Of a stretch of DNA of 41,678 bases, positions 1 to 41,678 are shown in pieces; the stretch's first letter is position 1; each line of letters begins with the position of its first letter. The DNA lies in NCBI GenBank assembly GCA_028357285.1, contig JAOMWM010000003.1:1-41678 (forward strand), written 5' to 3'. The position numbers were made by a program, and so were the translations under genes. The notes beneath the pieces were generated by a model. It was not told where the DNA came from, searched no databases, and saw only the letters and a program-made list of their open reading frames with translations. The DNA comes from Schleiferiaceae bacterium (GTDB lineage Bacteria > Bacteroidota > Bacteroidia > Flavobacteriales > Schleiferiaceae).

Positions 1-1
1 A

Positions 2-2383
2 AAGATAGTAGTAATCCTACTGTTACTGACTTTAGCTGCCTTCTTATTTTGGCCTATTCGTTATTTAATACAAGCAACATGGAGTAATTACTATTCCTTA
101 AATCGTGTAGCTAAGAGTTTAAAAAGTTATGATAACGGAAGGCTCGATGAACTAATAGGTTTATCTGAAAACGAGTTGGATAAATGGGTAAAAGTTGTTG
201 TATTAAAAAAGGTCCACTTAGAATTACCTCTATTTAAAACAACACTAAAAAAAAATATACCGTTTTCAACGATAATTAGGGCGGTAGCTCTTTTAGTGAT
301 AATAATCTTAATAAGTCCGAAATCGATTTTAACTGAAGGCAAGGATGAGATTGTTAGTGGTACCTACAAACGTGAGGTTATTTTACTCAATACAAAAGAT
401 ACTGTTCATACACTATTCAACGAGGTTTTAGTGTTGAATCATCCACACCTAACACCTCTTTATAAAGGGAGTGTTACTGAAAGTCTATTAATAAGGAAAA
501 ATGAAACGATCGATTGGGAACTCAATGGACGGTTCTATAAAAGACAAATGTTGGTGTGTGATAGCGTACCAAAATTAGCGTCCTGGAGTGCTACAATAGA
601 ACCGCCGAACTATCTTAAGCTATCTACATATAGTACTCAAGATACTATTAAAGCATTTAAAGGTTCTATTATATCCATAGCTTATCAAGGTGTGCTAAAA
701 GAAAAAATTAGAGTTAGTGTTTCACGTGAAACAAAGGAAGAAGCTTTTATTTGGGATGGAGGTGTTATTGAATTAAGCACAGATTTTTGGAGTAGAATTT
801 TACCAAGCGTTTTAATAAAAGACTTACCACCAACAATCACTGTGGTTAGGAATACAAATGATTCCCTCATGTTCCTTGTGAATGATGACTATGGATTAAA
901 GAATATCGAATTTGATTCTAAGCTAATTATTAGCAACGGTGTGCGATCAATTATAAAAATTGCTTGGAGTACAAATACAGCGGTAATAATAAAAGCTACT
1001 GATAAAAACAACGGTGTGAGTCAAAGGGAGGTCCGAAGACCTACTCTTAGCGCAACGCAGCTGTTAGCCGCCGCCTCTGACCAAACTCTTCTAAAATCCT
1101 CTGCTGAAAACAAAACAGAGAGACTCAAACAGTTTAGAACACAAAAGCAATTAGAAAGAGAGTTGTCAAATGAACTAAGTAAAGAGGTGTCGGAGGGGAA
1201 GCTGTTTCCGTCGAAAGAAGAGTTCGAGAATGAGGCGTTAGACAAACTACTTAAGCGATTAGATGAGTTATGGCGGATGGAAGAGGCTATTGAATTATTA
1301 AGCAAGGTAGATTCATTGCGTAATGAAGAGTTGGATAGTGCTTTAGTATCCGCCGCCGAGGCCTTAGAAGAGCTTAGTCGAAAGGACATAAAAGAACCTG
1401 TTGACCTTATGAAGAACATTAAGAATGAAGGCAAAACCAGGGAAAAACAAGCTCAAGAGGCTAGTAAAAAGTTAAAAGCGTTGCTAGCAAACGATGTTGC
1501 AGAGGTACAAGAAGATAATGTAGCAAGAATTAAGCGACTTCTTAAAAATAGCTGGGTGATAAGTGTCTTTCAAGAGAGTTTACAAGAGTTGTCTTTAGCC
1601 GTCAATAAAGCAAGATCGCAGCAATTTGTTCTATCAAATGAAAAAGCAATTAGAGATAGTTTAAACTTGTTGTTAATACATGAACCTAAATTAGACCAAT
1701 TACTATCTGAGAAACGTGCTGCACTACACCGTGCGATGCGATCGCTTGAAAACAAGTCAATAAGCGGCAAGGATATAACAACTGATGTGGGCTATGCGGT
1801 GGCGGCGCTAAATGATATTAATCAAACGCTATATTTTCTTTTAGAGAGCGAGAAATCAAATTTAAACCAAGCAAAGAAGGATTGTAAGAAAGGAAAACCC
1901 GGTTCCTCAGGAAAACCGACTTCCGCTGGAAAAGGTAAAGAAGGTGTAAAAGGTTTATCTAAACCATCAAAGAAGTCTGGAGGAAGAGAAAAGGGAAAGT
2001 CAGGAGAACCAAATAAGGGGGAAAACGGCACAAAACCCGGTTCGACAGGGAAACCTGGGGAAAAAGAGTTACTAAAGCGAATAGAAGCGGCAAGTGAAGC
2101 CTTAGAGAAACAAGGTGAGCGCACCGGAAAGATGAATGAAAATCTTGAGCGAATGAAGAAAGAGTTGCTGTTTAACAACGAGATATCTTCTGAAGATTTA
2201 AACGAGTTAGAAGACCGTTTATGGAGTGTAGAAGAAAGCGTGTTTAATAAAAAGGAATTAGGTGATTTACGGGATAGTGAATCAGGCGATGAATCAAATT
2301 CGCAAGAAGGAGAAACCATTGATTTTAAGGTGTTAAAATCTAGAGAGACCGACTTACCTTTGCCTGTGCTGAAGAAGCGTTAG
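2..2383 (+). CDS. DUF4175-like membrane protein, 5' end missing
   Basis: The reading frame is open from base 2, so the gene runs off the left edge; the TTG at 176 is internal. About 793 residues remain, where family members are usually about 1100. The visible N-terminus has one hydrophobic helix (first 25 residues) and a second around bases 265-325. A beta-rich middle part follows, then a long Lys/Glu-rich, probably coiled-coil region. Near the C-terminus is a Gly/Lys/Pro/Ser-rich low-complexity linker (bases 1886-2065), then another charged helical part. Assignment to DUF4175 rests on this architecture and on the position directly before ybeY and mnmG, an order I know from other Bacteroidota. 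The molecular function is unknown. A perfect parS-like site lies inside the coding region at 718-733. The stop is 2 bp before ybeY, so they are probably cotranscribed. Confidence 0.72.
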   Translation, partial: KIVVILLLLTLAAFLFWPIRYLIQATWSNYYSLNRVAKSLKSYDNGRLDELIGLSENELDKWVKVVVLKKVHLELPLFKTTLKKNIPFSTIIRAVALLVIIILISPKSILTEGKDEIVSGTYKREVILLNTKDTVHTLFNEVLVLNHPHLTPLYKGSVTESLLIRKNETIDWELNGRFYKRQMLVCDSVPKLASWSATIEPPNYLKLSTYSTQDTIKAFKGSIISIAYQGVLKEKIRVSVSRETKEEAFIWDGGVIELSTDFWSRILPSVLIKDLPPTITVVRNTNDSLMFLVNDDYGLKNIEFDSKLIISNGVRSIIKIAWSTNTAVIIKATDKNNGVSQREVRRPTLSATQLLAAASDQTLLKSSAENKTERLKQFRTQKQLERELSNELSKEVSEGKLFPSKEEFENEALDKLLKRLDELWRMEEAIELLSKVDSLRNEELDSALVSAAEALEELSRKDIKEPVDLMKNIKNEGKTREKQAQEASKKLKALLANDVAEVQEDNVARIKRLLKNSWVISVFQESLQELSLAVNKARSQQFVLSNEKAIRDSLNLLLIHEPKLDQLLSEKRAALHRAMRSLENKSISGKDITTDVGYAVAALNDINQTLYFLLESEKSNLNQAKKDCKKGKPGSSGKPTSAGKGKEGVKGLSKPSKKSGGREKGKSGEPNKGENGTKPGSTGKPGEKELLKRIEAASEALEKQGERTGKMNENLERMKKELLFNNEISSEDLNELEDRLWSVEESVFNKKELGDLRDSESGDESNSQEGETIDFKVLKSRETDLPLPVLKKR
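718..733. other. parS: parS centromere site (perfect 16-bp match)
   Basis: The 16-bp palindrome TGTTTCACGTGAAACA matches the widely conserved bacterial parS consensus at every base. ParB binds such sites, spreads from them and, with ParA, segregates the origin region. The site lies inside the DUF4175 gene, where it encodes Val-Ser-Arg-Glu-Thr. A given 16-mer is expected about 1e-5 times in a window of this size. A second near-perfect copy lies 3.9 kb away. parA and parB are not in the window. Confidence 0.88.
1886..2065 (+). repeat. Gly/Lys/Pro/Ser low-complexity coding segment
   Basis: About 60 codons of the DUF4175 gene are almost entirely Lys, Gly, Pro, Ser and Glu. Short motifs such as KPGSSGKP and KPGSTGKPG recur, resembling a flexible collagen-like or basic linker. 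The segment separates two charged helical parts. It is not a DNA tandem repeat in the strict sense, because codons vary between copies. Confidence 0.55.
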
Positions 2384-2385
2384 GT

Positions 2386-2781
2386 ATGAGTATTGATACA
2401 GGTTTGTTAGACAGGGTAAAGAGTGCTATTCATGAGCTCCACCCATCTATGCGGTTAAAAAAAATAGATGTTTATGGAGTATCAGACGAAGAGCTGCTGT
2501 CCATAAATATAAAGCACCTGGAACACGATTACTATACAGATATTATAACGTTCGATTACTCAAGAGGTAACAAGATTAGTGGTGAATTATATGTGAGTGT
2601 AGAACGTGTAGAGGAAAACGCGTTGGCTCTAGGCATGAGTTATGAGTCTGAATTAAAAAGGGTGGTAGCGCACGGCATACTACATTTGATTGGATTTAAA
2701 GACAAGACAGAAGTAGAGAGAGCTGTGATGCGCAGTAAAGAAGATGAGGTATTGGCTTATATAGATAAATATGGTTCTTGA
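2386..2781 (+). CDS. ybeY: Endoribonuclease YbeY (16S rRNA 3'-end maturation)
   Basis: This 131-residue protein is a metal-dependent endoribonuclease for 16S rRNA maturation and 70S ribosome quality control. The family core is clear: a TDIITFDYS strand at residues 51-59, a GELYVS strand, and the metal-binding helix with H96 and H100 in [12 protein letters not shown]. The third metal-binding His of the E. coli type (HGxLHLxGyDH) is absent; Asp106 or Lys107 lies nearby instead. I recall the same change in other Bacteroidota YbeY proteins, so it probably does not mean the enzyme is dead. The gene starts 2 bp after the DUF4175 stop, and its last 11 bases overlap mnmG. Confidence 0.93.
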
Positions 2782-4624
2782 CGAAAAATATGATGTAATT
2801 GTAGTTGGCGGTGGTCATGCTGGTTGCGAGGCAGCATACAGCGCAGCTAAAATGGGCGCTAATGTGCTCATGATTACAATGAATATGCAGACCATTGGAC
2901 AAATGAGCTGTAATCCAGCTATGGGAGGAGTAGCAAAGGGACAGATTGTGCGAGAGATAGACGCCCTTGGGGGAGGTAGTGCGCGCATAACTGATAAAAG
3001 CATGATACAATTTCGTATGCTCAACAGGAGTAAGGGACCCGCTATGTGGAGCCCCCGTGTGCAGAGTGATCGAATGTTGTTTGCGCAGTATTGGAGAGAG
3101 CTCCTTGAAGAAACACCTGGACTAAATATGTTTCAGGATATGGTAACAGGACTAAACGTAAGCAACAACACCGTTCATGGTGTGAGAACAGCGTTAGGAC
3201 TGACTTTTGAGGCGCAAACAGTGATACTTACTTCAGGAACCTTTATGAACGGCCTTATACATGTTGGCGATCAGAATTTCGGCGGTGGGCGTGCGGGTGA
3301 ACGCGCAAGCACAGGCATTACTGAAGAGCTAATAACGATGGGCTTTGAGGCAGGAAGAATGAAAACGGGTACACCTCCACGAATAGATGGAAGATCATTG
3401 GATTTTTCTGTAATGGAAGAACAGCCGGGGGATGAACATCCCGGCCAGTTCAGCTTTGAAGGTGATTATGCACTAAAAAAGCAAAGAAGTTGCTGGATAA
3501 CACATACCTCTCAAGAGGTCCACGATGTTCTTAAGAAGGGCTTTGACCGATCGCCATTGTTCAACGGGTCGATTCGAGGAACCGGCCCACGGTATTGCCC
3601 ATCCATAGAGGATAAAATTGACCGATTCTCGGATAAAACGTCGCATCAAATTTTCGTGGAGCCTGAAGGGTGGAACACGGTAGAGGTGTACGTAAACGGG
3701 TTTAGTTCGAGCTTGCCTGTTGAAATTCAATATGAAGCTTTACACAAGGTGAAGGGGTTTGAAAAAGCTAAGTTCTTTAGGCCTGGATATGCGATAGAAT
3801 ACGACTATTTTCCACCGACACAGCTTAAGCACACGCTTGAAACGAAATTAGTGAGCGGGTTGTATTTTGCGGGCCAAATCAACGGTACTACAGGATATGA
3901 GGAGGCCGCATGCCAAGGACTTATGGCGGGGGTTAATGCGGTGTTGAAAACAAGAGGTGACGCACCGTTCATTCTAGGTAGAAACGATGCTTATATAGGT
4001 GTGTTAATTGACGATCTTATTACCAAAGGCACGGAAGAGCCTTATAGAATGTTTACCTCTAGAGCGGAATACAGGTTGTTATTACGTCAGGATAATGCCG
4101 ATATAAGACTAACCAGATTGGGTCATGAAATAGGCTTAGCCTCGAACAAACGAATTTCGATTCTTAACGAAAAGGAGCGACTAATAGCGGATGGGAATAA
4201 AGCGCTAGAGAAAAACCTACCGTTAAATTATATAAATGAGGTTCTAGAACAAAGGGGAGAGAAACGGGCTTCAGAAAAAACAAAGACCAGTAAACTAGTG
4301 GCACGTCCAAACTTAGGGCTTCAAGATTTCAGCGCCAAGTTACAAACAGAGGAGTGGTGGCGCCCAGAGGTTATTGAGCAGCTAGAAATCGACATCAAGT
4401 ACGGCGGATATATACAGCGTGAGCGAGAGAACGTGGTGAAAATGAAGCGTCTAAACAACAAGGCTATCCCGGACAATTTTGATTACGATAAGGTCAAGGG
4501 TTTAAGCTATGAGGGTAGAGACAAGCTTAAGGCGATAGAGCCAGCGACTATAGCACAAGCGTCTCGAATAAGTGGTATAAGCCAAAGCGATATACATGTA
4601 TTACTCATTTATATGGGTAGGTAA
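2771..4624 (+). CDS. mnmG: tRNA uridine-5-carboxymethylaminomethyl modification enzyme MnmG
   Basis: MnmG (GidA) works with the GTPase MnmE to add (carboxymethyl)aminomethyl groups to the wobble uridine of certain tRNAs, using FAD, NADH and a folate donor. The 617-residue length is typical. Visible signatures are the FAD dinucleotide motif [10 protein letters not shown] near residues 12-21, the NPAMGG segment with a conserved Cys near 48, [12 protein letters not shown] at 272-283 with the second conserved Cys, and [18 protein letters not shown] around 367-384. The C-terminal helical domain that binds MnmE and tRNA is present. The ATG lies inside the end of ybeY (11-bp overlap), suggesting translational coupling. 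In many bacteria mnmG lies near the origin, which fits the parS sites on either side. Confidence 0.98.
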
Positions 4625-4625
4625 T

Positions 4626-4641
4626 GGTTTCACGTGAAACA
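4626..4641. other. parS: parS centromere site (15 of 16 bases)
   Basis: GGTTTCACGTGAAACA differs from the parS consensus only at the first base (G for T); the inner 14 bp are a perfect palindrome. It fills almost all of the 19-bp gap between the mnmG stop and the methyltransferase start. Two such sites within 4 kb strongly suggest a functional ParB-loading zone and an origin-proximal location. Confidence 0.85.
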
Positions 4642-4643
4642 AT

Positions 4644-5525
4644 ATGAGAGAGGAGTTAAGACATTGCCCGGCGTGCCTGGGGAAAAATGTATCGTTTCAA
4701 CAAACGGTTAAAGATCACAGCACAAGCAAAGAGGATTTTGATATTTGGTCTTGCGGGGATTGCAGCCACCTATTTACGAACCCACGTGTTAAAGAGGATT
4801 CTGTGGGACCCTACTATGACAATCCGGATTACATTAGTCACACCGATGATGCTACCTCGCTGTTTGCAAAAGTGTACCAAACGTTACGAGGAATTAACCT
4901 TAACTGGAAGTACGGTTACGTTGTAAAATATACTGAAGGAAAATCACTTTTAGACTATGGTTGTGGTACCGGTCAATTTCTTGAGAAAATGGCCCACAAG
5001 GGATTCAGCGTTCAGGGTGTGGAAATAAACCAAGCCGCTCGTACAAAAGCCGCTAAGTTTGGAAACGTTTTCGACTCTATAGAAGATGTTAAAGGACCGG
5101 TACACGCTATAACGATGTGGCATGTATTAGAACACGTTTACGATTTAGACCAATTGCTCGAGGGATTCAAAGCGAAGATGTCGGATAATTCCACCTTGAT
5201 TATTGCGGTTCCAAACCCTGAAAGCTATGATGCAGTTCACTATGGCGCACACTGGGCAGCTTGGGACATACCTATACACGTTCACCACTTTACAAAGAAG
5301 AGTATGAAGACAGTAGTAGAGCGCAACGGTTTTAAACTTCACAAGGTGCTGCCAATGTCTTTAGACAGTTATTACATAAGCCTAATCAGTGAACAGTATA
5401 AAGAGGCTGCTACAAGGAAGAAGATAAAGCATTGGTTGAAGGGTCTTATACAAGGAACAATCAGCAATATTAAAGGAGGAAAAAACAATAAGAGCTCCTT
5501 GATTTACATCTTTAACAAGGTTTAG
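4644..5525 (+). CDS. Class I SAM-dependent methyltransferase with N-terminal zinc ribbon
   Basis: This 293-residue protein has four N-terminal cysteines (C8, C11, C37, C40) spaced like a zinc ribbon. A class I methyltransferase domain follows, with SAM motif I LLDYGCGTG at residues 102-110 and an acidic strand end in VQGVEIN. The segment MWHVLEHVYDL is typical of the Methyltransf_23 type, which often acts on sugar or lipid precursors. The substrate cannot be read from sequence. The start directly follows the parS site. Its stop TAG overlaps the stop of the convergent holB gene by 4 bp. Downstream of mnmG in Bacteroidota a methyltransferase of this kind is common. Confidence 0.85.
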   Translation: MREELRHCPACLGKNVSFQQTVKDHSTSKEDFDIWSCGDCSHLFTNPRVKEDSVGPYYDNPDYISHTDDATSLFAKVYQTLRGINLNWKYGYVVKYTEGKSLLDYGCGTGQFLEKMAHKGFSVQGVEINQAARTKAAKFGNVFDSIEDVKGPVHAITMWHVLEHVYDLDQLLEGFKAKMSDNSTLIIAVPNPESYDAVHYGAHWAAWDIPIHVHHFTKKSMKTVVERNGFKLHKVLPMSLDSYYISLISEQYKEAATRKKIKHWLKGLIQGTISNIKGGKNNKSSLIYIFNKV

Positions 5526-6610
5526 TTACCACGGAAGGCGCTGTGAAGGGCATACGAGGTGTGTGTTAATGTTGTTTTTACATGCACGTTTCTTTCTAGA
5601 TCCAGTAGACAAGCGCTAAGTGATTGTGTTATATCTGCGGCACCCTTTGGGACCACGGCGTTACTTAATTTCTGAACGTTTATTTCGCCGAGGTCTGTTG
5701 CGTTAGTAGAGGTGTTTTGTACGTTGTGATAAAACCCGCGCTCTAAAAAGTGTAAAGATCTTATTATCAGTGTTTTAACCGATTCTTTTGGTAGAGAAGC
5801 AAGCTCGTTAACTGTGGATGTGATTTCTACAGGCACACCTTTGTAGCAGGTTCTCATCCATTCGGCAAAACGATCAATTTGAGTACTCTCGGGATCATTA
5901 TAAGCGGTTATTGCGGCTCCCAGGTTGGGCGCGAAGACCATGCTTAATAATCTTTCTGTTTGCTCTGGGCTGTTCGCGAAGTGTTGGCTGAACGAAGATT
6001 CATTCAGGGGTTTGCAAGACCAGGGTGCGCATCTAGACAATATCGTAGGAAGAAGCTTGTTCTTTCTATGTGAAACGAGTATAATAAATGTATTTGGTAG
6101 CGGCTCCTCTATGAGTTTTAACAGCTTATTTGATGCAGCGGCCTTGATCTGCTCAGGCATCCAGATAATTAAGACTCTGTTACCCCCCTCAGCCGCTGTT
6201 AAGCTTAGTTTTTGCTGAAGGTTTTGAATCTCTTTTACAGGGATTTGTAATTGTTGATTTTTACTGGTGATTTGTCTTTGCCAACTATCGGGATCGAGAA
6301 ACGGGTTATTTAAAAGCGCGCTTCTAAACTCTTTTAAAAAGTCGTCTGCTGTACCCGTGTTTCCCCCACTTACGAAAGGAAAGGTAAAGTTCAAATCGGG
6401 ATGTTCTAGCTTCTCAACCCTTTTGCAGCTTCTGCATGTTCCGCAAGCTGTATTTGTTTCACACAGAAGTATAGCTGAGAGCCTCAGTGCAACGCCCAAA
6501 GGATCTTCGCCCGCGCCGCCATAAATAAGATTTGCGTGATGCAGTTTTTTGCCACCGTGTGCAGCAAATAATTGGTCCATCAAATCTTGGTTGTTATATA
6601 TGCTGAACAT
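5522..6610 (-). CDS. holB: DNA polymerase III subunit delta' (clamp loader)
   Basis: This 362-residue AAA+ clamp-loader subunit helps open the sliding clamp on primed DNA. The P-loop region is degenerate (YGGAGEDPLG near residues 30-38, no GKT), as expected for delta', which does not hydrolyse ATP. A zinc module follows, with C50, C56, C59 and C62 in CETNTACGTCRSC. The sensor region appears as NKLLKLIEEPLPNT, near the family form KLLKxLEEPP. The C-terminal part diverges more than the N-terminus. The gene is divergent from pgk and convergent with the methyltransferase, sharing 4 bp of stop codons. Confidence 0.9.
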   Translation of the reverse strand: MFSIYNNQDLMDQLFAAHGGKKLHHANLIYGGAGEDPLGVALRLSAILLCETNTACGTCRSCKRVEKLEHPDLNFTFPFVSGGNTGTADDFLKEFRSALLNNPFLDPDSWQRQITSKNQQLQIPVKEIQNLQQKLSLTAAEGGNRVLIIWMPEQIKAAASNKLLKLIEEPLPNTFIILVSHRKNKLLPTILSRCAPWSCKPLNESSFSQHFANSPEQTERLLSMVFAPNLGAAITAYNDPESTQIDRFAEWMRTCYKGVPVEITSTVNELASLPKESVKTLIIRSLHFLERGFYHNVQNTSTNATDLGEINVQKLSNAVVPKGAADITQSLSACLLDLERNVHVKTTLTHTSYALHSAFRGN

Positions 6611-6659
6611 CTAATGTAGAGTGAAAATTGGGTAGTAAATTGGGCGCTGAAATAACATT

Positions 6660-6667
6660 CAAAAATA
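6660..6667 (-). promoter_or_regulatory. Possible Bacteroidota -7 element for holB
   Basis: On the minus strand the bases read TATTTTTG, matching the Bacteroidota -7 consensus TAnnTTTG. Transcription would start about 40 bases before the holB ATG. I see no convincing -33 TTG at the right spacing, and the region is A/T-rich, so this may be chance. Confidence 0.3.
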
Positions 6668-6668
6668 T

Positions 6669-7850
6669 ATGAAAAGCTTCGACTTTAAAGGTAAGAAAGT
6701 TCTAATCCGCGTTGACTTTAACGTACCGCAGGATGAAAACCTTGCTGTGACTGACAATACACGAATCATGGCAGCGGCACCAACGATAAAAAAAGTGTTG
6801 GCTGAAGGCGGAATTCCGGTTTTAATGAGCCATTTAGGTCGTCCAGGTGGAGAGCGAGTTCCTAAAATGTCTTTGAGCGCTTTAGTTGATGAAGTAGAGA
6901 AGGCTGTTGGGGCCACAGTTCATTTTGCAGAAGACTGTATCGGCGATATAGCTGCAGCGGCGATTGCAAAAGCAAATCCCGGTGAAGCTGTTTTATTGGA
7001 AAACCTACGTTATTATAAAGAAGAGACCATTGGTGATGAGGTCTTTGCTAAGGCACTGTCTGCACTAGGCGACATATATCTTAATGATGCTTTTGGAACA
7101 GCTCACAGGGCGCACGCGTCAACTGCTATTATTGCCCAGTTTTTCTCACCAGAAAACAAAGGTTTCGGCGACTTGATGGATGCCGAGGTAGAAAGCATTT
7201 CAAAAGCACTAGGTAGCGATCGACAGTCGACGGTTGCGATAATTGGCGGCGCTAAGGTTAGCTCAAAAATTGGCGTTATTACCAATATGATTGACAACGT
7301 TGGTACCGTGATAATAGGTGGTGGCATGGGTTTTACGTTTGTAAAGGCAATGGGTGGCGCCATAGGAACGTCTTTAGTTGAAGACGATAAGCTGGATTTA
7401 GCGAAGCAACTTATTGCGGAAGCTAAAGCGAAGGGATGTAATCTTTTGATTCCGGTGGACACGCTTATAACCAAAGACTTCGCGGATACGCCAGCCGAAC
7501 GCGTTTGTCCTATAGGTGAGATTCCTGAGGGCTATATGGGTTTAGACAATGGTCCGCAAAGTGTCGTAAACGCTTTGGAGGCATTAGCATCGAGCAAAAC
7601 CATTATTTGGAACGGCCCCATGGGTGTGTTTGAATTTGAGAATTACGCAGGCGGAACAAAAGCGGTAGCGCAAGCAGTGGCGGACGCAACAGCAAACGGC
7701 GCGTTCTCGCTTATCGGTGGAGGCGACAGTGTCGCTGCGGTGAATAAATTCGGCTATTCCGAAAAGGTAAGCTACATCAGCACTGGTGGCGGAGCGATGT
7801 TAGAGTTTCTTGAAGGTAAAACACTTCCTGGGGTAGCTGCGCTGCGTTAA
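6669..7850 (+). CDS. pgk: Phosphoglycerate kinase
   Basis: This 393-residue cytosolic enzyme of glycolysis and gluconeogenesis transfers phosphate between 1,3-bisphosphoglycerate and ADP. All standard signatures are present: RVDFNVPQ near the N-terminus, SHLGRPGG for substrate binding, the LENLRYYKEE segment, GGAKVSSKIGV, the nucleotide-binding NGPMGVFEFENYAGGT, and the C-terminal GGGDSVAAVNKFG with STGGGAMLEFLEG. The start follows an A-rich leader without a Shine-Dalgarno sequence, as is usual in this phylum. The stop TAA overlaps the stop of the convergent cvpA-like gene by 4 bp. Confidence 0.98.
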   Translation: MKSFDFKGKKVLIRVDFNVPQDENLAVTDNTRIMAAAPTIKKVLAEGGIPVLMSHLGRPGGERVPKMSLSALVDEVEKAVGATVHFAEDCIGDIAAAAIAKANPGEAVLLENLRYYKEETIGDEVFAKALSALGDIYLNDAFGTAHRAHASTAIIAQFFSPENKGFGDLMDAEVESISKALGSDRQSTVAIIGGAKVSSKIGVITNMIDNVGTVIIGGGMGFTFVKAMGGAIGTSLVEDDKLDLAKQLIAEAKAKGCNLLIPVDTLITKDFADTPAERVCPIGEIPEGYMGLDNGPQSVVNALEALASSKTIIWNGPMGVFEFENYAGGTKAVAQAVADATANGAFSLIGGGDSVAAVNKFGYSEKVSYISTGGGAMLEFLEGKTLPGVAALR

Positions 7851-8320
7851 GCAGGTATTAGGCTTTCGCCAACACTAACGAAGTCGAGCAAGAAGGGATA
7901 ACAAATAGAATCGGTCACCCACACCGGGTGGTTGAATCCAATGCCAACATGAATTTTCGTGTAAGCAAACGTTAAAAGGGTCAGCCAAAAACAGGCCTTA
8001 ATTAGCCCAAATAAGGCGCCAAGCACCCTATTAATGCCACCAAGCATAATGGAACGAAGTATTTTGTCTAGGAGCTTGCCGAGCATCATCACAATTAGGT
8101 AGAAACCCAGAAAAATGATTACGTACGAAACCAATTGAATGTACTTTTCTCCGACAAAAGCAGATATATACGGCTGCACCTGAGCATGAAACAGAAAAGA
8201 GACGGCGACACCGCCTATTACGGCGACGATTCCGGCAATTTCTTTTACAAAGCCTTTCCATATACCTTTAGCAACAAGAAAGGCGCAGAAAACAACGATA
8301 ACAAGGTCTAGTCCAACCAT
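7847..8320 (-). CDS. CvpA family inner-membrane protein
   Basis: This 157-residue protein has four predicted membrane helices. The N-terminal segment starts VGLDLVIVVFCAFLVAKGIWKG, followed by the FVKEIAGIVAVIGGVAVSFLF helix; both match the CvpA family, named for colicin V production. The Gly-rich GGINRVLGALFGLIKA segment before the last helix is also typical. The physiological role is poorly defined (envelope or stress tolerance in proteobacteria). It converges on pgk with a 4-bp stop overlap and is divergent from the small gene at 8336, only 15 bp away. Confidence 0.85.
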   Translation of the reverse strand: MVGLDLVIVVFCAFLVAKGIWKGFVKEIAGIVAVIGGVAVSFLFHAQVQPYISAFVGEKYIQLVSYVIIFLGFYLIVMMLGKLLDKILRSIMLGGINRVLGALFGLIKACFWLTLLTFAYTKIHVGIGFNHPVWVTDSICYPFLLDFVSVGESLIPA

Positions 8321-8335
8321 AATGAAGGCAAATTA

Positions 8336-8686
8336 ATGAGAAGCGAAGAATTAAAGCAGGATTGGGAGCGATTAGTGAAGAAACTTACGAAACAGTTTCC
8401 TGGAGATGGTGATTTAGATTTAGATGGAGTATTACTGCTTATCGGTACGCAAGAGCTTCAAATGGGCTACATAAAAATGAAAAAGGACGTAAAAATCAAC
8501 GTGCTTCATATTGCCATATGCACCATTTTAGAACCTTTTGGATATTACGAATTTGAAAAGCGAGACGACGAAGGTTGGCCACACTTTAAATCACTAAAGC
8601 CATTGCCAAATTTAAAAGCGGGTGAGCAAACGGTATTGATGAAAGAAGCTGCTGTACAATATTTTAAAGCTAATGGGTACGTATAA
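8336..8686 (+). CDS. Conserved small protein of unknown function
   Basis: This 116-residue soluble protein has no signal peptide or membrane helix. It has a charged N-terminus, a DLDGVLLLIGTQELQ segment, an amphipathic stretch and many aromatic residues near EPFGYYEFE and EGWPHF. I believe similar proteins occur in other Flavobacteriia, but I cannot name a domain. It is divergent from cvpA with 15 bp between start codons and is followed at once by a strong hairpin terminator. Coding is supported by that placement and by normal codon use. Confidence 0.75.
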   Translation: MRSEELKQDWERLVKKLTKQFPGDGDLDLDGVLLLIGTQELQMGYIKMKKDVKINVLHIAICTILEPFGYYEFEKRDDEGWPHFKSLKPLPNLKAGEQTVLMKEAAVQYFKANGYV

Positions 8687-8688
8687 AA

Positions 8689-8711
8689 AAAGCCGGCTAA
8701 CAGCCGGCTTT
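8689..8711. terminator. Bidirectional intrinsic terminator
   Basis: A perfect 10-bp stem (AAAGCCGGCT / AGCCGGCTTT) with a 3-base loop is flanked by A-runs on the left and T-runs on the right. It can end transcription from both the small gene upstream and the convergent lipoprotein pair. Confidence 0.9.
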
Positions 8712-8731
8712 AAATTTTTGTGGTGGTCGTA

Positions 8732-9100
8732 TTAGCACCCGGGATCACTAGGATCGTAGGGCAACAGAACGATTTCTGTTTCTACAGTTTTATTTGGCTC
8801 AAGTTTGATAAAGCCACAACCAATGTGTGTAAAGGGGTTTTCACCTCTCGTTCCTAAAACCTTAAATACAGCTTCGTAATCGTATTCGAATTCTACAATG
8901 CCGTCGAGACCAGTAACACCAATAAAGTAAGCTTCTTCACGGAAGCCAGGAACGTCAACAGAGGCCTCCACGGTTACGTTTTGGATAGCAACACCGTTGG
9001 GGTTGGTTATCTTAATTCTAAAAGGATAAGAAGGGTTTTCTATCTGACACCCGCTAAGGAGCAGCGCTGATAAAGCAAAAAGAGCAATAATACGTTTCAT
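8732..9100 (-). CDS. Lipoprotein of unknown function (tandem paralogue B)
   Basis: The 122-residue product starts with a short lipoprotein signal ending in the lipobox LLSGC, so the mature protein should begin at Cys18 and be anchored in a membrane. The rest looks like one beta-sandwich or carboxypeptidase-regulatory-like domain: NPNGVAIQNVTVEAS, then a GLDGIVEFEYDYEA strand pair. It shares this pattern, a central Gly-Cys and a C-terminal Gly-Cys with the preceding gene, so the two are tandem duplicates. The start overlaps the upstream stop by 1 bp (TAATG). No enzymatic motif is visible. Confidence 0.8.
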   Translation of the reverse strand: MKRIIALFALSALLLSGCQIENPSYPFRIKITNPNGVAIQNVTVEASVDVPGFREEAYFIGVTGLDGIVEFEYDYEAVFKVLGTRGENPFTHIGCGFIKLEPNKTVETEIVLLPYDPSDPGC

Positions 9101-9453
9101 TATTCTACACAGCCGTTTGGTTCGCCGATGGGGTAAATTACAACATTTACTTCAACTGTCTCTCCTTTAACAAGTCGAACGTAATTACAGCCTTCATAAA
9201 TCATTTTCCAAGCCTTCAGGTCGTAATAAGCTTCGCGCCCTGTGCGAAAAACAACTTCACCGCTCGGACTCGTGGAATCATCGTACCACTCCTCAGCGCC
9301 AGCTACTGGTGCAAACATTTTAACAGCAGCATTTTGAATAGGTACACCATTCTCATTAACCACTTTTACCTTTACGAAGTATTCGTTAACCACCTCTTCT
9401 TGACAGGAGGTAAGAACAAATCCAATGAGTACTAAAAGAATAAATCGTTTCAT
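9100..9453 (-). CDS. Lipoprotein of unknown function (tandem paralogue A)
   Basis: The 117-residue product has a lipoprotein signal ending in LTSC (Cys17) and a single beta-rich domain. VVNENGVPIQNAAVKMF and SPSGEVVFRTG line up with the same positions of its downstream paralogue. The Cys in YEGCNYV and the one in the final NGC are shared and could form a disulphide. It is the first gene of a two-gene unit, with TAnnTTTG-like promoter elements just upstream. The function is unknown. Confidence 0.8.
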   Translation of the reverse strand: MKRFILLVLIGFVLTSCQEEVVNEYFVKVKVVNENGVPIQNAAVKMFAPVAGAEEWYDDSTSPSGEVVFRTGREAYYDLKAWKMIYEGCNYVRLVKGETVEVNVVIYPIGEPNGCVE

Positions 9454-9475
9454 GCGGGGAATTCTGTAATTTCGC

Positions 9476-9494
9476 CAAATCTACAACAAAGCTA
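9476..9494 (-). promoter_or_regulatory. Two candidate -7 elements for the lipoprotein pair
   Basis: The minus strand holds TAGATTTG (9476-9483) and TAGCTTTG (9487-9494), both exact TAnnTTTG matches. Transcription from them would begin roughly 10-30 bases upstream of the lipoprotein ATG. A clear -33 element is not visible. Confidence 0.5.
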
Positions 9495-9514
9495 ACGTAT
9501 TAGAACGGCCAATT

Positions 9515-10531
9515 ATGCTGGAAAGAGTCGAAAATTTAAAAAGTCAGGTCGAAGCTACCTCCCTCACTAACAAGGAAGAAGCTGAAATTTTCCGTTTACA
9601 GTACCTAAGCAAAAAGGGTGCTATTCAGGAGCTTTTTAAAGCATTCAGAGAAGTTCCGGCAGATCAGAAGAAGGCATTCGGTGCAGCGCTAAACACCTTG
9701 AAAGATCTTGCTGAGGTCAAGCACAAAGAGGCCTTAGAGGAATTAGAGTCTTCTGCGATTGTAGGTCAAAACGGAGATTTAACACGTCCCGGGCAACCTC
9801 AGGAGCTAGGGGCTATTCACCCAATTAATGCGATTAAAGACGAGATTGTAGATATTTTTAAACGCATCGGTTTTAATGTTAGCGAAGGGCCTGAAGTTGA
9901 GGACGATTGGCACAATTTCACTGCATTAAATTTCCCTGAAGAGCATCCTGCGAGAGACATGCAGGACACGTTTTTTGTTCAACGCAATCCAGACTGGGCA
10001 CTAAGAACACACACCTCTAGCGTTCAAGTTCGTGCTATGGAAAACAACCAGCCCCCAATTCGCACTATTAGTCCTGGCCGTGTTTTTAGAAATGAAGCAA
10101 TAAGTGCACGTAGCCATTGTATTTTTCATCAAATAGAAGGGTTGTACATAGACAAGGACGTAAGTTTCGCGGATTTAAAGCAAGTTCTTATGTACTTCGC
10201 TAAAGAGTTTTTCGGTAAAGCTAAAATTCGCATGCGACCGTCGTACTTCCCTTTCACAGAGCCTAGCGCAGAGGTAGACGTTTACTGGGGTCTAGAAAAC
10301 GAGATTGATTATAAGATTACTAAAGGAACCGGCTGGCTCGAAGTAATGGGCTGTGGCATGGTTGACCCTAATGTTTTACGCGCTAGTGGTATTGACCCAG
10401 AGGTTTACACGGGATATGCGTTCGGAATGGGAATTGAGCGCATTGCTATGAACCGTTATCAAATTCCAGACATTCGTCTATTCACGGAAAACGATAAGCG
10501 CTTTTTAGAGCAGTTCAAAACGGGACTATAG
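9515..10531 (+). CDS. pheS: Phenylalanine--tRNA ligase alpha subunit
   Basis: This 338-residue class II aminoacyl-tRNA synthetase alpha chain forms an alpha2beta2 enzyme with PheT. An N-terminal coiled coil that binds tRNA (about residues 1-85) is followed by the catalytic core. It has GPEVEDDWHNFTALNFP, RTHTSSVQVRAM, motif 2 PGRVFRNEAISARSHCIFHQ, the phenylalanine-pocket segment YFPFTEPSAEVDV, and motif 3 GMGIERIAMNRYQIPDIR near the C-terminus. pheT is not adjacent; the next gene converges on pheS and overlaps its stop by 6 bp. Confidence 0.97.
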   Translation: MLERVENLKSQVEATSLTNKEEAEIFRLQYLSKKGAIQELFKAFREVPADQKKAFGAALNTLKDLAEVKHKEALEELESSAIVGQNGDLTRPGQPQELGAIHPINAIKDEIVDIFKRIGFNVSEGPEVEDDWHNFTALNFPEEHPARDMQDTFFVQRNPDWALRTHTSSVQVRAMENNQPPIRTISPGRVFRNEAISARSHCIFHQIEGLYIDKDVSFADLKQVLMYFAKEFFGKAKIRMRPSYFPFTEPSAEVDVYWGLENEIDYKITKGTGWLEVMGCGMVDPNVLRASGIDPEVYTGYAFGMGIERIAMNRYQIPDIRLFTENDKRFLEQFKTGL

Positions 10532-10789
10532 GCAATATTCTTGGTAGAAAAGATCTATTGCAGCAGCTAATAGATGGTCTTTAGCGGTAATGATATTTCC
10601 ATCATCGTGTGTAGAAAGAGACAGGCTTACAGATGTATAGTCGATGTGTATGTTCGGATGATGGTGATGTTTTTCTGAAAGCGCTGCTACCTCAGCTACA
10701 AAATTAATGGCCAATATAAATGTGGGAAACACAAATGAGCGTCGCAACGTATGCTCTTGCTCCTTCCATAAATGTTGTTTGAATTCCAT
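10526..10789 (-). CDS. 4a-hydroxytetrahydrobiopterin dehydratase (PCD/DCoH)
   Basis: The 87-residue product matches pterin-4a-carbinolamine dehydratase, which regenerates the pterin cofactor of aromatic amino-acid hydroxylases. The active-site pattern is complete: Glu, three residues, then His-His-Pro in EKHHHHPNIHIDY, followed by the SLSLSTHDDGNIT-like strand and the final LAAAID helix. I start it at MEFKQHLW (ATG at 10789). The in-frame ATG at 10816 lies in the loop of a strong terminator hairpin, so its extra nine residues are unlikely. No phenylalanine hydroxylase gene is in the window. The stop overlaps pheS. Confidence 0.85.
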   Translation of the reverse strand: MEFKQHLWKEQEHTLRRSFVFPTFILAINFVAEVAALSEKHHHHPNIHIDYTSVSLSLSTHDDGNIITAKDHLLAAAIDLFYQEYCL

Positions 10790-10803
10790 AGTGTTAAAAT
10801 AAG

Positions 10804-10829
10804 AAAAGCCCTGCAAACGCAGGGCTTTT
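10804..10829 (-). terminator. Intrinsic terminator of the acpP-pyk operon
   Basis: An 11-bp perfect stem (AAAAGCCCTGC / GCAGGGCTTTT) with a 4-base loop lies just after the pyk stop on the minus strand. A T-rich run follows in that direction. It separates the operon from the pterin dehydratase gene. Confidence 0.9.
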
Positions 10830-10853
10830 CAACGATAAACAAATTTAGCCCAC

Positions 10854-12287
10854 TTAGCTAATAGCGGATATTTTAAGCATGTTTGTGAACCCACGCTCTT
10901 GAATAGGCATAGAGGCTATGTTCACAATAAGATCACCGTCTTTTACAGTGCCGCTCTCTTTTAGAATCGCTTTAATGTCTTTAAAACTCTGATCAGTACT
11001 CTCCATTTTATCGTAGAAGAAGGCCTCTACCCCCCAAACCAATGACATTTGGTTCATGATTTGACGGTTCGCGGTGAATACGATAATTTTTGTCTTGGGA
11101 CGGTGTCCTGCAATTTTAAGCGCCGTATAACCACTGAAGGTCATTGTTAAAATGGCCGTAGCATCAATTTGATCAGCAATTTTTGCTGCGTTATAACAAA
11201 TGGTTTTAGTGATGTAGCGCTCGTTCTTAACAGAAGGTTCGTTCTCAATATTTGGCTTTACATCGAAAGTTGATTCTACATGGGCCACAATGTTTGCCAT
11301 GGTTTCAACCACCTTTGCAGGGAATTTACCAACAGAGGTTTCGCCCGAAAGCATCACAGCGTCTGCACCATCGCATACGGAGTTTGCTACGTCGTTAACC
11401 TCAGCGCGAGTAGGGCTTTGGCTGTCGATCATGCTTTCCATCATCTGCGTAGCGATGATACACGGCTTTGCCTTTAAATGACACTTTTCAACGATCATCT
11501 TCTGTACCATAGGTACTGAAGAATATGGGATTTCAACCCCCAGGTCCCCGCGAGCAACCATTATAGCGTCTGTGGCATCTATGATTTTATCGATATCTAC
11601 AACGGCCTCCGGCTTTTCAATTTTTGAGACAATTTTAGCAAACGAACCAAAGTCGTTTATGATTTTGCGCAGTTCATTGACGTCGTCGGCATCACGAACA
11701 AAGCTCAAGCCAATCCACTCGACACCTTCTTCCATGGCAACAATAACATCTTCAAGATCCTTTTCTGTCAAACAAGGCAAGCTGACTTTCGTATTAGGGA
11801 GATTAACCCCTTTCTTGCTTTTGAGCGGACCCCCCTGAATCACTTTAGTAACTACGGTGTCCTTTTTGTTGGTCTCCAAAACTTCGCACATCAACTTACC
11901 GTCGTCAAGCAAAATATGCTCACCAATATTAACGTCTTGTGGAAATCTCTGGTAATTCATGTAAACCAATTCTGCAGTACCCTCGACTTTGTTGGTGGTA
12001 AATGTCAAGGTATCGCCTTCGTTGATAACAGCACCTTCTTCTACATCACCGATGCGAAGCTTTGGCCCCTGAAGATCGGCAAGTACGGCCGTTTTGCAAT
12101 TGAACTCCTCGTTTAGCTCTTTAACCAAACGAATGGTACGACGGTGTGTTTCGTGTTCTCCGTGCGAAAAGTTCACCCGGAATACGTTTACACCCGCGAT
12201 AATCATGTCCTTCATGACATCTTTATGCCACGATGCAGGCCCCATGGTTGCAACAATCTTCGTGTTGTTAGAGGTTTCTAATTTCAT
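10854..12287 (-). CDS. pyk: Pyruvate kinase
   Basis: This 477-residue glycolytic enzyme makes pyruvate and ATP from phosphoenolpyruvate and ADP. N-terminal TKIVATMGPAS and NVFRVNFSHG, the IVSKIEKPEAV strand with catalytic Lys, the MVARGDLGVE metal-binding loop, the ATQMMESMIDS signature with PTRAEVNDVAN, and the LSGETSVGKFP segment are all present. The C-terminal domain (about residues 350-477) is of normal size, without an extra PEP-utiliser domain. The start lies within the last 20 bases of the preceding gene, so translation is likely coupled. It is the last gene of the acpP operon. Confidence 0.98.
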   Translation of the reverse strand: MKLETSNNTKIVATMGPASWHKDVMKDMIIAGVNVFRVNFSHGEHETHRRTIRLVKELNEEFNCKTAVLADLQGPKLRIGDVEEGAVINEGDTLTFTTNKVEGTAELVYMNYQRFPQDVNIGEHILLDDGKLMCEVLETNKKDTVVTKVIQGGPLKSKKGVNLPNTKVSLPCLTEKDLEDVIVAMEEGVEWIGLSFVRDADDVNELRKIINDFGSFAKIVSKIEKPEAVVDIDKIIDATDAIMVARGDLGVEIPYSSVPMVQKMIVEKCHLKAKPCIIATQMMESMIDSQSPTRAEVNDVANSVCDGADAVMLSGETSVGKFPAKVVETMANIVAHVESTFDVKPNIENEPSVKNERYITKTICYNAAKIADQIDATAILTMTFSGYTALKIAGHRPKTKIIVFTANRQIMNQMSLVWGVEAFFYDKMESTDQSFKDIKAILKESGTVKDGDLIVNIASMPIQERGFTNMLKISAIS

Positions 12288-12753
12288 ATAATAAATGTGT
12301 TTCTCGTTGTGTTAGTTGTGTGTGCGCCTCAAAATATTGAGCCGTTGTGATTCTTTCGTTTCTTTTTAATACGGTTTCTAAATCGAACGCAAAGTCTGCA
12401 TTTTCCACCATTAAAACATAGTCCCAGTGTTTAACAGAAGGTAAAAGATGCTTTTCTGGAACACTATCAAACAAGCTCCAGGTTTCTTCGACTTTTGTTT
12501 GGGCGCCAGAGCTTAAATTGGAGACCATGCACAAGGCCTCTCCAAAGGGATCTGAGCCGTCAAAAACGTTGTATTCCCAGACAACATCATTCTCCCATTC
12601 ATCTTCCGGTTCAGTCCTGCAGACTAAACACATACCGTATTGAATGTTTAACCAATAAGCTAATTCATAATCCTTTAGAGGTGAGCGAACACCGACAGCA
12701 CTGAAGTTCATCTTCAGTTGAGACAGTGCATCTATATGTTTGACTCTAGCCAT
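12268..12753 (-). CDS. IPExxxVDY family protein
   Basis: This 161-residue soluble protein lies between rnc and pyk, where Bacteroidota usually carry the uncharacterised IPExxxVDY family. The name-giving motif is recognisable but diverged as LLPSVKHWDYVLMVE at about residues 103-117, with Leu, Pro and the Asp-Tyr pair kept. The N-terminal half has alternating strands (YELAYWLN, YNVFDG). No catalytic motif is visible. It overlaps rnc by 8 bp and pyk by 20 bp. The neighbouring genes suggest a link to translation, RNA or central metabolism, but that is inference only. Confidence 0.8.
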   Translation of the reverse strand: MARVKHIDALSQLKMNFSAVGVRSPLKDYELAYWLNIQYGMCLVCRTEPEDEWENDVVWEYNVFDGSDPFGEALCMVSNLSSGAQTKVEETWSLFDSVPEKHLLPSVKHWDYVLMVENADFAFDLETVLKRNERITTAQYFEAHTQLTQRETHLLYEIRNL

Positions 12754-13471
12754 TTGCTAACTCCGCTGTTTGATTGTAGAATATTTTTGCTGCGGCTTCC
12801 TCTCCTTTTTTCTTCGAACTTCCTTCGCCCTGAGCAACCAGTTCGTCACCAACAAAAAGACCCATTGTAAAGGTGCTGTTGTGCTGCTCGCCTAAACGAG
12901 CTAACTCTTCAAAGCGGAAACTGAGCTTTTTCGACTGGAAATACTCAATGATTTCACTTTTGTAATTGTGGGTAGTCAACAATAAATCGGAGTCTTCTAT
13001 AAACGGAACGACAATGGTTCTCATGACAAAAAACTGCGTCTTTTTTAGTCCAAGGTCAATGTATACAGCACCCACCAAAGCCTCTAGAGCATCTCCGTAA
13101 ATGCTGTCACCGTGGTTACCTTTTAGATTGGCCACTAATAGATTGGGCAGCCCTAATTCGTCTGCTACCCTGTTAAGGTTATTCCGCGAAACCAACTTAC
13201 TGCGGAGTTTGGTTAAATAACCTTCGTCTTCTTTAGGAAACCTGTAAAACAGCGCTTCAGCAACGACTAAATCAATTACGGCGTCCCCTAAATATTCGAG
13301 ACGTTCATTATTACGCTCTCCTTTCTTTTTACGAAAAGGATAGGCGCTAGAATGGCGAAGCGCAAGTTTATACAACGCAATATCCTTGGGCCAATACCCT
13401 ATGATTCCCTTGATTTCATTTTTGAACCGGGACGGTTTTAAAGAAAGAAATACCTGGGAAAATCTACTCAT
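12746..13471 (-). CDS. rnc: Ribonuclease III
   Basis: This 241-residue double-strand-specific endoribonuclease processes rRNA and structured mRNA. The catalytic domain carries the signature NERLEYLGDAVIDLVVAE and the second acidic motif GDALEALVGAVYIDLG, which together supply the metal-binding Glu and Asp residues. A C-terminal dsRNA-binding domain (about residues 165-238) ends with the GEGSSKKKGEEAAAK helix typical of the fold. It starts 1 bp after the fabF stop and overlaps the next gene by 8 bp. The fabF-rnc pairing is a conserved bacterial arrangement. Confidence 0.97.
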   Translation of the reverse strand: MSRFSQVFLSLKPSRFKNEIKGIIGYWPKDIALYKLALRHSSAYPFRKKKGERNNERLEYLGDAVIDLVVAEALFYRFPKEDEGYLTKLRSKLVSRNNLNRVADELGLPNLLVANLKGNHGDSIYGDALEALVGAVYIDLGLKKTQFFVMRTIVVPFIEDSDLLLTTHNYKSEIIEYFQSKKLSFRFEELARLGEQHNSTFTMGLFVGDELVAQGEGSSKKKGEEAAAKIFYNQTAELANG

Positions 13472-14722
13472 CTATTCAGCTTTCTTGAAGAGGACAGAGG
13501 CATTGTGACCCCCGAAACCGAAGGTGTTGCTCAACGCTGCTCTAACCTCTCTCTCCTGAGCCGAATGGAAAGTAAAGTTAAGTTTAGGATCAAGGTTTTC
13601 ATCATCAGTGAAGTGGTTAATGGTCGGTGGAACCATTCCCGTATGAATAGCCATAATAGAGGCCATTGCCTCAACAGCACCAGCCGCACCCAAGAGGTGA
13701 CCGGTCATACTTTTCGTAGATGAAATATTCAGATGGTAAGCGTGTTCTCCAAAGACCTTTTGGATGGCCTTCGTTTCAGCAATATCACCTAGTGGTGTAG
13801 ATGTACCGTGAACGTTTACATAATCTATATCTTCTGGTTTTAAGCCCGCATCATCAATAGCGTTTGCCATTACGTTACGCGCGCCCAAGCCCTCTGGATG
13901 CGGAGCAGTCAGGTGATGCGCGTCGGCACTTAGGCCACCGCCAACCATTTCTGCATAAATCTTTGCGCCGCGTGCTTTTGCGTGTTCGTATTCTTCCAAA
14001 ATGATACCTGCACCACCTTCGCCCATAACAAATCCATCGCGCTCGGCATCGAACGGTCTAGACGCTGTCGTTGGGTCGTCGTTCCTTGTAGATAAAGCAT
14101 TCATTGCGTTGAACCCACCCATCCCTACAGGATTAATGGCCGCTTCTGAACCACCACTAACGATGACATCTGCTTTGCCCAGTCGAATCAGGTTGAAGGC
14201 GTCAATAAGAGCATTGGTAGAAGAAGCACAAGCGCTCACCGTTGTGTAGTTGGGTCCGCGTAATCCGTGTTTCATTGAGATGCGTCCAGGCGTAATGTCT
14301 GAAATCATCATCGGTATGAGGAACGGATTAAAACGAGGATTGAGATCGTTATCAACAAACCCCTTGACTTGGTCAAAGAATGTATCGATACCACCTATAC
14401 CAGAGCCCCAGATAACGCCAATACGATCCGGGTTTTCTTTTTCAAAATCCAACCCGGAATCGGCAATAGCTTCGTCAGCTACTACCATTCCGAATTGTGT
14501 AAAGCGATCCATACGACGAGCCTCCTTGCGGTCTAGCAAGTCGTTGGGAACAAAATCTTTCACCTCACACGCGAAGTGTGTTTTGAACAATGAGGCATCA
14601 AATCTCGTGATGGGTCCAGCACCGGATTTTCCAGCAAGGAGATTTGTCCAAGTTTCTTCGGCTGTATGGCCCACAGGCGTGAGCGCACCTAGCCCTGTTA
14701 CTACTACGCGTTTCAGGCTCAT
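13472..14722 (-). CDS. fabF: Beta-ketoacyl-ACP synthase II
   Basis: This 416-residue condensing enzyme extends acyl-ACP with malonyl-ACP in type II fatty-acid synthesis. The thiolase fold shows the active-site Cys in TVSACASSTNAL near residue 164, the catalytic His in VNVHGTSTPLGD near 303, the KSMTGHLLGAAG His near 340, and the C-terminal SNTFGFGGHNAS loop. Length and all catalytic residues are normal. It follows acpP by 15 bp and lies directly before rnc. Confidence 0.98.
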   Translation of the reverse strand: MSLKRVVVTGLGALTPVGHTAEETWTNLLAGKSGAGPITRFDASLFKTHFACEVKDFVPNDLLDRKEARRMDRFTQFGMVVADEAIADSGLDFEKENPDRIGVIWGSGIGGIDTFFDQVKGFVDNDLNPRFNPFLIPMMISDITPGRISMKHGLRGPNYTTVSACASSTNALIDAFNLIRLGKADVIVSGGSEAAINPVGMGGFNAMNALSTRNDDPTTASRPFDAERDGFVMGEGGAGIILEEYEHAKARGAKIYAEMVGGGLSADAHHLTAPHPEGLGARNVMANAIDDAGLKPEDIDYVNVHGTSTPLGDIAETKAIQKVFGEHAYHLNISSTKSMTGHLLGAAGAVEAMASIMAIHTGMVPPTINHFTDDENLDPKLNFTFHSAQEREVRAALSNTFGFGGHNASVLFKKAE

Positions 14723-14737
14723 AAAAAAGACTTTTGC

Positions 14738-14974
14738 TTATGCTAAAGCTTCCTCGATGTAAGAGATAGCTTGACCTACTGTGCCAATATTTTCAGCTTG
14801 ATCGTCAGGGATCTGGATGTCAAATTCTTTTTCGAATTCCATGATCAACTCGACGGTGTCTAGCGAATCCGCACCTAGGTCGTTAGTGAAGCTAGCATCT
14901 GCATTAACTTCGTTTTCGTCAACACCTAATTTGTCAACGATGATAGCTGTTACTTTTCCTGCAATTTCAGACAT
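14738..14974 (-). CDS. acpP: Acyl carrier protein
   Basis: This 78-residue acidic protein carries growing acyl chains on a phosphopantetheine arm attached to Ser37 in the motif [10 protein letters not shown]. The four-helix sequence and acidic charge are typical (for example [12 protein letters not shown] after the Ser helix). It is the first gene of the acpP-fabF-rnc-IPExxxVDY-pyk transcription unit and is divergent from purN. Confidence 0.98.
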
Positions 14975-15046
14975 GATTAGAATAGTTTAATAATCGCCAC
15001 AAAGAAAATAAAACTTTAGTTATCCCCCACAGCGGATATCTCGGCT

Positions 15047-15054
15047 TAAATTTG
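15047..15054 (+). promoter_or_regulatory. -7 promoter element for purN-rnhA
   Basis: TAAATTTG is an exact match to the Bacteroidota TAnnTTTG element and lies 21 bases before the purN ATG, leaving a leader of about 15 bases. No strong -33 motif is seen. Confidence 0.5.
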
Positions 15055-15075
15055 CGTCTTCAAGGTACGAAAATC

Positions 15076-15648
15076 ATGTTAAAAATAGCCATACTCGCCT
15101 CAGGTTCAGGAAGTAACACGGAATCATTAGTGCGGTATTTCGAGCAATCAGATGTTGCGAGGGTAAATTTAATAGTTACGAACAACCCAAAAGCAGGCGT
15201 AATTGAGCGTGCGAAACGATTAAATGTTAGTATTAAGGTTTTTTCACCGAGGAGGGAAAGCGATGCACTTTTGACTACGTTAAAGGAACAAGCAGACCTG
15301 GTTTTGTTGGCAGGATATTTACAAATGATACCCAAAGAATGGACATTAGCCTTTAGTGGGCGAATGCTGAACATCCACCCTGCGTTATTACCGAGTTTCG
15401 GAGGGAAGGGCATGTATGGCATACACGTTCATAAAGCAGTAAGTGAATCAGGAGTGAATAAAACAGGTATCACTATACACCTAGTGAATGAGTCCTATGA
15501 TGAAGGATCTATAATTGCTCAATATAGCGTAGAAATTGAATCAGGATCTTCTCCAGAAAGTATTGAGGCAAGCATTCGTGAGCTAGAATTAGAATATTAT
15601 GGTCCTACCGTTGAAGGTTGGATCGAACAAATGGCACTGAGCAATTGA
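15076..15648 (+). CDS. purN: Phosphoribosylglycinamide formyltransferase
   Basis: PurN transfers a formyl group from 10-formyltetrahydrofolate to GAR in purine synthesis. The 190-residue protein begins MLKIAILASGSGSN, a phosphate-binding loop typical of the family. An upstream in-frame TTG (15052) would add eight residues but overlaps the -7 promoter element, so I take the ATG at 15076. Catalytic Asn and His are in NIHPALLPSFGG, and the catalytic Asp is in VNESYDEGSIIAQ. The stop overlaps the likely rnhA start (TTGA). Confidence 0.95.
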   Translation: MLKIAILASGSGSNTESLVRYFEQSDVARVNLIVTNNPKAGVIERAKRLNVSIKVFSPRRESDALLTTLKEQADLVLLAGYLQMIPKEWTLAFSGRMLNIHPALLPSFGGKGMYGIHVHKAVSESGVNKTGITIHLVNESYDEGSIIAQYSVEIESGSSPESIEASIRELELEYYGPTVEGWIEQMALSN

Positions 15649-16103
15649 GAGTAACTATATACACCGACGGAGCCGCGAGTGGCAACCCAGGACCAGGAGG
15701 TTATGGAGTGGTACTAGAGAGCAGCGCAGGTCACCAAAAAGAATTGAGTGGAGGCTTTCGGCTTACCACGAACAACCGCATGGAATTGCTCGCTGTAATT
15801 CAGGGTCTACGTGAGCTTAAAAGCGACAAAGTCGAGGTTGTGGTGGTGAGTGACAGCAAGTATGTCGTGGACGCCATTAACAAGGGTTGGCTCTTTTCGT
15901 GGGTTAAAAAAGGTTTCAAAGACAAAAAAAACCCAGATTTGTGGCGTCAGATGCTGCCGTTGCTTAAAAAACACAACCCCACTTTTCAATGGGTAAAAGG
16001 CCACAATAATCATCCGCAAAACGAACGTTGCGACGCATTGGCGGTGATTGAAAGCAAAAAGAAAGGGCTACCAGTAGATTCTGGGTACGAACAGTCTCTT
16101 TAA
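15645..16103 (+). CDS. rnhA: Ribonuclease HI
   Basis: RNase HI cuts the RNA strand of RNA-DNA hybrids. The protein begins RVTIYTDGAASGNPGPGGYG, giving catalytic Asp8. Glu47 (RMELLAVI), Asp70 (SDSKYV) and the KGHNNHPQNERCD loop with His and the last Asp complete the active site. No ATG is available near the start. I choose TTG at 15645, which overlaps the purN stop as TTGA and gives 152 residues; a TTG at 15618 would add nine residues inside purN. The stop overlaps the convergent M23 gene by 4 bp. Confidence 0.93.
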   Translation: MRVTIYTDGAASGNPGPGGYGVVLESSAGHQKELSGGFRLTTNNRMELLAVIQGLRELKSDKVEVVVVSDSKYVVDAINKGWLFSWVKKGFKDKKNPDLWRQMLPLLKKHNPTFQWVKGHNNHPQNERCDALAVIESKKKGLPVDSGYEQSL

Positions 16104-16960
16104 AGCTTTATATAATCTTCTGGGTTTATAGCGCTACCGTCGTACCACAGCTCAAAATGAAGATGTGGACCCGTTGAGTTTTCACCACTATTGCCAATAA
16201 TCGCAATGGCCTCTCCGCTTCGAACGTAGTCGCCGACTTCTTTGAGCAAAGCACTGTTGTGCTTGTAGGTACTTACAAGATTGTTTTCGTGCTGAATTAT
16301 AATAATGTGACCATTTTCGCTGGTCCAGTCCGCAAAAACGACGATGCCCTCATAACAGGACTTAATAGGTGCGTTTTTCGTGGAAGCGACATCTACTGCA
16401 AAGTGACCTGTTGTACGATCAAAAGAAGACGTGACCACACCTTCTACAGGTGCTAAAAGTTGTGGAATATCTAATTCTGCAGCGCGTTGCTCTAAGCTAA
16501 AGGCAGTTTCATCTTCCACCCATTCTCTAAACGCACTATCTGTTGGGCTAGGGCTTGAGAGTAAAACAGCGGTATTAGCGGCGGTGTCTTCAGTCGCTAC
16601 ATCATGAACAACAGAATCGATCACTTCTCCTTGCAAAATGCGCTGAATTCCGCTTACATAACGTTCATTCTGTCGTAAAACACCTTCCAAACTGTCTGTT
16701 TTTAAGCTTAATTCTACGGCTTGACGACGAATTTTAGATGAAGCGTAACCAGGAACCAATTCTTTTAACGGCGTAAAAGCAATGACAATAGAAGTGATTG
16801 CAATAGTAAAAACAATAGCGAAAACACTGAACGTAAAAACGTTCAGTGGGCTAAGGCGAAGGGTTAAGAGCTCCTCGAAGGTGTCGTCATTCAGTATGAC
16901 GAGGCGAAATTTATTACGCCACCGTTCTACGCGTTTCTGTTTCTGTTTTTCTGTTGCCAT
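16100..16960 (-). CDS. M23 (LytM-type) peptidoglycan endopeptidase, membrane-anchored
   Basis: The ATG at 16960 (MATEKQ) gives 286 residues; a longer frame upstream would run across the divergent porW promoter and into porW, so I reject it. A short basic cytoplasmic part is followed by one membrane helix (about 39-63), a periplasmic coiled coil (about 74-115), and a C-terminal M23 domain. All zinc ligands are intact: H186 and D190 in GHFAVDVA, and H268 of the HLHFE motif, with H266 and H234 as catalytic His candidates. It should therefore be an active cross-link hydrolase. It is divergent from porW/sprE, 75 bp apart, and close to a bactofilin; M23-bactofilin pairs are known in cell-shape systems. 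Confidence 0.9.
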   Translation of the reverse strand: MATEKQKQKRVERWRNKFRLVILNDDTFEELLTLRLSPLNVFTFSVFAIVFTIAITSIVIAFTPLKELVPGYASSKIRRQAVELSLKTDSLEGVLRQNERYVSGIQRILQGEVIDSVVHDVATEDTAANTAVLLSSPSPTDSAFREWVEDETAFSLEQRAAELDIPQLLAPVEGVVTSSFDRTTGHFAVDVASTKNAPIKSCYEGIVVFADWTSENGHIIIIQHENNLVSTYKHNSALLKEVGDYVRSGEAIAIIGNSGENSTGPHLHFELWYDGSAINPEDYIKL

Positions 16961-17035
16961 GATTAAAGACAAATATCGTGCTCTGAATTTCTCTCGGGGC
17001 GTGAAATAAAATAATTTTAGGGCGTTATTAGAAAT

Positions 17036-19645
17036 ATGTTTTACTCCAAACGACTTTTTACCATCCTGGCCGTGCTTTTCTTGGCCTCTTGCTCTACGAC
17101 TAAAGATCGATGGGTGAACAGAAAGTACCATGAGGTAACGGCACACTACAATGCGTATTTTAATGGAGAGGAGGCTTTCGACGAGGCCGTAAAACAGTTT
17201 CAAAACGGCGAAGAGTGGGATTTTGAACAATTCTTACCCATTTACTTTTGGCCAGACACAGACCAAGCCTCCGGACTATTTGCGAAAATGGACCGCGCTA
17301 TCGAGAAGAGTGCGAAAGTGGTGAAGAAGCACAGTATGGTCTTCGGCGGTAAGCAGAAGAATGATTACGTTTTTAAAGCGTATCTATTAATTGCGCGAAG
17401 TCGATTTTACAAGCATGAGTTGATACAAACGCTTGAAGCGACGTCTTATATCGAAGATAATTTTGGAAGACTTGAGCTGGCGGAAGACGAGGTCTTTTGG
17501 GCAAAGCTTTTGGCGGCACAGACTCATATTCGTATGGAGAACTTCTTTCAGGCCGAGCAGCAGTTGGACGAATTATACACGAAAAAACTTCCGAAGAACA
17601 ATCTCTTTGAGGCCCAAAAAACCATGGCCTATTTCCACTTCTCTCAAGAGCAGTGGGCTGAGGCGCAAGGCTGGGTTGCAGCAGCGGCGCAGAGTGCTAG
17701 TATAAAATCTGAAAAGGTTAGGCTCACGTACCTCAACGCACAGCTTTTAGCAAAGCTCGGTAAAGGCTATGAAAGCGCATTAGCCTACGAAGACGTATTG
17801 AAACTACACCCGGACGATTACGACATCACCTTTTCTGCGCAAATCAAGAGAGCAGAGAATTTTGATGTTTTCATGGAAGACATTAGCATCATTGAGAAAG
17901 CATTGAATAAAATGCTCAAGGACGATAAAAATATCACGTACCGCGATCAGATATATTATGTGTGGGCGCTGAAAGAACTGGACCTAGAGTACTATCCAGA
18001 GGCTGAGATAAAGCTTCGTCAGAGCATTGCCGCATCCGTTGATAATTCACGTCAAAAAGGGAAAAGCTATTTAAAACTGGCTGGAATTGCTTTTGATTTT
18101 AAATCGTTTGTTAACGCACAATCCTATTACGATAGTGCAATTGCTGTTCTACCAATGGACTATCCGGGTTTAGACACCCTTGAAGAGCGTACTTCTGTAT
18201 TGAATGATCTGGTAGCTCAATTAAACGTTGTTGCTCTAGAAGACAGTCTTCAGTCGATGTTCGGAATGACTGATCAGGCTTTGCGACAAAAATTTGAAGA
18301 TTATATAGAAGCCAAACAGGCACGAGAAGAGGAGGCCGCAAGACGCGCTGAAATTGCAGCGATGCGCACAGCTGAAAATGCCCTGTTGGCGGATGCGGGT
18401 CCACAAGCAGGCGGGGGCTCTGGTCAATGGTATTTTTACAATCCAACAGTTCGAGCAAAGGGCGTGGCAGCATTTAAACGTACGTGGGGAAATAGGACAT
18501 TAGAAGACCACTGGCGTACAAAGGACAAACCAGTTCAAGGTTTTGCTGTAGAACAAACCGTTATGCAGGATTCCACTACCAGTGATTCTACTAAGGTTTT
18601 ATTGCCGAGCGATGAAAACAGTGTAGATTATTACCTCGCACGTGTTTTAAAAACCGACGATGATCTAAAAGCAAGCTTGGAGCGCGAAGCCTTTGCTAAA
18701 AGCGAATTAGGGTTCATTTATAAAGATGGACTTAAGGACAACAATGAAGCAGAATTAGCATGGGCAGACTACATGAACGAGTTTGTGTCTTTTGCACAGA
18801 CGACACCGAAAGTTTTATATGGCCAGCATTTACTTTTTAGTGAACAGGAAGTAGAAGATAAGGCAGAAGAGGTGAAATCGGTACTCTTAACAATCTATGC
18901 GAACAGCCCTTATGCGGCATTATTGCGCGGTGAAAAGAAAGACTCCAAAATCCCTTTACAGGAGCAAGAAGCCTACAATGCCGCATTTGCCGCGTATGAA
19001 TCGGGCCAATTTAAATCAGCTACGGCGTTACTTAATACGTTCGCTACAGCCTACCCGAATAGTGCGCTTTTGCCTAAAAAAGGTCTACTAGCAGCATACA
19101 TTACAGGCACTTCCGGCGATGCTGAATCGACAATCGAAGCACTTCAAGGGGTGGTTAAAACGTATTCAGGAACAGAAGAGGCCACCCGCGCAGCTCAGCT
19201 ATTAAGCATGCTGCAAGACGATGAGCGCGGAAATGAAGAAGGGCCGAATCGTGGAATGGGTGATTTAAAAGTGAATAAGGTAGATTTCCAGCGCCAGGAC
19301 AATGCTCCACATAAATTTATCTTAGCGATTCCTGCAGAAAACTCAAAAATTAACGAGTTGCGTAACGCGCTGGCAGATTTTAACAAAGAGTTTTTCAAGT
19401 TTGACAATCTTCGCATTCAAAACATTTTCTACGATCAGAACACGCAGCTAATTATTGTAAGTGGTTTACGCACGAAAGAGAAGGCTGTAGTCTACTTAAA
19501 TACCTTCAATCAACAAGGAACATTAATAGAACAATACTATCCAAAGGCTCAAAGTGCTGGTTTTTACATAAATAATCCGAACTTTGGCAAAGTTTATAGA
19601 GACAAGGTCCTTAAAGAGTACCTCCAATATTTTGATACGTTATGA
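17036..19645 (+). CDS. porW: Type IX secretion / gliding lipoprotein PorW (SprE)
   Basis: This 869-residue lipoprotein has a signal ending in the lipobox FLASC (Cys19). The mature N-terminus STTKDRWVNRKYHEVTAHYN matches SprE/PorW, where the NAYFNGEEAF segment is also typical. The rest is tetratricopeptide-like helices, with a charged helix around residues 425-445 and a C-terminal region with KFILAIPAENSKINELR. In Flavobacterium SprE is needed for gliding and type IX secretion. In Porphyromonas PorW links the outer-membrane ring (PorK/N) to the translocon. The last bases overlap the bactofilin start (ATGA), so the two are coupled. Core T9SS genes such as porL/M and sov are not in the window. 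Confidence 0.9.
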   Translation: MFYSKRLFTILAVLFLASCSTTKDRWVNRKYHEVTAHYNAYFNGEEAFDEAVKQFQNGEEWDFEQFLPIYFWPDTDQASGLFAKMDRAIEKSAKVVKKHSMVFGGKQKNDYVFKAYLLIARSRFYKHELIQTLEATSYIEDNFGRLELAEDEVFWAKLLAAQTHIRMENFFQAEQQLDELYTKKLPKNNLFEAQKTMAYFHFSQEQWAEAQGWVAAAAQSASIKSEKVRLTYLNAQLLAKLGKGYESALAYEDVLKLHPDDYDITFSAQIKRAENFDVFMEDISIIEKALNKMLKDDKNITYRDQIYYVWALKELDLEYYPEAEIKLRQSIAASVDNSRQKGKSYLKLAGIAFDFKSFVNAQSYYDSAIAVLPMDYPGLDTLEERTSVLNDLVAQLNVVALEDSLQSMFGMTDQALRQKFEDYIEAKQAREEEAARRAEIAAMRTAENALLADAGPQAGGGSGQWYFYNPTVRAKGVAAFKRTWGNRTLEDHWRTKDKPVQGFAVEQTVMQDSTTSDSTKVLLPSDENSVDYYLARVLKTDDDLKASLEREAFAKSELGFIYKDGLKDNNEAELAWADYMNEFVSFAQTTPKVLYGQHLLFSEQEVEDKAEEVKSVLLTIYANSPYAALLRGEKKDSKIPLQEQEAYNAAFAAYESGQFKSATALLNTFATAYPNSALLPKKGLLAAYITGTSGDAESTIEALQGVVKTYSGTEEATRAAQLLSMLQDDERGNEEGPNRGMGDLKVNKVDFQRQDNAPHKFILAIPAENSKINELRNALADFNKEFFKFDNLRIQNIFYDQNTQLIIVSGLRTKEKAVVYLNTFNQQGTLIEQYYPKAQSAGFYINNPNFGKVYRDKVLKEYLQYFDTL

Positions 19646-20040
19646 TTTCATCTGCTAAAAAGTACCCAGAACAAGCTCAAGCATCGAACCGCATTCTAGC
19701 GGGCACGAGTATTACCGGTGATGTAGTTTCGGATGGAGACATTCGAGTTGACGGAAAAGTAGCTGGAAACATGAAGGTCACCGGGAAGTTGGTCATCGGT
19801 GAACACGGTCGAGTCGAAGGCGAGGTCGAGTGTAAAAACGCTGCTATCGCAGGTCAATTAGAGGGGATGCTTAAGGTTGCCCAAACATTATCACTTTCGG
19901 CTTCAGCCAAAGTGAAAGGTAAGGTACAGGTTGAGAAATTAGCAGTAGAGCCAGGTGCTGAAATCAACGGTTCAGTAAGCATGGGAGCGCTAATGAAAAA
20001 GGTGGGCGAAGCAGACGCAGCTGCGACAAAAACCGCCTAA
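19642..20040 (+). CDS. Bactofilin (polymer-forming cytoskeletal protein)
   Basis: The 132-residue product is a bactofilin. A short flexible N-terminus is followed by a right-handed beta-helix built from short Gly/Val repeats, for example GDIRVDGKVAGNMKV and GRVEGEVECKNAAIAG. Bactofilins assemble without nucleotide into filaments on the inner membrane and often guide peptidoglycan hydrolases to local sites. This gene overlaps porW by 4 bp and lies 2.7 kb from an M23 peptidase. A short Ala-rich C-terminal tail ends the protein. Confidence 0.95.
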   Translation: MISSAKKYPEQAQASNRILAGTSITGDVVSDGDIRVDGKVAGNMKVTGKLVIGEHGRVEGEVECKNAAIAGQLEGMLKVAQTLSLSASAKVKGKVQVEKLAVEPGAEINGSVSMGALMKKVGEADAAATKTA

Positions 20041-20051
20041 CCCAGTCCGAC

Positions 20052-20264
20052 ATGGCTGATTCTCCGGAAAAAAACGATCGAAAATTTTTGCGTTTTGCAT
20101 CCCTAGGTGTGCAAATGGCAGTGCTCATTTATGCTGGTTCTGAACTGGGCAAATATCTTGACGCCAAATACCCGTCAGACAAGAATTGGTATACCATGGT
20201 TTGTATTTTAGCAGCCGTTGCGATTTCCTTTTACCAACTCATCAAAGAAATGCCAAAGGATTAA
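20052..20264 (+). CDS. AtpZ/AtpI family protein
   Basis: The 70-residue product has two membrane helices (VQMAVLIYAGSELGKYL and MVCILAAVAISFYQLI) separated by a short loop. This matches the AtpZ/AtpI family, which is usually found at the start of F-type ATP synthase operons. It may help c-ring assembly or magnesium supply. It follows the bactofilin by 11 bp and its stop overlaps the next start (TAATG). Confidence 0.88.
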   Translation: MADSPEKNDRKFLRFASLGVQMAVLIYAGSELGKYLDAKYPSDKNWYTMVCILAAVAISFYQLIKEMPKD

Positions 20265-20638
20265 TGACGGATCCTAGAGCTCTTCGGTTTTATACGACCT
20301 TGTTGGTCGTGGCACTACTCGGTGCTTTTGTACAGTCAACAGTTACGGGTCGGCAAATAGCCGGTCCTCTGGTCAATTCCTACATAGTTAACCATACTCT
20401 AGCCGCTGTAATATTTACCTTTTTGTTTCGATGGAGACAAAGGCATATTGAGAAGCTAGGGTTTCTGTTTATGGCCGGGACAGGTCTTAAGTTCTTAACG
20501 TTCTTTATTGTCTTTTACCCCTCATTTCGTGCAGACGGCGAGCTTACTCAAGCAGAGTTCTTGTTATTCTTCATTCCATACGCGCTCTCCACCCTGGTTG
20601 AAACGGTGTTTTTAGCCCGTATTTTGAACCGCGAATAG
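20264..20638 (+). CDS. Small membrane protein of the ATP synthase region (DUF6168-like)
   Basis: The 124-residue product has about four membrane helices, including FYTTLLVVALLGAFVQS, LAAVIFTFLFRW, GLKFLTFFIVFYPSF and FLLFFIPYALSTLVETVFLA. I start it at MTDPRALRF (ATG 20264), overlapping the AtpZ stop as TAATG; the longer frame would overlap AtpZ extensively. Position and size match the second small membrane protein before atpB in other Bacteroidota, which I think is DUF6168, though I cannot verify this. A role in ATP synthase assembly is an inference from location. Confidence 0.7.
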   Translation: MTDPRALRFYTTLLVVALLGAFVQSTVTGRQIAGPLVNSYIVNHTLAAVIFTFLFRWRQRHIEKLGFLFMAGTGLKFLTFFIVFYPSFRADGELTQAEFLLFFIPYALSTLVETVFLARILNRE

Positions 20639-20662
20639 CCCGTTTGATTTCCTTAGATAAAA

Positions 20663-20694
20663 GACTATTAGGCAGACTATTAGTCTTCTTTTGT
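20663..20694 (+). terminator. Possible weak terminator or attenuator before atpB
   Basis: AAGACTA (20663-20669) can pair with TAGTCTT (20683-20689) across a 13-base loop, followed by CTTTTG. A 10-bp direct repeat AGACTATTAG (20664 and 20676) lets the right arm pair with either copy. It would separate the porW unit from the atpB promoter, but the stem is AT-rich. Confidence 0.4.
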
Positions 20695-20713
20695 AGCGTT
20701 GAAATCCCACCCC

Positions 20714-20722
20714 TGTGGATAA
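20714..20722. other. Single DnaA-box-like 9-mer
   Basis: TGTGGATAA is the exact reverse complement of the DnaA box TTATCCACA and lies in the non-coding stretch before atpB. About 0.3 such matches are expected by chance in this window, so the function is uncertain. Confidence 0.25.
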
Positions 20723-20769
20723 CTAATAATAAATAGCACCTTTTCTTTTAAGGCGTGAAGATTCTTCAC

Positions 20770-20777
20770 TAGTTTTG
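20770..20777 (+). promoter_or_regulatory. -7 promoter element for the atpB operon
   Basis: TAGTTTTG matches TAnnTTTG exactly and lies 51 bases before the atpB ATG in the 189-bp gap between the small membrane protein and atpB. I see no clear -33 TTG. The gap also holds the direct repeat and the DnaA-like box, and nothing else I can interpret. Confidence 0.45.
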
Positions 20778-20827
20778 CCCCGATTTTAAGCCGCTAAAAT
20801 TCCGGAAACGGAAAATGCAAAAAGTGT

Positions 20828-21991
20828 ATGATTTCTAAGTTTACTGCCTTATCAGCCTTCGTAGGCTTAATGTTCTTCTCAGCACCTGCGGTAGCTCAAG
20901 ACCACGGTCATGAGAACACACACCTCGAGAACGCACATCAAAACGACGCTCAAAACAATGAAGCGCACGGTGAGGAACTCCACGGTGAGGAAGCACATTC
21001 AGAGGGTCATGGCCATGGAGCGTTTGTACCAGCGTCAGATACTGAAGGAAGAAAAGCGGTTGTTAAAGAGACGGTTGAACATCACCTTGCAGACTCATAC
21101 GAGTTTCATATTGTAGGTCCTGTAGGTTTTCCGCTACCGGTTATATTATTCGACAACGGTCTAAAAGTCTTTTCATCAGCGAAATTCCAGCACGGAGAAT
21201 CAGTGGCGGAAGTTGACGGTCAGTATTACGTGATTCACCACAGTAAGATTTACAAAACGGACGCTGAAGGAAACATGTTACTTGATGAGGCGGGCCATCA
21301 CATTAAACCATTAGATTTCTCTATCACAAAGAATGTGTTCATGATTATGTTCATGGCAGTATTTATGTTCTTCTTGTTCAGAGGTGTAGCAAAGACCTAC
21401 AAAAACAGCTTGGTGCCTAGCAAAGCGGGTCGTTTCCTAGAGCCTTTAATCGTTTTGATCAGAGACGAGATTGCGATTCCAAACATTGGCGAAAAGCATT
21501 ATAAGCGTTACATGAGCTTCTTGCTCACAATCTTCTTCTTTATTTGGTTCTTGAACCTTGCGGGCATGACTCCGCTAGGGGTTAACGTTACTGGAAATAT
21601 TGCCGTAACAGTTTCTTTAGCCTTAATGACCTTCTTTATCACACAGTTTAGTGGTAAGAAAGATTACTGGATGCACATTTTCTGGATGCCGGGTGTACCG
21701 GTATTATTACGTCCCGTATTGGCAGTAATCGAATTGATTGGATTGGTGGTTAAGCCATTCTCATTGACTATTCGTCTCTACGCAAACATGCTCGCTGGTC
21801 ACGTTGTGATCATGAGTATTCTAGGGTTAATCTACATTTTCGCATCGTACACTGCTGCGATTCCGTTTACTGGATTAACATTGTTCCTGTATGTTCTCGA
21901 GTTGCTAGTAGCGGCTCTGCAGGCATACATTTTTACCATGTTGGCGTCTCTGTATTTCGGTGCAGCCGTTGAAGAGCACGACCATCACTAA
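20828..21991 (+). CDS. atpB: ATP synthase F0 subunit a
   Basis: Subunit a forms the half-channels that pass protons to the c-ring. The protein is long (387 residues). A signal peptide (cleavage after about residue 23, SAPAVAQ) is followed by a strongly His/Glu-rich stretch (GHENTHLENAH through HSEGHGHG) and a folded periplasmic segment. Only then do the membrane helices begin, near residue 165. The essential Arg is R316 in KPFSLTIRLYANMLAGH. The last residues are again His-rich (EEHDHH). Long N-terminal extensions of this kind occur in Bacteroidota AtpB. It is the first gene of the atpBEFHAG unit. Confidence 0.97.
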   Translation: MISKFTALSAFVGLMFFSAPAVAQDHGHENTHLENAHQNDAQNNEAHGEELHGEEAHSEGHGHGAFVPASDTEGRKAVVKETVEHHLADSYEFHIVGPVGFPLPVILFDNGLKVFSSAKFQHGESVAEVDGQYYVIHHSKIYKTDAEGNMLLDEAGHHIKPLDFSITKNVFMIMFMAVFMFFLFRGVAKTYKNSLVPSKAGRFLEPLIVLIRDEIAIPNIGEKHYKRYMSFLLTIFFFIWFLNLAGMTPLGVNVTGNIAVTVSLALMTFFITQFSGKKDYWMHIFWMPGVPVLLRPVLAVIELIGLVVKPFSLTIRLYANMLAGHVVIMSILGLIYIFASYTAAIPFTGLTLFLYVLELLVAALQAYIFTMLASLYFGAAVEEHDHH

Positions 21992-22020
21992 CTAAGAGTA
22001 TTAATTAAATTTTATATACT

Positions 22021-22212
22021 ATGGAAATTCCAACTATTGTAGGCGCAGGCTTGATCGTAATCGGTGCTGGTATGGGTATCGGTAGAATCGGTGGTTCAGC
22101 TATGGAGGCTATCGGTCGTCAACCTGAGGCATCTGGTAAAATCCAAACAGCTATGATTATTGCTGCTGCACTTATCGAGGGTATCGGTTTTGCGGCACTT
22201 TTCGCAGCTTAA
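22021..22212 (+). CDS. atpE: ATP synthase F0 subunit c
   Basis: The 63-residue proteolipid has two membrane hairpin helices joined by the polar loop AIGRQPEASGK. The ion-carrying acid is E53 in AALIEGIGF. The Ser/Thr and Tyr that follow the Glu in sodium-binding c subunits are absent, so proton coupling is likely. A terminator-like hairpin directly follows the gene, which may raise atpE mRNA relative to the genes downstream and fit the multimeric c-ring. Confidence 0.97.
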   Translation: MEIPTIVGAGLIVIGAGMGIGRIGGSAMEAIGRQPEASGKIQTAMIIAAALIEGIGFAALFAA

Positions 22213-22222
22213 GAAAATGAAG

Positions 22223-22260
22223 TAGACGGGAGCAACGATTGGTTGCACCGTCTATTTTTT
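22223..22260 (+). terminator. Hairpin with T-run after atpE (attenuator or mRNA stabiliser)
   Basis: TAGACGG pairs with CCGTCTA, and inside it GCAAC pairs with GTTGC around a 5-base loop, with a small asymmetric bulge between. Six T residues follow at 22255-22260. It has all parts of an intrinsic terminator but lies inside the atp operon, so it may end only part of the transcripts or protect the atpBE mRNA. Confidence 0.75.
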
Positions 22261-22293
22261 CCTCATTATAGAATTTGATTTTAATCAAAAAAC

Positions 22294-22794
22294 ATGGATA
22301 AGCTAATTAATGACTTCTCAATAGGATTATTCTTCTGGCAATCGCTGGTGTTTCTTCTTTTGATCTTCGTGCTTAAAAAGTATGCATGGAAGCCTATTTT
22401 GAACGCGGTTAACGAAAGAGAACAATCTATTGAAGACGCTTTGAAAGAAGCTGAGAAGGCGCGTCTTGAAATGCAGTCGTTGCAGGAGAGTAACGAAGCC
22501 ATTTTGAAAGAAGCCCGTGAAGAGCGTGAACGCATCTTGAAAGAGGCGCGTGACATGAAAAACAAAATGATTTCTGAGGCAAAAGACGCAGCGGCTACGG
22601 AAGCGGATAAAGCTATTGTATCTGCAAAAGCAGCTATTGAAGCAGAGAAATCAGCGGCTATTGCTGAGCTCAAGAACCAGGCGGCTTCTTTAAGTATTGA
22701 TGTTGCTGAAAAGATCTTAGGTCAGGAGTTGAGTGCAGAAAACAAGCAAACTGCAATGATTGGTAAGATCATTGAAGACGTGAAATTCAACTAA
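22294..22794 (+). CDS. atpF: ATP synthase F0 subunit b
   Basis: The 166-residue subunit is the peripheral stalk. One N-terminal membrane helix (FFWQSLVFLLLIFVLKKYAW) is followed by KPILNAVNEREQSI and a long charged coiled coil up to the C-terminal amphipathic helix. Repeated heptad Ala/Glu/Lys patterns and the length are typical. It comes 33 bases after the post-atpE hairpin and 8 bases before atpH. Confidence 0.96.
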   Translation: MDKLINDFSIGLFFWQSLVFLLLIFVLKKYAWKPILNAVNEREQSIEDALKEAEKARLEMQSLQESNEAILKEAREERERILKEARDMKNKMISEAKDAAATEADKAIVSAKAAIEAEKSAAIAELKNQAASLSIDVAEKILGQELSAENKQTAMIGKIIEDVKFN

Positions 22795-22802
22795 GAACAG
22801 GT

Positions 22803-23339
22803 ATGAATTACCCAAGAGTCGCAACCCGTTACAGTAAAGCCTTATTAGAATTGGCGATAGAACAAAACGTATTAGACGTCGTTCGCGCTGATGCTACTTT
22901 AACTAAGGAAACGGTATTAGCATCCGGAGAATTAGCATTGTTGCTGAAGAATCCGGTGGTTAAAGCAGACAAGAAGCAGGCGATCTTGAAAGAGGTCTTC
23001 GGTGGAAAAGTGAGTGAACTTTTCGAGGGTTTTATTATGCTGCTTACGAACAACGGTCGCGAAGAGCATTTGGCTAAAGTTTGTGAGAAGTTTGAAAAAG
23101 ACGTTTTGGGGCATAAAGGAATCATCGAGGCTCACGTGGTGAGTGCAGTTGCTTTGTCTCCAGTCGATAAAGAAAATTTGGTTTCGAAATTATCGAGCCA
23201 GTTGAGCAAAGAGGTATTACTCACTGAAGAAGTCGACGCTACCGTTATCGGTGGATTGAAGTTGGAAGTGGAAGGATACCAATTAGATAATACAATTTCC
23301 GGTAAGCTAAGATCATTGCGCAATGCAATGATTGACTAG
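22803..23339 (+). CDS. atpH: ATP synthase F1 subunit delta
   Basis: The 178-residue protein links the peripheral stalk to the top of the alpha/beta hexamer. RVATRYSKALLELAIEQ at the N-terminus, the central FIMLLTNNGREEHL helix and the C-terminal DATVIGGLKLEVEGYQLDNT strand pair are the characteristic family elements. Length is normal. Confidence 0.96.
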   Translation: MNYPRVATRYSKALLELAIEQNVLDVVRADATLTKETVLASGELALLLKNPVVKADKKQAILKEVFGGKVSELFEGFIMLLTNNGREEHLAKVCEKFEKDVLGHKGIIEAHVVSAVALSPVDKENLVSKLSSQLSKEVLLTEEVDATVIGGLKLEVEGYQLDNTISGKLRSLRNAMID

Positions 23340-23385
23340 TTTCCAAGCATTAGAAAAGAAAAACAAAGACCTTAAATAGAGGATC

Positions 23386-24966
23386 ATGGCAGAAGTAAAT
23401 CCAGCTGAAATTTCAGCAATCCTTAAGCAACAATTATCCGGTTTTAGCGATGGCGCTGATCTAAACGAAGTGGGTACCGTACTTGAAGTAGGTGATGGTA
23501 TTGCGCGCGCTTACGGTTTGGCAAACGCACAATCAGGTGAGTTGGTACAGTTCGAAAACGGCCAAAAAGGTATCGTGTTGAACTTAGAAGAGGATAACGT
23601 CGGTATCGTATTGCTCGCTCCGTCTACGGACATCAAGGAGGGAACCACTGTTAAACGCACAAACACTATCGCATCTATCAACGTAGGTGAGGGAGTTGTG
23701 GGTCGTGTAGTGGATACCTTGGGAAAACCCATCGACGGTAAAGGACCGATTCAGGGCGAAACATTTGAGTTGCCATTGGAGCGTAAAGCACCAGGGGTAA
23801 TTTTCCGTCAGCCAGTGAACGAACCAATGCAAACAGGTATCAAGTCAATTGATGCGATGATTCCTATCGGTCGTGGTCAACGTGAGCTTATTATCGGTGA
23901 CCGTCAGACAGGTAAGACAACTGTTGCCATCGATACCATTATTAACCAGAAAGAGTTCTTCGACAAGGGTGAGCCAGTATACTGTATCTACGTTGCTGTA
24001 GGTCAGAAAGGTTCTACGGTTGCAGGTATTGCTAAGACGTTAGAAGACGCTGGCGCAATGCAGTACACTACGATTGTTGCGGCGAACGCTTCTGATCCAG
24101 CACCGATGCAGTTTTACGCGCCATTTGCCGGTGCAGCAATCGGTGAGTACTTCCGCGATACAGGTCGTCCAGGTTTGATCATCTATGATGACCTTTCAAA
24201 GCAGGCGGTAGCCTACCGTGAGGTTTCGTTGTTGCTACGTCGTCCTCCAGGTCGCGAGGCATATCCGGGTGATGTATTCTACTTGCACTCAAGATTACTG
24301 GAGCGTGCGGCAAAAGTGATCGCTGATGATACTATTGCTTCGCAAATGAATGATCTTCCTGAGTCGCTGAAAGACAAAGTAAAAGGAGGCGGTTCATTGA
24401 CGGCACTCCCGATCATTGAAACACAAGCGGGTGATGTATCTGCATACATTCCTACCAACGTAATTTCTATTACTGACGGACAGATCTTCTTAGAAGCTGA
24501 CCTCTTTAACGCCGGCGTACGTCCTGCGATTAACGTAGGTATCTCTGTATCTCGTGTAGGGGGTTCTGCTCAGATCAAGCCGATGAAGAAGGTATCTGGT
24601 ACGTTAAAGCTTGACCAAGCACAGTACCGTGAGCTAGAAGCGTTTGCTAAGTTTGGATCTGACCTTGATGCAGCGACAATGTCCGTGATCAACAAGGGTG
24701 AGCGTAACGTGGAGATTCTGAAGCAAGGTGTGAATGCACCGATGTCGGTTGCACACCAGGTAGCGATCATCTACGTAGGTACTAAAGGAAAATTGAACAA
24801 AGTTCCAGTAAACAAGGTAAAAGCATTTGAAAGTGCACTTATCGAATACATGGAAGGAAATAAGAAAGACGCGCTTAACAGCATAGCTGGTGGCAAGTGG
24901 ACGGACGTAGAGATTGGTGCTATTGAAGAGTCTATTGCGGAAGTACTACCTAACTACGAAGCGTAA
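23386..24966 (+). CDS. atpA: ATP synthase F1 subunit alpha
   Basis: The 526-residue alpha subunit forms the catalytic hexamer with beta and binds a non-exchanged nucleotide. The Walker A motif GDRQTGKT lies at residues 171-178, after the conserved [11 protein letters not shown] strand. [30 protein letters not shown] and the later arginine-rich segment are intact. A short AGAGGA stretch just before the ATG is one of the few Shine-Dalgarno-like sequences in the window. Confidence 0.99.
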
Positions 24967-25001
24967 TTTACCTCCCTTAGGGAAGGAAAAACTAACGTCC
25001 T

Positions 25002-25865
25002 ATGGCGAACTTAAAAGAGCTTAGAAACAGAATCACTTCTATTGGTAGCACAATGAAGATCACTTCAGCGATGAAGATGGTGAGTGCTGCTAAATTGAAG
25101 AAAGCACAAGATGCAATCGTGCAGATGCGACCTTATGCTTCTAAGTTGACTGAAATTCTTCAGAAAGCATCCAGTACATTGGACAGTAGCGAAAACGCCT
25201 ACGGTGAAGTTCGTGACGGTAACAAGGCACGCTTGGTTGTGATTTCTTCGAACAGAGGTCTTTGTGGTGGATTTAACTCAAGTGTTGTTAAAAAAGCAAA
25301 GAGTTACATGGCCGCAAACCCCGCTGAGTACACCATTGCGACGGTTGGAAAGAAAGCACACGATGCTTTTAAAAACGATTCGCGCAAAGTAAGCAGCAAC
25401 ACAGCACTTTGGGATGAAATCACGTTTGACGGTGCAAAGCAAGAGGCGCAAGCCTTGATGGACGGCTTCGTTGCAGGTGAATTTGATAAAGTAGTGATTC
25501 TGTACAACTCTTTTAAAAACGCTGCAGTTCAAGAGCCACAGGCAGAGCAATTCTTGCCGATTGCTATGGAAGAAAAATTAGGTAGCACAGAGGTGACGGA
25601 TACTACGGAGTATATCTACGAGCCTTCGATGCAAGAAATCCTAGCCGATTTGATTCCGACGTCATTAAAGACGCAATTCTTTGCAGCGCTATTAGATGCG
25701 AATGCGTCAGAGCATGGTGCGCGTATGACGGCGATGCACAAAGCAACCGACAATGCAAAAGCACTACAGGGAGATTTGAAGCTTGAATACAACAAGGCAC
25801 GTCAGGCGGCGATCACCAATGAAATCCTTGAGATTGTGGGTGGTGCAGATGCCTTGGCGGGTTAA
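25002..25865 (+). CDS. atpG: ATP synthase F1 subunit gamma
   Basis: The 287-residue central rotor shaft. The N-terminal coiled-coil helix begins LKELRNRITSIGSTMKITSAMKMVSAAKL. The middle globular part has SSNRGLCGGFNSSV. The C-terminal helix has ARMTAMHKATDNAK and NKARQAAITNEILEIVGGA. It closes the operon; atpD and atpC are not in the window, as in other Bacteroidota where they form a separate locus. A strong terminator follows. Confidence 0.98.
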   Translation: MANLKELRNRITSIGSTMKITSAMKMVSAAKLKKAQDAIVQMRPYASKLTEILQKASSTLDSSENAYGEVRDGNKARLVVISSNRGLCGGFNSSVVKKAKSYMAANPAEYTIATVGKKAHDAFKNDSRKVSSNTALWDEITFDGAKQEAQALMDGFVAGEFDKVVILYNSFKNAAVQEPQAEQFLPIAMEEKLGSTEVTDTTEYIYEPSMQEILADLIPTSLKTQFFAALLDANASEHGARMTAMHKATDNAKALQGDLKLEYNKARQAAITNEILEIVGGADALAG

Positions 25866-25887
25866 TACAGCCTATACAAACATTAAA

Positions 25888-25919
25888 AACCCGCGGTTCG
25901 AGCCGCGGGTTTTTTTTTT
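25888..25919 (+). terminator. Intrinsic terminator of the ATP synthase operon
   Basis: A GC-rich perfect 9-bp stem (AACCCGCGG / CCGCGGGTT) with loop TTCGAG is followed by about ten T residues. It ends the atpBEFHAG operon. The next 105 bases up to the HTH gene hold nothing I can interpret. Confidence 0.95.
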
Positions 25920-26024
25920 GTCAAATAGGCTCAATCGAGACAATCGTTGTGGTAAAACACTGGTAACGAGCAGAAGAATAGAATTTCTGTATACATTAGG
26001 GATCCAAACCATTATCTAAGTACC

Positions 26025-26204
26025 ATGTCACAATCTGAACTGCTCCAAAAGGAGTTTATCAGTGTAGCTGAACTCATGCAGCTTTTCGATATTTCACGTG
26101 CCACTGCGCAGCGCTTGCTTAAGTCTGGCGAGGTCGTCCATAGTAAATTAGGCGGTAAAATTATCATTCCCACGCGCCCACTCCGTGAAAAATTTGGGTT
26201 GTAG
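26025..26204 (+). CDS. Small helix-turn-helix (excisionase/MerR-like) DNA-binding protein
   Basis: This short gene encodes 59 residues beginning MSQSELLQKEFISVAELMQL. The pattern FISVAELMQLFDISRATAQR, then LLKSGEVVHSKLGGKIIIPT and a final Arg-Leu-Arg-like tail resembles HTH_17 domains found in excisionases and small regulators: a helix-turn-helix followed by a wing with a Gly-Gly turn. No integrase or mobile element is near it. It lies between the atp terminator and a histidine kinase gene 53 bp downstream. The target is unknown. Confidence 0.75.
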   Translation: MSQSELLQKEFISVAELMQLFDISRATAQRLLKSGEVVHSKLGGKIIIPTRPLREKFGL

Positions 26205-26257
26205 AAATTTCCGCAATTAGCCTTTCCGACCTGCGAGTATTGCCTTAATTTAGAAAC

Positions 26258-27679
26258 ATGGCAGTCTTAACCATCCGGGTCCGTACCTTTTTATTCATGA
26301 TGATGATTCTACTCGTGGCTTTCGTGCTTACGGGGACGTTTTCGTTGTACCATTTTAAGGCAGAGAATAAGAACTACCATTACGAGCGATTAGAGCGTAA
26401 AGCAAATGCTATTTCTTCACATATTGACTACATCACTAGCGGATATCAAGGTCAAGAATTGTCACCAACTCAATGGAAAACGGTGCTCGGCACTAGAATG
26501 GACGAGATAGGATCCATTCACAAATTAGATCTGGGGCTGTATCACCCTAATGGCGCTTTATTGGCAAGAAGCCATGTATTTGAAGCTTCTGACAAATTAT
26601 TTCCGTCTTGGGTAGAATTAAAGTCACTGACGCGTAAATCAGAATCGGACTATGCGATCGAACCAATAGAAGGCTTTTTAATAGGCACTGGAAATATCAT
26701 AAGCCCGGACAATTCCGTAGAACTTATCGTACGCGTTCCTTATGCAGTAAATGATAACAGTATTCCTGACGAAGATTATCAGTTCCTTCGTCAGCTGGGT
26801 TTTATATATGTCCTGTTATTATTAGTTGGTATTATGCTCGCCTTGATACTGTCCAATTACATCAGCCGAAACATGAGTATTGTTGGGGCGAAGTTGAAAA
26901 AGGTGCGTTTGAATCAAAGCAATGAAAAACTGACCTGGCGACACAATGATGAGATAGGTCAACTGATACAGGAATACAATTTGATGGTCGAGAAACTAGA
27001 GAAAACAGCTGTCGACTTGGCAAAGAGCGAGCGCGAAAGTGCCTGGAAGGAAATGGCTCAGCAAGTGGCCCATGAGATTAAAAATCCGCTGACACCAATG
27101 AAGCTGACGCTTCAAATGATGCAGCGCGAAAAGGATTTGGACGAGCTTCAAGACATGTCAAAGCATTTGCTCGAAGAGATAGAGGGCTTGACCTCCATTG
27201 CAGAAGCCTTCTCAAGATTTGCCCAAATGCCGTCTTTGCGTTTGGAAATACACGATATTTCTTATTTGAGTAATCGTGCAATTGCACTTTATAGTGACCG
27301 AGGCGTTCAATTCTTTTCTGATGGGCCTGTATATGCTAGCGTAGATAAAGAGCAATGGTCAAGAATCATTCATAATCTTGTTAAAAATGCGCTACAAAGT
27401 GTTCCAGAGGATCGTCAGCCAGAGATTGTGGTTCGGGTTCAGAAACAACAAGGTAAGGGCATCATATCCGTGAGTGATAATGGAACCGGCATTCCTGATG
27501 AAATGAAAGAACGTGTTTTTGAGCCCAATTTTACAACGAAAAGTTCCGGAATGGGGTTAGGACTAGCCATGGTTAGAAATCTCATTCAAAACTTTGGCGG
27601 AACCATCGCTTTTGAAAACGGAAAACTAGGCGCCGCCTTCACTATTATCATACCTACACAGCAAAACAACCTATCTTAA
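26258..27679 (+). CDS. Membrane sensor histidine kinase
   Basis: The 473-residue kinase has two membrane helices (about 9-31 and 181-199) that enclose a periplasmic sensor domain of some 150 residues. A HAMP-like linker (about 200-255) precedes the kinase core. The phospho-accepting His is H272 in QQVAHEIKNPLTPMKL, an HEIKNPLTP form seen in NtrY-type kinases. The N box IIHNLVKNALQSV, G1 box SVSDNGTGIPDEM and G2 box GMGLGLAMVRNLIQNFGG are intact. No response regulator is adjacent. The crotonase gene starts directly at its stop, so they are cotranscribed. Confidence 0.93.
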   Translation: MAVLTIRVRTFLFMMMILLVAFVLTGTFSLYHFKAENKNYHYERLERKANAISSHIDYITSGYQGQELSPTQWKTVLGTRMDEIGSIHKLDLGLYHPNGALLARSHVFEASDKLFPSWVELKSLTRKSESDYAIEPIEGFLIGTGNIISPDNSVELIVRVPYAVNDNSIPDEDYQFLRQLGFIYVLLLLVGIMLALILSNYISRNMSIVGAKLKKVRLNQSNEKLTWRHNDEIGQLIQEYNLMVEKLEKTAVDLAKSERESAWKEMAQQVAHEIKNPLTPMKLTLQMMQREKDLDELQDMSKHLLEEIEGLTSIAEAFSRFAQMPSLRLEIHDISYLSNRAIALYSDRGVQFFSDGPVYASVDKEQWSRIIHNLVKNALQSVPEDRQPEIVVRVQKQQGKGIISVSDNGTGIPDEMKERVFEPNFTTKSSGMGLGLAMVRNLIQNFGGTIAFENGKLGAAFTIIIPTQQNNLS

Positions 27680-28456
27680 ATGGAAAACCTGCAACTTACC
27701 GTTTCTGACGGCATCGCGACGCTAGTCATTAACCGACCGAAACAACTTAACGCGCTAAACAAACAAACGTTATCAGAAATTAACGAGGCTTTTGAATCTA
27801 TGCGAAATAATGACGCCGTTAAGGTGGTTATTATGACCGGGTCAGGGGAAAAGGCCTTCGTTGCGGGTGCCGACATTAAGGAATTCGCCGATTTTTCTGG
27901 CGCTGAAGGATCGGATCTTGCAAAGACTGGTCATATGACCGTATTCAATGTGATTGAAGAATTTTCAAAGCCTGTTATTGTGGCGATCAATGGATTTGCA
28001 TTAGGAGGTGGTTTAGAATTAGCCATGGCTGCTCATGTGCGGATTGCTTCTGATAATGCGGGTATGGGCCTCCCAGAGACTTCCTTAGGCGTTATTCCTG
28101 GGTATGGAGGTACACAACGCCTTCCGCAACTCATAGGGAAAGGACGCGCCTTAGAAATGATATTTAGTGCAAAAATGATTGATGCCTCTACAGCGCTAAA
28201 CTATGGATTAGTGAATGCAGTGGTTCCGCAAGAAACACTTAAATCGACTGCTGAAAAGATGGCGCATGACTTTATGAAAAACAGCATTGTAGCCATGGGG
28301 TATGCCATTGAGGCGGTAAACGCGGGTATGCTTGAAGGCGCTATTGGGTATGATGTGGAAGTACAGGCTTTTGGCGATTGTTTTGAAACGGCAGATTTTA
28401 AGGAAGGAACCACGGCATTTCTAGAAAAACGCAAACCAAAATTCCCTGGTGCTTAG
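27680..28456 (+). CDS. Enoyl-CoA hydratase/isomerase (crotonase)
   Basis: The 258-residue enzyme belongs to the crotonase family. The oxyanion-hole segments AFVAGADIKEF and NGFALGGGLELAMAAHVRIAS are present. Both catalytic acids of a hydratase are kept, E113 (in GGLELA) and E133 (in GLPETSLG). It probably hydrates enoyl-CoA in beta-oxidation, although crotonases vary widely in substrate. The ATG follows the kinase stop with no gap, and its own stop directly precedes the next ATG. Confidence 0.92.
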   Translation: MENLQLTVSDGIATLVINRPKQLNALNKQTLSEINEAFESMRNNDAVKVVIMTGSGEKAFVAGADIKEFADFSGAEGSDLAKTGHMTVFNVIEEFSKPVIVAINGFALGGGLELAMAAHVRIASDNAGMGLPETSLGVIPGYGGTQRLPQLIGKGRALEMIFSAKMIDASTALNYGLVNAVVPQETLKSTAEKMAHDFMKNSIVAMGYAIEAVNAGMLEGAIGYDVEVQAFGDCFETADFKEGTTAFLEKRKPKFPGA

Positions 28457-29110
28457 ATGAGTAAAACGCACTGGATACCAGTAGCACAGGAGCAAAGAGT
28501 AGAATCGCTTGGCGCCCTTTCTGAGGCGACGAAACACGTTTGGGTGGGTCTTCATGGATACGGCCAATTGGTCCAATTCTTTGCCCGCCATTTTCGTTCA
28601 CTGGTCACCGAAGAGCGGGCCTTTGTTTTTCCTCAAGGGCCACATAAATTTTACCTCAACGGTGTTCACGGGCGTGTAGGCGCTTCATGGATGACCAAAG
28701 ACCAGCGATTGGTAGACATTGCTAACCAGCGCATCTACCTGGGATTCGTGTTTCAGTGGATTAAACAGCATGCGCCAAAAGCGACCATTCATTGTATCGG
28801 GTTTTCCCAAGGCGTAGCTACTATCATGCGCTGCATAGGCCACGAAGATGTACAGCCTTCTTCACTATTGGCTTGGGCAGGAAGCTGGCCGCCAGATCTT
28901 AACGAAACGAACAGAGCAGCATTAGAAAAGCTTAGGTTTAAAGCGTGTTTTGGATCGCAGGACGAATACATCACGACCGAGAAGCAGCATGAAATGATAG
29001 GCTACTATCTAGAAAAGTATAACTTCGAACCCATGGTGAGCGTGTATGAAGGAGGCCACTCTTTTGACGCGGAAAAACTGGCCCAGGAAATCGCCACTTT
29101 AGAAAAATAA
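28457..29110 (+). CDS. Alpha/beta hydrolase (carboxylesterase/phospholipase type)
   Basis: The 217-residue protein has the alpha/beta hydrolase layout: oxyanion loop VGLHGYGQ near residue 30, nucleophile S117 in GFSQG, acid D169 in FGSQDEY and H201 in EGGHSF. This resembles the phospholipase/carboxylesterase (Abhydrolase_2) group. There is no signal peptide, so it should be cytosolic. The substrate is unknown. It directly abuts the crotonase gene. Confidence 0.85.
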   Translation: MSKTHWIPVAQEQRVESLGALSEATKHVWVGLHGYGQLVQFFARHFRSLVTEERAFVFPQGPHKFYLNGVHGRVGASWMTKDQRLVDIANQRIYLGFVFQWIKQHAPKATIHCIGFSQGVATIMRCIGHEDVQPSSLLAWAGSWPPDLNETNRAALEKLRFKACFGSQDEYITTEKQHEMIGYYLEKYNFEPMVSVYEGGHSFDAEKLAQEIATLEK

Positions 29111-29123
29111 CGAATACCTAATT

Positions 29124-30377
29124 ATGCACGAAGTACATCCTCTAATTACTAATGATGCCACACTCTTTGGAATTTTGGCGGCCATGCTGGGCGCTATATT
29201 TTACACTTCAAAAAGCGAACATCCTGCATTCAAAAAGTTTTATAGCGTTATACCAGCACTCTTATTGTGCTACTTTTTACCATCCCTACTTACCACATTC
29301 GAAATAATAGATCCGAAGCAGAGCCGGTTGTATTTTATGGCGAGCCGCTACCTGTTACCAGCGGCATTGATTTTATTAACGCTTAGTATTGATTTCGGCG
29401 AGGTGAAGAAATTAGGCCCTAAGGCGCTTATTATGTTCTTTACCGGTACCGTTGGGGTGGTGATTGGCGGTCCATTAAGTATTTTATTATTTAGCGTGAT
29501 TGCTCCGGATATCGTAGGCGCTAACCCAGAGGAGATTTGGCGTGGAATGACGACTGTAGCGGGATCCTGGATAGGAGGCGGTGCTAATCAGGCGGCTATG
29601 AAAGAAGTTTTTGAGGTCAGTGAAGACATCTTTAGCGCCATGGTGACTGTGGATGTTTTGGTCGCAGAGTTGTGGATGGCATTTTTACTTATTGGTGTGG
29701 CAAAGCATAAAAACATTGATAAAGCCTTTAAGGCCGATGCTTCAGCGGTAGATTCCCTTCAGAATAAGATGGAGGCCTACACCGCTAGCATTAGCAAGGT
29801 CACCTCATTTAACGATCTCATTTACATTTTAGCATTGGCTTTTGGAGCGACCGGTTTGGCGCATTGGATGAGCGACGGAATAGCTCCTTACATAGGCGAA
29901 CACTATCCTATTCTTGCAAAATTCAGCTTGACTTCTGGCTTTTTCTGGCTGGTTGTTATCGCCACAACTATAGGTATTGGACTAAGCTTTACAAAAGCAC
30001 GCACACTAGAAGGCGCAGGAGCGTCAAAAGTGGGTAGTGTTTTCATTTACATTCTAGTTGCCACTATCGGTATGAGCATGAACGTGATGGAGATTTTCCA
30101 TAAACCGGGTTTGTTCGCTGTGGGATTGGTGTGGATGATGATACACGTGGGTCTTATGTTCATTGTTGCAAAAATTATCCGTGCCCCCTATTTCTTTCTA
30201 GCCGTCGGCTCAAAAGCAAATATCGGTGGAGCGGCAAGTGCACCGGTTGTTGCGGCTGCATTCCACCCGGCTTTAGCGCCAGTTGGTGTGCTTTTAGCAG
30301 TCTTAGGGTATGCATTAGGCACGTACGGAGCATACATCTGTGGACTGTTAATGCAAGCTTCTGCAGGAGTTTACTAA
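29124..30377 (+). CDS. DUF819 family membrane protein
   Basis: The 417-residue protein has about ten or more membrane helices. Two related Gly/Ala-rich segments, GSWIGGGANQAAMKEVFEV and GSKANIGGAASAPVVAAAF, look like an internal duplication with a substrate or ion path, as in the DUF819 (YjcL) family. Its function is not firmly established; a transporter is likely from the fold. It follows the hydrolase by 13 bp. Confidence 0.85.
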   Translation: MHEVHPLITNDATLFGILAAMLGAIFYTSKSEHPAFKKFYSVIPALLLCYFLPSLLTTFEIIDPKQSRLYFMASRYLLPAALILLTLSIDFGEVKKLGPKALIMFFTGTVGVVIGGPLSILLFSVIAPDIVGANPEEIWRGMTTVAGSWIGGGANQAAMKEVFEVSEDIFSAMVTVDVLVAELWMAFLLIGVAKHKNIDKAFKADASAVDSLQNKMEAYTASISKVTSFNDLIYILALAFGATGLAHWMSDGIAPYIGEHYPILAKFSLTSGFFWLVVIATTIGIGLSFTKARTLEGAGASKVGSVFIYILVATIGMSMNVMEIFHKPGLFAVGLVWMMIHVGLMFIVAKIIRAPYFFLAVGSKANIGGAASAPVVAAAFHPALAPVGVLLAVLGYALGTYGAYICGLLMQASAGVY

Positions 30378-30388
30378 AGGACTGGTAG

Positions 30389-30895
30389 ATGCGGGTTGAA
30401 TTACCAAAAGAGAAAGTTTTTCCCATGCCTTTTCGGTTTTGGTTAATTCTCACGGTATCTATTATTCTTCCATTCTTCAGCGGAATGCATCCCGCAATTT
30501 TCGTTTTTTGGTTGATTGGGCTTTGGGGAGTGACCGCGCGACGTGGGACAACCCTTCGTAGTACGGATCAAAAAATGTTTCGCTATTATTCGGTGTACGG
30601 CATTCACTTAGGGAGTTGGGAACCCATTACACCAAACGCAGGAGTGGTCGTTTTAGGTGAGCAGCAGTCCGTTCGACAAACCAGTTACGCTGGAGTAATG
30701 CGTTATCAGGAGCATACGGGCGTTGCATTGTATTTAGTTAATGCAAGTCACCGGGAAAAGCTGTTGTTAGCGCGGGTGGTAAAAAGAGATGAATTGGACC
30801 CTTATGTAAAGGTGCTAGAAGAAGAGTTTAAACTTAAATTGGTAAGGTTTTCTCCGGCTATTTCGGCGAAGACGAAAGCAAGAAGAAAGCGATGA
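30389..30895 (+). CDS. Membrane protein of unknown function
   Basis: The 168-residue product has two closely spaced hydrophobic helices (FWLILTVSIILPFFSGM and AIFVFWLIGLWGV). A cytoplasmic domain of about 110 residues follows, rich in beta-strand-like sequence, with a basic tail ending KTKARRKR. The middle segment, GSWEPITPNAGVVVLGEQQ, resembles PH-like or membrane-linked domains only loosely. It overlaps the M28 peptidase start by 4 bp (ATGA). I do not recognise the family. Confidence 0.7.
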   Translation: MRVELPKEKVFPMPFRFWLILTVSIILPFFSGMHPAIFVFWLIGLWGVTARRGTTLRSTDQKMFRYYSVYGIHLGSWEPITPNAGVVVLGEQQSVRQTSYAGVMRYQEHTGVALYLVNASHREKLLLARVVKRDELDPYVKVLEEEFKLKLVRFSPAISAKTKARRKR

Positions 30896-32256
30896 TGAAA
30901 TTTAGAGTATTAGCCGTTTTGGCACTAGTAGGATTTAGCGCAGCGTCACAAGTTGATACCGATAAGGCGGCGGTAATAAAATCCATTTATACCGAAGCAT
31001 TGGGTGAGCAGCAGGGTTACGAATGGCTGCGGTACATGTGTGAAGAAATTGGTCCGCGTCCCAGCGGTTCGGAGGCGGCAAATGAAGCAGCGCGCTGGGC
31101 AAAACACACAATGATGGAGGCCGGAGCGGATACAGTATGGCTCCAGGAAGTTGAAGTACCGAAATGGTACAGAGGAGAAGAATGGTCTAAGGTCTATGCG
31201 GGTGGAGAGCCTGTTTCACTTCCAACCACGGCGCTGGGGGGATCCGTGCCTACCCCAAAAGAAGGCATTCGCGCTGAGGTCGTAGAGGTTGGTTCATTTG
31301 AGGAATTAGAAGAATTAGGAAGAGAGGGAGTGGAAGGCAAGATTGTCTTTTACAACACCTATATGGACCACAGCCTCATAAGTACATTTAATGCCTATGG
31401 CGGAGCAGTAAAATACCGTTGGGCAGGAGCGATGGAAGCGGGTAAATATGGTGCCGCAGCAACAGTACTTCGCTCAGTTACGCTATTGCGCGATGATTTG
31501 CCGCATACAGGAGCGATGAGTTATGGCGACAGCGATGTGAAGATTCCTTCAGCAGCCATTTCCTGGCAGGCAGCGGATAAATTGGACCACCTTTTAGGCA
31601 ACGGTCAAAAGGTTGAATTAGAGTTGTTGTTAGATTGCGGCGTTCAAGGCACAGCAAAAAATTACAATGTAATCGCAGATTTTAAGGGCACAGACAAGGC
31701 CGACGAGATTATGCTCGTAGGTGGTCATATTGATTCCTGGGATTTGGGCCAAGGGGCTCAAGATGACGGCGCGGGATGTGCGCATGCTATGCAGGTTCCG
31801 AATCTCTTGAAAGAAGTCGGTTATGCGCATCACAGAACCATTCGCGTGGTGTTGTGGGCGAATGAAGAGTTTGGATTGGATGGCGCTAAGGAATATGCGA
31901 ATTGGGCCCGAATGAATAACGTGCACCATTGGGTCGCGCTTGAGAGTGATGGAGGTGCAGGTGTGCCGCGCGGCTTCGGGGTTGGCGCGAGTGATGAATG
32001 GGTTGAAAAAGTGAAAGAGCTAAAGCCGTATTTTGTGCCTTATGGCTTGCATGAATTTGCAAAAGGCGGCGGTGGTGCAGATTTATCTCCACTACGAGGA
32101 TACGACAAGGTGTTTATAGGTTTCCGCCCAGACAGTCAGCGTTATTTTGATTTTCACCACAGTGCACGTGATCGAATTGACGCGATTCACCCACGCAGTT
32201 TAGAGATGGGATCCGCAAGTATTGCATCGCTATTTTATTTACTCGACACGGAATAA
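30892..32256 (+). CDS. M28 family metallopeptidase (carboxypeptidase Q-like)
   Basis: The 454-residue secreted enzyme has a signal peptide (FRVLAVLALVGFSAASQ). The M28 domain has all zinc residues: H279 and D281 in GGHIDSWD, D291 in QGAQDDGAG, E325/E326 in WANEEFG, D353 in LESDGG and His in HHSARDRID. The GGHIDSWDLGQGAQDDGAG stretch closely resembles human carboxypeptidase Q (plasma glutamate carboxypeptidase). A PA-like insert lies between the N-terminus and the catalytic part. It probably trims peptides in the periplasm or outside the cell. Confidence 0.92.
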   Translation: MMKFRVLAVLALVGFSAASQVDTDKAAVIKSIYTEALGEQQGYEWLRYMCEEIGPRPSGSEAANEAARWAKHTMMEAGADTVWLQEVEVPKWYRGEEWSKVYAGGEPVSLPTTALGGSVPTPKEGIRAEVVEVGSFEELEELGREGVEGKIVFYNTYMDHSLISTFNAYGGAVKYRWAGAMEAGKYGAAATVLRSVTLLRDDLPHTGAMSYGDSDVKIPSAAISWQAADKLDHLLGNGQKVELELLLDCGVQGTAKNYNVIADFKGTDKADEIMLVGGHIDSWDLGQGAQDDGAGCAHAMQVPNLLKEVGYAHHRTIRVVLWANEEFGLDGAKEYANWARMNNVHHWVALESDGGAGVPRGFGVGASDEWVEKVKELKPYFVPYGLHEFAKGGGGADLSPLRGYDKVFIGFRPDSQRYFDFHHSARDRIDAIHPRSLEMGSASIASLFYLLDTE

Positions 32257-32385
32257 AAGAACACGTCTTACATGAGACAAAATGTGGTTTTATTGAAAAG
32301 ATATGAGAGCCAGGTTACCTAAGTATTAATAATTATACCTAGATTTGAAATAACTTAAGAGTAGCTTAGGTTTATTGGTTTGGTT

Positions 32386-32413
32386 AAACCCCGTCTTCGG
32401 ACGGGGTTTTTTT
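32386..32413. terminator. Bidirectional terminator with UUCG tetraloop
   Basis: AAACCCCGTC pairs with GACGGGGTTT around a TTCG loop closed by C-G, the very stable cUUCGg form, followed by a run of T residues. It lies between the convergent M28 and DUF5777 genes. The rest of this 172-bp gap holds nothing I can interpret. Confidence 0.93.
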
Positions 32414-32428
32414 ATGTCCATATGACAC

Positions 32429-33316
32429 TTACTGCTTTACAGTAAACACTCTTGATATATTAAAACCTAGAAAAAGGCTTCCGTTTGCTGCGCTGTAGGG
32501 ATTCTGTGCCATCCATAAAGGATCGCTCATTGCGCGTGTGTTGCTCAGATGAAATTGGAAAACATGTCCTCCAGTTTCTATATCTACACCTACGCTCAAT
32601 GGATTATGAAATCGCTCTTCCGTAGCCCCTGAACCATAACTGTGGTTGGAAGAAAAAGCGTATTCACTAGTCAAAGCGATTCGATTGTTAAGCTTATAAC
32701 GACCGCCAATAAAAAGGTGGTAGGTATCGTTCGGATCCTCGGGACCGGGAACTAGGTTCCAATGAACGATGCTCGGCGCTAAAACAAGGCTGAGGTTCTC
32801 ATTAAACTTTCTTGCAAACACTGCCTGGTGATGGTACGATAAACGATCGCTCATGTAATGATCTATACCGTCAGTATAACGAGCGCCACGGTAATTAAAG
32901 GCAGAATACAGGGTGATACTAAAGGGGAAAGCATTCGCACCTGTTTTTTGACGAAGTGCCCGGTATTTAACAAAGGCATCTGAAGTTTTAAGCACAGAGG
33001 ACCGGCCTATTCCAACATTGAGACGGTCAGTAAAGCCATAGTCTAGCTGCATTCGTATGTGTGCATTGTCTAAACCAAAGAAATTGTAGAGGTATTCATC
33101 GGTAAAGCTTCCGAATCGGTGAGAGATAATGTATTGTAGCACACCTTTCCCTGGAGTTTCATTCGTCTGGCCATTTAATAATTTCGTTCCCTTGAAGGTT
33201 GCATAGGTATATTGAGTAGACTCTGTTTCTTCGTCTAACAAATCAAATATATCTTCTTGGGCAGTGGCGATTAAGGCGCTTAGTGAAAGGATGAAAATGT
33301 AGCGTAACTGGCGCAT
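32429..33316 (-). CDS. DUF5777-type outer-membrane beta-barrel protein
   Basis: The 295-residue product has a signal peptide (about residues 1-19). Alternating hydrophobic strands follow, such as GKGVLQYIISHRFGSF and DYGFTDRLNVGIGRSS, and it ends in FLGFNISRVFTVKQ, which looks like a barrel C-terminal strand. This matches the DUF5777 beta-barrel family of Bacteroidota. It starts at the YceI stop (TAATG). In other Bacteroidota the same barrel, a YceI protein and a c-type cytochrome occur together, suggesting a shared envelope electron-transfer or binding role. Confidence 0.83.
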   Translation of the reverse strand: MRQLRYIFILSLSALIATAQEDIFDLLDEETESTQYTYATFKGTKLLNGQTNETPGKGVLQYIISHRFGSFTDEYLYNFFGLDNAHIRMQLDYGFTDRLNVGIGRSSVLKTSDAFVKYRALRQKTGANAFPFSITLYSAFNYRGARYTDGIDHYMSDRLSYHHQAVFARKFNENLSLVLAPSIVHWNLVPGPEDPNDTYHLFIGGRYKLNNRIALTSEYAFSSNHSYGSGATEERFHNPLSVGVDIETGGHVFQFHLSNTRAMSDPLWMAQNPYSAANGSLFLGFNISRVFTVKQ

Positions 33317-33825
33317 TATCTTGAAGTGTTCTTTAGTGTTGCTTGGACTTGAATCGATGCCGTTTTCGAAATTTTATTTGCCACGGCGCTTGGAATTTTT
33401 ACTTCGTAGTCTGCTAAGGTGATATCGAAAGAGGTGACTAAAACATAGTTTCCCTCTTCTTGATCTAAGCGAGCCGGTACCGTAATTTCCTTTGTAATGC
33501 CGTGAATAGTAAGTCCGCCAGCGACAGAGCCTTCGTTGTAGGTCCCTTTAAACGAGGCCTTTGGATACTTCTCGCTTTCAACATAATTTTCATTAAAGTG
33601 CTCCTGCATCAAAGCTCTTTTGAATTGGAAAGAAGTCATTAAAACCTGCACTCCAATTTTACCTGTATTCGCATCATAAACGGCTGATCCACTTTCGGTG
33701 AAGGCTTCTATGTCTTCTAGAGGAGAACCGGCGTCAAAATCAAGTCTGGCTTCACGGGTTAAATACTGTTGCGCAGAAACGAATGTGCTAGACAAGAGCA
33801 GCGCAGTTAATATAATGTTCTTCAT
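33316..33825 (-). CDS. YceI family protein
   Basis: The 169-residue secreted protein has a signal peptide ending near FVSAQ. It follows the YceI pattern: FQFKRALMQEHFNENYVESEKYPKASF in the middle and GGLTIHGITKEITVPARL, forming a lipocalin-like barrel that binds polyisoprenoid or amphiphilic molecules in known members. It lies 5 bp after the cytochrome gene and overlaps the DUF5777 start. The ligand here is unknown. Confidence 0.9.
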   Translation of the reverse strand: MKNIILTALLLSSTFVSAQQYLTREARLDFDAGSPLEDIEAFTESGSAVYDANTGKIGVQVLMTSFQFKRALMQEHFNENYVESEKYPKASFKGTYNEGSVAGGLTIHGITKEITVPARLDQEEGNYVLVTSFDITLADYEVKIPSAVANKISKTASIQVQATLKNTSR

Positions 33826-33830
33826 AGCTA

Positions 33831-34220
33831 TTAATTATTAGGTGCGCCTTCTCCAATCCACGATTGCAATTTGCTGATGTCGCAATCACTTAAAGCACCA
33901 CTCGGCGGCATTAACAGGGGATCCCCAGCGCTTCGCGTCATTCTGTCTATAAGTGATCCATTAAGGGCAGCAGCAGCGGTATTCTGATGTCCACTTAAGA
34001 TGAGACCACCATTTGCTGACATTCCGTTATGACAGCCTTCACAGTTCTGACCAATAAGAGCTTTAATGTCTTGGCTAAAAGTCACCGCTGCGGTGTCGCA
34101 TGCAGCAGTATTTCCATAGGAATCGACACTATTATCGTACGTGCAATGGGTTAACAACAGCAGCGCTACGGCAAATGGCAGTATTAGGTATTTATATGTA
34201 TTCGCGCTCTGTTGCATCAT
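33831..34220 (-). CDS. Monohaem c-type cytochrome lipoprotein
   Basis: The 129-residue product has a signal with Cys in LLTHCTYDN, probably a lipoprotein anchor. One haem-binding motif CEGCH follows, and a PLLMPPSGA segment supplies a likely Met axial ligand. The size fits a small periplasm-facing cytochrome domain. Its start follows directly after the helicase stop, so it appears to be cotranscribed with that unrelated gene, then with YceI and DUF5777. Confidence 0.88.
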   Translation of the reverse strand: MMQQSANTYKYLILPFAVALLLLTHCTYDNSVDSYGNTAACDTAAVTFSQDIKALIGQNCEGCHNGMSANGGLILSGHQNTAAAALNGSLIDRMTRSAGDPLLMPPSGALSDCDISKLQSWIGEGAPNN

Positions 34221-37200
34221 TTATAGATAAAGTAATGTGCCGTCCACTGTTTCAAAAACAGTGCTTAATAATTCAATATAACGATTTAATTGCTCCTGAT
34301 GTTCAGGTTTTTCAAGGCCAGTTTTATAATCAACCACTGTAATCTTGTTACCAGCTTTAATGAGAAGATCAGGGCGTACAGTAGCATCTTTAGAGATAAT
34401 GGAGCGTTCCGTATAAATAAGTACTCCGCTCTCATTGATGCCTTTAAGTACTGGGTGTTGGGCCAATTGGTCAATGGACGTTGCTGCACCTTCGTGCAAG
34501 TGCTCTGAAAACGCACCCGTGCGGTACAGCCTGCGCAAAGCCGCCGCTCGTGAAGCGGGATTTCTCTGGAGAATTTGATGGAGCGCCGTTCCCCACTTGC
34601 TACCGTCGGCATGACCGTCAAACCAACCTCTAGGCGCAGTTTGCGCCATTCGAAGGTTAGCAGGAGAGAATACACCTGGCTTTGGCGCTACAGGACGAAC
34701 AGATTCTTCAATGTTTGCAGGCTCCGGGAGTACGATTTCTCCAGAGCGGTACGCACCTTCCTCGGGGTCACATCCTAAAAAGTCGATCAAGCCCTTCCCT
34801 AATTCATCAGGCTTTTCTTTATCCACATATACATGCAACCCTGTAACCGGTCGAGTCATGGCCACATAGACCATGTTCATCCAGTCAAAGTAACTCTGGT
34901 TTTCTAGTTCTGTCCATAATTTTGGTTCAAACAGCGAGGCGTTTTTGTCCGATTTTGTAATGGGTAATCGGGTCAATTCCGGATGGACATCCACATCTAT
35001 CCAGTGCGCATCGCCGCCCGATTTATAGTTAATCCCAAACGGAAGAATGACGTGTTCAAACTCTAACCCTTTACTCTTATGGATGGTCATCACCTGCACC
35101 GCAGGTTTATCCTGAGGAGCAGGAACATTACGTTTCTTAGCTTCCGCTTCCCACCATGAGGGCAAAGTGGCGAAGGAACCTTCTCTAGTTTGAAACCCGT
35201 AGAGCAGATCAAGACAGCTGTCCATCATGGCATTTGGCTCTAATAAAAGGCCAAAGGCTTCAAAAACGCGTGCTCCGAAAGTGTATAACGATTCTTGTTG
35301 GCTAAATAATTCTTGGAGACCCGGAAATAGACCGCTGAGGTAGGGTATGCCTTTTGATGTGGCTTCCTGTTGGAAAACAAAGGGCTCTAATTGCGCGGGA
35401 ATTTTACCAAGCTTCGTGAGTGCGTAGGCCAATTCAAACCTGCTTTCACGATCATCAGCATTCAGGAAAAGTTTGGCGCAAGACAAGAGAACGGTACTTT
35501 CGAAAGAGCTTCCTACTACGAGACTATCTGCGGATAATACTGGAATTCCTGCTCCCGTTAAAAAATTGGCCAATAATTTTCCCTGCGCATTCCCACGGAC
35601 TAAAAGGGCGATATCATTGCACGAATGCCCGCGTTCGATCAGGGTTTCAATACTAGATTTTACCTGTGCGCAAACCGCCTCTGCATAACTTTGAGCGGTT
35701 TTTGTCTCACCCTCAGGAACGGAGATGAACGCCACATTTACTTCGCCTTTTAAGGGATCTTTGTGAGGGATTTGTTGCAGTTGGGTGCCGGTATAGGTAC
35801 TCTGGTGCGCAGAAACGGTAAGCCGCTTACCGAGGTGCTCAAAAAAGTCATTGTTAAAGTGTACAATATTCCCGTAGGTGCGAAAGTTTTTGGGCAGCTG
35901 CACGGTTTCACGCGAGTACAATTCGTGCCCATCCGGGTGTTGTTGAAAGCGATTGGATGGGTGAACGTTATCTACCAACTCCATGAATTGTTCAGCACGT
36001 CCGCCCCGCCAGCGGTAGATGCTTTGCTTTGCATCTCCAACAATAAGTGCGCTGTTTGGATTTTTATCTTTAGTCAGCGTATGCTCAATGAGTGGATGTA
36101 GATTATCGAATTGCATTTCAGAGGTATCCTGAAACTCATCGATATAGAAATGCCAAAACTTTTCTCCCAAACGTGCATAAATAAAAGCGGTAGGTTCTTT
36201 TTGAAGTTCTTCGGAAATTAATTTATTGAAGGCGCTAAGCGGCATGGTGTTTTGCTCTTCTTGAAGGGCATTAAACTTATCCATGAGTGCCCGTGTCGCT
36301 GAGAGTTGCTGCAGTTTTTCGGTGGCCTGCTTGAGCAATAATAATTTGCGTTGTTTGCTTTCTTGGAACGCTTGGGCCAATTCTAAAAAGGCCACCCAAT
36401 CCGCATCTGTACCTTTCTTTGGCTTCGTTTTAAACGCCTGAACACCTGCTTCAAGATTGTTGCTGCGTAGGTTGGACCAGAGATCAACAAAATGTTTTTT
36501 CGCCTGAGGGTAATAGGTAAAGTTGTCTTTCGTGTATCCCTGAGATTTTAAATGGGTAAAGGCTTGGTGTGCTAGTTTTTTACCTTCGGCTACTATGACG
36601 GAAAGTTCACGATTTAGTTCTTCTTCCAGCTCAAGCATGCGCTCAGGCCCTGGTAAATGGGCCAATTCCCTCCATGTATCCTCGTTAAAGCTCTCTTTCC
36701 CTTCGCGCTTTAAATCACGATCAGGGTTGTGACTCTTTTCGCGGTTCATACGTTCCTGCATCCATGCGGCAAGAGATTCCCGTAACGCTGGCGCATCCCC
36801 GAGGCTACTGTAGAGCAAGTCTAATGCCTCTTCAATCATGCCATCGAGGTCTAGTCGTACCTCAAAATTATCATCGAGATCAAGGTCTCTCGTGAAGGTG
36901 CGCACTAATCGATGCGTGAACTGGTCAATGGTACCAACATTTAGCGTGCTGTAGTTGTGCAGCATGTGGCTTGCAGCTCCAGCGGCGCGTTGCTGCAATT
37001 CCTCCGATGAAATACCAATCTCCTCCCATATAGGCTTAAAGAATTCACTCCGGGAAGGGTGTTCTAGGCCTTTAAAGGTTAATAATTGGTCTAAAAGTCG
37101 CGCCTTCATTTCGGCAGCGGCATTGTTGGTGAAAGTGATTGCTAAAACCTTTTGATACGCATGGTCCATATCCTTTTTTCGCAGTGCATTCATCAAAATG

Positions 37201-37301
37201 TGCTGGACGAGCGAATACGTTTTACCCGACCCCGCAGATGCGTTTAAAACGATGAAGTCAGCCGGTGCAGATAGCGGCGTATGGCCTTGATTTGCGGTCA
37301 T
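34221..37301 (-). CDS. UvrD/AddA-type helicase with C-terminal RecB-like nuclease
   Basis: The 1026-residue protein has a complete SF1 helicase core. Walker A is NASAGSGKTYSLV (GSGKT at residues 24-28); motif Ia is LAITFTNNAAAEMKARL; the DEFQDTSEMQ box, VGDAKQSIYRWRGG, QVMTIHKSKGLEFEHV and VYVAMTRPVTGLHVY follow. The last 150 residues carry a PD-(D/E)XK nuclease with GTALHQIL, RPDLLIK and VVDYKTGLEKPEHQEQLNRY. It is thus an AddA-like subunit that resects double-strand breaks. Its usual partner AddB is not adjacent and not in the window. It is divergent from the superoxide dismutase gene. Confidence 0.92.
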   Translation of the reverse strand: MTANQGHTPLSAPADFIVLNASAGSGKTYSLVQHILMNALRKKDMDHAYQKVLAITFTNNAAAEMKARLLDQLLTFKGLEHPSRSEFFKPIWEEIGISSEELQQRAAGAASHMLHNYSTLNVGTIDQFTHRLVRTFTRDLDLDDNFEVRLDLDGMIEEALDLLYSSLGDAPALRESLAAWMQERMNREKSHNPDRDLKREGKESFNEDTWRELAHLPGPERMLELEEELNRELSVIVAEGKKLAHQAFTHLKSQGYTKDNFTYYPQAKKHFVDLWSNLRSNNLEAGVQAFKTKPKKGTDADWVAFLELAQAFQESKQRKLLLLKQATEKLQQLSATRALMDKFNALQEEQNTMPLSAFNKLISEELQKEPTAFIYARLGEKFWHFYIDEFQDTSEMQFDNLHPLIEHTLTKDKNPNSALIVGDAKQSIYRWRGGRAEQFMELVDNVHPSNRFQQHPDGHELYSRETVQLPKNFRTYGNIVHFNNDFFEHLGKRLTVSAHQSTYTGTQLQQIPHKDPLKGEVNVAFISVPEGETKTAQSYAEAVCAQVKSSIETLIERGHSCNDIALLVRGNAQGKLLANFLTGAGIPVLSADSLVVGSSFESTVLLSCAKLFLNADDRESRFELAYALTKLGKIPAQLEPFVFQQEATSKGIPYLSGLFPGLQELFSQQESLYTFGARVFEAFGLLLEPNAMMDSCLDLLYGFQTREGSFATLPSWWEAEAKKRNVPAPQDKPAVQVMTIHKSKGLEFEHVILPFGINYKSGGDAHWIDVDVHPELTRLPITKSDKNASLFEPKLWTELENQSYFDWMNMVYVAMTRPVTGLHVYVDKEKPDELGKGLIDFLGCDPEEGAYRSGEIVLPEPANIEESVRPVAPKPGVFSPANLRMAQTAPRGWFDGHADGSKWGTALHQILQRNPASRAAALRRLYRTGAFSEHLHEGAATSIDQLAQHPVLKGINESGVLIYTERSIISKDATVRPDLLIKAGNKITVVDYKTGLEKPEHQEQLNRYIELLSTVFETVDGTLLYL

Positions 37302-37395
37302 AGAGTTTATTGAACAGGATATAAACGTAAGTTAAAACCTTCAGTCGGAATTTGCCTTACCTTTATACCAAGAATTAATATAAAACCGACTAAAT

Positions 37396-37998
37396 ATGGC
37401 TTTTGAATTACCCGAATTAGGCTACGCATACGATGCTCTCGAGCCGCACATGGATGCGCGCACGATGGAGATTCATCACAGTAAGCACCACGCAGGATAT
37501 ACTGCAAAATTGAATGCTGCCATTGCCGGCACAGATATGGAAGGCAAGTCCATAGAAGAATTGCTTGCAAACCATTCAGATCATGCCGCAATACGCAATA
37601 ATGGTGGTGGATATTACAACCACTGTTTATTTTGGGAAGTAATGAGCCCAACTGGTGGCGGTGCCCCAACAGGCGAATTGGCTGCGGCTATTGATGCAGC
37701 ATTTGGCTCGCTTGATGGATTAAAAGAAAAATTCAATGCGGCAGCGGCAACACGCTTTGGTTCAGGATGGGCCTGGTTGTGTGTTAACAACGGCGCATTG
37801 GAAGTGTGTTCTTCTGCAAATCAAGACAACACATTAATGCCAGGCGTTGGTTGTGGTGGTCACCCGATCATGGGTCTAGATGTATGGGAACACGCCTATT
37901 ACCTCAACTACCAAAACCGTCGTCCAGACTACATTAATGCATTTTGGAATGTGATTAATTGGGAGGCAGTTGCAGCGAAATACGCAGCAGCGAAATAA
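37396..37998 (+). CDS. Superoxide dismutase (Mn/Fe family)
   Basis: The 200-residue enzyme converts superoxide to oxygen and peroxide. Metal ligands are H27 (in EIHHSKHH), H76 (in [11 protein letters not shown]), D162 and H166 (in [12 protein letters not shown]). Q143 in the [12 protein letters not shown] segment is in the position typical of Mn-type enzymes. The GGGYYNH motif carries Tyr where Mn enzymes often have His, so a cambialistic enzyme is possible. There is no signal peptide. It has an A-rich leader. The nearby DtxR/TroA metal genes fit a Mn-linked role. A terminator follows. Confidence 0.95.
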
Positions 37999-38022
37999 AC
38001 GGATTCAATCTTAGAACGTAAG

Positions 38023-38050
38023 AACCTCGGGCAAACGCTCGGGGTTTTTT
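38023..38050 (+). terminator. Intrinsic terminator after superoxide dismutase
   Basis: AACCTCGGGC can pair with GCTCGGGGTT around loop AAAC, allowing two G-U pairs, followed by several T residues. It lies between the dismutase and the convergent outer-membrane protein gene. Confidence 0.82.
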
Positions 38051-38061
38051 TATGCCGAGAT

Positions 38062-38559
38062 TTAAATGGCGTCGTCTATTTTTTCCACAGCTTTCCTTAC
38101 GTCAAAGTAGAAGCGTGCCCCAATGGCAAAATTGGTCACTAAAGTCGGGGAAGGAAGTACGGCAACGCCAGGTGCAAATTCGAAGAACACATCAACAGGA
38201 AAATCAGCAGCTTCATAGGCCACCCCGAGAGGCACTCGCGCATAGAGTTGGTTGCCCGCATCGTTGTAGCTCTTCAGATGTATACCGCCGCCGTAGTAAA
38301 ACGGAATGCGCCCTTTTTCTGCGGTGATGAAATCGTAGTTGTGGAGCAAGTAATCTGCCCCGATGTTTATGCCTTCTTGCCCTTTCACGGCACTGTAGCC
38401 TAAGGTATACTGAAAGGCTTCATTGTTGTTGTTGAACTTCTTAATGCTGAAGCCGCTCGGTTCTCCCAAAGCGAGTCCAATACCGTAATGGCCTTTATGA
38501 TCTTGCGCGGCCGCAGCAAAGGCCATTGCAAAAACTACAAGTAGAAGTGTTTTTTTCAT
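38062..38559 (-). CDS. Small outer-membrane beta-barrel-like protein
   Basis: Starting at MKKTLLLVVF (ATG at 38559) gives 165 residues with a signal peptide ending near AFAAAAQ. The mature part alternates short strands, for example GIGLALGEPSGFSIKKF, QYTLGYSAVKG and FYYGGGIHLKSY. This resembles BAPKO_0422/DUF3996-type small barrels, though I am not sure of the family. A longer frame starts inside the preceding lpxH gene and is rejected. The start overlaps the lpxH stop (ATGA). The C-terminus ends in a short charged tail rather than a barrel strand. Confidence 0.75.
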   Translation of the reverse strand: MKKTLLLVVFAMAFAAAAQDHKGHYGIGLALGEPSGFSIKKFNNNNEAFQYTLGYSAVKGQEGINIGADYLLHNYDFITAEKGRIPFYYGGGIHLKSYNDAGNQLYARVPLGVAYEAADFPVDVFFEFAPGVAVLPSPTLVTNFAIGARFYFDVRKAVEKIDDAI

Positions 38560-39338
38560 TTTCTTGAGTTGTAACTGTCTAGGGTTAAATGTGTGCCGTC
38601 CCATTTAGCGAACGTATTTAAACGAATCCAATCGCCGAGGACAATGTATGTGCTGTCAATTTTAGTGCCATCTTCCGACTCGTGCGTTTGGAGGACCAAT
38701 TCTTTTTCATGATGCCGATGCCCATAAATAAAGTAGTCGAACCACTCCTGTTCAAGAACTGTTTTACTGTGGACCAATTGCCTTTCTTTTTCTCCTTTGA
38801 ACGCATGATCATCATTGCTTTGGCTGTTGCGTGATGTCTGTGACATACGCGCGGCAAACCCTACCCCAAAATTAGGATGCAGGCGCTTGTAGGCCCAAAT
38901 CGCAATAGGGTTCGTAAAGAGCTTTTTTAACGCTTTGTATTTACGATCGCCAGGGCCTAAACCGTCCCCGTGCGCGAGGTAAAAAGCGGTCTTACCTTCG
39001 TTTGGCGACCACTTCAGCGGTTTGTGATGAACAGTTGCGCCGAGCTCTTCTTCCAGGTAGTTCCCCATCCAGAGGTCGTGATTACCAACGAAAACATCAA
39101 GTTGAAGACCGGCATCAACCATGAGCGCCAACTGACCTAAAACGCGGGTATGACCGCGTGGTACAACGTGTTTGTATTCGAACCAGAAGTCAAAAAGATC
39201 GCCAACGATAAAGAGTTGTTTACAGTCCTTTTCAATATGTTTTAAAAAAGACACTAGCGTACGCTCACGCTCCTGGCTTTCGCGAACTGAGGGTGCTCCT
39301 AAATGGACATCTGATATGAAATAAGTGTGGGCTTTCAC
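38556..39338 (-). CDS. lpxH: UDP-2,3-diacylglucosamine diphosphatase (LpxH-like)
   Basis: The 260-residue calcineurin-like phosphoesterase makes lipid X in lipid A synthesis. Metal-binding motifs are in order: D10-H12 in FISDVHLGAP, D47 in VGDLFDFW, N86-H87 in GNHD, H123 in LAHGDGLGPG and H207/H209 in YGHRHHEKE. The extra FDFWFEYK segment is typical of LpxH. It is the first gene of a two-gene unit with the small outer-membrane protein. Confidence 0.9.
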   Translation of the reverse strand: MKAHTYFISDVHLGAPSVRESQERERTLVSFLKHIEKDCKQLFIVGDLFDFWFEYKHVVPRGHTRVLGQLALMVDAGLQLDVFVGNHDLWMGNYLEEELGATVHHKPLKWSPNEGKTAFYLAHGDGLGPGDRKYKALKKLFTNPIAIWAYKRLHPNFGVGFAARMSQTSRNSQSNDDHAFKGEKERQLVHSKTVLEQEWFDYFIYGHRHHEKELVLQTHESEDGTKIDSTYIVLGDWIRLNTFAKWDGTHLTLDSYNSRK

Positions 39339-39399
39339 GGTCGCTAAGGTAAGTTATTTATAGTATTCTCGCGTTTGTGATAGTTGGTGTTTAAATAAT

Positions 39400-39417
39400 T
39401 TTTAGCTTTGCCTAAAA
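39400..39417. promoter_or_regulatory. Candidate DtxR-family operator over a -7 promoter element
   Basis: TTTTAG, six bases, CTAAAA form a perfect 6-bp inverted repeat. Inside it TAGCTTTG (39403-39410) is an exact TAnnTTTG promoter match. It lies 16 bases before the start of the DtxR-family gene. A regulator bound here would cover the promoter of its own operon. A further CCTAGG palindrome lies at 39428-39433, next to the start. Confidence 0.55.
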
Positions 39418-39432
39418 TAAAAAATAGCCTAG

Positions 39433-40089
39433 GTGAAAACCCACACGGAAAGCGAAGAAAATTATATTAAAGCCCTCTACCATCTTGGCGGAGAGCAGCC
39501 CGTAAGCAATGGAGACCTTGCACAGCGCATAGGCGCGAAAGGTTCTTCTGTTACCCAAGCGGTGAAGCGGCTGGGGCAAAAAGATCTAGTGAACGTTGTT
39601 CCGTATAAAGGGGTGCAGCTGACCCCACAAGGCATACGTTTGGCGAAATCCATTTTACGCAAACACCGATTATGGGAGACCTTTCTAGTAGATAAACTGG
39701 GATTCGGTTGGGACGAAGTGCATCCACTCGCGGAGCAGTTGGAACACATCCAGAGTGAGGAACTGGTCGATCGAATGTTTCAATTTTTAGGCAGTCCGAA
39801 ACACGATCCACATGGTGATCCTATTCCGGAACGCGACGGTCAAATGCCCCCGGTTTTAGGACAGCCCATCGGTGCGTTTACCGCAGGTGTCGAGATTCGT
39901 ATTGTTCGGGTAGAAGATGCGGGATCAGAGTTCTTTGACCAATTGGACACCATGAACATCAACTTAGGCAACACTTACAAAATCCGTGCAATCTCAGCGT
40001 TTGACTCTAGTGTAGAGCTGGGTTCATCTACAGGTTCTTTTTGGCTTAGTCAGAGCATGTGCGCAAACATTTACGCCATACAATCATGA
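39433..40089 (+). CDS. DtxR/MntR-family metal-dependent regulator
   Basis: The 218-residue regulator starts at GTG (39433). The N-terminus SEENYIKALYHLGG and the following winged HTH, ENYIKALYH through VTQAVKRLGQKDLV, match DtxR-family proteins. A helical dimerisation and metal-binding part carries several His and Glu residues (KHRLWE, HPLAEQLEH). The C-terminus (about residues 140-218) resembles an FeoA/SH3-like domain. It should repress metal uptake when Mn or Fe is plentiful. The next gene overlaps it by 4 bp, so autoregulation of a whole uptake operon is likely. Confidence 0.92.
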   Translation: MKTHTESEENYIKALYHLGGEQPVSNGDLAQRIGAKGSSVTQAVKRLGQKDLVNVVPYKGVQLTPQGIRLAKSILRKHRLWETFLVDKLGFGWDEVHPLAEQLEHIQSEELVDRMFQFLGSPKHDPHGDPIPERDGQMPPVLGQPIGAFTAGVEIRIVRVEDAGSEFFDQLDTMNINLGNTYKIRAISAFDSSVELGSSTGSFWLSQSMCANIYAIQS

Positions 40090-40973
40090 GAAAAATTTTA
40101 GCATTTGCAGTGGCAGCAATGACCTTTGGATGTACTCCAGAGCCTTCCATAGCTGTTTTGTGTACGACCTCAGTTGTCGCGGATGCCGCTCACATTTTGC
40201 TTCCGGAGGAAATTTCGGTCCAAGCCCTGATGCAGTCGAACATAGATCCCCACAGCTACAAACCGGTGGAAAGTGATGTAGCGAAGCTCAGTAACGCAAG
40301 AATTATTCTCCACAACGGTCTTCATTTGGAAGGCAAAATGACAGATATATTAGAAAAACTAGGGCAACAAAAACCCATCCATGCGATGAGCAGTGCGCTT
40401 CAGTCTCACGACCTTATCGAAGTAGGCCCCAACACGTATGACCCGCACATTTGGTTCGATTTGCAACTGTGGGACCGCTGCGTAGGAGAACTCGCCATCT
40501 TTTTAATAGACCAACTTCCCGAGCACCGCCAAGCCATCGAGCAAAATGCGATGGACTATTCTTCAGAGCTAGTACTAGCCCACGATGAAATGATTCGCTC
40601 AATCAACGAGGTACCCGACTCGCTCTGTGCAATGGTTACGGCACACGATGCATTCTCTTATTTCGGTCGTGCTTATGGTATAGAAGTGCACGGTTTACAA
40701 GGGATAAGTACTGCGGCCGAATTTGGTATAAAAGACATGACCACCTCCGCCCAATTCATCTTAGACCGCGGCCTTTCTACTGTCTTTATTGAGACATCGG
40801 TGAACTCCAAAAGTATTGAAGCGCTTCAAGAAGCTGTGGCACAAAAAGGCGGAAAGGTAATAATCGGAGCACCGTTATACAGCGATGCGCTGGGAGAGCA
40901 AGGAACGACGGAGGCTACTTTACTAGGAGCGTTTAGACACAATACTACACAGATTTTAAAATCATTCAATTAA
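40086..40973 (+). CDS. TroA-like Mn/Zn ABC transporter substrate-binding lipoprotein
   Basis: The 295-residue product starts at ATG 40086 (MRKILAFAV). Its signal ends at Cys16 in MTFGC, so it is probably a lipoprotein. Metal ligands are H56 (NIDPHSY), H121 (YDPHIWFD), H187 (VTAHDAFSYFG) and D267 (LYSDALGEQGT). The His at the third position and the LQGISTAAEFG segment resemble Treponema TroA more than Glu-type Mn binders, so Zn and Mn are both possible. It overlaps the regulator (ATGA) and the ABC gene (TAATG). Confidence 0.9.
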   Translation: MRKILAFAVAAMTFGCTPEPSIAVLCTTSVVADAAHILLPEEISVQALMQSNIDPHSYKPVESDVAKLSNARIILHNGLHLEGKMTDILEKLGQQKPIHAMSSALQSHDLIEVGPNTYDPHIWFDLQLWDRCVGELAIFLIDQLPEHRQAIEQNAMDYSSELVLAHDEMIRSINEVPDSLCAMVTAHDAFSYFGRAYGIEVHGLQGISTAAEFGIKDMTTSAQFILDRGLSTVFIETSVNSKSIEALQEAVAQKGGKVIIGAPLYSDALGEQGTTEATLLGAFRHNTTQILKSFN

Positions 40974-41678
40974 TGGAAAAGAGCATTGAAGTACACAACC
41001 TCACGGTCAGCTACCACAGCAAACCCGTGCTTTGGGATGTTGATTTTGAATTACCGAAGGGCAAAATAATCGGTGTTGTAGGACCGAACGGTTCAGGGAA
41101 AACCACCATGCTCAAAACAGTTATGGGCTTAATGAAACCCGACAGTGGTTACACGGAAATATTTGGCCAACCCTTGGACAAAGTGCGTGAACGCGTAAGT
41201 TATGTGCCTCAGCGTGAAAGTGTGGATTGGGACTTCCCTGCCGATGTCATGGACGTCGTGTTGATGGGACGCTACCGCAAAAACAACCTATTCAAACGCA
41301 TCACGAAAGAAGACCGTCGCATCGCCACTGAGGCGCTCGAAAAAGTGAACCTTTTGGAATTTGCAGATCGCCAGATTTCCCAGCTTTCTGGTGGACAACA
41401 ACAACGCGTCTTCATAGCGCGTTCACTTGCGCAACAGGCAGATATATACTTAATGGACGAGCCATTCGTTGGGGTTGATGCCGCTACTGAGGACGCCATT
41501 TTAAAGCTGCTGCGCGACATGAAAAATGAGGGCAAAACAGTAGTTATTGTTCACCATGATTTACAAACCGCAAATGAATATTTTGATTGGATAGTGTTGC
41601 TCAACACGCGCTTAGTTGCAGCGGGTCCTAAAGAAGAAGTGTTTACAAAAGAACTGTTGCAAGAGGCTTACGGAGGTA
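40973..41678 (+). CDS. Mn/Zn ABC transporter ATP-binding protein, 3' end missing
   Basis: The frame has 235 codons and runs off the right edge without a stop. The ATG overlaps the stop of the binding-protein gene (TAATG). Walker A GPNGSGKT is at residues 37-44; the Q loop lies in VSYVPQRESV; the signature is LSGGQQQRV; Walker B is IYLMDEPFVGVD; the switch His is in VIVHHD. This is the TroB/ZnuC type. The membrane permease is expected just beyond the window. Confidence 0.93.
   Translation, partial: MEKSIEVHNLTVSYHSKPVLWDVDFELPKGKIIGVVGPNGSGKTTMLKTVMGLMKPDSGYTEIFGQPLDKVRERVSYVPQRESVDWDFPADVMDVVLMGRYRKNNLFKRITKEDRRIATEALEKVNLLEFADRQISQLSGGQQQRVFIARSLAQQADIYLMDEPFVGVDAATEDAILKLLRDMKNEGKTVVIVHHDLQTANEYFDWIVLLNTRLVAAGPKEEVFTKELLQEAYGG

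Follow-up and report, generated by a model that had tools for sequence, protein, structure and literature searches.

Two short palindromes resembling parS bracket mnmG (gidA) in the genome of a Schleiferiaceae bacterium, and the question is whether they act as the centromere of its chromosome, regulate the genes around them, load a condensin or match the consensus by chance. The pair was noticed in a stretch of 41,678 bases (hereafter the window), for which the original prediction proposed a ParB-loading region close to the replication origin, naming dispersed near-matches elsewhere or a genome without parB as evidence against it. The window is the start of contig C23, of whose 113,286 bases it covers positions 1 to 41,678; the assembly comprises 1,666,873 bases in 67 contigs and is 74% complete. 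The sites, their surroundings and their putative partner proteins were compared with those in a sample of 60 Flavobacteriales genomes (own included; 25 from the genus of the window), at 130 distinct mnmG loci (76 further loci, i.e., 80 minus 4 duplicates, were added, and the second mnmG copy of G022 on C183 was excluded) and in 60 genomes (again including the own) drawn from across the class. One of the 76 added loci, L147, is labelled Limnohabitans, which is not a Bacteroidota name, and was kept in the count.

Two palindromes on either side of mnmG

Scanning the window against the parS consensus recovered both predicted sites: site 1, TGTTTCACGTGAAACA, is a perfect 16-bp palindrome with no mismatch, while site 2, GGTTTCACGTGAAACA, has one mismatch at an outer base, so that the ParB consensus is matched at 16/16 and 15/16 letters, respectively (Table 1). 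No third match was present anywhere in the window at ≤ 3 mismatches. At ≤ 2 mismatches the same two places were the only ones in the 1.67 Mb assembly, with no dispersed near-matches, although additional parS sites may be missing because the assembly is 74% complete. A reversed control pattern gave 2 matches per strand in this genome at ≤ 2 mismatches (none at ≤ 1 mismatch, and one for the Y/R form of the pattern), and the loose genome count therefore proves nothing alone.

Table 1 Features around the two sites (positions in the window)
Feature	Position	Strand	Remarks
parS site 1	718..733	none	inside the DUF4175-like gene, read S-V-S-R-E-T; core in 16/16 genus loci reaching it
parS site 2	4626..4641	none	between mnmG and the methyltransferase gene; core in 15/20 genus loci
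DUF4175-like gene	2..2383	+	holds site 1; truncated by the contig start; no Pfam match itself
ybeY	2386..2781	+	PF02130, E 2.6e-23
mnmG (gidA)	2771..4624	+	bracketed by sites 1 and 2; PF01134, E 8.7e-163
SAM methyltransferase gene	4644..5525	+	PF13489, E 3.9e-26; start 2 nt past site 2

The placement of site 2 in the gap behind mnmG was confirmed, this gap being 19 nt long (the mnmG stop ends at 4624 and the next ATG is at 4644). The claim that site 1 lies inside a DUF4175 gene stood in part: the site is within an open frame ending at 2383, but the frame itself has no Pfam match, and DUF4175 (PF13779) is matched instead by the genes at the corresponding position in four other genera, in two of them above the curated cut-off and in two below it. 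Upstream of mnmG, ybeY overlaps the gene by 11 nt and thus leaves no gap there for an upstream parS. The ATP synthase genes of the window (20828–24963) start some 16 kb from site 2. A gidA-atp neighbourhood close to oriC is found in other phyla, and the layout of the window is reminiscent of it.

Conservation of the sites in the genus and across Bacteroidia

Within the sample of 60 Flavobacteriales genomes, mnmG was found in 54 (own included) and in 20 of the 25 genomes of the genus. The five genus genomes in which it was not found (G004, G007, G014, G018, and G019) also had no site at ≤ 1 mismatch, a joint absence that linkage predicts. Sequence extends as far as the upstream site at 16 of these genus loci, and all 16 have the core GTTYCACGTGRAAC there, ~2.0 kb ahead of mnmG; the downstream site is kept in 15 of the 20 loci. 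The loci missing it (G003, G006, G008, G017, and G021) group together on a single side of one MnmG tree branch (support 100/99), and at precisely these five the DUF4175-like gene contains another core site, at a distance of 579 or 585 bp from the first and in the same reading phase; the corresponding residues in other species are VTEEEN, VTEKEN, VDSLRN or similar. The loss being matched by this second in-gene site, exactly two core sites are present in 16/16 loci (counted within 9 kb of mnmG, where sequence was available).

Many other genera have their upstream site in the gap between ybeY and mnmG, and for this reason the in-gene site of the genus most likely arose when that gap closed. In this scenario, which rests on sequence comparison, the upstream site of the gap would have been replaced by one located ~2 kb upstream inside a gene; in one subclade the downstream site would then have been lost and a second in-gene site would have taken its place, leaving two sites, in this presumed order of gain and loss. 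Outside this pattern, G028 and G033 carry an extra core site inside the same DUF4175-like gene that reads V-P-R-G-T, so the gene has probably gained such sites on more than one occasion. Descent of the genus site from this extra site was rejected, since the two are 22 alignment columns apart (in a region where the alignment is uncertain).

The in-gene site also offered the possibility of separating constraint on DNA from constraint on protein. Over 16 copies (that of the window being truncated by the contig start), the DUF4175-like gene has a mean nucleotide identity of 52%, and the five codons of site 1 are the most conserved 5-codon window of the gene (0.95 identity, ranking first of 732). 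A single codon is used in only four of the 56 invariant amino-acid columns with 4-fold or higher degeneracy; three of these four fall in site 1 (GTT, CGT, and ACA, each 16/16), and the fourth sits at the 3′ end of the gene. Variation of the core within the genus is confined to its Y and R letters and changes the protein from S to P and from E to G. Selection has kept the DNA letters of site 1 while the surrounding protein changed. Such Y/R variation fits known parS variants.

At the 3′ end of the same gene (window 2351–2365), the codons of an L-P-L stretch are also unusually conserved (CCT in 16/16 and TTA in 15/16 copies), and perhaps mark another signal at the DNA level or one that acts in the translation of ybeY.

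At the 130 mnmG loci, 204 core sites were located ≤ 200 nt from mnmG (114 upstream and 90 downstream), one inside mnmG and 56 elsewhere in 1.57 Mb of flanks, while 300 shuffled control palindromes gave 0 each within the same distance and a mean of 0.02 elsewhere. For the 110 loci outside the genus, limits of 500 nt upstream and 300 nt downstream of mnmG were applied: the core flanked mnmG in 68, was restricted to the upstream side in 21 and to the downstream side in 5, and was missing from both in 16, which counts against the parS reading. Twelve of these last 16 had a site differing from the 16-mer at no more than 2 letters, but none was present at G051, L187, L189, and L193 (L189 and L193 having short flanks). 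These data leave next to no probability that the sites are chance matches. Shuffled windows contained on average 0.24 matches at ≤ 3 mismatches and reached two in 5 of 100 shuffles, so a pair by itself could be accidental, but place and sequence are conserved across the genus and the class, and the failure of every control palindrome to fall near mnmG refutes this explanation.

The class-wide draw gave a similar picture, with the exact core present in 54 of the 60 genomes and in exactly two copies in 39. Among the matches listed (31 genomes), mnmG was on the same contig in 28, and the nearest listed site was within ~600 nt of it in 28/28; in the remaining three, G072 had no mnmG match, and G064 and G110 had mnmG on another contig. 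In the material as a whole, exceptions that count against a strict linkage to mnmG included G116, with its second site 25.5 kb from mnmG, stray single near-matches in G038, G041, and G048, and G092, with 12 core sites on C24, C28, C40, and C43, 9 of which are on three contigs without mnmG.

Several further arrangements were observed in this material. C24 of G092 holds an array of seven core sites with ~99-bp spacing, away from mnmG, and arrays upstream of mnmG comprise 12 parS-like sites in L158 (Flavobacterium) and 9 in L191 (Terrimonas), most relatives having two. A core parS is situated inside the mnmG coding sequence itself in four genomes of other families, L196 (1481 nt inside), G067, G080, and G111. 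In L133, L148, L201, L188, and L195 (Fibrivirga, Larkinella, Dyadobacter) the site reads GTTTCCACGTGGAACA or ATTTCCACGTGGAACA, 26–41 nt upstream of mnmG, possibly reflecting a shifted ParB specificity.

An alternative is that the palindromes are operators or terminators regulating mnmG and its neighbours, their likeness to parS being secondary. Sites often lie ≤ 60 nt from the start or stop of mnmG, where regulators and terminators act, and site 2 ends 2 nt ahead of the next ATG. On the other hand, the upstream site of the genus keeps its sequence although it lies within a different gene at a distance of ~2 kb, mnmG is preceded by an array of 9 sites in L191 and of 12 in L158, the variation in Y and R letters is of the kind seen in parS, and G051, which has no parB match, has no sites and yet keeps mnmG. 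On the in-gene site, the arrays, the Y/R variation and G051, regulation was rejected as the main role, and we consider it very improbable.

ParA and ParB, the replication origin and condensin

The absence of parA and parB that the original prediction had noted holds for the window and not for the genome: both genes are on C20, in the order parA-parB-DUF5683-dapB, so that the genome with the sites has its cognate partners and is not one without parB. The encoded ParB has the ParB_N, HTH_ParB, and ParB_C domains and a GERR motif. It has R and G as the equivalents of R173 and G201, two residues described as absolutely conserved in extant ParB orthologs in the accessible part of PMC7383237 (the register was set from conserved landmarks, not from a structure), in agreement with parS specificity. 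According to the same text, position 172 is conserved as S, and the G found there in this ParB counts against the reading; K at position 184, as found here, occurs in ~28% of ParB proteins. Together with the conservation of the sites, the R173 and G201 equivalents support the proposed ParB-loading region, where loading itself is predicted from sequence.

A parB match was obtained in 55 of the 60 Flavobacteriales genomes (own included) and exceeded the cut-off in 54; G014, G019, G030, G051, and G059 had none. The single-contig 0.34 Mb genome G051, which keeps mnmG with neither a parB match nor a site, fits a joint loss. G030 (90% complete) and G059 (83% complete) have parS-like sites but no parB match, and count against the ParABS reading unless their incomplete assemblies explain them.

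The predicted nearness of the window to the origin is supported through homology. From each of four complete Flavobacteriales genomes (G027, G039, G047, and G049), 20 stretches of 20 kb were surveyed for GC skew, and a minus-to-plus change was located within ~100 kb of mnmG in 4/4. It was clear in G027 and G039, while G049 has weak skew and that of G047 is patchy near mnmG. The distance from mnmG was 542–1611 kb to dnaA and 170–1770 kb to parB in these four relatives; in the own genome dnaA is on contig C5. Contig C23 shows no clear skew flip, 17 of its 23 bins (5 kb each) being positive. DnaA-box matches in the window do not exceed chance (9 observed vs. 9.7 expected), on which ground an oriC inside the window was rejected; oriC itself is thus not shown by these data.

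If the sites are parS, their main role could still be to serve as entry points for an Smc-type condensin at the origin, on the model of Bacillus subtilis, where ParB bound at parS recruits Smc-ScpAB (PMC4442127, accessible text). We consider this improbable for the Flavobacteriales: ScpA had no match in 60/60 genomes (9 of 14 control genomes were positive), and Smc was not found over the cut-off in any of the 60 (10 of 14 controls passed), with at most 9 candidates scored per genome. Weak Smc matches below the cut-off occurred in 58/60 genomes and were mostly short pieces, the best reaching 60 bits vs. a cut-off of 567, so that none of the 60 genomes was found to encode the Smc and ScpA that an Smc-ScpAB loading site presupposes. 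In addition, two gut Bacteroidetes are described in the available part of PMC10197239 as having no known condensin, though one of them showed a secondary diagonal. Loading of Smc-ScpAB at the sites is therefore unlikely. As an observation on the order as a whole, the 60 genomes apparently have no Smc-ScpAB while ParABS is kept.

A probable centromere anchored at mnmG

Sites 1 and 2 are very probably parS, constituting the origin-proximal centromere of a chromosomal ParABS segregation system. This reading is based on their match to the ParB consensus at only two places in the genome, on the 204 core sites close to mnmG vs. none per control palindrome, on the presence of parA-parB with a ParB that has the R173 and G201 equivalents, on a skew origin near mnmG in 4/4 relatives, and on the frozen codons of site 1 with S/P and E/G changes that track the Y and R letters. 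By analogy with known ParB proteins, the ParB encoded on C20 would bind both sites and load as CTP-dependent sliding clamps that cover mnmG and its neighbours, and ParA would pull newly copied origin regions apart.

The system has the same 16-bp palindrome, the ParB_N, HTH_ParB, and ParB_C domains and the origin-proximal position of ParABS in B. subtilis and Caulobacter; unlike there, parAB of the relatives is far from the sites and not beside gidA, and Smc-ScpAB was undetected in the 60 genomes. A parS embedded in coding sequence is already known, as parS-359 of B. subtilis lies within parB, near gidA (PMC4442127, accessible text). In Bacteroides caecimuris and Muribaculum intestinale, parS clusters are likewise close to the GC-skew origin, dnaA is an unreliable origin marker and no known condensin was found (PMC10197239); unlike for the genus studied here, the accessible text of that paper makes no mention of mnmG, coding-embedded sites or site turnover. 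Ori-Finder and GC skew also put oriC beside mnmG in the Flavobacteriaceae Mariniflexile and Algorimicrobium, as far as the available portions of PMC11278836 and PMC12843772 go; dnaA does not fit the skew in Mariniflexile (where one figure legend swaps the oriC and ter labels), and unlike here, parB is not mentioned in PMC11278836. Across bacteria, gidA is among the genes that tend to sit near the origin (PMC2099444), although the accessible text is silent on parS next to gidA in Bacteroidetes. We found no stated link between mnmG and parS for Bacteroidota in the literature, in which subscription papers were thinly covered, and the link may be in print.

A broader reading is put forward more tentatively, as a possibility somewhat short of probable: Bacteroidia would have a centromere anchored at mnmG, typically with two parS, uncoupled from parAB and dnaA and without Smc-ScpAB, and in the genus of the window the number two would itself be selected, the loss of one site being made good by the gain of another, even within a protein gene and at the expense of a changed protein (V-[SP]-R-[EG]-T). 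The mnmG-linked parS would provide a simple marker of the origin region in Bacteroidota, for chromosomes and fragmented genomes alike, dnaA being misleading there. Site 1 would be a clear-cut example of a centromere site prevailing over protein coding, in a genus within which gains and losses of sites can be followed, and the lineage is one in which ParB-parS may be studied apart from Smc-ScpAB.
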